From NCBI GenBank assembly GCA_902800905.1, contig CADCGC010000003.1, positions 102,291-149,397 on the forward strand: a stretch of DNA of 47,107 nucleotides. Direction: 5' to 3'. The position numbers were made by a program, and so were the translations under genes. Of the stretch, positions 1-47,107 are shown piece by piece. The stretch comes from an uncultured Erysipelotrichaceae bacterium (GTDB lineage: Bacteria > Bacillota_I > Bacilli_A > RFN20 > CAG-826). The notes beneath the pieces are model-generated. The model was not told the DNA's origin. It saw only the letters and a program-made list of their open reading frames with translations, and searched no databases. Position 1 is the first letter of the stretch. Every line of letters starts with the position of its first letter.

Positions 1-27
1 TCATATATTTAATAAAATTAAAAGGCA

Positions 28-1062
28 TCAGTTGTGCCTTATAACTTTGTAATGACAATGATGAATCTTAAATGTTACTAAATCAGATAACTCTTTAATA
101 TCTGGATTGCGTGTATTATCTTCTTTTCCGTTAAACAATATTTCAAATTCAACATCTAGAATTGCACCAAAGATACTATGAATCTTAGTTAGTAAAAACA
201 TAGTCTTAACTTTGTTTAATAAATATAGGATGTCTTTATTAGTTAATATATCAATATTAATGCAGTTATAACCTCTATCTAAGACATTATATGTGTATCT
301 AGCGTCTATCCCTTCTTCTTTATTAAATAAGGCAATACGCTTCCCTTTTTCATCTAACATATTGATTTCAAATACTTCCACTTTTTGTACTGGGTTATTA
401 ATTGATTCGCCAGGTAATAGCACTAGTCGATATAAACGTTCACCACGATCATCAAAATAGTTATTACTATAAATATCATCTTTAGAGATAGAAAACGCTG
501 ATAACTCTTTGTCAAATGTAAATAAGGCGTAATCCTTATTAGCAGCATCATTATTAACTTGTTTAACACTACTACTATGTCTTATTAATGGTTCATCATT
601 ATTAGGATTATTATCTTGATCTTTAATAGTGAGTTTTATTTCTTCACTTCTTCTTTCTAAATCGTATAATACTTCTTCTTTGTTATGATATTCATAATAT
701 TTAAGCATCTGGAATCTACCATATCTAAATGTAAATATGGATGGTAATTCCATATCATCCATGATGACATTAAGAAATGGGATATCATTTTGTTTAGCGA
801 ACGCAATCTCGTCTTTACAGTTCTTACTGTTTAATGAGTTTTCAGTAATAACATATATAAACAAAGAACAACCATCTATCTTAGACACTATCTCTTCGTC
901 CCATTCACGGCCAAAATGAATACCTTCATCAAACCAGACATTATATTTGGTTTGTAAGATATTAATAAATTCATATACTTTGTCAGCGTCTTTATGAGAA
1001 TAACTAACAAAAATATACTTTCCCGTTCCTAAATACGCTTTCGGTCTATTCTGTAGTGGCAT
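28..1062 (-). CDS. TIR-domain protein
   Basis: This 344-residue protein has an N-terminal TIR domain at about residues 14-115. Visible landmarks are the first strand and SYSHKD box near 19-24, a WFDEGIHFGREW stretch (43-54), and CKDEIAF with Glu85 at the position of the catalytic glutamate of NAD-hydrolysing TIR enzymes. The C-terminal ~200 residues are unlike anything I recognise and may sense or bind a ligand. Bacterial TIR proteins often deplete NAD in antiphage defence; that role is inferred from the intact Glu and from the neighbouring AbiE pair. There is no Shine-Dalgarno before the ATG, but a TATAAT box lies 10 nt upstream, so the transcript may be almost leaderless. Confidence 0.85.
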   Translation of the reverse strand: MPLQNRPKAYLGTGKYIFVSYSHKDADKVYEFINILQTKYNVWFDEGIHFGREWDEEIVSKIDGCSLFIYVITENSLNSKNCKDEIAFAKQNDIPFLNVIMDDMELPSIFTFRYGRFQMLKYYEYHNKEEVLYDLERRSEEIKLTIKDQDNNPNNDEPLIRHSSSVKQVNNDAANKDYALFTFDKELSAFSISKDDIYSNNYFDDRGERLYRLVLLPGESINNPVQKVEVFEINMLDEKGKRIALFNKEEGIDARYTYNVLDRGYNCINIDILTNKDILYLLNKVKTMFLLTKIHSIFGAILDVEFEILFNGKEDNTRNPDIKELSDLVTFKIHHCHYKVIRHN

Positions 1063-1072
1063 ATATGTAATT

Positions 1073-1078
1073 ATTATA
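1073..1078 (-). promoter_or_regulatory. -10 box of the TIR gene
   Basis: TATAAT on the minus strand lies 10 nt before the ATG of the TIR gene. No good -35 hexamer is visible 16-18 nt further upstream. A start site 6-7 nt past the box would leave a leader of only about 4 nt, matching the missing ribosome binding site. Confidence 0.4.
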
Positions 1079-1132
1079 CTATCAATGCGTTATCATGTGT
1101 GCTTTTTTACTGCTGTTCACCGCACAAGAAAA

Positions 1133-1153
1133 GCGTCATTATTGACGCCTTTC
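1133..1153 (-). terminator. Rho-independent terminator
   Basis: GCGTCA (1133-1138) and TGACGC (1143-1148) form a six-base-pair stem with a four-base loop, followed on the minus strand by CTTTTC. It would end transcription of the AbiE group before the TIR gene. The reverse strand also has a short T run, so it may work both ways. Confidence 0.55.
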
Positions 1154-1252
1154 GTATAATTTGCAAAAATGTAAGTTTTTTCTATTCGTTTTGTAGTGCT
1201 CATGTATACAAATGTTCCACACATTTTGAAATATGAGTGAATTTACTTCCTC

Positions 1253-1368
1253 TTAACACCCTTAAGCAAGAAGTCCACCACATCGATATTGTGATCAACA
1301 ATGCTTTTATTCATCGATGGCTACCTCTATAGGTGGGGGATGAATTGCAGCAAAATTATTCAGTCGTA
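1253..1368 (-). repeat. Copy A of a ~115 bp dispersed structured repeat
   Basis: This block recurs at 46881-47000 in the same orientation with only scattered changes and a few indels. It contains nested inverted repeats: TTCATC/GATGAA enclosing CTACCT/AGGTGG, plus a CACA...TGTG hairpin. On the minus strand it carries a 23-codon reading frame, complement(1243..1314), starting MNKSIVDHNIDVVDFLLKG, preceded by AGAGGT eight bases upstream. The CCCCCACCT...GTGGGGGACTTCTTGC pattern of the family looks to me like the right end of IS200/IS605-type elements, where a hairpin precedes the cleavage site, but no tnpA or tnpB is present. Alternatives are a mobile miniature element or a duplicated small-protein gene. 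Confidence 0.6.
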
Positions 1369-1569
1369 TTTGGCTATAAAATAATCAACTATATCCTTTT
1401 TAAATTCTGATCCACCAATAGTCTTTATTTTTCCATTACTAAAGTAAGATGTAGATCCAGTAATACCACCTAGATAGATATTACGGTTTTCATCCATATA
1501 TAACCCTTTGCTTAATATATAGCGGTAGCTACCTTCTCTTCCTACTTCAGAGGTAACAATCTTTATCAT
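1360..1569 (-). CDS. Small protein of unknown function next to AbiEii
   Basis: A 69-residue frame starts 26 bp after the AbiEii stop with AAGGA about nine bases before its ATG, so it is probably co-transcribed with the AbiE pair. The protein is soluble and mildly basic, without a signal peptide or a motif I recognise. Its last codons lie inside repeat copy A, and sequence beside copy B ends in a similar DYFI-coding stretch, which may mean that a related gene once accompanied the second copy. Confidence 0.5.
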   Translation of the reverse strand: MIKIVTSEVGREGSYRYILSKGLYMDENRNIYLGGITGSTSYFSNGKIKTIGGSEFKKDIVDYFIAKYD

Positions 1570-1595
1570 ATGGTTTTTCCTTACTTAATATTATT

Positions 1596-2594
1596 CTATT
1601 TATTAATTTCTTTTTCTAATTCTTCAATGACTTTTAAGATGTTATCAAACGATGGATATTCTCCATAAATCATTGATTTCATATCCTCATAATCTTTTCT
1701 TAGGCGTTCAACACTATGAGGAGCTGGTATTAATTTCAAAGTGCCAAACTTTGCCAAATCATATCTTGCCCATCCACGTGGATAAAATTTCATTTTAAAT
1801 AAAGCGACATCTTCTAATAATTTTGGATTTTGCAAAGCGCTTTCTTTAACACCGTTTTTACACATGCAAAAGATGTCGTAGTAATGCCTCGAATATCTCG
1901 ATGGAATAATAGAGTCCTCTGGTCGAAAGGCTTCTTGATGTAATATTGTTGCTTTCTCCCAAAATGTTCTTTCTGGAGTTGTTGCTAATAGTTCTACTTC
2001 AGATAAAGAAACAGTGTTTGGATATTCCTCCGCAACAAAAGATTTGACACTAGCTCTATTAAGAGGAATCCAAGACGCCAAAACACCTATTTCTAATCTG
2101 ATTGTGTTGATGATTGAGCTATGTGAATATGAATGAGGGTATGCAAAAACAACTGTTCCAGGATCATCTTTTTCAATATAAACGTCGCAATTAATGTCCA
2201 ATATTTGCGACATTCCATTTTTAAATTCAGGTAAGAATTCTTCTCTTAGGAATGTAAACAATCTATCTCTAGATTCTTCAATAAACTTGAGTTGCTTAGT
2301 GTTTGATCTTTCTTCCCACGGCTCATCGCTTTTGTATCCCAAAACTCTCCAATCAAGAATTAGATCAATGTCTTCAGAAAATCTTTCTATAAGATGGTAA
2401 ACCTTAGATAAACACGTTCCACCCTTAAAAGCGAATTGGTTTTTCCACTTAGAATGATGAAAGAGATAATCAAGAGTAATACATACCCAAAGATCTTTTT
2501 CTACAATTGCAGCATTCATGCCTTTTCTATCAGCAGTATTAACAATAATGGTATTTAGTTCTTCTTTTGGAAATTTAAGTAAGCTATACATCAT
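1596..2594 (-). CDS. AbiEii-type nucleotidyltransferase toxin
   Basis: This 332-residue protein belongs to the AbiEii/AbiGii nucleotidyltransferase family, the toxin of type IV toxin-antitoxin systems with abortive-infection activity. The signature is clear: KGGTCLSK (57-64) supplies the GG...S motif and RFSEDIDL (71-78) supplies the DxD metal-binding aspartates Asp75 and Asp77. Length is normal for the family. Its ATG overlaps the stop of the upstream partner (TAATG) and is preceded by AGGAGG, so toxin translation is coupled to antitoxin translation. Homologues such as MenA add nucleotides to tRNA; the exact target here is unknown. Confidence 0.88.
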   Translation of the reverse strand: MMYSLLKFPKEELNTIIVNTADRKGMNAAIVEKDLWVCITLDYLFHHSKWKNQFAFKGGTCLSKVYHLIERFSEDIDLILDWRVLGYKSDEPWEERSNTKQLKFIEESRDRLFTFLREEFLPEFKNGMSQILDINCDVYIEKDDPGTVVFAYPHSYSHSSIINTIRLEIGVLASWIPLNRASVKSFVAEEYPNTVSLSEVELLATTPERTFWEKATILHQEAFRPEDSIIPSRYSRHYYDIFCMCKNGVKESALQNPKLLEDVALFKMKFYPRGWARYDLAKFGTLKLIPAPHSVERLRKDYEDMKSMIYGEYPSFDNILKVIEELEKEINK

Positions 2595-3259
2595 TATTCC
2601 TCCTGACTACATATTCTCTTTATTATTTCATATATCCACTTAGTGACTCCACCAGCCTCACGAATTAAGCTTTCTTTTTCTTTTGAAGATAAGTGGTTTT
2701 TTATTCTTTCTAGTGATTGTTCATCAATATTTGGTCCAATCTCCTTTATTGCGTTAACCACCAAAGAAGACATATAAGATAAATCCAATAATTCTTTAGA
2801 TGATTTATGTTTAAAACTAATAATAAATTTGTTGATTTTGTATGTTTTATATTGACCGCTACTATAGTACTCATAACTATTAGTCACTTGAGTAGAAAGC
2901 CCTAATAGATTCAAAGCAGTTAATCCAGAAGGAGAAATCTTCCAGTTATAGTTTCTCGCTATTGCTTTAGCGACTTCTTCTATATTAGGTGCAGAGTATT
3001 CTTTTAAAAGTTTAGAAAAATAGGGCTTATCATATATTCCTCTTATGATTCTTCTAATCATTCCTTCTTTTTCTAGTCTTAAAAGACATTTTTTAGCGTT
3101 TTCGTATTCTGCAATATCTGTAAAATCAGAAACAACAAAAACACTGCCCGATGGCATTTTATTAATTTTGGTTCTAATGGAGTTCATTTCAGAGTTAATC
3201 ATAATTGTTTTGTCCCTAATAGTGTATACTTTTGGGGACATAAAATCAAGGTAATTCAT
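2594..3259 (-). CDS. AbiEi-like antitoxin/transcriptional regulator
   Basis: A 221-residue protein directly upstream of and overlapping AbiEii. Residues ~25-75 look like a winged helix (VFVVSDFTDIAEYENAKKCL then LEKEGMIRRIIRGIYDKP), which is how AbiEi_4/DUF6088 proteins begin; the rest matches their middle region in length and character. AbiEi proteins bind inverted repeats at their own promoter and neutralise AbiEii without stable contact. GGAGA sits seven bases before the ATG, inside the tail of the degraded gene upstream. Family-level assignment rests on context plus the N-terminal fold. Confidence 0.8.
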   Translation of the reverse strand: MNYLDFMSPKVYTIRDKTIMINSEMNSIRTKINKMPSGSVFVVSDFTDIAEYENAKKCLLRLEKEGMIRRIIRGIYDKPYFSKLLKEYSAPNIEEVAKAIARNYNWKISPSGLTALNLLGLSTQVTNSYEYYSSGQYKTYKINKFIISFKHKSSKELLDLSYMSSLVVNAIKEIGPNIDEQSLERIKNHLSSKEKESLIREAGGVTKWIYEIIKRICSQEE

Positions 3260-3262
3260 CGT

Positions 3263-3448
3263 TTAGTCTCCATTAATCTCCACTATGCAGTAATATAGAC
3301 ATGTTTTCTTGTTATCAATCTTTCTATCAAAATGATAATGACCAAAGAACCAGTGTTTATATTCCACTACTTTATCAATGAAATTCAGTTGATCAGCGCA
3401 TATATCTCTACGAAAATAAAACAATCTTGCAACACAAATGCAACTTTT
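3263..3448 (-). pseudogene. C-terminal remnant of a metallophosphoesterase
   Basis: An open stretch with no start codon ends in TAA at 3265-3263. Its translation includes KHWFFGHYHFDRKI, the terminal GHxH metal-binding motif of calcineurin-like phosphoesterases, followed by a typical short closing strand (CLYYCIVEI). An in-frame stop lies about 60 codons upstream and no catalytic N-terminal part (DxH, GDxxD, GNHD) is present. It is therefore a decayed end of a gene ~5 times longer. The AbiEi ribosome binding site uses its last codons. Confidence 0.65.
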
Positions 3449-3471
3449 TTATAGAATATTTTCTATGTCAC

Positions 3472-4803
3472 TTACCAATCCAAAGAGTTTTCGTTTGTTA
3501 AGAATTCCATTAAGTTCATTCTTAAAAAACCATCGTTTGTGTATTGATGATCAACAATATCGTTTTTAACAATAACAATCTTCTTAAATGAATCAGGAAT
3601 GTTCCTAATTGATTTATATTCTTGTTCTTTCTTCTCGATTGTATCAATTTGCAAAGCAACTTGAACGTAATATATCTTGCCGCCTTTGTTAGCAACAAAG
3701 TCCACTTCAGTTGCCTTTTCTACATATATATCTTTTCCATCCTTGTCTTTTTTGCCGGTTGGTTCATTTATATAAACCACACCAACATCAACGCTATATC
3801 CACGATATCTTAGTTCGTTGTAAACAATATTTTCAATAAGATCTGTTTCATCGATTTCTCTAAAATTTAAAATAGCGTTCCTAATTCCAATATCTTCGAA
3901 ATATATTTTGTAAGGAGAGCCAATATAACGTCTTCCTTTTACATCGTATCTTAATACTTTATTTAATAAAAATGCATCTTCAAACCACGAAATATAATCT
4001 CCTATCGTATCGTTTGATAAGTCTATGTTATAAACGCTTTTAAAAGTTTTTTCTATCTTGGTTGGATTTATTGGCGTTGAAATCATAGAAGCAATAACTC
4101 TTAAAGTCTCAATTAACTTATTCTCATCAACTTGAGGATGTCTTAAAACAACATCTTTGATATATGTCTCATTTAGCACACTACTGGCTTGATTTGCTTT
4201 TTCATTGTGCTCGTTTTCAAGTTGAACTAGTGGAACACCACCATAAATTATGTAATCTCGTAACGCTTTTTCTTCGCTTTTATTTATTCCCGAGAGATAT
4301 TCATTAAATGTTAATGGCAATAGATGTATTCTACTACCTCTATTACTGAATTCAGTGTCAATATCCTTTGAAAGCATTTTTGCGTTACTACCAGTTACAT
4401 AGATGTCATAACTTTCGTTTCGTAACAACCCATTTAAAACAGGAACAAAGCGATCCAGTTTTTGTATTTCATCTAATAGTAAATAATATGTTCCGTTCTT
4501 CTTTGTTTTGTCTTTAATGTATTCAATAAATTTTTTGCTATTAACCCGTTCTTCTTTTCCAACCATTATAATCGTTGGCTCATCTGGAAAATATTTATTA
4601 AGTAAATTAGTATCAAGTTCAGAATCGAATGCAAATTTAACAATAAATTGTTCTTTAATACCTTGGTTTTCAATTAAATGATTATAAAATATGGTGTTAA
4701 GTAAAAATGATTTGCCACTTCTTCTTATACCAGTAATAACCTTAATCATGTGGTTGTTTTCTTTTTTTATTAATTGATTTAAATAGTAATCTCTTTTAAA
4801 CAT
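3472..4803 (-). CDS. AAA+ ATPase with DUF4143
   Basis: This 443-residue protein has an N-terminal P-loop ATPase domain: Walker A GIRRSGKS (25-32), Walker B LLLDEIQ (108-114) with Asp111-Glu112, and a sensor-like VTGSNAKML near 136-144. The C-terminal part (~200-430) has the DUF4143 pattern with a late EVDFVANK stretch resembling a PD-(D/E)xK nuclease-like core (Glu, Asp, then IYYVQVAL). This family is widespread in gut bacteria and archaea, usually as single genes of unknown role. It is transcribed alone here, 200 bp upstream of the AbiE pair, with GGAAGG before the ATG. Confidence 0.85.
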   Translation of the reverse strand: MFKRDYYLNQLIKKENNHMIKVITGIRRSGKSFLLNTIFYNHLIENQGIKEQFIVKFAFDSELDTNLLNKYFPDEPTIIMVGKEERVNSKKFIEYIKDKTKKNGTYYLLLDEIQKLDRFVPVLNGLLRNESYDIYVTGSNAKMLSKDIDTEFSNRGSRIHLLPLTFNEYLSGINKSEEKALRDYIIYGGVPLVQLENEHNEKANQASSVLNETYIKDVVLRHPQVDENKLIETLRVIASMISTPINPTKIEKTFKSVYNIDLSNDTIGDYISWFEDAFLLNKVLRYDVKGRRYIGSPYKIYFEDIGIRNAILNFREIDETDLIENIVYNELRYRGYSVDVGVVYINEPTGKKDKDGKDIYVEKATEVDFVANKGGKIYYVQVALQIDTIEKKEQEYKSIRNIPDSFKKIVIVKNDIVDHQYTNDGFLRMNLMEFLTNENSLDW

Positions 4804-5005
4804 AGTGTTGACACCTTCCCTAGTACTAATATTTTTGTCGACTCTATTATATGCTATTACCGACCAAAAATAAAGTTTAGCGATTATTTATTATTTTGGA
4901 GCCTTCATTTTAAGCTTACAAAAGGAAGTTTGTTCTATTCTTTTTTGTTGCATTTTTTTGTTTAATCATCAAAAAACCATTTTTGCTCTTGCGAGAGGGG
5001 GCTCC

Positions 5006-5033
5006 TTGATTTGAGCCGAAACTATGCTATAAT
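5006..5033 (+). promoter_or_regulatory. Plus-strand promoter antisense to the small membrane peptide
   Basis: TTGATT (5006-5011) and TATAAT (5028-5033) are 16 bp apart, a good sigma-70-type promoter on the otherwise empty strand. Its transcript would run antisense through the whole 47-codon gene at 5076-5219. GGCTC (5000-5004) and GAGCC (5013-5017) flank the -35 box, and GGCTCCTTGA (5000-5009) recurs inverted at 5191-5200. Confidence 0.5.
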
Positions 5034-5046
5034 AAGTTTAGGTGTT

Positions 5047-5077
5047 CCCCTAGCTATTGCAGCTAAGGGATTTTTTT
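5047..5077 (+). terminator. Early terminator or attenuator of the antisense RNA
   Basis: CCCCTAGCT (5047-5055) pairs with AGCTAAGGG (5061-5069), one mismatch, followed by ATTTTTTT. The outer AGGTGTT/AACACCT can close a further stem. It lies only ~8 nt past the expected start of the plus-strand promoter, so it could limit read-through, or end the complementary mRNA as a stable 3' hairpin. Confidence 0.5.
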
Positions 5078-5219
5078 AACACCTGAAGATGATTGCTATC
5101 ACTACGAGAGCGATAACAAATAGGATTAGGCACGCAAGTGCACTGCCGGTTTCCGTTATGTCATCCTTTCTATAGCACATCCGTTCAACGTCAAGGAGCC
5201 GTTTTAGGAACGTCTTCAT
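5076..5219 (-). CDS. Small hydrophobic membrane peptide, candidate type I toxin
   Basis: A 47-codon frame encodes a basic N-terminus (MKTFLKRLLDVERMCYRK), a polar linker and then one strongly hydrophobic helix (ALACLILFVIALVVIAIIF) ending in Arg-Cys. This is the architecture of type I toxin peptides, although I do not recognise the exact family. GAGGGG (5232-5227) lies seven bases before the ATG, ideal spacing, but forms the right arm of a six-base-pair hairpin with CCCCTC (5248-5243), so translation should be self-blocked. An antisense promoter starts at 5006 and the same hairpin followed by T7 would end that RNA. A TATACT at 5288-5283 is a possible -10 box for the mRNA. An internal ATG at 5180 gives a 34-residue version. 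Confidence 0.5.
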   Translation of the reverse strand: MKTFLKRLLDVERMCYRKDDITETGSALACLILFVIALVVIAIIFRC

Positions 5220-5226
5220 AAAACAT

Positions 5227-5256
5227 CCCCTCACTATACTAAGAGGGGATTTTTTT
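5227..5256 (+). terminator. Shared hairpin: antisense-RNA terminator and SD-sequestering stem
   Basis: CCCCTC (5227-5232) and GAGGGG (5243-5248) form the stem; AT plus six or seven T follow on the plus strand, a strong rho-independent terminator. On the minus strand the same stem holds the ribosome binding site of the small membrane peptide. Confidence 0.6.
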
Positions 5257-5334
5257 GATTTTTTTGTAAAAATTTTTTAAAAAGTATAAAGCAAAAAGCA
5301 GTTATCAATTATATTGATAAATTTTTTAATCTCA

Positions 5335-7407
5335 TTATATCAAATTAATAACGATACAAGGTCTGACAGAGTGGCTATTGCCATCAACTGCATATTCACT
5401 TAATACTCCACCAGAATTAACATTCCAAGCGCAATATGAATATAAGCTTGAAGGAGAGCGTGTCCAATATGAACCATTATATTTGTATTGATTGTCTTTG
5501 GTGTTGCTCCACGCTCCCATCGCTCTAGCGTAGTCGGTGGTTTGAGCTTTTTTGTCATCTATTCCATTAATTTCTTGATATGAAGGCAGATATACTTTAT
5601 CGCTTGTATTTTCACATGCATATTCATTAGAAGAGGTATCTGTTGTAGATCCACTATTATTGACAGCCAATGTTTCAAGTAAGTTTGTTCCAAACATAAA
5701 AGCGTTCTCAAGGAAAGTTCCATTTAGCCACTTTCTTATATCGCTTTCTTTATAATTGTTTGGATAAATAACACTTCCACTAATGCTTCTATTAGAGTAA
5801 TCGCGATAATAACAATAAGCGTCTAATAAGACATTAGACATTAAGACATAACGATTATTCTCTTTGCTAGCAATGTTCCATTTAATTGGTTCACATTTAA
5901 ACCAATATTCCTTTTCATCAACAATGTCTTCACCATCATTAAATTTGTATGATTCGTTGTTATATATTTTTGAAGTGGCTTTGAAATAAAATTCGTTGTT
6001 ATATAAACGCCACCCAGTAGAAATCGTTGTTGCGTATTCTAATAATTCAATAAGGTCTTGATCTTTGACATATGTTTGAGGATATAATCCATATTCAATA
6101 TATTTTCCATCGCTACTAATAACTGGGTTATATCCTGGAAGGTCTTGAGTTTTGTCAACCTTTGTATATTGAGCGGTATATGTCATATCACTACTAATCG
6201 GTGCTGGAATTGGATCCCAACCACTAAAATAGTAGTTGTAATGGTCATCCGATGGTTTAGAAGGATTTGGGCCACTATATGTTGGGGTTGTTCCCGCAGC
6301 AACATTTTCATCAACCTTTAATACTTCTTCATCATAGTTGAGCCAAGTAACTGTATATGTTTGTCCTTTTTCTTTAAACACTGCAGTATATGTTGTGTCT
6401 TGATATATTTCACTAGGAGTAGGATCCCAACCAACAAAATCATAACCATCTTTTGAAGGCTCTTCTCCTTTATATTCAGGAATAGTTCCTTCAGTAACGT
6501 TCTCATCAACTTTAAGAACAGTACCATTTTCATCTAACCACGTAACCGTGTATGTTTTTACATTACTAAAGAAGAATTCAATGTTTGTAAGATAAAACAC
6601 CTTGTTATTAATAGTGGAAATCTTTAAAGATGTGGTTGATTCAAATTCGAATTCAATATTGGTGAAGTCTTTTGACTCTACTGTTTCTTTATTAGCGACA
6701 TTCATATTTGAACAGGTTAAGGTTGTAGTTTTATTATCACTAGAAGGTGTTGCCCAATCAGTAGAACCACTATCACCAACTTGTAATTTACAGTTTGTAT
6801 TTCCCACTAAACCTGTAAGAACTGCCTTATTTACTGGTTTATTAAGGCTTAAAATTATTCCACCATCAATACTTGTGGTGCCAAATTTAAGCATATCTCC
6901 TTGTGCCCATTTAGTGTCGCCAGATCCACCATAACCGCCACCATAGATATAGGTAAAATCACTTACTTCATTAATGACGCTATTATCTTCTTCATCATCT
7001 AAGACAAAAGTATTTAAAATCAAATCACTTTCTTCATTTTTAAAAGCGTATGACCTAGAAGTTGTCATTTCGTAGGAAATGTTGTATTTGACACTTGTCT
7101 TCTTGTTTTTTAATGATACATCAAGATTCACATCATGATTTGGCATAGTGAATGTATAGACCGAATCACTAGATGTAAGAATAGAGTTATCAGCTTTAAC
7201 TTCTTCGATTTCTTTGCTGTCATTTAAAACATTAACAGTAAAGTTAACTGTATCATTTTCTTTATATTTTTCTAATAATCCAGTAATAGAGTAATCGTCA
7301 CTAGAGGTATATCTAACAACATATGTATCTTCTTTGGGCGAACTATTACATCCACCTAATATAAGGGCGATTAAAGGAATTAAGATACATCTATTTATTC
7401 TTTTCAT
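5335..7407 (-). CDS. Lipoprotein with two InlB B-repeats and a DUF6273 domain
   Basis: This 690-residue protein starts with a lipoprotein signal (lipobox LGGC, Cys20). Residues ~110-280 are a beta-rich region with no assignment. Two Listeria-Bacteroides (InlB B) repeats follow at about 284-345 and 350-415, each opening with YTVTWL, containing VLKVDENV and closing with GWDP...TYTA. The last ~250 residues match DUF6273, a domain common in surface proteins of gut Firmicutes: WRLYNNEF, IKWNI, DIRKWLNGTFLENAF, then YWTRSPSS and VRPCIVI. It is displayed on the cell surface; its ligand is unknown. Together with the next gene upstream it may form a two-gene unit (4 bp gap). Confidence 0.8.
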   Translation of the reverse strand: MKRINRCILIPLIALILGGCNSSPKEDTYVVRYTSSDDYSITGLLEKYKENDTVNFTVNVLNDSKEIEEVKADNSILTSSDSVYTFTMPNHDVNLDVSLKNKKTSVKYNISYEMTTSRSYAFKNEESDLILNTFVLDDEEDNSVINEVSDFTYIYGGGYGGSGDTKWAQGDMLKFGTTSIDGGIILSLNKPVNKAVLTGLVGNTNCKLQVGDSGSTDWATPSSDNKTTTLTCSNMNVANKETVESKDFTNIEFEFESTTSLKISTINNKVFYLTNIEFFFSNVKTYTVTWLDENGTVLKVDENVTEGTIPEYKGEEPSKDGYDFVGWDPTPSEIYQDTTYTAVFKEKGQTYTVTWLNYDEEVLKVDENVAAGTTPTYSGPNPSKPSDDHYNYYFSGWDPIPAPISSDMTYTAQYTKVDKTQDLPGYNPVISSDGKYIEYGLYPQTYVKDQDLIELLEYATTISTGWRLYNNEFYFKATSKIYNNESYKFNDGEDIVDEKEYWFKCEPIKWNIASKENNRYVLMSNVLLDAYCYYRDYSNRSISGSVIYPNNYKESDIRKWLNGTFLENAFMFGTNLLETLAVNNSGSTTDTSSNEYACENTSDKVYLPSYQEINGIDDKKAQTTDYARAMGAWSNTKDNQYKYNGSYWTRSPSSLYSYCAWNVNSGGVLSEYAVDGNSHSVRPCIVINLI

Positions 7408-7411
7408 ATCT

Positions 7412-7951
7412 CTATTTCATATTGACGATTAAATCGTCCCAAGTAACATAAGATCTCATATTTTTCGCTATCGTGGCGACGTTTGTGTTACTTACTCTTC
7501 CTTTTTCTGCTTCAATCTTCGCTAATCTGACTTTATTTGGATCTGTCCCCATTGCCTCATATATCCATAATAAAAGTTCAGGACATTTAAGATTTATATA
7601 TATCTTTGAATAAGCGTCTCCAGTCTTATCAATTTTTCCTTCTTCTAACCAAGAGGTAAAGAAGTGCCACTTCTGATTAGGAGAATGTTGAGTTTTATCC
7701 ACCACTATCCCACACTGCTTAGCGTAATCAATATATCCACCAGAAGCTTGTTGATATCTTTCGATGAACTCATCACTTAAGGGATAATGTTCTCTTTTAT
7801 CTTCAAGATAATCAGCGAATTCTTGAATCGTATATGTGACTTCTGGGGCTTTATTAGGTTCTATTTCATGTTTTGGAGATGTATAAAAAAGCATTGTTGA
7901 TGGAACAACGAATAATGTTGAAAGTAATAACAATGTTTTCTTAATCATCAC
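7412..7951 (-). CDS. Exported protein of unknown function
   Basis: A 179-residue protein with a signal peptide (KK then a hydrophobic run to about residue 25) and no lipobox cysteine. The mature part begins with an acidic-basic helix-rich region (YTIQEFADYLEDKREHYPL) and ends with NMRSYVTWDDLIVNMK. I recognise no domain. It ends 4 bp before the DUF6273 lipoprotein gene, so the two are likely co-transcribed. Confidence 0.6.
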   Translation of the reverse strand: MMIKKTLLLLSTLFVVPSTMLFYTSPKHEIEPNKAPEVTYTIQEFADYLEDKREHYPLSDEFIERYQQASGGYIDYAKQCGIVVDKTQHSPNQKWHFFTSWLEEGKIDKTGDAYSKIYINLKCPELLLWIYEAMGTDPNKVRLAKIEAEKGRVSNTNVATIAKNMRSYVTWDDLIVNMK

Positions 7952-8006
7952 TTTATTATATAGCGGTTATTAGCAATGATTCAAATATTTGATACTTTGT
8001 ATCAGC

Positions 8007-9344
8007 TTATCTTTTTTCTTTTTTTGTATACATTTCATAGTTATTTCTATATGGGAAACAAGTCACCAAAGCGTGAGGTGGTTCCAAAGAATAGAAGAAC
8101 AATATGTCATTATATAGCCTAAGGGTTTTTCCAATTCTTTTGTTTTGTTGATACTGAAGGAACTTAAACATCTCACGATCTTTTTCAATAAAATGAGCGG
8201 ACGTTAATCCTTTTTCGTATGCGACTTTCGCTAAAGAAAGCATCTCTTTTTCTTGCATATCTCCAATTCTTTCTTTAATTCTTTCTCTTCCGTGATATGT
8301 CACTCCAATATCCAAAGGCATACTAGTTTCACTAATAACTAGGAGGACTTCTTTAAGTAGTGCTTCCTTAAACGCGATAGCTTTTTGAAGTTCGATTTCC
8401 TCAATTGAAAGTTCGTTCTTAATGATTTCTTCAAGTTCTTCTTCCTCCTCAAATTCAATATAGTTGAGGTAGAAGTTTTCATATCGTATTTTAGCGAAGC
8501 TTCTTGAAGCAAGTTCACTATTATTTTTATATTTGAGGTCTTTAAGTTCTTTAGCGAACAAAGAATTGAAGCTAATGCTTTCTTTGATGAATTCAAACTC
8601 ATCGTTTCCTAAGTGTTTAAAAAGGAAATAATGTTTAATAAAGAAGGGTTTGTAAGTGAAGATGAAATATTCAATATCTTTTGTTTCGGAATTAATTAAC
8701 AAACAGTCTTGTCGATCGTGTTTGTTCTTTTCCATCGTAGATAAAGAGAGGACTTTCTTATCTATATCTTGTGGATTAGTAATAGTGACTAATTTCTTTT
8801 CAACCAGATAGACAAAGTCGGATGTGAAAAGGTTGTTATCGTGAAAGATTAAGCGATAGATATTTGATTCTTTACTAATTTGTTCTTTGATTTCTTTTTG
8901 ATATTTATCTTCAAAATAATCGATATCTTTAATGAGTGAGAAATCTCCAACTCCCTCGTAGTTATTTTTCCCTTTAGTCTTACAATGTTTTTCATAATCT
9001 TCCATTAAGAAGTCAAGGGAACTACTTATATATTTTTGATGGATATTTAGTTGGTTTTCTTTCTGGTGATCAACCTTAAACAAATAATAGGTTTTTGACT
9101 GTGATTGAATGATAAACGCTTTGAGAGTATCTTCATCAAAATACGCAACGACAATCTTTGAAGGAACAGTGTTAAAATCAATTTCGTTTTTGACTATCCT
9201 TATTTTGTTATGAGGAAAAAGGTCTTTGTTGTCTTTATCGGTAAGTCCTTCAATATGAAAAGAATACTTCCCTGGTTCAAACAGAGATAAGATGATTGAT
9301 TTATTAAAATCGCTATGAGAATCAACAAAATATTTCTTAATCAT
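8007..9344 (-). CDS. Unknown protein with a possible RelE/BECR-like C-terminus
   Basis: A 445-residue soluble protein that is mostly unrecognised and highly charged, with an acidic helix (EFEEEEELEEIIKNEL) near 300-320. The last ~90 residues contain HGRERIKERIG, then a helix (MLSLAKVAYEKG) and a strand pattern with LYNDILFFYS and ALVTCFPYRNNYE. This ordering resembles small nuclease-like folds such as DUF4258 or RelE/BECR toxins, but that is only a pattern match. It follows the Fic gene by 13 bp and is likely in the same transcript, so it may be a Fic target or partner. No clear ribosome binding site is visible. Confidence 0.55.
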   Translation of the reverse strand: MIKKYFVDSHSDFNKSIILSLFEPGKYSFHIEGLTDKDNKDLFPHNKIRIVKNEIDFNTVPSKIVVAYFDEDTLKAFIIQSQSKTYYLFKVDHQKENQLNIHQKYISSSLDFLMEDYEKHCKTKGKNNYEGVGDFSLIKDIDYFEDKYQKEIKEQISKESNIYRLIFHDNNLFTSDFVYLVEKKLVTITNPQDIDKKVLSLSTMEKNKHDRQDCLLINSETKDIEYFIFTYKPFFIKHYFLFKHLGNDEFEFIKESISFNSLFAKELKDLKYKNNSELASRSFAKIRYENFYLNYIEFEEEEELEEIIKNELSIEEIELQKAIAFKEALLKEVLLVISETSMPLDIGVTYHGRERIKERIGDMQEKEMLSLAKVAYEKGLTSAHFIEKDREMFKFLQYQQNKRIGKTLRLYNDILFFYSLEPPHALVTCFPYRNNYEMYTKKEKR

Positions 9345-9357
9345 ACTTATTAATCTA

Positions 9358-10284
9358 TTATTGCCTTAATGGTCTATAACATTCTTCTTTCAAAAAGTTA
9401 ATAATCTCTGTTTTTTCATCAGTTTCATAGTAATGAATCAATAGTTTCTTATAGTCATCAACTTTTTCGGCTGGAATAACAATTAATCCTGCAGCATTTT
9501 TAATTAAAATGTGATTTGCAAAAATAACCGCTGTTCGCTTGTTGCCGTCTAAGAACAATTGCTTTTTCTTTACGTATAATAATACTTCAATTGCTTTGTC
9601 TAATGGAGAATTATCTGACTCATTAATGTTTCTTATGTCTTCCCTAACTTGATCCTCAAAAGGTAAAGGTGGAATATAAGAACTTCCTCCAATAGTAACC
9701 GGAACATTTCTAATTCTTCCAGCATTAAAAGATAGCCCTTCTTCCACAATTGCATTGATTTGAGATACGATTGCGTAATTACTAGGATACTGAATAACGC
9801 CTGGAGAAAGGATAAATTCCCATGCATGTTTAAGATTAACGACTTTTTGAACATCTTCAGCAGTCATATTATTAACTTTTCCACCGTTAACAAGCGTTTC
9901 GGTGTCTGAATATGTTGTGGCAACACCCTCTAGCATTGCTTGTTTATAAATCGAATCAACCAAGTTTCTTCTAGCTAAATCAATGTTAGTGGCGACGTCA
10001 TCGTCAATTCCTCCATCAATATAATTATCTTTACCTAATTCTTTTTTAATCTCTCTTAAACGTTTTTTATATGCCCTAGCGGTGTTGTTATTTTCAATTA
10101 TTAATTCATACAATTCTTTTGAATATTCGCCAACATATTTGCTATATTGCCTGCCTTGGTCTCTATAGTGAACATAAATTAGTTTTTTGCCATTCTGTTC
10201 TCTAATTTCAACTGATCCATATATTAGTTTTTCTAATCTTGCTTCAATAATATTTTTTTCTTCTAACAATTTTGCAATTTCCAT
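9358..10284 (-). CDS. Fic-domain protein with His-to-Gln change in the active-site motif
   Basis: A 308-residue protein. Residues 30-60 (KLIYVHYRDQGRQYSKYVGE) resemble a DUF6788-like strand module; 60-85 are helical; the Fic fold covers ~115-305. GLSFNAGRIR (183-192) and the core loop QLFLDGNKR (242-250) are present. In active Fic AMP-transferases this loop is HxFxDGN(G/K)R; here the catalytic His is Gln242 while Asp246, Asn248, Lys249 and Arg250 remain. TYSDTET (124-130) lies where a self-inhibitory helix with a conserved Glu would be. AMPylation may be lost or altered. AGAGGT precedes the ATG. The promoter carries four copies of a GTTTCACAT operator. Confidence 0.85.
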   Translation of the reverse strand: MEIAKLLEEKNIIEARLEKLIYGSVEIREQNGKKLIYVHYRDQGRQYSKYVGEYSKELYELIIENNNTARAYKKRLREIKKELGKDNYIDGGIDDDVATNIDLARRNLVDSIYKQAMLEGVATTYSDTETLVNGGKVNNMTAEDVQKVVNLKHAWEFILSPGVIQYPSNYAIVSQINAIVEEGLSFNAGRIRNVPVTIGGSSYIPPLPFEDQVREDIRNINESDNSPLDKAIEVLLYVKKKQLFLDGNKRTAVIFANHILIKNAAGLIVIPAEKVDDYKKLLIHYYETDEKTEIINFLKEECYRPLRQ

Positions 10285-10295
10285 ATACGACCTCT

Positions 10296-10396
10296 ATGTG
10301 AAACATTTTCGTCATTATTATAGCATTTTGTTTCACATTATTTCAATATTATTATGTGAAACTTTTTATAGCAAAAAGATGTGTTTTGTTTCACAT
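10296..10396 (-). promoter_or_regulatory. Fic promoter with four GTTTCACAT operators
   Basis: TTGAAA (10346-10341) and TATAAT (10322-10317), 18 bp apart, form a promoter reading into the Fic gene. The nine-mer GTTTCACAT or its complement occurs at 10296-10304 (between start site and ATG), 10330-10338 (in the spacer), 10354-10362 (above the -35) and 10388-10396 (in the terminator loop). The first three could each block polymerase. No obvious regulator is encoded next door. Confidence 0.6.
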
Positions 10397-10423
10397 TTAT
10401 TTCGGTGACAAAACACATCTTTT
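10375..10423 (-). terminator. Bidirectional terminator after the fucose operon
   Basis: A perfect 15-base-pair stem, AAAGATGTGTTTTGT (10375-10389) with ACAAAACACATCTTT (10408-10422), is flanked by T runs on both strands. It ends the 14-gene sugar operon 20 bp after the fucose isomerase stop. Confidence 0.8.
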
Positions 10424-10443
10424 ACTATATTGTAAAGAATCAA

Positions 10444-12246
10444 TTATTTTCTAATATTCTTATACATTGGACCATAGGCTTCACAAGCACGATAGTCTTG
10501 ACCTTCCTTATCCATTCCAAAGGCACTCCAAGCGGATGGACGATAAATGTCCTTTTCAGGAACATTATGCATGCAAACAGGGATTCTTAAGATTGAAGCT
10601 AAAGTAATGAGGTCAGCGCCGATATGACCATAAGAAATCGCACCATGGTTTGCGCCCCAGTTATTCATCACATCATATGCAGATGTAAATGGATATTTAC
10701 CTGTAATACGTGGAGTAAACCAAGTACATGGCCATGTATAGTCTGTTCTCTTCCATAAGACATCAGTGACTTCATCAGGAAGATTAACACTCCAACCTTC
10801 AACGATTTGAAGGACTGGTCCTAAACCTTTAACGATATTTAATCTAATCATTGTCATTGGCATTTCTGCTCTAGTAACAAATCTAGAGGAATATCCACCA
10901 CCTCTAAAATATCCTAAGTCCGCAGCAGGCCATGTGGTGTGTTTCATCATGGTCTTAATATCGTTATCATTAACTTCCCACCACTTCTTCATGACAGGAT
11001 TTCCTTTTTCATCTTTGACTTCGCCACATGCATCAACTGCGGTTGCACCACTATTGATAAGATGCAAGAAACCATCGGCGGCTTTCGCGTGACCTTCAAT
11101 ATTATATCCAGTCACTCTCTTAACAGATTTGCCAGACCAATATGTTCTAACATCAGAGAACATTTGGGCTCTACCAGTTAATAGTTTCATAAAGAGCATT
11201 GAAACACCATTTAATGTATCGTTTTCAGTTGCTAACACGTATGGTTCTCTTGCTCCATTCCAGTCGAAAGTAGAATTAAGAATACTTTCAGGGAAGTCGC
11301 AGTTAGGATAGAAGTCTGTCCATTGTCTTTGACCTTGGAAACCACCAACAAGCGCATTATGTCCAACTTGTTCTTCTTCCCAACCTTTTAAGTTAGGATT
11401 TCCGTTATATAAGTCTTTGATAATACACGCCATCTTGACAGTGAATTCCCAATCTTTCTCTTTTTGCTCTGGAGACTTTTGTAGTTCTTTTGGGTTCTTG
11501 TCAAAGTCTGGATTGCAGTATTCTTTGACCCATTTAAGGGCTTTCTTATATTCTTCTGGATCATAAATGCCTTGATCCATACGTCTAATAATTTCAACTT
11601 CATCAACCGATTCAACACGCATTCCTAAATATTCTTCAAAGAAATTTGGATCGATGATTGAACCACCAATTCCCATAGTGACTGAACCAATTTGAAGATA
11701 TGATTTTCCTCTCATTGTTGCCGCCGCTACTGCAGCTCTAGCAAACCTTAAAATCTTTTCTTGAACATCTTCAGGAATTGAAGTGTCATCAGCGTCTTGC
11801 ACATCATGTCCGTAAATACCAAAGGCTGGTAATCCTTTTTGAGAATGAGTAGCTAAAACAGAAGCTAAATAAACAGCGCCAGGTCTTTCAGTACCATTAA
11901 ATCCCCAAACGGCTTTAATAGTCATTGGATCCATGTCCATTGTTTCTGCTCCATAACACCAACAAGGAGTGACAGTTAAAGTGATATCAACTCCAGCTTT
12001 TTTAAATTTATCAGCACAGGCTGCTGCTTCTGCTACTCTACCGATTGTGGTATCAGCAATAACTGTTTTAACGTGTTCTCCGTTAGTGTAGAAAACATTT
12101 TCTTCAATCAATTTAGCAGCGGCTTTCGCCATATTCATTGTTTGTTCTTCTAAAGATTCACGAACTTTAATCTTTCCTCTTCTTCCATCAATTGTTGGAC
12201 GAATACCGATAACTGGATAATCACCAATAAGTCTACTTTTTGCCAT
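10444..12246 (-). CDS. fucI: L-fucose isomerase
   Basis: A 600-residue protein of normal FucI length, recognised by long conserved blocks such as [26 protein letters not shown] and the [12 protein letters not shown] region. It converts L-fucose to L-fuculose in the cytoplasm, using Mn2+, as the first step of fucose catabolism. It is the last gene of the sugar operon, just after the fucosidase and SGNH genes, so it would process fucose released inside the cell. AAGGAG precedes the ATG. No fuculokinase or fuculose-phosphate aldolase lies in the window, so those steps must be encoded elsewhere or fucose leaves as an end product. Confidence 0.95.
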
Positions 12247-12262
12247 AATACTTAAACTCCTT

Positions 12263-12886
12263 TTATCTATGACTTTTTAATAAAACATTTTGAATGTAAT
12301 CAGTAATGAGTTCCGCTAAAAGATGATGTCCTTTATCGTTAGGATGTAATCCATCAGCGATATAAGGATTATCTTTTGCAGGACCAATTTTATCTTTTAA
12401 ATCCAAATACTTAATTCCGTATGAATCAACAACTTCTTTCATCGCTATACGGAAATCAGATAATGGGTGAACATTACAAGAAACCTCATCAATTCTATAT
12501 AGAGGCGGCATAAACACAAGTTGTTCTTTCTTGTAATATTTCAATAATTCATTAATCAAATAGTCAACCGCTCCATAAAATGTATCAACGGTTTTATCGC
12601 CTAATTTTCCAAATGGAGCGCTTCCGTGTCCATAATCATTCGTGCCACCAAAAACAAAAACGTAATCCGCATCTTTATCCATTGCTTCTACTCTAGAGGC
12701 AAAATAAAGGTCATATCTTGGATCTTCAGAAGGATATTGGGCTCTAGCAATTCTAGTTCCACCAATACCGTAATTACGAACAACTGCGTTATTCATTTTT
12801 GCCAAAAGACAAACAAAGGTATTTTCTTCTTTACTAGCAGCAGCCCCTTCTGTGATTGAATCACCTAAAAAATTAATTTTTAACAT
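12263..12886 (-). CDS. SGNH/GDSL-family hydrolase
   Basis: A 207-residue cytoplasmic enzyme with all SGNH blocks: GDSITEG (8-14, nucleophile Ser10), GIGGTRI with the block II Gly, GGTNDYG with the block III Asn, and DGLHPND with the catalytic Asp-His pair. There is no signal peptide. The family includes esterases that remove acetyl or other acyl groups from sugars. Its place between the fucosidase and FucI suggests it deacylates an imported or intermediate saccharide. It starts 3 bp after the fucosidase stop. Confidence 0.88.
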
Positions 12887-12889
12887 AGA

Positions 12890-14080
12890 CTATTTAAGTT
12901 TAAACCTCACTATTCTTATTGACATACTTGTTCCGTATGTAAAAGGTAATATTTCAAAAGAATTATCTCTTCTATTAATTTCAACTTTTTGGAGGCTGGT
13001 GTCCATATATTTGGCGTTAACAATTTTCTTTTCAGTATGGATGACCACTCTTTTTCTATCTTCTTTCCTTGTGACATGCTCATTTGCGCTCATAGGAACG
13101 TTTTTAATCAAAGCGTAGTAATATTCCTTATCTTCAAAGATAAAAGCGTTGTCTGCTTCGATTTTTGAAGGTAAGCAATCAAAGATTATTCTCCTATTAG
13201 TGGCAATCCATTTACCAAGCTCTAATAAAGTATATTTCTCCATCGGATTAATAGATCCATCTCCTCTTAATCCGGTGTTAAGTAGCAAGTTACATCTCAC
13301 TCTTCTCGCATCAATTAATTCTTCCACTAAAGAAGGAACGCTCTTAAAACAGATATCGTTTTTCGCATATCCCCAGTGATCAGTAATGCCATCACATACT
13401 TCTCCGGCAATTGGTTTATCATCACCATTAACAGAGAATGGTTTTCCTCTTTCAAATGTTACTGCGTCAATTTCTTGATGACTTCTTTCTCCTAACGCTG
13501 ATAAACCAGTGTTATTAATAATCATCGCGTTAGGTTGATATTTTCTAATGGTATGATAAATCGCATCAAAATCTAAATTTTTACCTGTTTCATCCCAAGC
13601 ACCATCAAACCAAAAACCACCAATATCTCCGTAGTGTTTACATAATACTTCTAAACTCTTTAGTAGATATTCTTGGTAATCTTCTTTTTTGTAATTCCAA
13701 TCAATAAGAGTGTGATAAAAGAATGGTTTGATGTCGTTTTTACGACATTCATCCACAAATTCTTTAATGAGATCTCTTTGAGATCCACTATGAGGGGCGT
13801 CATAATCGCTTAGTCCACGTGTGTCATATAAAGAGAAGCCATCATGATGTCTTGTAGTAATTGTAATATATTTAAAGCCAGCTTTTTTTGCTACGTGGAC
13901 TAATTCTTTAGCCCAGTTCTTTTTGACTTTAAATTTAGGTAATAATTTTTCGTATTCGGAAAAAGGTACTTTATATGCTTCTTGGTACCATTCTCCTTTA
14001 GCAGCTACACTATATAGCCCAAAATGAATAAATAATCCAAGTCCAAGATTTTTAAAATCTTCGATATATTGATATTTCAT
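12890..14080 (-). CDS. Alpha-L-fucosidase, GH29, intracellular
   Basis: This 396-residue protein has the GH29 hallmarks: GLFIHFGLYS near the start, TTRHHDGFSLYDT (75-87) and GGFWFDGAW (154-162) with Asp159 at the nucleophile position. It lacks a signal peptide and is slightly shorter than many GH29 enzymes, with only a small beta-sandwich at the C-terminus. It would remove alpha-linked fucose from imported oligosaccharides by a retaining mechanism. It lies 6 bp after the importer ATPase and upstream of FucI, coupling fucose release to its isomerisation. Linkage preference cannot be read from the sequence. Confidence 0.92.
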   Translation of the reverse strand: MKYQYIEDFKNLGLGLFIHFGLYSVAAKGEWYQEAYKVPFSEYEKLLPKFKVKKNWAKELVHVAKKAGFKYITITTRHHDGFSLYDTRGLSDYDAPHSGSQRDLIKEFVDECRKNDIKPFFYHTLIDWNYKKEDYQEYLLKSLEVLCKHYGDIGGFWFDGAWDETGKNLDFDAIYHTIRKYQPNAMIINNTGLSALGERSHQEIDAVTFERGKPFSVNGDDKPIAGEVCDGITDHWGYAKNDICFKSVPSLVEELIDARRVRCNLLLNTGLRGDGSINPMEKYTLLELGKWIATNRRIIFDCLPSKIEADNAFIFEDKEYYYALIKNVPMSANEHVTRKEDRKRVVIHTEKKIVNAKYMDTSLQKVEINRRDNSFEILPFTYGTSMSIRIVRFKLK

Positions 14081-14086
14081 ATTGTT

Positions 14087-15691
14087 TTAGATTCTCTTTC
14101 CAGAGTCTTTATCAAAGAAATATAAGGCATCTTCGTTAAAGCAAATATCAATGTTTTCACCATCATTAACTTCAACAGCAACAGAAGCTTTTAACACTAA
14201 TTTTTGTCCGTTGATAGAGGTATATAAGACATATTCATATCCAAGGAGTTCTGCAAAATCACAATTAACTTTAACTGGTTCGGTTGGATTAGCGTTGTTC
14301 TTGTCACCTTTTAGATAGATGTTTTCTGGTCTAGCTCCCATGAGGACTTCTTGTCCCTCATAGTTAGAAAGGATTTCAGAATCTTTCTTAGAAAGCTTAA
14401 TTGTAACTGGTTTTTCTCCATCAATCACAAAGTGACCTTTTTCATATTTTCCTTTAAGGAAGTTCATTGATGGGCTACCAATAAATCCCGCGACAAACAT
14501 ATTCTGTGGATTGTTATACACTTCTTTAGGTGTGCCAATTTGTTGAATGTAGCCATCTTTCATAATGACAATACGATCCGCCATAGTCATCGCTTCAGTT
14601 TGGTCGTGAGTAACATAAATTGTTGTTGTTCCAACAGACTTATGAATCTTAGCAATTTCACTTCTCATTTGAACACGTAATTTAGCGTCCAAGTTAGATA
14701 ATGGTTCATCCATTAAGAAGACTTTTGGATGTCTAACGATTGCTCTTCCTAAAGCAACACGTTGTCTTTGACCACCAGAAAGAGCGGCAGGTTTTCTAAA
14801 TAGATATTTGTATAAGTCCAATACTTTTGCAGTTTTATAGACTTCTAGATTAATTTCATATTTGTTGTGTTTACGTAGTTCGAATAAAGGAACTTCGTTA
14901 ACTCTGAAATATTCTAATTTCTCTTTATTGTTTTCAATTTGTTTTTCAGTTTGTTCATTGCCCTCTTTAGTGAACTTAATATGGTTCTCTAATAGTTCAA
15001 CATTTTCTTTTAAAGCCTTTTGCTTTTCTTCATCTTGTTCGGATTCAAGTTTGGCTTTGTATTGTTCTAATAGCGCCTCATACTTCACCACTCTTTGTTT
15101 TGATTTAGCGAGGTCATTTTCTAATCTTTTAATCAAATCAGTGGTTTCTTTGATGTCTAATTCACTAATGCCAACTTTTTGAACACGTAAAGATTTAATT
15201 TTTTCTTCGTTTTCAAAAATTTGATTATATAGTTCATCTCTTTTGTTAAATAGTTCTTCACTATCATTTTTCTTTCTAATTTGGCGATTGATTTTATTAA
15301 TTTCTCTAAGGATTTCTTTATTTTTTGCCACTAAAGCATCTGCTTCAGCGTTTTCTTCATATAATGGCATTCTCACTTTTCTAAGTTTCAACGCAAAAGA
15401 CATATTGTCATAAACAGTCATATGTGGATATAGAGCATAGCTTTGGAACACCATTGCGATGTTACGGTCTTTAGGAACGATGTTGTTCACTAAAAGACCA
15501 TCAATAAACAATTGACCACTAGTGATGTCTTCTAAGCCCGCAACCATTCTTAATGTTGTAGATTTGCCACATCCAGAAGGACCAACGAAAACAATAAATT
15601 CTTTGTCCTTAGCTTCTAGATTGAAATCAAAAACTGCTTGAACGTTGTTGTCATAGATTTTGTTAATATTTTTAAATGATAATGTTGCCAT
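14087..15691 (-). CDS. Sugar ABC transporter ATPase (MsmK/UgpC type) with a coiled-coil insertion
   Basis: This 534-residue ATPase is a MalK/MsmK-type subunit that would power the CUT1 permeases encoded upstream. Walker A GPSGCGKS (37-44), the Q-loop VFQSYALYPHM (81-91), signature LSGGQ (304-308), Walker B VFLMDEP (324-330) and a C-terminal OB-like regulatory domain are all present. Relatives are ~370 residues with ~55 residues between Q-loop and signature; here that gap is over 200, filled by a Lys/Glu-rich segment (~112-283) predicted as coiled coil. The reading frame and flanking conserved ends (FALKLRKV, YLFRKPAALSGGQ) are intact, so it is a true insertion in the helical subdomain. Mycoplasma UgpC homologues are, as I recall, similarly enlarged. 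Confidence 0.92.
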   Translation of the reverse strand: MATLSFKNINKIYDNNVQAVFDFNLEAKDKEFIVFVGPSGCGKSTTLRMVAGLEDITSGQLFIDGLLVNNIVPKDRNIAMVFQSYALYPHMTVYDNMSFALKLRKVRMPLYEENAEADALVAKNKEILREINKINRQIRKKNDSEELFNKRDELYNQIFENEEKIKSLRVQKVGISELDIKETTDLIKRLENDLAKSKQRVVKYEALLEQYKAKLESEQDEEKQKALKENVELLENHIKFTKEGNEQTEKQIENNKEKLEYFRVNEVPLFELRKHNKYEINLEVYKTAKVLDLYKYLFRKPAALSGGQRQRVALGRAIVRHPKVFLMDEPLSNLDAKLRVQMRSEIAKIHKSVGTTTIYVTHDQTEAMTMADRIVIMKDGYIQQIGTPKEVYNNPQNMFVAGFIGSPSMNFLKGKYEKGHFVIDGEKPVTIKLSKKDSEILSNYEGQEVLMGARPENIYLKGDKNNANPTEPVKVNCDFAELLGYEYVLYTSINGQKLVLKASVAVEVNDGENIDICFNEDALYFFDKDSGKRI

Positions 15692-15794
15692 AACAATATC
15701 CCCTTATAAATCGCTTTAAATAATTCTAACACCCTTCATAGAAGAAGATAAGTTGAATGTCGCTTTTTGGTTCTTTATTACAAGAAGTAGCATT

Positions 15795-18161
15795 TTATTC
15801 ACAAATACAAGTAATTTTCACTTGCTTTTCTTTTGAAGAAACAACATATCCATCTACCTTTTTATCATCAATGAAAAGAGTTGGATATTTATTTTTGCTT
15901 CCTCTATTAATCACATGAATGATGTATTTTGTTCCACGATATATTCTTTCAATATCCGCTTCTTTTATATGACTTGGGAGTTTTGGATTGATGGATAGCC
16001 CTTCTCTAACTGGTTTAATTCCAAAAATATATTGAGAGACAGCGATATTCATCCAAGTTGCAGTACCAGTTAACCAACTAACCGCAGCTTCTCCTCCTCT
16101 TTCTACATAAGGAGCACGAACATTAGAAGAGTAAACATATGGCTCAGTAGAATATGCATCAACGCCAATCTTACTCACAATGTGATCAGGCATAAGATTG
16201 CTATAAATCTGATAGGCATCATCCGCTCTATTCATCATTGCATAAGCAATAATAGCCCACGTATTTGCGTGACAGAATATTCCACCATTCTCGCCAATTC
16301 CAGGAGTGGCAAAAGAGATTTCTTCTTCTTTGCTTGGATAGTTTCTTTGAAGAGCAGGATATTGAATAACAAGACCATAATCTGTAAGGTTGTTTTTTAA
16401 TATTGCATCTAATACTTTGTTAGCTCTTTCTTCACTAGCAACTCCACTTAAAATAGCCCAAGAATTTGAATTAATCCAATATCTAGCGCATTTTTCATTC
16501 TTTCCGCCAATACGAACACCTGAATCTGTAAAAGCGCGGATATAATGGTCATCATCAAACATATTTTCATTAAGGACACGTGTTTGTTCTTCAGCTAGAT
16601 TTAAATAATATGAGCCGTCTTCTCCAAGAATAGAGAGGATATCCGCCATCATTTTGCAAGCGAGAACATATTGTTCCGCTACCATAACAGATTCTCCCTT
16701 TCCTTTTCTACAGACTGTGTTTAAACAATCATTCCAATCACTATTGAGCATTAAAGGAATGTTATGAGGACCCATATGATTCTTTGTAAATTCAATAGAG
16801 GCTTTAAGGTGTTCTAAAACCGTTCCACTACCTCCATCATAATAAGGAACTACATCGTTTAAGAAAGAAGTGTCGCCGTTTTCCATAATGAATTCATATA
16901 CCGCGTAAATCATCCAAAGATGATCATCGCTTCGATCATTAACAAGAGAGTCTCTCTTTTCAAGATGATAGTAATAATGCGTGGTCTTTCCTTCTTTGAA
17001 TTGTTCTGTCATCACTTCTTTAATGCGATTAATGACTAAAGGAGAATCGTTAAGGACTGCAGATAAGCAATCTTGAGAAGTATCACGAACTCCAAAACCA
17101 CGAATACATCCTGTCGCATAGAAAGAAATTCCTCGACACACTAAGAAATTGATATAGGCTTGATATGGATTCCAGACATTTGCCATACGGTCTAAATCTG
17201 GGTCATTAGTCTTAACGTTAAAGAAACTTCTTCGTTTAGCCCATTTTTCTTTTAATCCAGCTTCTAAAGAGTTGATGTAATCCATTGATTTAAATTTATG
17301 AATGACTTCATCCTGTTTTTCATCTGGATTTATAGTTCCTAAGACAATGGAAAAGATTTCTTCTTTGTTTGCTTTTAACGATAAATCATATGAGAACGCG
17401 AAGATTCCTTCTCCACCTTTAAGTTCTGTGTTTGGACATTTCCCAAGTTCAATACAAAGTGGATTAGACAAATCGCGATACGCTCCTAGGAAATCTTTTC
17501 TAACGCCTGAGAAAGAAGAAGAATGTAAAGTTGATGTCATGAACACATCAGGTGTTTCATTAGGACGTGGTTGAAAATCAATGAAATAGTTATACACAAG
17601 AGCGTCTTCTTTCTTGTTGTAATAGATGTCATTAGATTGCTTGGTATAACACTGCCACTGAATCTCACGAAGATATTCCATATTGCCCATCTCTTTAGCG
17701 GCAAATACTTGAATTTGTCGATTAGAATCAGAAACAACATTGACCTTATATATCAAAGCGTTATCCTTACCAACAAAGGCAATAACACATAAAGAAACCC
17801 CGTCTTTTTTGGCAATATAACGTGAATAACCGAGTCCATGACGAGATTCAAAATAGTCGAGTTCTGTATCAGTTGGAATGAAATTTGGATTCCAAACTTT
17901 TCCAGTAGATAAGTCTTTAACGTAAATGAATAATCCTTGTTTATCTGTAGGAGTGTTAAAGAAACCATATCGTCCAATACGCCAAATCTCTGATGACTTG
18001 TACCAGCTAAGATTTCCACCAGCTTGACTGATCATCGTGAAAAATTCCCCATTAGTTAAATAATTCATCCATGGGGTTGGCATATCATGACGATGAAAAA
18101 CGATTTCGTTATTCACATCATCAAATTCGTAAAATGATTTTTTGTCATCTCTTGGTTTCAT
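15795..18161 (-). CDS. GH94 disaccharide phosphorylase
   Basis: This ~788-residue cytoplasmic enzyme belongs to GH94 (cellobiose, cellodextrin and N,N'-diacetylchitobiose phosphorylases). The N-terminal PTPWMNYL block, ESRHGLGYSRY (107-117), RGFGVRDTSQD (356-366), DDHLWM and SDWNDCLN (476-483, catalytic Asp480 counted from the upstream ATG) are all typical. It would split a beta-linked disaccharide with phosphate to a sugar-1-phosphate plus free sugar. Both cellobiose- and chitobiose-type features occur, so the substrate is open; operon context favours chitobiose. The second ATG at 18161 is chosen since GAGGA is six bases upstream; the ATG at 18167 overlaps that site. It is separated from the gene upstream by a cluster of hairpins. 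Confidence 0.9.
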   Translation of the reverse strand: MKPRDDKKSFYEFDDVNNEIVFHRHDMPTPWMNYLTNGEFFTMISQAGGNLSWYKSSEIWRIGRYGFFNTPTDKQGLFIYVKDLSTGKVWNPNFIPTDTELDYFESRHGLGYSRYIAKKDGVSLCVIAFVGKDNALIYKVNVVSDSNRQIQVFAAKEMGNMEYLREIQWQCYTKQSNDIYYNKKEDALVYNYFIDFQPRPNETPDVFMTSTLHSSSFSGVRKDFLGAYRDLSNPLCIELGKCPNTELKGGEGIFAFSYDLSLKANKEEIFSIVLGTINPDEKQDEVIHKFKSMDYINSLEAGLKEKWAKRRSFFNVKTNDPDLDRMANVWNPYQAYINFLVCRGISFYATGCIRGFGVRDTSQDCLSAVLNDSPLVINRIKEVMTEQFKEGKTTHYYYHLEKRDSLVNDRSDDHLWMIYAVYEFIMENGDTSFLNDVVPYYDGGSGTVLEHLKASIEFTKNHMGPHNIPLMLNSDWNDCLNTVCRKGKGESVMVAEQYVLACKMMADILSILGEDGSYYLNLAEEQTRVLNENMFDDDHYIRAFTDSGVRIGGKNEKCARYWINSNSWAILSGVASEERANKVLDAILKNNLTDYGLVIQYPALQRNYPSKEEEISFATPGIGENGGIFCHANTWAIIAYAMMNRADDAYQIYSNLMPDHIVSKIGVDAYSTEPYVYSSNVRAPYVERGGEAAVSWLTGTATWMNIAVSQYIFGIKPVREGLSINPKLPSHIKEADIERIYRGTKYIIHVINRGSKNKYPTLFIDDKKVDGYVVSSKEKQVKITCICE

Positions 18162-18180
18162 TAACATTCCTCAATATGAG

Positions 18181-18284
18181 AAGGGAAAAGCTTTATGAGG
18201 CCTTTCCCTTCATTTTTTCTGTTACAACAGAATTATAGTTGTTCCCTAAACTCGGCCGTACGAATAGAGAACAACTTATAATTT
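18181..18284. repeat. Three inverted repeats upstream of the GH94 gene
   Basis: AAGGGAAAAGC (18181-18191) pairs with GCCTTTCCCTT (18200-18210); TTCTGTTACAACAGAA (18217-18232) is a perfect palindrome around AC; and AATTATAGTTGTTCCC (18231-18246) pairs imperfectly with 18267-18284 around a CG-rich loop. The first stem has a T run only on the plus strand (CATTTTTTC), opposite to the operon. They may terminate part of the transcripts after the surface-protein genes, protect processed ends, or serve as operators. Confidence 0.6.
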
Positions 18285-18297
18285 CTTAAATTAGTAC

Positions 18298-19881
18298 TTA
18301 GGCCTTTAATAATCCACGGACTTCTGTAGTAATCCAGACTAATGGATCTGCAGAACCATCGTAATTGTAGTATGGAAGAGCTGCAGAGAAGCTCGCTTTG
18401 CCACTATAACCAAATTTTTCTGTTCCGTTTAAATCGGTAATCATAGAGCTGTAGGTACCGCCATCATTTGTGATTGTGACAACAAACCATGTCTCTCTAG
18501 CAAGCGCGGTGGCCCAATTTGAATTACTGAATCTACGGTTTTGTGTTCTAAAGGCAAATTTAAGGTATTGATAACCAGAACCATCAATGTTTGCTAAGAA
18601 ATTTTGACCTTGATTAGCATCTGTATATGTTGCAGCGCCTTTGACAACAGAGTCAAATCCCTCTGGAGCGTCGAGTTCTACAAAATCACTAGAAACATTA
18701 GCAACACTTGCGTCAGCGACTTTTGTTAAACTAACTGCTTTACGTAATCCACGGACTTCTGTAGTAATCCAAACTAAGTTTTCTGCACCACTAAAGTTGT
18801 AATATGGAAGTGCAGCCTTGAAGCTGGCTTTATCACTATAACCAAATTTTTCTGTTCCGCTTAAATCGGTAATCATGGAGCTATAGGTACCGCCATCGTT
18901 TGTGATTGTGACAATGAACCAAGTATCTTTAGCAAGTCCAATGCCCCAACTTGAATTACAGAAACTACGGTTTTGTGTTCTAAAGGCAAATTTAAGGTAT
19001 TGATAACCAGAACCATCAATGTCAGTTAAGAATGATTTACCTTGATTGTCATCGTTATATGTTACGCTACCTTTGACAACAGAAGTAAATCCTGCTGGAG
19101 CATCAAGTTCTACAACGTCACTAGAAACACTAGCGACACTTGCGTTACGAACTTTCTTCAAATCTGGTTCAATACGAATTCCGCGAAGATTTGTTACGTA
19201 ATAAGTAGAAGAGTCTCCGTTTAAATTCAAAACAGTTTTGAGGTCATGACCTTCAACACTTGAAACTTTAAGTGCTATTTCTTCTGGGGTGTTTCCACCA
19301 TAAATATCCCAGACTCCGTCTGATGTTTGAACTAGTTCAAAACTTCTCCATTTATTAGGACCAAAACTATAGCTCCAAGAAGAGTCGTGATAAATGAACC
19401 AAACCCCCGCTTTAACTTGGAAGGCAACGCGTTCATAAGCATCAATGTTAATGCTATCTCCTATAACGTTCCATCCAGCAGCGGTTTGTTCATAGACAGT
19501 GTCGAAAACTGAACTTCCTGCTTCTTCTGCAGAAACAGAGCCTTTTGTTGGATTGGCATACACTTTTGAACCAAGTGGCGCAACATAACGTCCATCAGAA
19601 GGATTAGAAATCTCTCCCTCGGTGTTTTCAAAAACTTGAGTTAAACCTGAGTCTTTGAAGGATTGGTGGCAGTTACAGCAAACCCAATATTCACTGTGAC
19701 CGGCGCTGAATAATGTTGGACTAACAGCGGCGTAATGATTGACAGAAGTATGGGCACATGGTTCAGCGTGACCAACGGTTAAGCTATTGTGTTGATTTGC
19801 TCCAAACGTCGCGACTCCAACGGCGACGAGAACGGCAGAGGAGACAACACACAATGCAACCATTTTTTTCTTATTAATCAT
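18298..19881 (-). CDS. Secreted protein with tandem copies of an unrecognised ~138-residue module
   Basis: A 527-residue exported protein with a signal peptide (residues 1-30) and a short Cys/His stretch (HSEYWVCCNCHQSF, 62-75) resembling a zinc-ribbon-like surface motif. Two near-identical modules occupy 246-382 and 388-527; the DNA encoding them is also repeated (18736-19146 and 18301-18720). A diverged copy may lie at ~105-236. Shared landmarks are VELDAP, SVVKG, NQG..FL..IDGSGYQYLKFAFRTQNR, WFxVTITNDG, TEKFGY, ALPYYN and VWITTEVRGL. The next protein carries the same module. Position in a sugar operon suggests carbohydrate binding, which is inference. AAAGGAG precedes the ATG. Confidence 0.75.
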   Translation of the reverse strand: MINKKKMVALCVVSSAVLVAVGVATFGANQHNSLTVGHAEPCAHTSVNHYAAVSPTLFSAGHSEYWVCCNCHQSFKDSGLTQVFENTEGEISNPSDGRYVAPLGSKVYANPTKGSVSAEEAGSSVFDTVYEQTAAGWNVIGDSINIDAYERVAFQVKAGVWFIYHDSSWSYSFGPNKWRSFELVQTSDGVWDIYGGNTPEEIALKVSSVEGHDLKTVLNLNGDSSTYYVTNLRGIRIEPDLKKVRNASVASVSSDVVELDAPAGFTSVVKGSVTYNDDNQGKSFLTDIDGSGYQYLKFAFRTQNRSFCNSSWGIGLAKDTWFIVTITNDGGTYSSMITDLSGTEKFGYSDKASFKAALPYYNFSGAENLVWITTEVRGLRKAVSLTKVADASVANVSSDFVELDAPEGFDSVVKGAATYTDANQGQNFLANIDGSGYQYLKFAFRTQNRRFSNSNWATALARETWFVVTITNDGGTYSSMITDLNGTEKFGYSGKASFSAALPYYNYDGSADPLVWITTEVRGLLKA

Positions 19882-19949
19882 ATATTTTCTCCTTTCTTTT
19901 TATTTCAATGATTAATGAAAGATAATTTTGTTTGTTTATATACATAAAA

Positions 19950-21809
19950 CTATGCATTCGAAATTTTAATACCACGGACTTCAGTACTGTACCAAACCAT
20001 AAATGGCTCAGTTCCATCCCAGTTGTAGTATGGTAAAGATTCAGCAAAAGAATTCTTGTTCTTGTAGCCGAATTTTTCGGTACCATTTTGATCTTTAATA
20101 ATACTGTTATAAGTATTATCATTGTTTTTTTCTATAGTAATATAGAACCATTGTCCAATTGCTAATGGGCTACCCCAACTAGAATTGCAGAAGCGGCGGT
20201 TTTCTGTCTTAATAGCAAAGAAGACAGAAGAGTATTCACTAACATCAAGATTAGCAAGGAATAACTTCCCTTGGTCTGAATCTGAATATTCAATTGTGCC
20301 TTTTGTCACTCTTGAATAACCATATGGGACATTTTCACTAATAGACTCATATGTTGTAATGCTAGAACCCGCAACTAGTTCACCAATTGGTTCTGGTCTC
20401 ACACCAATAACTTCAGTGCTGTACCAAACCATAAATGGTTGATCGTCTTCTCCTGTTTCTGGGTTGTTACCATCCCAGTTGTAATAAAGGATTGAATTTC
20501 TAAATGATGTAGCGGACTCTTTTGAGAACTTAACGATTCCTTCTGAATTTTTAATAACACAGGCAAATGTACCATTTTGGTTCTTTGAAATAGTCACGAA
20601 ATGCCATTCATTAAGTGGGACTGGATTGCCCCATTTAGAGTCGCATAAGCGGCGGTTTTCAGTTTTGAACGCAAAATTAACACTAGCGTAACTATTGATA
20701 TCGATATCTTTCAAAAACTCTTTGCCTTGATATTCTTTGTTTCTTTCATATTCAATAGTGCCTTTTGTAACTACAGAGTATCCTTCAGGTGCAGCTTCAT
20801 TTACTACTTCAGAAGGTTCATAACTGGTATTAGAGACTATGGAAGGAAGTTTGGTTCCTTTCGCAACAAATGTTTCAGTATCAGAATGTTCTCCACATAT
20901 ACATGATTTGTAATAAACACCATCTTCATATTCAGACGCTGGAGTTTCGACATATTTGTCATCAATTACTTCTTGGTCAAAAACGTGATTGACAGTTAAG
21001 GTAGCGGTTTTCTCAACTTGAGCGTAGTTATTTCCACCACTAACAGCCTTAATATAGTAACTACCAGCAGAAAGTTCATTTTCTTGAACTTCTTCACTCA
21101 TTTCAGAATCTTTGTAATAATGAATCTCAACATCGTTCGCGGTGCTAGAAACTCCACTGAAATCTGGTTTAACACCACAAGTTGTTTCATAACTATCGTT
21201 AAAACCAGTAATTTCGTTTGTAAGTGGTGAAACTGTTAATCCATCTAAGACTTTTCTTAATCCGTTATATGAAATGGTGACAGAAGTATCTCCAACAGAA
21301 AGTGATTCCGCCCCAAAAGAGCTATAGACAATAAAGTAATCATCTTTTGAAATTGTTTCTTCATGCCCACAAGTACCACAAACAACTTTAACTGTAAGTC
21401 CTGAATCATCAAAAGTGTCAAATGCTTGATAATTCTTTGGATAATTACCTTCAACAGTCATTGATGTGTAATTATGGTCAAGCTTATCAATTTTGATTTG
21501 TTTGGTGTCACTATACGATTTGTTCTCATATTCTACAGTTGCAGTATAGATAGTGGCTCCATCAGCGGTGCAGGTTGGATCTTCCACTCTCTTTGTGACT
21601 GTCGCATCAAGAACGAGTGAATGTCCTTCTACTTTCTCATCACAGTTATTACAAGTAACAGTAAAAGAAGCGGAATAACCTGTTTCAATTTCATTCCAAG
21701 TCCATTGTCCGTTTTCAAAATCATAAGTGTGTTTGTGTTCTCCTCCTCCACAAGAAGATAAGAGCATAACACTGAGACATAAAATAAATAAATGTTTCAT
21801 CTTTTTCAT
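19950..21809 (-). CDS. Lipoprotein with the same module pair and Ig-like regions
   Basis: This 619-residue lipoprotein has a lipobox LSSC at Cys20. Residues 25-200 hold Cys-rich beta segments (CNNCDEK, CGTCGHE) and an Ig-like domain ending GLRKVLDGLTV; 200-320 contain a second Ig-like segment and the YYKSCICGEHSDTETF pattern common in Firmicute surface proteins. Two copies of the module found in the neighbouring secreted protein follow at ~330-470 and ~484-619, with NRRLCDSKW, NRRFCNSSW, YYNWDG and VWYSTEVRGI as markers. It would be anchored to the membrane facing outward, probably holding the glycan near the importer or adhering to mucus. Its ligand is unknown. Confidence 0.75.
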   Translation of the reverse strand: MKKMKHLFILCLSVMLLSSCGGGEHKHTYDFENGQWTWNEIETGYSASFTVTCNNCDEKVEGHSLVLDATVTKRVEDPTCTADGATIYTATVEYENKSYSDTKQIKIDKLDHNYTSMTVEGNYPKNYQAFDTFDDSGLTVKVVCGTCGHEETISKDDYFIVYSSFGAESLSVGDTSVTISYNGLRKVLDGLTVSPLTNEITGFNDSYETTCGVKPDFSGVSSTANDVEIHYYKDSEMSEEVQENELSAGSYYIKAVSGGNNYAQVEKTATLTVNHVFDQEVIDDKYVETPASEYEDGVYYKSCICGEHSDTETFVAKGTKLPSIVSNTSYEPSEVVNEAAPEGYSVVTKGTIEYERNKEYQGKEFLKDIDINSYASVNFAFKTENRRLCDSKWGNPVPLNEWHFVTISKNQNGTFACVIKNSEGIVKFSKESATSFRNSILYYNWDGNNPETGEDDQPFMVWYSTEVIGVRPEPIGELVAGSSITTYESISENVPYGYSRVTKGTIEYSDSDQGKLFLANLDVSEYSSVFFAIKTENRRFCNSSWGSPLAIGQWFYITIEKNNDNTYNSIIKDQNGTEKFGYKNKNSFAESLPYYNWDGTEPFMVWYSTEVRGIKISNA

Positions 21810-21826
21810 ATAAGAACCCTCCTTAT

Positions 21827-22924
21827 TTATTTAAACGATGGAATTTCATTTGGAGCAATATTCCATACATTGCTATCAAGATAAGTGTAAGCAAGATAAT
21901 CAGCCTCTATTAACGAATCAGTTTTATGAATACCGTCATAAGAAATAGGTAAACCACTATTTTCTGAATTAGGTTTAATAGAGACATCTCCGTTTGGCAC
22001 ATAGCAAACGACATTAGAAATGGAGTTTGAGTCCCACCAGAGATAAAATTCTTTCGCAATTGCGTATGAATGAAATGTATCCATTGGGTTTCCACTACTA
22101 TCTCGCATATATCCAAATACATCTTGGATAACTCCACCATAGAAGTTTTTCGCAATTAAATAACCAGATGATTGAGTGTATTTGAAATCACAAAGAACAG
22201 TGTTAATGACTGCTGGGTAAACGACATTTACATCCTTTCCTGCAGAATCTTTCTCGGTGATATGGTGCATATAGGAAATAAACAAGCCATAATTGTTATC
22301 TGGATCAATAGAAGTGAAGGCTGTGTTCTCAAAGGCAATATTTCTAACGTTGAATGCAGTAGCAAACCCGAATACTGATTGTTCCACTAATGTGGTTTTC
22401 ATAGTTATGTTTTTCACAGAGTGATAATTACCATTAAGTTCTCCCATTAAATAGTCACCATAAGAAGATTTTGGAGCGTAAGAAACCCCTTCCATATCAA
22501 TATCTTGATTAAGATAGAAACGCGCTTCTTTGTTTCCGGTTACACCAAGCATTGCCATCCAATCTTCTTTTGTGCTCATTTTAATGGTGTAAATATCAAG
22601 ATAAACTGATGCGGATATTTTCCCTACAGAAACCACTACTGAGGTAGTTCCTGCTTTAACTGGAGTAATGATTCCAGATTCATTAACAGTGGCAATTGTT
22701 TCATCACTACTTTTATAAGTGAATGTCTTTTGTTTAATAGAGTCATCTGAATGATATGAAGGAGAAATTTGATATGTTTGATTTTCGTTCATACCAATAA
22801 CAAAACCGCTCGCTTCAAAAGTGATATATGCATTAGGATCTTCTTCTACTTGTTGCTCATTACATCCGACTAGGAAAGAAAGAGTAAGAGAAAGAGTAGC
22901 AATAATCAAAAGACGTTTTTTCAT
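21827..22924 (-). CDS. Lipoprotein with a bacterial Ig-like (BIG2) domain
   Basis: A 365-residue lipoprotein (lipobox LVGC, Cys21). Residues ~45-115 form a BIG2 domain with the classic SSDETIATVNESGIITPVKA stretch. The remainder (~118-365) starts MSTKEDWMAMLG and continues as a parallel-beta-like repeat (LNGNYHSVKNITM, GFATAFNVRNIAFENTAF) resembling GLUG-type or beta-helix folds that accompany surface adhesins and polysaccharide lyases. No catalytic residues can be assigned. It lies between the DUF4838 and module-bearing lipoproteins in the operon with 12-18 bp gaps. Confidence 0.72.
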   Translation of the reverse strand: MKKRLLIIATLSLTLSFLVGCNEQQVEEDPNAYITFEASGFVIGMNENQTYQISPSYHSDDSIKQKTFTYKSSDETIATVNESGIITPVKAGTTSVVVSVGKISASVYLDIYTIKMSTKEDWMAMLGVTGNKEARFYLNQDIDMEGVSYAPKSSYGDYLMGELNGNYHSVKNITMKTTLVEQSVFGFATAFNVRNIAFENTAFTSIDPDNNYGLFISYMHHITEKDSAGKDVNVVYPAVINTVLCDFKYTQSSGYLIAKNFYGGVIQDVFGYMRDSSGNPMDTFHSYAIAKEFYLWWDSNSISNVVCYVPNGDVSIKPNSENSGLPISYDGIHKTDSLIEADYLAYTYLDSNVWNIAPNEIPSFK

Positions 22925-22936
22925 TCTCTTTCCTCC

Positions 22937-24844
22937 TTACGCTCCATAGACGGAATTCTTCCATTCTTCAACTAGTGCTTCCATATCGTTTTGGCCTTCA
23001 CCGGTTTCGGTAATGTCATATTTATCTGTATATTTAAACAAATCGTCAACATATTCTTCTTTTTGTTCTTGTGTTAAATAATTGAAATAAAGTTTCATAG
23101 AAAGGTATATAGGCGTGAGGCGTTCTCTTCTAAGGCGGTCATTTAAAACTGAATATCTATCAGGATCAGTCTCTTTGAGTGGTTCAATATCTTCTAAGCA
23201 ATTCTTGAAATAACTCATCATTAATTCAAGAGTTTCTAAAGACCAGAGTGATGAACCACTTAAGGTCTGCCAAATAGAACCAGAGACATTGTTCTTTCGA
23301 TAATGAGAACGAATGAAGTAGAAGTATTCTTTGAAATGTTCAGCGGCAGGCCCATAGTAATGATTAATAAAGTCTTCCGCTAAAGCGTTGTAATCTTGAT
23401 TGTTGTTATACATTAATTTGCTTTCTGTATAGGTTTTGAGAGCTTCAAAACAAGGGATGCCTGAGTCGTGATTGCTTTGATCCATGACATAGCAAGCTCC
23501 GAGGTCTTTATAGAATTTGACTTGTTTACGGAAAGCACCAAAGCTATTAAATGGAACCATATAATCATGAGTGGCTAAAGAATATGACCAAATTAAGATG
23601 TTGTCATAAAGATTAGATTTATGGAAAATATCACTCCATCCTTTTAACTGGTAATATTGAGATGAATTTTCATTTTCACTAAAATTAAGTGAAAAATCCG
23701 CATCGATTGGACAATATATAACAACGACATCGTCGCGGATATCAAAGTGATCATAATAAGGAATATATTGTCCGTTACTGTCTTTAACAGCAACTTCTTT
23801 GCCGTTACGAATTTCTGTCTTAACTGGTGGATTTTGACTGGTTTGGTACGCGAAGAAGACATACTCCACTCTTCTTCCTGGTTGATTAACATTTAACCAT
23901 TCATCGACTTCTTTAGAAATCTCGTTAGTGAAATGTAATTCTTGGCCAGAATATCCACCATAAAGTTCGCGTTCTGCCTTACAAGCATCGCACATGCACA
24001 TATCCCAGTTGTCTTCGTGTCCAATCATCACATATTGACCAGATTCGTTTGCAGCAACTCTTTCAATAATTTGTCTCGCCATTTCATGACGCATTTCTTC
24101 GTTAGAATAGCAAACTTGGTTTTTAGCAGCGTTATACCATTCTGGATGAGTTGTTCCATAAACACTTAGGGGTAAATACTCAGTAATAACCGTGTGAGCA
24201 AAAGTAATCCAATGTCCTTTGCCTTCACCAACAAATAGACGCATTCTTCTTCGATATTGTGAAGTTAGATTCTTCATCAAAATGTCACGAACGTCAATAT
24301 ATGGATTGAATTGAATATCAAAATCAAGAAGCGGTATTGTATCTTTTTTCTGATATTCCATTTCATCAGAAGCATAGAATTCTAATCCGATTGTGTAGCC
24401 TAACATGTCGTAGGCAGCAGCAGAAACCCCATTACTTTGTTTAGCGTTAATAACTAATGTGTTTCCAAATCGTTTCAAGTAATAACCTGTTTTATGCATT
24501 TCTTTGGTTATTTTAAGACCTGTTTGCTCAAAAATGGTCGTGTTGCCAAGAGAAATAACTTTATGAGTTGGATTGAAATCTTCTCCAGAGTCAGCTTCAT
24601 AAGGAATAGTGACACCTGAAGATTGTTCAATAAATGAAGAAAGTTCACTCGCTGCAGACATAATATTTGCAGAAGCGCCTTTTTCATAAATAATTCGATA
24701 TTCAGTGATTCCGTTTTCTACAAGATTAATGCCCGTTTCTTTTGGAACAGCGTTTCCTTTTTCTTCATTATGTGAATTATCACAAGAGAAAAGCATAGAA
24801 GAAATTAGAACGATTGTTATTGTTTTAAAAATTGAATGTTTCAT
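22937..24844 (-). CDS. DUF4838 glycosidase-like lipoprotein, possible GH163 relative
   Basis: This 635-residue lipoprotein (Cys21) begins with a GH67N-like N-terminal domain (~35-160: AASELSSFIEQSSGVTIP, YLKRFGNTLVINA) and continues with DUF4838. The marker is MIGHEDNWDMCMCDACKAE, the D-N-x-x-x-C-x-C-x-x-C signature I associate with DUF4838. As I recall, part of this group was reclassified as GH163, endo-beta-N-acetylglucosaminidases acting on complex N-glycans. If so, this is the enzyme that frees the glycan outside the cell before import. The assignment to GH163 is inference; DUF4838 is well supported. It is the only surface-anchored enzyme-like gene in the operon. Confidence 0.8.
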   Translation of the reverse strand: MKHSIFKTITIVLISSMLFSCDNSHNEEKGNAVPKETGINLVENGITEYRIIYEKGASANIMSAASELSSFIEQSSGVTIPYEADSGEDFNPTHKVISLGNTTIFEQTGLKITKEMHKTGYYLKRFGNTLVINAKQSNGVSAAAYDMLGYTIGLEFYASDEMEYQKKDTIPLLDFDIQFNPYIDVRDILMKNLTSQYRRRMRLFVGEGKGHWITFAHTVITEYLPLSVYGTTHPEWYNAAKNQVCYSNEEMRHEMARQIIERVAANESGQYVMIGHEDNWDMCMCDACKAERELYGGYSGQELHFTNEISKEVDEWLNVNQPGRRVEYVFFAYQTSQNPPVKTEIRNGKEVAVKDSNGQYIPYYDHFDIRDDVVVIYCPIDADFSLNFSENENSSQYYQLKGWSDIFHKSNLYDNILIWSYSLATHDYMVPFNSFGAFRKQVKFYKDLGACYVMDQSNHDSGIPCFEALKTYTESKLMYNNNQDYNALAEDFINHYYGPAAEHFKEYFYFIRSHYRKNNVSGSIWQTLSGSSLWSLETLELMMSYFKNCLEDIEPLKETDPDRYSVLNDRLRRERLTPIYLSMKLYFNYLTQEQKEEYVDDLFKYTDKYDITETGEGQNDMEALVEEWKNSVYGA

Positions 24845-24855
24845 GTCTAATCCTC

Positions 24856-27800
24856 CTATTTCGCTACAATCCTAAAGGTATAAAGGGTTGAATTTCCGTT
24901 TATATCTGTGACTAAGTAAGTCAATATGTAAAGTCCCTTTTCTGGGAATGAAATGGTGTTATTTTTAACATCTTTCACAGTTCCATCTGGACAATATAAG
25001 TAACAATTAACAGTGGCTGTTGATGGGTTATCATTATCAGAAACCGTGTATTCTGGTAATTTAAGTGTACTGCCAACACTTACAGATTCTGGCATATCTG
25101 ATTTGAAAATTAACGTTGGTTTAATGTCATCATAAACAGCAATGACAAAGACACGTTCAGCGTAATTTCCACATGCATCTTCTGTGGAATAAGTAACAAT
25201 GTAAGTTCCACAGTTGTTAAGAGTAATTGAACGCGCCTCATCACAACTTGTTTCGCCCATAATTATATTTCCGTTTTCATCTTTTACACTTACAGTGAGT
25301 TCCGCGATAGAGTTAAGGACGTCATAAGCAAAAGCAGAAGGAAGTTCCACTGTTGTTCCTTGTGAAACACGAGAAATGACAACACCATTAACGACGATGT
25401 CTGGTTCTTGAATGTCATTACGAGAGGTTCTGATGCTTTGGTTATTGATACGAGTCATCATAATTTCAAAATTACCATCTTCGATTCCATTAACAGCAAA
25501 TGAGAAATAAACGTTTCCAGAGGTAAAGCCTGTAAATGTTTCACCATTTTCATAATTAGTAATTGAGGTAACAATTGCTTTTGTTGCGTCCACTAATTCG
25601 TGTGTGCTGTTGCTATAAGAAATACGTAAAACATTATCACTACCAGTGTTGATAGGATATTCTTCTGACGAACCATTGATTGAGCAGAATAAACGTTCAA
25701 TTCCAAGAGCAGAATCGTAATGATATGTATAAGTTAATAACACTGTTTGATTAGCGTTTCCTGAATCACGTAAACGAATATTCATACTAGAGAAAGAAAA
25801 TTTCTCTTTAGATAAATTCATATCAATGAGGAGACTAGATGAATCAATCTGACGGACAAATTCAAATGACATAGTGTCATCTCCATTAGAAGAGAAAAGT
25901 AATCCGTTTGAAGACGCTGACACATCTGCGTTTTCATATAAGAAGAAGGAACCAATATATCCAGAAGTGCCAGTTTTTAGTTGAATAATTGGAACCTCGT
26001 AATCTGTAGAAGAAACATGATTATCATAAGAGAACAAAACATTAATTAACGCTTTTGGATTTGATTCGTCATATGAAGGAACATAAATCAAATCGCTTCC
26101 AATAACCTTTTCTCCACTCGCGTCTTTAACTGTAATTGTGGCAGAAATGACATGAGGTTGATAATTCTCATCATAATAAACTCCACTAAGCGCGTTAAAT
26201 CTAAATGGATCCCCTTTAATAAAGGCGCTTGGTAGCACTAAAAGATTTTCATCATAAATAATGTTTTCACTTCTATGGATAGAAACGTTTTGCACTAAGT
26301 GTTCAACATTTCCAAGATAATCAGTCACAGAATAATCGATAGAGTAACTAGAAGATGGCTCTAACGCTTTGAATCTCATGTTATTAACTGGAATATCTTT
26401 TCCTTCTAAAGTTGAAACACGAATATTCAAAGATAAATTACCACTACCACCGCCATAAATAGCTTTTGGAAGTGCGACTTCTTGTCCATAAATAATTTCA
26501 GAAGGAAGAGTAGATGAAAGAGAAATAGAAAGAGGTTCTAAGGAGTTAGAAGCAGTTACTAAAACCTCTTCTCTTGCTTCATTATTGAAGACATCTTTAA
26601 CAATATAGATAATGCGATATGTACCAGATTTAGTTGGAACAAAACTGTTATTTGAAATAGCTACTTGCTCATTATCTGGGTCATAAACCTCAATTGTTTT
26701 TAATCCAACAGTAGAAGAAGAATCTTCGACAGAAAAATCAAATAACGGATAGGAAACGCCAACTTTTGCATTTGGAGCGATATAGCTTTCACTCATGGAA
26801 TCATAAGAGAACGCACTATGATCAATAGAAATGGTTGGTTGTTCTATATCATTAATGAATTCACCATCTAATTTTGTGCCATCAATATCGGTAACAAAGA
26901 TATCGGCGGTATTAGAAATACCTTTTCCATAAAAACTAAGATAAACTTCTCCGTTTTTGAAGCCTTTCCATGGGATATTGCCGCCACTTAATGTCGCGTC
27001 ATCTGTTTTGAGATTGTAAATTAACCATGGAACCATGAGTTTTGCATAATCATCTCCAGGTAATTCATTATGTCCGGTTAACCACGCTGGACGAGAATAC
27101 AAGGACCCTGTATTGTTATCGAAATAAAGTGGGAATCCCATATCTTTAAATTCAGTGCCATTAGCAATGGAGGTGAAGTTACAATAACTTTGGAATCCAC
27201 CTTCTTCATGAGATGTCGCGTTATCAACACTTCTCTTAGTGGTCCTAAAGTTGTAATTATAGCCAACATAAGCTCCTTGAGTTGACGCTTTTGCGCGGAC
27301 TAAACAACCGCTACTGAAGTAGTTAAGATAACGCAAACGAATAGTAATGTAGTTACTTTCATCGTGAGCGTCTGTTAATTGAACATATAAAGCATCTAAA
27401 TCATTTAATCCTTGAGCTTTTGGTTGAACATATAATCTAGCAATTTCCTTATTCAAAGATTGATCAGAAAGAGAAGCATCATAAGCATAATTATTTAAGT
27501 TGATAATCTTGTTATAGCGGACTACTTCATTATTTTTCAAAGAAATCTTGAGACCTTTAATCTCATTATTTGTTGTCATTTCATCAAACGAAGAATTGTT
27601 TGAACTAAATAGTGTGGAGATATTCTTTTGCACAATATAAGAACGATATAAAGGTGTTGGTTCAGAGGCAACATCATATTCCACTGTATAATAGCCTTCT
27701 TGTTCAATAGTGAAAGGAAGTTCCATCTTTTCAGAAAGAGGAGAATAAACATTAGCGATATAACTAACGGTGCGTCCTCCTTTAACAAATTCAATTTCTG

Positions 27801-29154
27801 GAACTTTGAATTGTTCACCAATACGTAAAATTGGATTAGATTCTTTTTCGTTTATGGCAATGCGTCCATCTACTACAACAGTTTTCGCCATTGTTTCATT
27901 AAAAGCGTCATTAGAATATATGAATGTATATGTTCCTTTTTCAGTAAATGTGAATTCTTGGCCAGTCTTTTCTTTTAAGTGGTTGTTATAAACTTCTCCA
28001 TCTTTTCGGATAGTGACATCACAGTTAAAGGAAGTTAAGTTGGTGCCTAGATTGGTTTCGATTGTCGCATTTGGAACAATAATTTTTTTACCCATTCCAT
28101 AATGAGAAGAAAAATCTACTTCACTAAAGACAAGTGATGTTTCACCTTTGTTTAACGCTAATAGTTTTATGTATGTATAGGCTTTAAGGCCATTTTTGTC
28201 ATAAGAATAATAAAGATAATATTCACCTTTTGCTGATGGGGTGAATTGTCTATTAGAAATAGCAATTTGGTTGCCGCTTCTATCATAAATAGAGACAACA
28301 ACATCGTTTCCATCTAATTCTCCGCTTGTTGGAGAAACAATTGATGGCATAGGAATCAAATAAGATTCACCAACAACAGCGTTGGTTTTAATGTGCGTGT
28401 TGATACTTGGAGAAACGCTTTCAAGCGAATTGTTAGAAAGGTCATAGCCAGCAAAGGAATATAGGAGTAAATCTCCGCATCCGTTAGCGTTGATATTATC
28501 AAAGATAATGGAAATATCATAATCATCAAAAGACGAAAGATTGTTATAGAGGTATTTTCCATCATTATATGGTTTCTTGAAGTCCCAAACATCATGGTAA
28601 TCAGAATCTTCAAGTCTTGTTTGTACTTTCAAATTATATGGATCAAAAAGCAAATCAATACTACTATCAACATCGACTTTAGTGTATCTTCCTTCACTAT
28701 TAGCGATTCCGGTAAAACCATATTGTTTTCCAGTTGACCATTCACTTTCGTAATAATTGTTACCAACAACCTGTCCGTCATAGCAAACCGCGACATAGTA
28801 ATAGTTGGAGTAGATATATGTCTTAATTGAGAATTGTTCTTTTGTGGTTCTCTCAGTAAATAAAAGCGAGAATTCTTTGAGATCAATATTTCCTAAATCA
28901 TTTTCCACCGGTTTAACTGAAGTGGCAAAAACACCAGAATAAGAATTGTTGAAACTGATAGACGCTCCACTTTCATAACCATATAAGAGAAGGCCTCTTT
29001 TTCCATTTTCATCCGCATATTTGGCTTTAGTTTTAATTGAAACATCTAAATCTTCAGAAATTGATGATGCCTTTATGGATTGACCTAGTGAGCAACCAAT
29101 AACGAAAAGAAGTGAGATGGTTGGAATGATGTGGAAGAAACGTTTTTTCATCAT
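24856..29154 (-). CDS. Giant lipoprotein with repeated Ig-like and jelly-roll domains
   Basis: A 1432-residue lipoprotein (lipobox VIGC, Cys21). Three similar sets can be traced: a LamG-like beta-sandwich (~30-235, ~520-750 and ~1065-1245), each ending with a phrase such as GEVYLSFYGKGI or GNVYFSFAVNGI, followed by Ig-like domains with recurring SYLIP/VSVYD and G.Y.L.YS patterns, some like cadherin/DUF5011 repeats. No catalytic motif is visible. It overlaps the permease gene upstream by 4 bp, so it is made with the transporter. A surface scaffold that captures large glycans is the likeliest role. No LPXTG or transmembrane anchor is present at the C-terminus. Confidence 0.75.
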   Translation of the reverse strand: MMKKRFFHIIPTISLLFVIGCSLGQSIKASSISEDLDVSIKTKAKYADENGKRGLLLYGYESGASISFNNSYSGVFATSVKPVENDLGNIDLKEFSLLFTERTTKEQFSIKTYIYSNYYYVAVCYDGQVVGNNYYESEWSTGKQYGFTGIANSEGRYTKVDVDSSIDLLFDPYNLKVQTRLEDSDYHDVWDFKKPYNDGKYLYNNLSSFDDYDISIIFDNINANGCGDLLLYSFAGYDLSNNSLESVSPSINTHIKTNAVVGESYLIPMPSIVSPTSGELDGNDVVVSIYDRSGNQIAISNRQFTPSAKGEYYLYYSYDKNGLKAYTYIKLLALNKGETSLVFSEVDFSSHYGMGKKIIVPNATIETNLGTNLTSFNCDVTIRKDGEVYNNHLKEKTGQEFTFTEKGTYTFIYSNDAFNETMAKTVVVDGRIAINEKESNPILRIGEQFKVPEIEFVKGGRTVSYIANVYSPLSEKMELPFTIEQEGYYTVEYDVASEPTPLYRSYIVQKNISTLFSSNNSSFDEMTTNNEIKGLKISLKNNEVVRYNKIINLNNYAYDASLSDQSLNKEIARLYVQPKAQGLNDLDALYVQLTDAHDESNYITIRLRYLNYFSSGCLVRAKASTQGAYVGYNYNFRTTKRSVDNATSHEEGGFQSYCNFTSIANGTEFKDMGFPLYFDNNTGSLYSRPAWLTGHNELPGDDYAKLMVPWLIYNLKTDDATLSGGNIPWKGFKNGEVYLSFYGKGISNTADIFVTDIDGTKLDGEFINDIEQPTISIDHSAFSYDSMSESYIAPNAKVGVSYPLFDFSVEDSSSTVGLKTIEVYDPDNEQVAISNNSFVPTKSGTYRIIYIVKDVFNNEAREEVLVTASNSLEPLSISLSSTLPSEIIYGQEVALPKAIYGGGSGNLSLNIRVSTLEGKDIPVNNMRFKALEPSSSYSIDYSVTDYLGNVEHLVQNVSIHRSENIIYDENLLVLPSAFIKGDPFRFNALSGVYYDENYQPHVISATITVKDASGEKVIGSDLIYVPSYDESNPKALINVLFSYDNHVSSTDYEVPIIQLKTGTSGYIGSFFLYENADVSASSNGLLFSSNGDDTMSFEFVRQIDSSSLLIDMNLSKEKFSFSSMNIRLRDSGNANQTVLLTYTYHYDSALGIERLFCSINGSSEEYPINTGSDNVLRISYSNSTHELVDATKAIVTSITNYENGETFTGFTSGNVYFSFAVNGIEDGNFEIMMTRINNQSIRTSRNDIQEPDIVVNGVVISRVSQGTTVELPSAFAYDVLNSIAELTVSVKDENGNIIMGETSCDEARSITLNNCGTYIVTYSTEDACGNYAERVFVIAVYDDIKPTLIFKSDMPESVSVGSTLKLPEYTVSDNDNPSTATVNCYLYCPDGTVKDVKNNTISFPEKGLYILTYLVTDINGNSTLYTFRIVAK

Positions 29155-30065
29155 CCTTTAATTCCTCCATCAGAAAGGTTGCCCATTATTTTATTCTTAA
29201 CGCAAAGGAATAAAACAAAAATTGGGATAAAGACCGCAAAAGATGCTCCAAGAATAACTGGAACCGAATTTGCTAGTTTTTCTGGAACACTATTATTAGT
29301 TAGTAATCCATATAGGCCGACAGAAGCAGTTGGGTGTGACTTTAAGAACATATATGGGGTTTCAAAATCATTCCAATAAACAATAAAGTTCAAAAGGAAG
29401 ACTGTTCCAAATAGTGTTCCTACAAGTGGTAACATAATGGTAAAGAACACGCGGAAATGGTTTGCACCATCAATGAAAGCCGCTTCCGCGTATTCCCATG
29501 ATATTTTCTTGAATGCTGCGTAGAAGATAAAGTAATAAACATTACAAAAGCCAAACTTCATAATCCATGTTCCCACTACTGTGTTATAGATATGAAGGAC
29601 ATCTCTAGTAACAATAATCATTGATGAAAGATTTCCAACAATTGGAAGAATGGTGACAACAATAACCATATAGTTGATGAAAGATGATACTTTGCCAGGA
29701 TATTTGGCTGTGCAGTACGCCATAACAGCAGTCGCAAATGTTTGTGCCAAAGCACCACCAATTGAATAAAGGAATGAGTTTCCAAATAAATCGTAAATAG
29801 TGAATTTCATCTTTCCGGCTTTGAAATAGAAATCAGTGAAAAGCGATTGATAATTCTTACCTGTTAATCCATCAAAAATATTGAAAGGTTCTTCAATCAC
29901 ACCATAATGGTCACGGAAAGAAGAGATGAGTCCCCATAAGAAGAGGACAAGTAAAATAGCAGAAAAGACTACTAATACGATTAAAGTAATTATTTCAAAA
30001 ACGGAAATCTGAGATGGTTTATGCGATTTAATTTTCATATTAATCTCAGTCCTCCCTCGGTCCAA
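29151..30065 (-). CDS. CUT1 sugar ABC transporter permease (MalG type)
   Basis: A 304-residue membrane protein with six predicted transmembrane helices, beginning with ITLIVLVVFSAILLVLFLWG. The cytoplasmic EAA loop that docks the ATPase is clear (EAAFIDGANHFRVFFTIMLPL region near 195-215). It pairs with the permease encoded just upstream, whose reading frame overlaps it by 20 bp, and with the binding protein. The ATPase partner is encoded ~14 kb downstream in the same operon. The substrate is probably an oligosaccharide. Confidence 0.93.
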   Translation of the reverse strand: MDRGRTEINMKIKSHKPSQISVFEIITLIVLVVFSAILLVLFLWGLISSFRDHYGVIEEPFNIFDGLTGKNYQSLFTDFYFKAGKMKFTIYDLFGNSFLYSIGGALAQTFATAVMAYCTAKYPGKVSSFINYMVIVVTILPIVGNLSSMIIVTRDVLHIYNTVVGTWIMKFGFCNVYYFIFYAAFKKISWEYAEAAFIDGANHFRVFFTIMLPLVGTLFGTVFLLNFIVYWNDFETPYMFLKSHPTASVGLYGLLTNNSVPEKLANSVPVILGASFAVFIPIFVLFLCVKNKIMGNLSDGGIKG

Positions 30066-30969
30066 ATTTAAGCATCAAGTTCCTTACCAAAATGGTAATC
30101 GGCGCTAAAACAAGTGTTAACATGATGCCTAAAGCGGATGTTTGATAATAAGAAGCCTCAACGTTTGGAGTAGCTCCTTCTTGAATGTTGCGGAAAATGA
30201 AATAACCAAGAGTTTGAAGTTCGGCAGGTGCGTTAATACCAAAGAATGTGAATAAGAACGCTTGGTTTGTGACTATACCCGCCATAAAAATAATGAGAAG
30301 AGAAACAATTGTTCCCCAAATTTGAGGAATAATGACATGGATGAAAATGCGGAATTCCGACGCTCCATCGATTTTTGCGGCTTCTATCACAGAAGGGGAA
30401 GCTTGACTCATCGCATTGATATAAATCAAAAGGTTCCCAGAAAAGTTCACTAATAAATAGAAGACAATCAACATTGGCTGGCGTGCTTCACTATATTCAA
30501 GTGATATTGGAGCGGTCGTAAAAATTGATGACATTCCATAGTTCACAAAAGCTTTATACATAATGGCTAAAGCAGAAATACAGATGATACTAGGAATGAA
30601 AGAAATAACTTTAAAGAATTGTGAAAGATGGAATTTCTTGTAAATGTAATAGGAAATGCATAAAGAGATTGGAATCGCTAAAAGAGTGACTCCAAAATAG
30701 ATCATCGAATTTTTAAGGCAAACACCCAAAATAGGAAGGGTCTGCTTTGTAAACCATCCTTCAAAGTTACTTAATGATAGCGTTGTTGAAAAGGTCAATG
30801 TGTTATATTCCTGGAACGCCATCAAGATGCTGTTAAAGTTCACTACGACATAGAAAATTAAAAATTGAAGAAGTGGAAGGGCTACCATAACGCAATAGAA
30901 AACAGTAGAGCTTCTGTCTATCTTCTTTTTTGTTGTTTTTGTAACTGGTTTAGTCGCAGTCATTTTCAT
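30046..30969 (-). CDS. CUT1 sugar ABC transporter permease (MalF type)
   Basis: A 307-residue inner-membrane permease with about six helices and the EAA loop EAAKIDGASEFRIFIHVI near residues 195-212. It has a short basic N-terminal tail (KPVTKTTKKKIDRS) before the first helix. Heterodimer partner of the MalG-type permease encoded next; the genes overlap, which supports coupled synthesis. It starts 8 bp after the binding-protein stop. Confidence 0.93.
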   Translation of the reverse strand: MKMTATKPVTKTTKKKIDRSSTVFYCVMVALPLLQFLIFYVVVNFNSILMAFQEYNTLTFSTTLSLSNFEGWFTKQTLPILGVCLKNSMIYFGVTLLAIPISLCISYYIYKKFHLSQFFKVISFIPSIICISALAIMYKAFVNYGMSSIFTTAPISLEYSEARQPMLIVFYLLVNFSGNLLIYINAMSQASPSVIEAAKIDGASEFRIFIHVIIPQIWGTIVSLLIIFMAGIVTNQAFLFTFFGINAPAELQTLGYFIFRNIQEGATPNVEASYYQTSALGIMLTLVLAPITILVRNLMLKFGPRED

Positions 30970-30977
30970 AAAATTTG

Positions 30978-32744
30978 TTATTTATTGTAGTTATAAATAT
31001 TGATGAAATACTGTTCAGATGTTTGTGGGTCTTTCTTTTTATTCCAGTCGTTAAAATTCATGACTGGATTACCACCAACTGGTTGTTCTTTACCATCTTT
31101 ATCAATATAAGTGGCTTTATAACCATAGGAGGCATAGTCTAATTCAAGAACATGTTCCTTAGCGAAATTAGAAAGTGGAAGCCAAGGAATTGTAATGGTG
31201 TTTGTGTTGTTTGCTATTTCCCACGCTACTTTTCCGTAATAAGACATCTTGGAATATGTTTCATTTGAAAGATTATATTGAAGTGCACGTTTTGAACTTG
31301 TATACAAAGTATATGTTTCTAAAGCGTGATCAGATTGTAAAAAAGAAAGGAATGTTTTAGCAACTTTGAGATTATCTTCTGGAATGTAGTTATTAACAAA
31401 CATTAAAGAACGTCTATCACTGACACGAACATTTGGAGTTCCAATTTTGTCTTTTGTAGCTTTTGGAAGAATATATGGGGAGAATTTCGCATCTTTTTGA
31501 GTTCCTGGAGAGAAGAAGTCGCTCGCTTCGCGGAACCACCATCCACCTTCAACAATAAATCCAATGTCACCAATAGTTTTATGGTTTTGTGGATTGATGA
31601 AATATTCTTGTGCATCTGTATAACTTGTTTGCCATGATTTTGAATAGTAGTTACCATCTTCAATGAGATATTGTGCAAAATCAAGAGCTTCAAGTTTTCC
31701 TTTTTGAAGATGTAAATCAGCATAGTTATTAGCGGCGATAGTTTTTGTTTCAACAACTGGGTTGCCATTTGAATCACGCTCAATAGCGTTTCCGTTTAAT
31801 TTCACAAGATTCGTTGCAGTTCCTCCGAGTTTAAGGTTGTTCATGAATTGATTTGCACCTTCGTTATTTGCCCAAACATCATTAAGAAGACTCGTTAAAT
31901 AATCAGTACATGTAGAGTTCCAAATAAATGGGGTGACTCCACTATTTTTCATCATAATGAGAAGAGCACGGAAGTCTTTATAAGTTGCTGGTAGTCCATC
32001 ATCGATAGAATAGTTGACACCATCAATCGTGCCGGTTTTTCCATCAGGACCATATGAACGTTCATCCGAGGTATTACTAATAAATAAACTATAAAGTTTA
32101 TCTAAAGCTTCTTCTTTAGCTTCTTTGTCTGCATCATCTTTATTTAAAATGTCAAAATCGGCCTCCGTAAATTCATCTGCACTGGCGTCTTTTTTAAAGA
32201 ACAATTTTTTCTTTTCGAAAAGAGAAACATTATATTGAAGACCGACATTTGTTTCAAATAATGGAATTCCATAATATTTGCCATTATATTGATAGAACGA
32301 ACGATAGAGATCGCTCATTTTATCGGAAATCTTGCGGTTAGTTTCTTTTGTTTCATTACCGGTAACCGCATAATCATTCACAACATCCGAGATATCTTTC
32401 ATAACACCTTTAGACATATAGGTGTAATAATCGGTGTCTTCTTGAATGAAAATGTGATTTGAGTTACCTGGAATGCTCTCATATCCGGTATTCTTTTTGT
32501 CATATTCCTTAATGATTTGGACACCTAAACGACCTGTTTGGAAAGAAACATCGGCAAAAGCTTCTTCGAATTCTTCACAAAGTTTGTCTAGCCATTCGCT
32601 TCCAAATCCACCGTTTGTATATTTAATACGAAGTTGTGTCATTGTTTCATCAACTTCTTCTTCATCCACTTTTCCACAACTCGCAAGAGAAGTTAATGAT
32701 GCTAGTGTGACTACACTTAATGCTAATAATTCTTTTGTTTTCAT
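30978..32744 (-). CDS. Sugar-binding lipoprotein of the CUT1 importer
   Basis: A 588-residue family 1 extracellular solute-binding lipoprotein (lipobox LASC, Cys23). RIKYTNGGFGSEWLDKLCEEFE is a typical opening of this class, and YNGKYYGIPLFETNVGLQYNVSLF and IGDIGFIVEGGWWFREA are recognisable middle blocks. It is larger than the usual ~430 residues, as often seen for binding proteins for big oligosaccharides in gut Firmicutes. It lies between GH130 and the permease genes, completing the importer. The sugar bound cannot be read from the sequence. Confidence 0.9.
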   Translation of the reverse strand: MKTKELLALSVVTLASLTSLASCGKVDEEEVDETMTQLRIKYTNGGFGSEWLDKLCEEFEEAFADVSFQTGRLGVQIIKEYDKKNTGYESIPGNSNHIFIQEDTDYYTYMSKGVMKDISDVVNDYAVTGNETKETNRKISDKMSDLYRSFYQYNGKYYGIPLFETNVGLQYNVSLFEKKKLFFKKDASADEFTEADFDILNKDDADKEAKEEALDKLYSLFISNTSDERSYGPDGKTGTIDGVNYSIDDGLPATYKDFRALLIMMKNSGVTPFIWNSTCTDYLTSLLNDVWANNEGANQFMNNLKLGGTATNLVKLNGNAIERDSNGNPVVETKTIAANNYADLHLQKGKLEALDFAQYLIEDGNYYSKSWQTSYTDAQEYFINPQNHKTIGDIGFIVEGGWWFREASDFFSPGTQKDAKFSPYILPKATKDKIGTPNVRVSDRRSLMFVNNYIPEDNLKVAKTFLSFLQSDHALETYTLYTSSKRALQYNLSNETYSKMSYYGKVAWEIANNTNTITIPWLPLSNFAKEHVLELDYASYGYKATYIDKDGKEQPVGGNPVMNFNDWNKKKDPQTSEQYFINIYNYNK

Positions 32745-32746
32745 AT

Positions 32747-33760
32747 CTATACCCCTTTTAGAGTTTTGAACTCGTTAAGTAATTCTTCTAATGAAACAGT
32801 TGCTACAGAAACATATTTGTCTGCACATCCATAATAAACGTAAAGAACGCCATCTTTTAATACGGCTCCAGTTGGAAAAACACACCCATTATAAAGACCG
32901 CCATCACATTCGTATGGTTGATCTGGTTCCATCACAAAGTTCTTGGTTCTTGCAATAATTTTTTTAGGGTCATCCTTATCAAGAAGAAGAACACCAACAC
33001 GATATTTTTTGTCTTCTTTACTAACGCCGTGATAGATGAAAAGCCAGCCTTCATCAGTTTCGATTGGAGGACAACTAGCCCCAACTTTGTAACTTTCCCA
33101 GTCTTCTTCGCCTTTATATAAAGTTTCAGCGGCTCCCCATTCTAAAAGGTCATCACTGAACGCTATTTTCATAGAATATTCTTCATCAATAGCTGGTCTA
33201 GAAATCCTAACGAATTTTCCGTTAATCCTTCTTGGGAAAATAACAACATCACGATCATCAACTCTGCTATCGGTAATCCTACCAAGACGGACATAATGAA
33301 CAAAATCTTTTGTCATAGCAAGATAAGTGACAGTGTGATTGTTACGATAAAAAGAAGGAACTGTTTCTTTTTGCGGTTCAAACCACTGCGCTCTTTCTTC
33401 TTTGAAGTTTGGGAGCCAATATCTTCCAGGGCAAAACGCTCTAGCAGCGTATGTTATATAATAATAGTCATCAATTTTAACAATTCTTGGATCTTCAACG
33501 CATCCACCATCAATTTCGGATTCTGCTGGGCTGAAAACTGGATAATCAAAAGAACGAGCAAAATTAAATCCGTCTGTACTCGTTGCAAGACCTAAACTAA
33601 TTTTGTGTTTGATGTCATCACCAGCCGCACGATAAAGCATTACGAACCTTTTGTTTTCGTGATCATAAATCACACCTGGGTTAAGCACACAAAAATTTTC
33701 CCACGGATGATTCTTCAACGGCGAAAGAATCGGATTGTTTTTGTATTTGTTAAATTTCAT
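32747..33760 (-). CDS. GH130 beta-mannoside phosphorylase
   Basis: A 337-residue cytoplasmic five-bladed beta-propeller enzyme of GH130. Conserved elements are NPGVIYDHENKRFVMLYRA (27-45), CVEDPR (87-92) with Asp90 as the proposed proton donor, RDVVIFPRRING, the phosphate-contact region ISRPA, WLFIYHGV and VFPTGAV. GH130 enzymes phosphorolyse beta-1,4-mannosyl bonds, for example Man-GlcNAc or Man-Glc, giving mannose-1-phosphate. As the promoter-proximal gene it should be strongly expressed. Together with GH94 and fucosidase it suggests Man-GlcNAc-type substrates; which subfamily is not certain. It has almost no untranslated leader. Confidence 0.9.
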   Translation of the reverse strand: MKFNKYKNNPILSPLKNHPWENFCVLNPGVIYDHENKRFVMLYRAAGDDIKHKISLGLATSTDGFNFARSFDYPVFSPAESEIDGGCVEDPRIVKIDDYYYITYAARAFCPGRYWLPNFKEERAQWFEPQKETVPSFYRNNHTVTYLAMTKDFVHYVRLGRITDSRVDDRDVVIFPRRINGKFVRISRPAIDEEYSMKIAFSDDLLEWGAAETLYKGEEDWESYKVGASCPPIETDEGWLFIYHGVSKEDKKYRVGVLLLDKDDPKKIIARTKNFVMEPDQPYECDGGLYNGCVFPTGAVLKDGVLYVYYGCADKYVSVATVSLEELLNEFKTLKGV

Positions 33761-33773
33761 GGTTTTATTTGCA

Positions 33774-33802
33774 ATTATATTTTACCAAACACATTTAAGT
33801 AA
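33774..33802 (-). promoter_or_regulatory. Promoter of the sugar operon
   Basis: TTACTT (33802-33797) and TATAAT (33779-33774), 17 bp apart, precede the GH130 ATG by only 14 bp after the -10. The start site would fall 7-8 nt before the ATG, and no Shine-Dalgarno is visible. The divergent AraC gene lies 100 bp away, so its protein probably binds this interval, but no clear direct repeat stands out. Confidence 0.5.
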
Positions 33803-33851
33803 TTAAATTATCATTTTATATACAAAAATTTCTTTTTTGTTTCATTTAGTG

Positions 33852-33857
33852 TAGAAT
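33852..33857 (+). promoter_or_regulatory. -10 box of the AraC-type regulator gene
   Basis: TAGAAT (33852-33857) ends 6 bp before the GTG start at 33864, placing the transcription start at or next to the start codon. The upstream in-frame TAG (33852-33854) rules out an earlier start. No ribosome binding site exists, so the mRNA is probably leaderless. Confidence 0.4.
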
Positions 33858-33863
33858 ATATGC

Positions 33864-34727
33864 GTGAGAATACTTACTTTTGATCACGATAATAACAATG
33901 CTTACACGATTAATTTTCAGAGTAAGATTGATTTTACTTACCACATAAATACATACGACTTTCCACTAGTGCATTCTCATAAAGATTACTGGGAATTTAC
34001 TTTAGTAACAGGTGGAAAAATCATCAATAAAAGCAACCATGGCGTTAGAGAGTGCGGTCCTAACTCACTCTTTGTTTCTAACCCCGATGATGTTCACTGT
34101 CTTATAAACGCCAAGCAAGAGGATGGAGAAAAACTCCGCTACATCAACATAATTGTTAGAGAAAGCAGGCTTCTTAAACTATTAGAATCTTTCTCTCCAT
34201 CATTCATTTCGTTTTTGAAACAGGATAAAGAAGTTCATCCGTTCCCTGATTCCTATGAAATGGAAATTGAAAATGTCTTTCACCGCATCAAATTAATTGA
34301 GAAAGATAATTGCGATTTATATAACGATATGGTGTGTTCCGCTCTTCTTATCATTCTTCGTTTTCTTTTAGATTGCTCTCATAAGAATAATGAAATCAAT
34401 GAATGGGTTGCGGAATTATATGAAAAAATGCGCTCACCAGACTTCATCAAACTCAATGTTGATGGTCTTTGTGAGGCAATGGATTATTCTCGACCTCAGA
34501 TGAACCGATTAATGAAAAAATATCTCAATACCACTCCGCACGATTTCCTTGTGGATTGTAAATTAAGATATGCTGAAGGTCTACTTCAAGCTAGTGATAT
34601 GAACTTACAAGAAATTGTAGAGGCAGTCGGCTATTCATCTTTTTCTGCCTTTATTCGCAACTTCAAAAGTAAATATCATTACACTCCGATTAGTTATAAG
34701 AAAAGAATTCAAAATAAACCTTTATGA
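33864..34727 (+). CDS. AraC-family transcriptional regulator
   Basis: A 287-residue regulator and the only clear plus-strand protein gene in the first 46 kb. The N-terminal cupin-like sensor (~1-150) has VHSHKDYWEFTLVTGG; the C-terminal double helix-turn-helix (~190-285) has LNVDGLCEAMDYSRPQMNRLM and LQEIVEAVGYSSFSAFIRNFK, the AraC signature. It starts with GTG and lacks a ribosome binding site. Divergent placement from GH130 indicates control of the sugar operon, presumably activation when the glycan-derived inducer binds. Its 3' end overlaps the convergent ABC gene by 19 bp. Confidence 0.92.
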   Translation: MRILTFDHDNNNAYTINFQSKIDFTYHINTYDFPLVHSHKDYWEFTLVTGGKIINKSNHGVRECGPNSLFVSNPDDVHCLINAKQEDGEKLRYINIIVRESRLLKLLESFSPSFISFLKQDKEVHPFPDSYEMEIENVFHRIKLIEKDNCDLYNDMVCSALLIILRFLLDCSHKNNEINEWVAELYEKMRSPDFIKLNVDGLCEAMDYSRPQMNRLMKKYLNTTPHDFLVDCKLRYAEGLLQASDMNLQEIVEAVGYSSFSAFIRNFKSKYHYTPISYKKRIQNKPL

Positions 34728-36232
34728 TAAATTTCTTTATGGTTTTCCATATTGATTTCTTTATCAAATATAGAATTTAGAACAAGTCCTCCAACTAAAA
34801 GCAAAAGTGGGAGTATGAAAATAGCGTATATAAAGAACAAGATTGTTTTCACTATGGCTAATCCATATGGAAGAAATTCAATTAGAAGTGGAAGTATACA
34901 CGTAATTGAAAAGCAAAGAGCGGTTGGATAATGTTTTACCGCTAATAGGGCGCTATTACTAAAAGCCTTTAAAAATGGATTAGCGTAGATAACTGAATAG
35001 CCATAACAAAATAGAACAATAGGGAGTAATGCAAAAGCGCTTACTGCAGTTACCAAAATCACAGCCCAGAACGCATCAGTCACAAATAACAATAGACATA
35101 TAGAGGTTATCATAATGTCAAATATGAATGACAACGCTAGAAAACGAACTAAGTTCTGTTTAAGACCTTGTTTGAATGAGTCAAAAAACTGAACTCCTTC
35201 ACCCCAACATAATTGTCTGAATATTCGTGACACCCCTGCTAGACCAACACTAAACAGTAAAAAACCAAGATCATAGAAAAGTATAAAGTTCAAAACCAAA
35301 CTACGATAAAGTGATTGTCCAGATTCTGTGAGTGAACCATCAACATAATTATTAACATCTGCGTAAAATGACGCGAGTGTAAGGTCATTCCAAAGAGAGA
35401 CAGCAATAAGAGGAAGAATAAAAAGAAATAACATCATCCCTGTCGATATTAAAAGGCGATAACGATTTTTCAAAATATCCTTAAATAATTGTTTTCTATT
35501 GATAGGGAGTTCGATGTTTTCTTCTACTATCTTTTTTTCTAAATCTTTAAGAGGTAAATCTTTTTTTGAAGAATCGCGGACTTTAACAAGACCATCTTCT
35601 GTTAATGAATACATATTAGCGTCAAGTAGTTTTACTTCTTTTTCTGAATGTGAAGTAATAATGACAGTGGTTCCTTTTTCTTTCGCTGTTTTACGAAGAA
35701 ATAAAAGAAAGAATTCTCTAGATTCTTCATCGAGGTTAGAAAATGGTTCATCAAATAGACAAACATCTGGGTTTTTTATCATCGCTTTTGCAAACGCAAC
35801 TTTTTGTCTTTGTCCAAGCGAAAGTTGCTTTGGTTTTCTTGTTAAAAGATTTGAAATACCAAACAGAGATGCGATATTTTTCACTTCTCTATCAATTTCT
35901 TCTGGCTTTTTTAGTTGCTGTTTTAAAGGAAACGCCAAGATGTCATAGACAATTTTATTTTGGAAAAGAAACCCTTGTTGATCGATGTAGGCAATATTAT
36001 ATTTTGCTGATGGTTTTAAAACGTCACTACCATCAAAAAGGATTGTCCCATCATAATCAAATTGGCCGGCAATCGCTCTTAAAAGGGTGGTCTTGCCAAC
36101 GCCAGAAGCACCAATAATAACATTAATACTTCCACTATCAAAAAATCCGGAAACATTTTTTAAAACCGGATATTCTTTATGTTTTCTATCTAGGTATGTA
36201 ACAGAGAGATTTTCTAACTCAATTTTCGGCAT
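34709..36232 (-). CDS. ABC ATPase fused to a DUF624-like membrane domain
   Basis: A 507-residue protein. Residues 1-215 are a complete ABC ATPase: Walker A IGASGVGKTTLL, signature LSLGQRQKVAFA, Walker B VCLFDEP, with D-loop and His switch. After a linker, residues ~250-490 hold five or six hydrophobic helices; the middle stretch RIFRQLCWGEGVQFFDSF resembles DUF624/YesL proteins, which accompany sugar ABC operons. The fusion order ABC then DUF624-like is unusual. It is 54 bp after the SWIM gene, so it may be the last gene of the kinase/phosphatase operon, or serve the neighbouring sugar system. Substrate and direction are unknown. Confidence 0.75.
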   Translation of the reverse strand: MPKIELENLSVTYLDRKHKEYPVLKNVSGFFDSGSINVIIGASGVGKTTLLRAIAGQFDYDGTILFDGSDVLKPSAKYNIAYIDQQGFLFQNKIVYDILAFPLKQQLKKPEEIDREVKNIASLFGISNLLTRKPKQLSLGQRQKVAFAKAMIKNPDVCLFDEPFSNLDEESREFFLLFLRKTAKEKGTTVIITSHSEKEVKLLDANMYSLTEDGLVKVRDSSKKDLPLKDLEKKIVEENIELPINRKQLFKDILKNRYRLLISTGMMLFLFILPLIAVSLWNDLTLASFYADVNNYVDGSLTESGQSLYRSLVLNFILFYDLGFLLFSVGLAGVSRIFRQLCWGEGVQFFDSFKQGLKQNLVRFLALSFIFDIMITSICLLLFVTDAFWAVILVTAVSAFALLPIVLFCYGYSVIYANPFLKAFSNSALLAVKHYPTALCFSITCILPLLIEFLPYGLAIVKTILFFIYAIFILPLLLLVGGLVLNSIFDKEINMENHKEIYHKGLF

Positions 36233-36285
36233 TGTATATTCTCTTTATCGTTTGTATTTTATAGCGTTTAAACATTAGTTTTCCA

Positions 36286-36612
36286 CTAATCAATAACCTT
36301 GAATCCAGCAAATACTGTTCTCTCGCTTTGTGACGCAGCACGATTAAGGGTTAATAATACCGCTATGACATGTTTACAAAAGCCAATCGTCTGTGTGCTT
36401 TCTTTACATGTACATTTGTGGTTTACAACTTTGTTATCCACTATTTCAATGTCGACCTTATATTCTTTGTCGTCGAACACTAATGCAGATACATGATTAC
36501 CATCAAAGTTTAATCTGCCAACTTTGTTGCCATTAAAAAGTAATTGTCCTTTTTGATAGACATTAATTGGGCATCTCAATTTAATTGTTTCTGGGTCAAT
36601 AATGAACGACAT
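36286..36612 (-). CDS. Small SWIM zinc-finger protein
   Basis: A 108-residue protein with a SWIM motif near its C-terminal half: CTCKESTQTIGFCKHVIAVL, which is C-x-C-x(9)-C-x-H. The preceding strands (VDIEIVDNKVVNHKC) are also typical. SWIM fingers bind DNA or proteins and are usually part of SWI2/SNF2 helicases or transposases; a stand-alone version is unusual. The ATG at 36612 begins 2 bp after the stop of the preceding lipoprotein (TAATATG); a TTG 18 bp earlier could also serve. It is translationally linked to the operon. Confidence 0.7.
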   Translation of the reverse strand: MSFIIDPETIKLRCPINVYQKGQLLFNGNKVGRLNFDGNHVSALVFDDKEYKVDIEIVDNKVVNHKCTCKESTQTIGFCKHVIAVLLTLNRAASQSERTVFAGFKVID

Positions 36613-36613
36613 A

Positions 36614-37741
36614 TTATTCGATAGGGACAATATTTAAATTTTCATACGCAAGAACACCGTCGAAATATAAATCGACTTTGTCTTCGTTATTAACTGTACT
36701 GTGTTTGAATTTATATTCGTTCACTCCATTAAAGATTTTGTTCTTTGGATTAGTTATTGATTGAGTGTTAACGATAGTGTCGGCTTCTTTGTTTGTTTCA
36801 AACCAACACCAGAAATTAGTGTTTCCGCCTTCCACTAATTCTTTAAACATAATAAACACTCTTCCTGGACTTGTGTTTGATAACTTGGCTTCAAAATCAT
36901 CACATACAAACTTAATCTTAGTCGCGTTGTCGATGAAGAAATTAGAATCTTCTTCCTCTTCATCCATTCCTTTTGTTTTTTTCAAAGAGTATGTATTTCC
37001 TAAAATTGTAATCTTATATGTTTCGTTGTTTTCAGAATACACAAAGCGAACGTTTGATGCGCTCTTTATATATGTTCCATCCGCGTCTCCGGAGATATCA
37101 AAACTTGTAGAGGTTTCACTATTTTGGATATTTGAGCCACTAAAAGATTTGCTTCCTTCTTTAAGAGAAATAGTTACTGGATAATGTTCTGCTTTTGTTC
37201 CTACATTTACTGTTAATGTGAATTCAGTAACATTAGAAACAATATATTCAAATTCGCCAACAAGATCTTTGTCTATATAATGAGGATCTTCTTTACTATT
37301 GACTGTTAATGTATATTGCTCGCCTGCTGCATCTAAAGTAAATTTATCTACTTTATCGACTAATTCGTGTTTTAAAACATATGTCCCTTTAGTGAACAAT
37401 TCACTTCTTTCATTTGCCATATATTTGAAAGTTATTTGTTCATAGTCTTCGCTAATAACACCTTCACTAGGGTATAAGATGAAATTCCATAAATCGTATT
37501 CAACAATTCTTAATGAGAGATTGAAATGAAAGTCATAATATAGTTCAACGTAAAAACGATTATCATCGTTATCATAAAAAGTTTGAAATAGTGTTTCTTC
37601 ACTGATTCCTGCTTCAATCGATTCAGCAACATTTTTAAAATAATGGCTTTCAGTGGTGCCTGGTTCATTTGACGATGCAGGTGAACACCCCATCAAAAGA
37701 GACATTGATGTAAATAGTAATATCATTCCTTTAAATTTCAT
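36614..37741 (-). CDS. Lipoprotein of unknown function, kinase-operon member
   Basis: A 375-residue lipoprotein with lipobox LMGC (Cys19). The ATG at 37741 is preferred over one 42 bp upstream because AAGGAG precedes it and the signal peptide starts there. The mature protein is beta-rich with at least two similar segments (YVLKHELVDKVDKFTLDAA, TYSLKKTKG) and no recognised domain. It lies 44 bp after the next gene upstream. Its export suggests that the intracellular phospho-signalling proteins in this operon act on or sense something at the envelope. Confidence 0.65.
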   Translation of the reverse strand: MKFKGMILLFTSMSLLMGCSPASSNEPGTTESHYFKNVAESIEAGISEETLFQTFYDNDDNRFYVELYYDFHFNLSLRIVEYDLWNFILYPSEGVISEDYEQITFKYMANERSELFTKGTYVLKHELVDKVDKFTLDAAGEQYTLTVNSKEDPHYIDKDLVGEFEYIVSNVTEFTLTVNVGTKAEHYPVTISLKEGSKSFSGSNIQNSETSTSFDISGDADGTYIKSASNVRFVYSENNETYKITILGNTYSLKKTKGMDEEEEDSNFFIDNATKIKFVCDDFEAKLSNTSPGRVFIMFKELVEGGNTNFWCWFETNKEADTIVNTQSITNPKNKIFNGVNEYKFKHSTVNNEDKVDLYFDGVLAYENLNIVPIE

Positions 37742-37784
37742 AAATAACACCACTCCTTGAGGTTTATAAAGTAATTCTACCACT

Positions 37785-38837
37785 TTACTTAACTTTAATC
37801 TTTCCTTTATTGGTTGTTTTTAGTGCTAGCTTAACTTTTCTCTTTCCAATCGTATATGTTCCGTTCACTTGTTGTACCCTTCTAAATGGAGCGTTGACCT
37901 TAGGTTTTATTCTTCTACCAGAGAAATCAAGTAAGATGTTTTGTTCACTAGTTGAAATAGAATATGAAGTTGGATTAGATGGATATAAATATCCAGAGAA
38001 CGATGTTTTGTTCATTGTGGCGTTAATTGAATCAATATCGCCGCATATGATTGCGTAGCCGTTATCTTGAATGAGTCGAAGCGAATCACAATCAGTGTTC
38101 ACAAGCACCATTCCTTTCTTTGAATAGACTTTCATTTCTCTAGTAATGAAACAAAACTTATCATTATCTTTGATATTTAATTGTTTGCCAGTGTATTTAA
38201 CAATAACTTTGTCATAGTTCTGTCTAGGAACATTGATTGTATATGATCCACGCTTCCCTGGGATATCAAATCTAATAACTCCATTTTTTCTTTTTGGCTT
38301 TAACGAACTAGTAACATCCACTCCTGCTTTGTTATAAATACGATAGTCACTAAACTGTCCACTTATAATCGAGAGGTTTTGACTTTTTGAGACCACAACG
38401 AGTGAAGCGATTGGTTTCATAACTCTACCAATCTTCACTACTGGTTGAGGAATGTTAGCTGGAGTGGCTTTCTTAATAGGTGCTCTAACTGGTTTAATAA
38501 CTTTTACTACAGTTTTGTTTTTAATTTCCATATATTCTTTTGGATATAGCCTAAGTAATAATGGTTCAACTGATTTCACATACTCCTGAAATGTATGTTT
38601 CTTATCCGCTTTTGAGATATAATCTTTAATCACCTTTTTAGCATCATTAAGCGAAAGAAACCTAATATTTTCGTAAATTGAGTTTCTATTAAGGATGTAG
38701 AAAGCGTCCGTTAGTTCTTTGTCAATATATGAGTTACCAACATAGTCAAAAAGAAAAGAACGAACTAAGAAGTTCTTTCTCAAAATTTTATAGTCGTATA
38801 TAGATGTTAGCTTATCGAAAGCGCTTCTGTAGTTCAT
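37785..38837 (-). CDS. Two-part protein with a beta-rich domain shared with the 43.2 kb gene
   Basis: A 350-residue protein without a signal peptide. The N-terminal ~115 residues are helical (LNDAKKVIKDYISKA); a Pro/Lys/Val-rich linker follows (VIKPVRAPIKKATPANIPQP), and ~145-350 is a beta-rich domain with short repeating strands. Its SIISGQFSDYRIYN resembles KIVSGEFLNIING in the protein at 43230-43670, as do the following strands, so the two may share a DUF4097-like or beta-solenoid module. The C-terminus is strongly basic (KLALKTTNKGKIKVK). Function is unknown. Confidence 0.6.
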   Translation of the reverse strand: MNYRSAFDKLTSIYDYKILRKNFLVRSFLFDYVGNSYIDKELTDAFYILNRNSIYENIRFLSLNDAKKVIKDYISKADKKHTFQEYVKSVEPLLLRLYPKEYMEIKNKTVVKVIKPVRAPIKKATPANIPQPVVKIGRVMKPIASLVVVSKSQNLSIISGQFSDYRIYNKAGVDVTSSLKPKRKNGVIRFDIPGKRGSYTINVPRQNYDKVIVKYTGKQLNIKDNDKFCFITREMKVYSKKGMVLVNTDCDSLRLIQDNGYAIICGDIDSINATMNKTSFSGYLYPSNPTSYSISTSEQNILLDFSGRRIKPKVNAPFRRVQQVNGTYTIGKRKVKLALKTTNKGKIKVK

Positions 38838-38853
38838 TCCCTTTTTCCCTTAC

Positions 38854-39591
38854 TTATTTAGAAGTCCATTCAAAGTCGACTTCAAAGATATATCCTTGTC
38901 TTACTGTTCCTGTTGGAGTAGAAGTATATAGTCCTAACGAAGACTGCCAGAAAGAAATCTTTCCTTCTTCATCAAAGATGAGTTCACAGTCTTGTCTAAA
39001 CGTTGAACCAATTCCTCCTCCTGTGGAAGCTGGTAATTCTGCAAAATGATGAGTTTGAAGAATTAGATGATTATTCTCATCAGTGTGATATGTATATGGT
39101 TCATTAAATGGGCTGACAAGATATTGTTCTGTTTCTTTAAACTCTTCATTTTCTTGATCGGTTTCATCAAGAAGTTCGTCGTCCACAAAGATATATCTAA
39201 CATTCATTTGTCCAAACGGTTCATAGTGATTGGTTTCTAATAGATTCTTAAAATCTGTTCCTTGATAGATATCTTTTCTTACTTGTTGCTCAGTTTGATC
39301 ACTGACATAGTATTTAACGATTGTGGTCAAGGAAGCATAATTTGACAACACTTTTTGTACACTGTCTTGACTTGGTGTACTTCTCTTTTTGTTTGCTAAA
39401 CTTGTAGGAAGTCTCACTAATCCCTTTGCTTCATTAAGTGTGATTTGTTTAACCGCATATTCTTGAAGGAAGACACCGTTATACCCAAAGTTACCAAATG
39501 TTTTCCTTGCTGCGTTAACGTTTACGTCATTACACGCACTTAAGGTTGACGCTGCTAATAAAGTTCCAAATATTTTAACTATTCTTTTCAT
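38854..39591 (-). CDS. Lipoprotein of unknown function, kinase-operon member
   Basis: A 245-residue lipoprotein with lipobox LSAC (Cys20). AGGAGA lies seven bases before the ATG at 39591, which is chosen over an ATG 18 bp upstream that overlaps the PP2C stop. The mature part is acidic and shows no recognised domain; FQEYAVK-like helix, a VRYIFVDDELLDE segment and a Gly-rich STGGGIGST loop are visible. It is the first of two lipoproteins encoded after the phosphatase in the operon. Confidence 0.65.
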   Translation of the reverse strand: MKRIVKIFGTLLAASTLSACNDVNVNAARKTFGNFGYNGVFLQEYAVKQITLNEAKGLVRLPTSLANKKRSTPSQDSVQKVLSNYASLTTIVKYYVSDQTEQQVRKDIYQGTDFKNLLETNHYEPFGQMNVRYIFVDDELLDETDQENEEFKETEQYLVSPFNEPYTYHTDENNHLILQTHHFAELPASTGGGIGSTFRQDCELIFDEEGKISFWQSSLGLYTSTPTGTVRQGYIFEVDFEWTSK

Positions 39592-39601
39592 TGCTCTTCT
39601 C

Positions 39602-40423
39602 CTATACATAGTTTTTAGCTTTTGTTTTTCCTTTGATGATAAAGGCTAGTGAGACATCGTCTCCCACTCCTAAACGAGTGGCGACTTCATCAATATATGA
39701 ATCAATATATGTTAGTGATTTTGAACATATGAGTTTCTTCACTGTTGGTTTGATGAATGATTCTTCAAGATTGTGATAACTCTGATATGGGCTTGATAAG
39801 CCGTCCGTACAAAGAAGGACTCCATCAAGACTTGAAGCATTCACGATTGTGACTCTTAGATACTTATATGCATCTTCCTGGCACATTGAATATGTAATAT
39901 TCCCTGCTGGATCATCTTCGTTATTGAAAAGCTTAACAATGTTCCCTTTATATATTCCTAACGCTTCAGTGTCTCCAATTGATATGACAATGAATTTGTT
40001 CTTATATAGCATCACTCCTGCTAGAGTTGTCCCATAAGCCTTAGAGGGATTGAATCTTAAAGTATCGATTTGAGTTTCATCTAAACCTTCCATCTCTCTT
40101 TTTCGAAAGGGCGAAGCCGCTAATTGTCTTTCCACTAACTTGTTATATTCGCATAAGACAAGGAGTTTGATCTTGTCATATAACGCAGATTCATCTCCTT
40201 CTTTGAAGAATTTTTCATTAATCTCTTTAAAGACATTGATTACTGACTCACTAGCGAGTTTAGAGCCGACGTGACTTCTAATATATTGAGGTCCTCCATG
40301 GCCATCACAACACGTGACAATGATTCTTTCCTTATCTTGATATATTGATGAATAATCCTGACATGGTTTGTTCTTTCTTATATGCGCGTAACCAGTCGCT
40401 GATTTTGCAAATACGTAATTCAT
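39602..40423 (-). CDS. PP2C-family Ser/Thr phosphatase
   Basis: A 273-residue PPM/PP2C phosphatase. Metal-binding motifs are complete: CQDYSS near the start, CCDGHGG (38-44) with Asp40, ISIGDTEALGIY, LLCTDGLSSPY and GVGDDVSLAF. It should remove phosphate from the kinase encoded in the same operon or its targets. It starts 1 bp after the second vWA gene and runs into the lipoprotein gene, so all three are co-translated. This kinase, vWA and PP2C combination defines TerY-P-type triads described by comparative genomics. Confidence 0.93.
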   Translation of the reverse strand: MNYVFAKSATGYAHIRKNKPCQDYSSIYQDKERIIVTCCDGHGGPQYIRSHVGSKLASESVINVFKEINEKFFKEGDESALYDKIKLLVLCEYNKLVERQLAASPFRKREMEGLDETQIDTLRFNPSKAYGTTLAGVMLYKNKFIVISIGDTEALGIYKGNIVKLFNNEDDPAGNITYSMCQEDAYKYLRVTIVNASSLDGVLLCTDGLSSPYQSYHNLEESFIKPTVKKLICSKSLTYIDSYIDEVATRLGVGDDVSLAFIIKGKTKAKNYV

Positions 40424-40424
40424 A

Positions 40425-41135
40425 TCACCAGTCCCAACTTTCTGTCTCGTTTAAAGCTTCGGCGATTTGCTGTTGGGCTAAGACGTTTTGAGTGACATGT
40501 AAACCTGGATCAATATTCAAAGAGGTTGATCTCACTTTACTCGCAGTTAAGACAATGATTTTGATGATATCTTTAAGCATCGAGGAATTGTAACAAGAGA
40601 TGACATCTCCATTACTTCCAACAAAATCTCTTAAAACTTTTATGGTTCTTTCATCATTTAGTTCAATCGCGATTCCATATCGTAATGCAACTTTAAACCA
40701 AGGAATATTAATTATCTCTTCAAGAGCTTTTTTATAGTCGTTTCCAGTTGGATGTCCATCACTTAAAAGAAGAATGATTGGGGCCGCTCCTCCAAAGTCA
40801 GGCATGATTCCTCCTTTTGACTCCTTTTTAAGGATTTCGCCGAGGTTCTTATACGCTAAATGGAGATTGGAGTAGCCTCCACACTTAATACCGTTATAGA
40901 CAAATTTGTCGATGAATATTGATTCTTCATCTTTGTAAAAGGAGGATTCTGTCGCAAACGGTATTAAGGTAAGGTAGAAGTCAACGTTTGAGTTCTCAAC
41001 TTGTAGTTCTTTTAGATAACTCTTAATGTCATTAATTGCTTCATCTACTTGTTTTATTCTTTTTCCTTGCATGGATTTAGAAGCATCAATAAGAAGAATG
41101 ATATTTAGTTTTTGTTTTGAAATTCTATCAATCAT
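40425..41135 (-). CDS. vWA-domain protein, TerY-like (second copy)
   Basis: A 236-residue single-domain von Willebrand factor A protein. MIDAS residues are present: LLIDASKSM (Asp17, Ser19, Ser21) and LLLSDGHPTGNDY. The GGAAPIILLLSDG region is shared almost word for word with the vWA protein encoded just upstream. The C-terminus ends in an acidic aromatic tail (ALNETESWDW). TerY-type vWA proteins are thought to form metal-dependent adaptor complexes with the kinase. It follows the first vWA gene by 15 bp. Confidence 0.9.
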   Translation of the reverse strand: MIDRISKQKLNIILLIDASKSMQGKRIKQVDEAINDIKSYLKELQVENSNVDFYLTLIPFATESSFYKDEESIFIDKFVYNGIKCGGYSNLHLAYKNLGEILKKESKGGIMPDFGGAAPIILLLSDGHPTGNDYKKALEEIINIPWFKVALRYGIAIELNDERTIKVLRDFVGSNGDVISCYNSSMLKDIIKIIVLTASKVRSTSLNIDPGLHVTQNVLAQQQIAEALNETESWDW

Positions 41136-41150
41136 CTTATGACACCTCTT

Positions 41151-41876
41151 TTACCATTCAACGTCTTCAATTTCTTCTAATCCCTTTTCAATTTCTTGAA
41201 TGGCGACTTCTTCTTGAGAGACTGGGGCGCCAGTAGAAGAAACTTGAGAGGAAGATGATTTAACTTTACTTGCGGTAATAGCGATAACTTTGATGACTCT
41301 TCTAAGAGCTTCCGCAGTATAGACTTTTAATACTGTTTCTGGATTACCTGTGAATTTAGTCAAGACATCCATTGCTTCTTTAGTGTCAATTTGGATCGCT
41401 AAAGCATATTTAAGAGCGACTTTAAACCATCCCTTTTTCTTTAATGAGGCAAGATGATTTTCCCAATCTGGACTCGTTGGCATTCCATCACTCATCAAAA
41501 TGATGATAGGCGCGACTCCTCCAATATCAGGCATCTTTCCACCGCTCTCTTTTTTACATAAGAACTTCGCTAATTCATCATATGCTTTCGAGTAATCTGT
41601 TCCTCCTTCGGTGGTGACATCGTTCCATTTGAAGTCACTAACACTCTTTGGTTCAGAATAGACCCATTTGCAATTTTCCGAGAAAGTCATGGCGCTGATC
41701 ATGATTTCCGCGTCACTTGTGTCTTCTTGGATTTCTGGCATGATGGAGACGACATCTCTAATCGCATTATTAACTGCGCCGATTTTTTCTCCTTCCATGG
41801 ATCCACTATTATCGATGACGAATACTAAATTTAATACTTGTTTGCGAATACCTTCGCCTAATGTTGCGTCTTTCAT
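41151..41876 (-). CDS. vWA-domain protein, TerY-like (first copy)
   Basis: A 241-residue vWA protein with MIDAS motif FVIDNSGSM (Asp22, Ser24, Ser26) and IIILMSDGMPTS. It is paralogous to the next gene over its whole length (GGVAPIIILMSDG, WFKVALKYALAI, ITASKVKSSS). A linker rich in Ser/Val/Ala leads to a tail IEKGLEEIEDVEW that parallels the other copy. The two may form a heterodimer binding kinase and phosphatase. It lies 35 bp after the kinase gene. Confidence 0.9.
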   Translation of the reverse strand: MKDATLGEGIRKQVLNLVFVIDNSGSMEGEKIGAVNNAIRDVVSIMPEIQEDTSDAEIMISAMTFSENCKWVYSEPKSVSDFKWNDVTTEGGTDYSKAYDELAKFLCKKESGGKMPDIGGVAPIIILMSDGMPTSPDWENHLASLKKKGWFKVALKYALAIQIDTKEAMDVLTKFTGNPETVLKVYTAEALRRVIKVIAITASKVKSSSSQVSSTGAPVSQEEVAIQEIEKGLEEIEDVEW

Positions 41877-41911
41877 TTACTTATTTTTCTCCTTTATTAT
41901 TCACGCTTTAT

Positions 41912-43228
41912 TTAGTTAGTGAGGATTTCACCAATCACTCCATCTTTGAATTTGATTTTTAGATTATTAATGATTGGAATAACTCCATCCTTACTAATAG
42001 TTTTTTCGTTTCCTTCCTTATCTTTGATAAGGATATCGTTATCTAACTGCAACTTAATTCCCCATAAGCTTGGATTATTTTTGTTGATTACTACTTTTCC
42101 AATTGGGGCATTGTAATTAGATGAATATTTATCAATATGACATTCATAGACATACTTGTTTGGTTCTAGAAGCACTCTATTCTTTCCAATATGGAGATAA
42201 CAGAATCTTCTAGTCGCACTCTTACAATATGGACATTTAGTGTTTTTCTTCTTTTCGTTAAATCCATATATGTATTCTTGTCCGCATGTACAGGTGATGA
42301 GTTCATCTCTAAAGCGGCAGAGTAACTTAATCCATTCAAGTTCTGTTGTTCTTCCGTTTTCTCTATCTTTTAAGCCATCCACAAATGTCTTATGGAATCC
42401 AGCTTTGATATAACTAGGAAGATCTGGATATTTCTTAATGACCGCTGAATGGTAACCTCTAATTGGTCTATTAGACTTATCTTTTTCGTTAAAGATATAG
42501 ACTGGATGAGAGCCAAACATTTCATATTCAGCTTTCTCATCAACAATCACATATTTCTTTAAACACTCTCCTTCAAACGGATTTCCCATACATAAGGCTA
42601 AGAAGAGGATGATAGCTAAAGAGAATCGATCAGAGTGAGTGTCTGGCATTTGTCGATCACCAGTATTTCTATCTTTATCTCCTCTAACGATTTCAGGAGC
42701 CATATATCTCATCTTTCCTAGAACCCCAAGATTTCTTTTATCTGCGGTTACGTTATCGTTATCACAGATAAGAAGACTTCCTTTTTCTGGGTCTAAGAAG
42801 AAGCTTCCATCATTAAGGTCTTGATATGAATATCCTCTTTCATGAAGGAGTTTGAAACTCTTCACTAGTTCAATACACCAGTTGAGCATGATTCTTTTAC
42901 TCTTGAATTTGTGTTTACCAGTAAGGTAAGAAACAAATGAGACATAGTTTGTTGGACGGAGGTCCATCAAATATCCACATGAGTCATCATCGAATTCGAT
43001 ATATTCTTTTGGCCACAAGAAGTTAGAGGAAGGTGATCCTTTAGCGATGTTATTTCTTAAGTTATATTTGAAATCGCTACTAGGGATATCTTTGTAGTAT
43101 TTGAAAGCGTATTTATCGCTTCCATAAGTCACTAGATATACTTCGCCTTGTCCTCCTTCTCCTAAGAGATCTAAGATGGTGACTTTCTTACCGTTATAGT
43201 CAAAGCTTTCATTTTTCTGAAATTTCAT
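41912..43228 (-). CDS. Ser/Thr protein kinase-like protein with zinc ribbon
   Basis: A 438-residue protein. The kinase domain (~12-310) has the Gly-rich loop GEGGQGEVY (23-31), ATP Lys43, a catalytic-loop YSYQDLNDGSFF with Asp137 (the usual HRD His and loop Asn are replaced), metal-binding DND (156-158) in place of DFG, and APE (177-179). It is probably active but non-canonical. Four cysteines (Cys313, Cys315, Cys332, Cys335) form a zinc ribbon, followed by a beta-rich C-terminal ~85 residues that may be FHA-like in role. The ATG at 43228, one base after the previous stop, is favoured over a GTG 21 bp upstream. No membrane segment. Confidence 0.88.
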   Translation of the reverse strand: MKFQKNESFDYNGKKVTILDLLGEGGQGEVYLVTYGSDKYAFKYYKDIPSSDFKYNLRNNIAKGSPSSNFLWPKEYIEFDDDSCGYLMDLRPTNYVSFVSYLTGKHKFKSKRIMLNWCIELVKSFKLLHERGYSYQDLNDGSFFLDPEKGSLLICDNDNVTADKRNLGVLGKMRYMAPEIVRGDKDRNTGDRQMPDTHSDRFSLAIILFLALCMGNPFEGECLKKYVIVDEKAEYEMFGSHPVYIFNEKDKSNRPIRGYHSAVIKKYPDLPSYIKAGFHKTFVDGLKDRENGRTTELEWIKLLCRFRDELITCTCGQEYIYGFNEKKKNTKCPYCKSATRRFCYLHIGKNRVLLEPNKYVYECHIDKYSSNYNAPIGKVVINKNNPSLWGIKLQLDNDILIKDKEGNEKTISKDGVIPIINNLKIKFKDGVIGEILTN

Positions 43229-43229
43229 C

Positions 43230-43670
43230 TTATTTATACCTTTCTCCACCTACCCAGTCTTCTCCTTGAACAGGAAGTTTTGGGAGATTGGTTTTAGTGG
43301 TTCTAGTTTGACTTTTAAGGGGTTTCTTTAGTGATATTTCGCCTCTTCTTACATATTCTCCCGCTGGAGAATTGAAGAATATTTCTTTAACTGGGCCATC
43401 TACCACTAAGTCACCACAATCGGAGTTAAAATCAAGTCTTCCAATGACTGCATTTCTTACTTTTACTTCGGTATCTCCAGCCGAGGTTGTGATATTGATA
43501 CATTCATATTCACCCTCAGGGAGCACTAACTCTAAATCATCGGTTGTTTCAATCGATAACACCCCATGCTCGTATGAGCGTGTTCCATTAATAATATTTA
43601 AGAATTCTCCACTGACGATCTTGATGTCATCAGCGTTTGAGTTGATGTTTATGATTTTGATTTGTTCCAT
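43230..43670 (-). CDS. Beta-rich DUF4097-like protein in the kinase operon
   Basis: A 146-residue protein starting at the ATG (43670) two bases after the stop of the 38-codon membrane peptide. Its strands alternate hydrophobic and acidic residues (IKIVSGEFLNIING, VKVRNAVIGRLDFNSDCGDLVVDGP), a pattern of parallel beta-helix DUF4097-like modules. The C-terminal ~35 residues are basic and flexible, ending WVGGERYK. It shares the VSGEF..IING motif with the protein at 37785-38837. No signal peptide. Its role may be scaffold or substrate of the kinase encoded next. Confidence 0.6.
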   Translation of the reverse strand: MEQIKIININSNADDIKIVSGEFLNIINGTRSYEHGVLSIETTDDLELVLPEGEYECINITTSAGDTEVKVRNAVIGRLDFNSDCGDLVVDGPVKEIFFNSPAGEYVRRGEISLKKPLKSQTRTTKTNLPKLPVQGEDWVGGERYK

Positions 43671-43672
43671 AT

Positions 43673-43789
43673 TTACTTCACCATCCCTTGAAACCAATTT
43701 GCGATATAGTCAAACCATCCAAATTTGACGGCGACGATTCCTAGGGCTACTAAGCATAGCCACAGGAAGATGAATCCTAATACTTTCAT
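43673..43789 (-). CDS. 38-residue single-pass membrane peptide
   Basis: A short frame starting at the ATG that overlaps the TAA of the Ntn-hydrolase gene (TAATG), so it is translationally coupled. It begins MKVLGFIFLWLCLVALGI and has one helix followed by an amphipathic Trp-rich tail (FGWFDYIANWFQGMVK). It ends 2 bp before the next ATG. The tight packing argues for a real gene even though it has no recognised family; it could anchor or regulate the peptidase or kinase at the membrane. Confidence 0.65.
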   Translation of the reverse strand: MKVLGFIFLWLCLVALGIVAVKFGWFDYIANWFQGMVK

Positions 43790-44430
43790 TATTTTTTTCC
43801 TCCTTGGTTGTCCTTAATGAGATATTTGTTCTCATTCTTTTCAGTGACAATTTCGAATTCCGTATTTGATGTATCCGCTAAGATGATTGGGTAATCAACG
43901 TAGATGTCGTTAGCGGCGCTGGCCTTGATTGCCTTAACAATCCTTCTTCTAGCGCCTTGTCCTTCTGTGGAGAGAAGGCTTCCGATTGCCTCTTGGGCTC
44001 CACTTCCAATTGCGACATAGTCGTCTATTTCAATGACACACCCATCGGAGTTGATCATGAATAGCTGGTCCTTATACGCGAATAGGAAGCTTGAGTCCAT
44101 ATATTCGAGATAACCGTCTGACATTTTGAGGTATCCTGCTTCCTTCAATGTTTTAGTTATCTCAGGAACTAGATACTTGACGACGAATCGGTAGTTAACT
44201 CTGTCTCGATATTCATCGTAGTCATCGATGACATCTCTCATTAGTCTTACGACGTTCGCGTCTCTGACGTTTCCGACATGTGCCATTAGGCAGTTCTCGC
44301 TTCCGTCCACTTTCCAAATCTTGTAATTGTTTGGATTCTTTAGTGTTGTTCTTGTTCCGCCTTTGGTCACTTGTGAATCGGACCCAATGACGATTTTTCC
44401 TTCGCTTTTAATTGCCACTACTACACTCAC
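43789..44430 (-). CDS. Proteasome/HslV-like Ntn-hydrolase
   Basis: A 213-residue member of the proteasome beta/HslV fold. It starts SVVVAIKSEGKIVIGSDSQV after the initiator Met, aligning with the HslV start [20 protein letters not shown]: Ser2 would be the N-terminal nucleophile as in CodW-type HslV, Asp18 matches Asp17 of HslV and Lys37 probably matches Lys33. AIGSGAQEAIGSL matches the Gly-Ser-Gly turn. It is too long for plain HslV (~175) and nearer Anbu-type relatives. There is no HslU or other unfoldase beside it. GTG start with AAGGAGG six bases upstream. First gene of the kinase/phosphatase operon. Confidence 0.82.
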   Translation of the reverse strand: MSVVVAIKSEGKIVIGSDSQVTKGGTRTTLKNPNNYKIWKVDGSENCLMAHVGNVRDANVVRLMRDVIDDYDEYRDRVNYRFVVKYLVPEITKTLKEAGYLKMSDGYLEYMDSSFLFAYKDQLFMINSDGCVIEIDDYVAIGSGAQEAIGSLLSTEGQGARRRIVKAIKASAANDIYVDYPIILADTSNTEFEIVTEKNENKYLIKDNQGGKK

Positions 44431-44490
44431 GGCAACTTCCTCCTTTTGTTCCTTTTCCCGGAACTTCTGCCAATACTATATAGAGGAATG

Positions 44491-44507
44491 TTACACGATA
44501 TATGTAA
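44491..44507. promoter_or_regulatory. Palindrome upstream of the Ntn-hydrolase operon
   Basis: TTACA and TGTAA are separated by seven bases (TTACACGATATATGTAA). It lies ~60 bp before the GTG start, where an operator would overlap the promoter. TATATAGT at 44482-44475 is a possible -10 box, but no strong -35 fits. Confidence 0.35.
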
Positions 44508-44547
44508 GCATTCTATTTTTTTAAAAATATTGTGTTGACGTAAAAAG

Positions 44548-44567
44548 AAATGGCCTTAAGACCATTT
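44548..44567 (-). terminator. Rho-independent terminator after the ZIP gene
   Basis: AAATGGCC and GACCATTT form an eight-base-pair stem (one G-U) around TTAA, followed on the minus strand by CTTTTTAC. It lies 30 bp after the ZIP stop and separates the metal operon from the kinase operon. Confidence 0.7.
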
Positions 44568-44596
44568 GATTTAAAAATATATTTTTAATAATTGTT

Positions 44597-45403
44597 TTAA
44601 AATTGAATACAATCAAGCGCAAGCATGATTACGAAGCCAAAAATGAATGACCAAACACCAAAATGGTCATGTCCTTCGCTTGTCATTTCTGGAATCATTT
44701 CTTCAGCGACAACATAAATCATACAACCCGCTGCAAACGCTAAAGCCCAAGGCATGATTCCTTGAATTTGCATTGCTAAGAATAAACCAACAATCGCAGC
44801 GATTGGTTCCACTATTCCTGATAACATACCAAACAAAAATGCTTTAGAAGAAGATCCGGTCTCTCCTTTGATTGGTAAAGACACCACTGCGCCTTCTGGA
44901 ACGTTTTGAATTCCAATACCAATTGCGAGTAGTAACGCTCCTACTAATAGAGCTTGATTATTTGGTTGAGAAAGAGCGACACCAAAAGCAATTCCAACAG
45001 ATAATCCTTCAGGAACATTATGGATGGTAACTGCAAGGAACATTTTGCTAGTTTTACTCATTCCACGTGTAGGAAGTCCCTCGTCTTGTTTTTCTGCTGA
45101 GTGAAAATGAGGAACAATTTTATCAATAAGCCACAAGAATCCAGCGCCTAATACGATTGAAATCATAACAATTACCCAAGTAGGCATATATGAGACTTCA
45201 GTTTCTAGAGCGGGTTTAATTAACGAGAAGAAAGAAGCAGAGAACATGACGCCAGCCGCAAATCCCACAAATATTTTATTTAACTTTGGAGAGATTTCCT
45301 TTTTCCTAATAAAGAAAACAAATAACGCGCCTAACGTTGTACAAACAAATATTAATGGTATTCCAATTAATGGATAAACATATTCCGCCATAACTATTTC
45401 CAC
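44597..45403 (-). CDS. ZIP-family metal transporter
   Basis: A 268-residue ZIP (ZupT-like) transporter with eight predicted helices. The signature HNVPEGLSVGIAFG lies in the fourth helix and NVPEGAVVSLP in the fifth, both with the metal-binding Asn/Pro-Glu residues. A long His-containing loop (PHFHSAEKQDE) lies between the third and fourth helices. It likely imports Zn2+, Fe2+ or Mn2+. Its start overlaps the HMA gene by 10 bp, so the two are co-translated and probably cooperate, the small protein carrying metal in the cytoplasm. Confidence 0.93.
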   Translation of the reverse strand: MEIVMAEYVYPLIGIPLIFVCTTLGALFVFFIRKKEISPKLNKIFVGFAAGVMFSASFFSLIKPALETEVSYMPTWVIVMISIVLGAGFLWLIDKIVPHFHSAEKQDEGLPTRGMSKTSKMFLAVTIHNVPEGLSVGIAFGVALSQPNNQALLVGALLLAIGIGIQNVPEGAVVSLPIKGETGSSSKAFLFGMLSGIVEPIAAIVGLFLAMQIQGIMPWALAFAAGCMIYVVAEEMIPEMTSEGHDHFGVWSFIFGFVIMLALDCIQF

Positions 45404-45642
45404 CCAAGGAGTTTCTTAACTGCCTTATTCTTCACAAAACTTGTAATTCTATATCCAGTAGGGTCAAGTATCTTTTTAAAATCTTCAATACTTAAATCTA
45501 AAGTAGTAAACACTATTGCTGTATTTTTTAAGTGTGATGCAACCACTTTTGTAGTTTCTATATTTTTCACAATAAGGTCTTTAACATGCACTTCACACAT
45601 CCCACATCTCATTCCATCTATTCCTAATATGTATTTATACAT
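45394..45642 (-). CDS. HMA-domain metal-binding protein
   Basis: An 82-residue heavy-metal-associated domain protein, with GMRCGMCEVHV (10-20) giving the GMxCxxC site and a ferredoxin-like fold in the remaining strands. Similar stand-alone proteins act as copper or zinc chaperones. AGGAGG precedes the ATG. It is the first gene of the metal operon, behind a palindromic operator, and overlaps the ZIP gene. Confidence 0.9.
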   Translation of the reverse strand: MYKYILGIDGMRCGMCEVHVKDLIVKNIETTKVVASHLKNTAIVFTTLDLSIEDFKKILDPTGYRITSFVKNKAVKKLLGWK

Positions 45643-45656
45643 AATAATTCCTCCTA

Positions 45657-45718
45657 TTTGTTAGTTAGTCATAACTAACTCATATGATAATAATATTCTC
45701 TCGTATTATTAAAAGCAA
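45657..45718 (-). promoter_or_regulatory. Promoter and metal-type operator of the HMA-ZIP operon
   Basis: TTGCTT (45718-45713) and TATTAT (45695-45690), 17 bp apart, form the promoter. Just past the -10, GTTAGTTATGACTAAC (45679-45664) is a near-perfect inverted repeat covering the start site. Its shape resembles DtxR/MntR/IdeR-type boxes, so repression by a metal-loaded regulator is likely; no such regulator is in the window. Confidence 0.6.
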
Positions 45719-45779
45719 AATAAATGATTATTTTTATAAGAGGACAAACGATGTCCTCACGATTACTATTGACAGCATA

Positions 45780-46312
45780 TTAAACTATAGGCACATTGGA
45801 ACCCAGTGAAGTCATCTTGCTGATGGCTGGGGCCTAGCCAAAAGAGGAAGTTATGTGGGATACTGCATAGCTCTCTAAGACCAGTATTGGTTCTCGGGAA
45901 TAAAACACCGCTTTGGTTAGAGGCGCAATACGCTCTTCGATGTAAACGGCCACCCGAGTAGGCACGACAAGAGGCTCCGTAGCAATACGTCCCACGTGAT
46001 GATGTTGGCGTGAGAAACCACCATCTGCGTTCTCAAAAGAAGTGCTCGGCTTGAAGGCAGGTAACTGTCTATAACTACTTTGGTGGGCTTGAGTAGGAGA
46101 ATGCCGGATTATTTTTTAGGCTTAGAACTATGCAATGATCCGCTGAAGCTCTCTGAAAGTTGGAGGATTATCTACTTCCTCCCGTTGTCTCGGTTAGTAA
46201 TAACCCATTCCGGAAGTCTTAGGGTCGCTACCTATTACTCAGCCCGGCGTGAACGTGCGTGAATAACAAATTAGAGTAAGTATTGTATGACGAAGGTCGC
46301 CAGTGTTTTTTT
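45780..46312 (+). ncRNA. Large structured RNA candidate, family unknown
   Basis: About 530 bp with roughly half G+C, far above the window average, and no convincing reading frame. Local stems on the plus strand: TGGCT/AGCCA (45824-45840), ACCA/TGGT (45880-45891), CTCGGG with CCCGAG (45893-45898, 45953-45958), GGCAG-GTAA-CTGTC (46056-46069), GGAGG/CCTCC (46162-46182) and GGTTA-GTAA-TAACC (46192-46205). Two GUAA (GNRA) tetraloops exist only if the plus strand is read. A T7 tract at 46304-46310 could end it. TTGACA at 45768-45773 lacks a well-placed -10 box. I see no RNase P, tmRNA, SRP, 6S or rRNA signature. Ends are approximate. Confidence 0.6.
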
Positions 46313-46341
46313 AATTAATAATGGGGATTTGCAAGAGAATT

Positions 46342-46515
46342 ATGAGATTTGTGAGAGTTGTTAAGGTTGATGTTGAGGATTGTCCAGAGCCAGTCCAAGA
46401 GTATGTTAGGAAGTACGCTCACCTCAATCCAATTGTTTTAAAACACGATGATGTTTACACCGTCGTAACACCGTATTATGAGAAAAAGAAAAGACACCCC
46501 GTTAAGGATGTCTAA
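46342..46515 (+). CDS. Possible small acidic/basic protein after the RNA
   Basis: A 57-codon frame starting MRFVRVVKVDVEDCPEPVQE, with AAGAGA five bases before the ATG; an ATG 21 bp upstream also opens the frame but has no ribosome binding site. Composition is protein-like (alternating hydrophobic strands, basic C-terminus KKKRHPVKDV). It overlaps the end of the convergent XRE gene by 78 bp, so one of the two may be shorter or not real. Function unknown. Confidence 0.4.
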   Translation: MRFVRVVKVDVEDCPEPVQEYVRKYAHLNPIVLKHDDVYTVVTPYYEKKKRHPVKDV

Positions 46516-46707
46516 TGCAGATACCTGGAAGATATCCGCGAAAGTATTAACAACGTCAATACTCCCGGTACCATCGTTTTCGATACGGCGTAAATTTCTT
46601 ACGCTGTAGCCAACGATGTCGGCCAAGTAGTCCTGTGTCCAGTGTCTACTTAGTCTTAGGCTCTTGATGGACTGGCCAATCAAGCGCGAATCAATTAACT
46701 TGCTCAT
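46438..46707 (-). CDS. Small XRE-family helix-turn-helix regulator
   Basis: An 89-residue protein with an XRE/Cro-type domain at ~8-66: IGQSIKSLRLSRHWTQDYLA (10-29), VGYSVRNLRRIENDGTGS, then VVNTFADIFQVSALDILNG. AAGGAGGT lies eight bases before the ATG. The last ~19 residues run into sequence shared with the opposing frame and are not part of the domain. No toxin partner is evident beside it; it may regulate its own promoter. Confidence 0.82.
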   Translation of the reverse strand: MSKLIDSRLIGQSIKSLRLSRHWTQDYLADIVGYSVRNLRRIENDGTGSIDVVNTFADIFQVSALDILNGVSFLFLIIRCYDGVNIIVF

Positions 46708-46819
46708 AAACTACCTCCTTAATAATTGATCTCTAAATTGCTTTTGAAAGGATATTGATTCGCTCAGGTAGTATTTTTATGAGCGTGATTATTATAAGAA
46801 AGATTGCTTATTTATTCAA

Positions 46820-46942
46820 CTACAAGTTCTTTTCCATCCAATAATGGGGATAGTTCTCATCGAGATACATATCTCCTTTTTTAACACCCTTAAGCAAGAA
46901 GTCCCCCACATCGATATTGTGATTAAAAACGCTTTTATTCAT
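46820..46942 (-). CDS. 40-residue small protein within repeat copy B
   Basis: The frame reads MNKSVFNHNIDVGDFLLKG at its start and ends YPHYWMEKNL. The first 20 residues match the 23-codon frame of copy A at 1243-1314, with conservative substitutions, and AGAGGT lies eight bases before the ATG in both. Either a small gene has been duplicated or the frame merely rides on a conserved structured element; the C-terminal half has no counterpart in copy A. Confidence 0.35.
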   Translation of the reverse strand: MNKSVFNHNIDVGDFLLKGVKKGDMYLDENYPHYWMEKNL

Positions 46943-47000
46943 CGATGGCTACCTCTATAGCTAGGTGGGGGATGAATTGCAATAATTATATTCGGTCGTA
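46881..47000 (-). repeat. Copy B of the ~115 bp dispersed structured repeat
   Basis: Matches 1253-1368 in the same orientation. Here the outer stem is complete: GTCCCCCAC (46901-46909) pairs over nine bases with GTGGGGGAT, whereas copy A carries one mismatch. A four-base insertion (AGCT) occurs in the inner loop. The remaining 107 bp to the window end shows no gene I can support. Confidence 0.6.
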
Positions 47001-47107
47001 ATGAATAAAAAATTGTTAAATAAAATAGTCATTTCCAAAATCTCTGGAAATTAAAATCTTAAAAGTTTTTCTAAAGAAAGTTATTTCCAAAAGCATCAAT
47101 ATTTGGA

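Follow-up and report, generated by a model that had tools for sequence, protein, structure and literature searches.

A ROOL RNA gene with a convergent HTH gene and an upstream palindrome in the chromosome of a rumen-type Bacilli genome

Features of the locus

The window, i.e. the whole stretch of 47,107 nucleotides that was analysed, forms the end of a 149-kb contig; the genome measures 1.85 Mb. It is a rumen-type MAG of the Bacilli, and the other genomes of the genus are rumen MAGs too, carrying the label Bacilli or Erysipelotrichaceae. An archaeal or CPR host, which the small genome size and the proteasome-like gene had suggested, was rejected in view of these genus relatives. The features relevant to this study are the following:

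44597–45642, minus strand: chromosomal left flank, syntenic with relatives; ZIP transporter (44597–45403) and HMA protein (45394–45642)
45740–45758, no strand: palindrome GAGGACAAACGATGTCCTC, conserved at ROOL loci of the window type; putative operator of the ROOL promoter
45778–46319, plus strand: ROOL RNA gene (RF03087), by cmscan and covariation; likely transcript about 45788–46312
45781–45786, plus strand: candidate −10 element TAAACT, from sequence comparison (TATACT or TATAAT in relatives)
45793–45799, plus strand: 5′ strand of ROOL helix P1, ACATTGG, pairing with CCAGTGT at 46300–46306 (consensus pairing)
46306–46312, plus strand: T-tract of seven T, read from the sequence as 3′ end or terminator of ROOL
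46438–46707, minus strand: ORF of an HTH_3 (XRE family) regulator, formally 89 aa (Pfam HTH_3, 4.4e-7)
46483–46513, minus strand: hairpin AGACATCCTTAACGGGGTGTCT (46492–46513) resembling an intrinsic terminator, with a T-rich tract, in frame inside the HTH ORF
46686–46784, minus strand: putative leader of the HTH mRNA, complementary to its own start region
46791–46796, minus strand: candidate −10 element of the HTH gene, TATAAT, directly preceding the leader

Identity of the structured RNA

Analysis of the whole window by cmscan yields a single match at gathering level, the ROOL family, with 209.4 bits against a cut-off of 99.1 (twice the Rfam gathering score) and an E-value of 5e-46. Model positions 1–574 of 574 are covered, and the match is complete and not truncated. 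The initial annotation had described an unassigned RNA at 45780–46312 that it could not match to any large ornate RNA; the Rfam search proposed there returns a significant match to a known family, the outcome named there as refuting this label, and 'unassigned' is thus refuted. The remainder of that description holds up well. Its ends are nearly exact, and a large ornate structured RNA on the plus strand, correctly placed in the size class of ROOL, OLE and GOLLD, is borne out by the full-length match and by covariation, the second check suggested: in an alignment of ten relatives, at least one compensatory double change is seen at 62 of 136 predicted pairs. Also as described, the RNA forms a GC-rich island (45–51% G+C at 45800–46200, 28–40% on either side), contains a GUAA loop (ggcaGGTAACtgtc, at about 46056–46069), ends in the T-tract and lacks a good reading frame, the longest plus-strand ORF inside it being 60 aa with a TTG start, which is unconvincing as coding sequence. 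The earlier rejection of RNase P and tmRNA stands, and OLE and GOLLD are rejected as well, since the gathering score is reached by ROOL only; tRNA and tmRNA genes were not found in the 47-kb window. The folding energy of the single sequence is weak evidence of structure (z of −1.4 for the plus and −0.1 for the minus strand), and the RNA structure is established by the covariance-model match together with the covariation in ten homologues. Membership in the ROOL family is thus virtually certain.

ROOL RNAs are known from phages and prophages and self-assemble into homo-octameric or hexameric cages (PMC12286853). GOLLD and OLE are likewise large ornate RNAs forming homo-oligomers (PMC12286853), which differ from ROOL in sequence and structure. 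The RNA described here resembles the Rfam family in its coverage from P1 to the 3′ end, in compensatory changes throughout, in the lack of an ORF and in the T-tract, which has T-rich counterparts at the 3′ end in 9 of 10 aligned relatives. With 542 nt it is shorter than the 574 model positions, the variable linker being shortened.

Genomic setting and distribution

The genes read beside this ROOL are chromosomal: the ZIP transporter, the HMA protein and a kinase/PP2C/VWA cluster. Nine genus relatives carry the same ZIP–HMA pair without ROOL and thus display the ROOL-free site; homology to them breaks off at about 45690, roughly 50 nt short of the palindrome. A prophage origin of this copy was rejected, the genes on its flanks being chromosomal and in synteny with those of relatives. 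Most ROOLs found in IMG/VR contigs stand among tRNA genes, and a location in a phage or tRNA island is typical of the family, though not required; the ROOL of the window lies in neither, and tRNA genes are absent from the window and from the surroundings of the first four ROOL loci. It differs from the typical ROOL as a stand-alone chromosomal unit with a palindrome and a convergent HTH gene. In named phages or plasmids, blastn retrieved no ROOL with the window sequence or with a phage ROOL as query. In the survey, ROOL was found in 3 of 19 genomes of the genus and 9 of 96 of the family, a patchy distribution as expected of a mobile gene.

Several further observations concern the surroundings of ROOL. 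The cluster at 34709–44430 (minus strand) encodes an ABC ATPase, a PP2C phosphatase, two VWA proteins, a protein kinase and a proteasome/HslV-like subunit (35.8 bits, far under the HslV cut-off of 137), an unusual signalling and protease set for Bacilli. Directly after ROOL lies an ORF of 64 aa (46321–46515, plus strand) without Pfam match, overlapping the 3′ part of the HTH gene; at the same place, loci L041 and L044 have different small ORFs that share 60% identity. In one genome (G014) ROOL occurs twice, at sites that are unrelated: one copy adjoins carbohydrate genes (L042) and the other defence genes (L044). A second type of chromosomal ROOL locus (L049, genome G055) lies near a TnpB/IS605 gene and has neither palindrome nor HTH gene. 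Finally, a group I intron (L076:11331–11582) lies in a phage array of tRNA genes that includes a ROOL as well.

The HTH partner gene

Convergent with ROOL lies the small HTH gene, the conserved coding part of which comprises about 72 aa (about 46492–46707). The same HTH_3 protein is present at nine ROOL loci with otherwise unrelated flanks; two further ROOL loci reach contig ends before the position of the gene, and L049 lacks it. Identity to the protein of the window is 54–79% in the seven relatives first compared, locus L022 being additional. Among the 96 family genomes, strong matches (E < 1e-42) occur in 7, all of them ROOL-positive and with the match close to ROOL: the two are immediate neighbours in six, and other genes intervene in one (L047); the next-best matches (E 6e-11) are generic HTH proteins of other genomes. 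The hypergeometric probability of this co-occurrence is 3e-9. Relatives of the protein were not found in viral contigs, and the phage ROOL loci are without an HTH gene of this type. Against PADLOC the protein displays weak similarity to generic HTH models only, with no match to a specific known defence system. We regard it as very likely that ROOL and the HTH gene form a module. In L047 the module is split by a ThsB-like TIR gene (L047:11871–12701), and another gene follows the HTH gene on the same strand.

Palindrome and ROOL promoter

The palindrome has the form GAGGACA-N5-TGTCCTC, and its centre lies 45 nt ahead of CATTGG in helix P1. It is found upstream of ROOL in all 11 loci of the window type that were read, with a distance of 45 nt in seven, of 46 and 48 nt in two, and of 62 and 67 nt in another two. 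ROOLs without an HTH gene of this type (L049, Ligilactobacillus salivarius, phages) lack it. The full 19-bp form occurs once in the window, at ROOL, and its core at three sites genome-wide, two of which are away from ROOL. With so few genomic copies, a reading as SOS/LexA site was rejected. Palindromes as module ends were likewise rejected, as a right-hand copy exists in two loci only and is terminator-like there.

The candidate −10 element of ROOL has no −35 match at a spacing of 16–18 nt; the TTGACA at 45769–45774 is too close to serve. By sequence position, the centre of the palindrome would lie near −43 of the ROOL promoter, which is an activator-like placement.

An HTH reading frame without stop codon before its terminator-like hairpin

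The HTH frame passes through the hairpin and the T-tract, with no stop codon before. The same is true of all HTH loci but one (L039), which has a TAA inside the T-tract. Conservation of the protein stops at the hairpin, and the ORF beyond the T-tract is conserved neither in sequence nor in length. A hairpin of intrinsic-terminator type precedes the first in-frame stop, as in the arfA and brfA genes. When one set of criteria is applied, 8 of 9 ROOL-linked HTH genes (7 of 8 of the window type plus that of L. salivarius) have such a terminator inside the ORF, compared with 3 of 315 other ORFs (Fisher 5e-13). The feature is present in 3 of 184 control ORFs from other regions of the same genomes; in 11 other XRE genes it was not found, versus 8 of 9 HTH genes of the window type when L022 is included. 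With −8 to −12.5 kcal/mol the stems have modest stability, and RNA polymerase may read through to a stop codon further on. A conserved protein motif (DILNG, DILVVDGDV) accounts for the hairpin in part. Relatives of the L. salivarius-type HTH protein that have no ROOL (faecal phage contigs) keep the hairpin and lack the T-tract, from which it follows that the hairpin is partly driven by the protein.

In Bacillus subtilis brfA and Escherichia coli arfA, a rho-independent terminator stands before the stop codon, and expression is restrained by trans-translation (PMC8012679). The HTH gene resembles these as a small protein gene with a terminator-like hairpin ahead of its stop codon. It differs in its product, which is a DNA-binding HTH_3/XRE protein and not a ribosome-rescue factor, and tagging is putative here. 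By this analogy, control of the HTH gene through a nonstop mRNA and tmRNA appears probable.

The leader of the HTH mRNA may impose a further constraint. Its segments GCTCAT (46779–46784) and ACTACC (46768–46773) are complementary to the start codon and RBS (46702–46715), and GCGAATCAA (46755–46763) is complementary to HTH codons 6–8 (46686–46694). Judged from the sequence, these out-of-order pairings could possibly form a pseudoknot that hides the RBS. The pairs covary, with GCTCAT/ATGAGC in the window, ACTCAT/ATGAGT in L022 and GTGCTTACC/GGTAAGCA in L046, and duplexes of leader and start region have a mean energy of −22.5 kcal/mol when matched versus −18.0 when mismatched. The pairing is significant in most loci, not in all: shuffling supports it strongly at some loci but not at L048, where 95 of 300 shuffles were equally good.

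Comparison with Ligilactobacillus salivarius

A close described case is the lncRNA LSL_1885 of L. salivarius, a ROOL on the megaplasmid pMP118 (130.4 bits to the ROOL model) that adjoins the HTH gene LSL_1884 (Cousin et al., PMC5643018). Like the window, this locus combines ROOL with a small HTH gene that runs without stop through a hairpin and T-tract (GACATCCTCGTTGTTGACGGGGATGT, then TGTTTTTTTATTTTTT). The ending is alike in five plasmids; one plasmid allele has a wholly different sequence after the T-tract and still no stop there. The neighbours of ROOL differ between strains. Unlike that of the window, the L. salivarius HTH protein belongs to another, non-alignable subfamily (24% identity over 49 aa, E 0.22), its gene is arranged in tandem with ROOL instead of convergent, and the GGACA palindrome is absent. 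Relatives of this other HTH protein without ROOL (L113–L120) are found in faecal phage contigs and in the Ruminococcus albus plasmid pRUMAL01; in four of these loci (L113, L117, L118, L120) the gene adjoins tRNA genes, which links this HTH group to tRNA islands.

In L. salivarius, ROOL reaches very high levels, while the HTH mRNA is unstable and does not accumulate; strains highest in HTH mRNA are also highest in ROOL, a relation confounded by plasmid copy number, and deletion of ROOL, or of ROOL plus the HTH gene, has no clear phenotype (PMC5643018). The literature searched, mainly outside subscription journals, contains no account of the palindrome, the nonstop frame, the placement beside defence genes or the generality of the HTH partner.

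Defence genes in the neighbourhood

The module repeatedly adjoins defence genes: SoFic, TIR-NB-ARC and AbiEi/AbiEii in L039; a TnsA-like endonuclease, a NERD helicase and Druantia DruE in L041; a DdmD-like helicase in L044; a type I R-M system with IetA and HEPN in L045; and macro, Fic and a type II restriction enzyme in L046. In L047 the ThsB-like TIR gene lies between ROOL and HTH, and in L. salivarius strain 2D a type I R-M system stands directly before ROOL. In the window and at L042 and L048, no recognised defence gene adjoins the module. PADLOC models matched at 1e-10 number 164 in flank proteins versus 40 in control regions, a contrast that is only suggestive of defence placement, the control regions having been chosen arbitrarily. 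These matches come from neighbour genes and not from the module itself; those listed for the control regions are mostly housekeeping-like, plus one defence reverse transcriptase.

Discussion

The RNA family is known, and its setting, a unit of palindrome, ROOL and HTH gene at a site that is ROOL-free in relatives, is new. On sequence grounds we consider the ROOL membership, the HTH partner, the fixed position of the palindrome and the stop-less HTH frame as demonstrated. These data are best explained by two genes that form one compact unit in the chromosome of a member of the Bacilli, in which the HTH protein controls ROOL via the palindrome and is encoded by a nonstop mRNA, a reading we consider probable as a whole. 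Taken separately, control of ROOL by the HTH protein, presumably through binding of the palindrome, has a good likelihood as judged from sequence. Activation is somewhat likelier than repression, because the palindrome centre lies near −43 and the promoter has a −10 without a −35 element. We hypothesize that the 3′ end of the HTH mRNA falls within the T-tract, before any stop codon, that tmRNA rescues the ribosomes, and that the HTH protein is tagged and destroyed, so that its supply would be tied to tmRNA capacity; folding of the leader back on the RBS would limit its synthesis further. The protein would accumulate only when trans-translation is overloaded, for instance by mRNA cleavage in phage attack or stress, and ROOL would then build up as a homo-oligomeric cage.

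Alternatively, the locus could hold an ordinary ROOL, a stray phage-borne copy left in the chromosome with an HTH neighbour by chance, and merely add a member to the family. The known phage and prophage copies (PMC12286853), the tRNA arrays of IMG/VR and the patchy distribution would fit. This explanation is improbable and already disfavoured through the association with HTH gene and palindrome: the same HTH protein is shared by nine ROOL loci whose flanks are unrelated, and the 96 genomes have it nowhere else, the palindrome recurs at a fixed distance, the phage loci lack an HTH gene of this type, and tRNA genes are missing from the window and the first four loci. In another reading, the palindrome would be the site of a host regulator, with the HTH protein acting elsewhere and both genes co-inherited as cargo of defence islands. 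The two core palindromes away from ROOL would agree with this idea, which we find rather unlikely given that the full 19-bp form occurs in the window only at ROOL and that ROOLs without this HTH type have no palindrome.

Two further alternatives, neither of them likely, concern the regulation. The hairpin inside the ORF may be a normal terminator, or an attenuator, between two convergent genes that lie close together, with read-through frequent enough for a regular stop codon to be used and no special part for trans-translation. In several loci the ROOL and HTH terminators stand back to back, a hairpin at the ORF end could save space, and L047 has a further gene on the same strand after HTH; yet the arrangement is rare among other ORFs of the same regions, the tandem gene of L. 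salivarius has it too, and the ORF past the T-tract is not conserved. Secondly, XRE/CI-type proteins are often repressors, and ROOL may be on by default, trans-translation keeping the HTH protein low and rescue overload shutting ROOL off. The abundant ROOL and unstable HTH mRNA of L. salivarius are in accordance with such a repressor, while the missing −35 element, the activator-like position of the palindrome and the parallel levels of HTH mRNA and ROOL across strains (with copy number as confounder) speak against it (PMC5643018 for the L. salivarius data).

As to the purpose of the proposed HTH-controlled unit, our leading guess, a tentative one, is that it serves in phage conflict or translation stress, since the unit repeatedly adjoins defence genes. 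In its most specific form, that ROOL and HTH constitute an undescribed mobile RNA-based module of phage defence or translation stress, in which a regulator with a nonstop mRNA detects when trans-translation is exhausted and turns on an RNA nanocage, the proposal is speculative. If true, it would provide the first functional context for ROOL RNAs, which are among the largest RNA-only cages known and reach up to the abundance of 16S rRNA. The nonstop regulator, the fixed palindrome and the placement beside defence genes lead to testable hypotheses on when and why ROOL is made, which may be addressed in the harmless commensal L. salivarius, where ROOL mutants exist.
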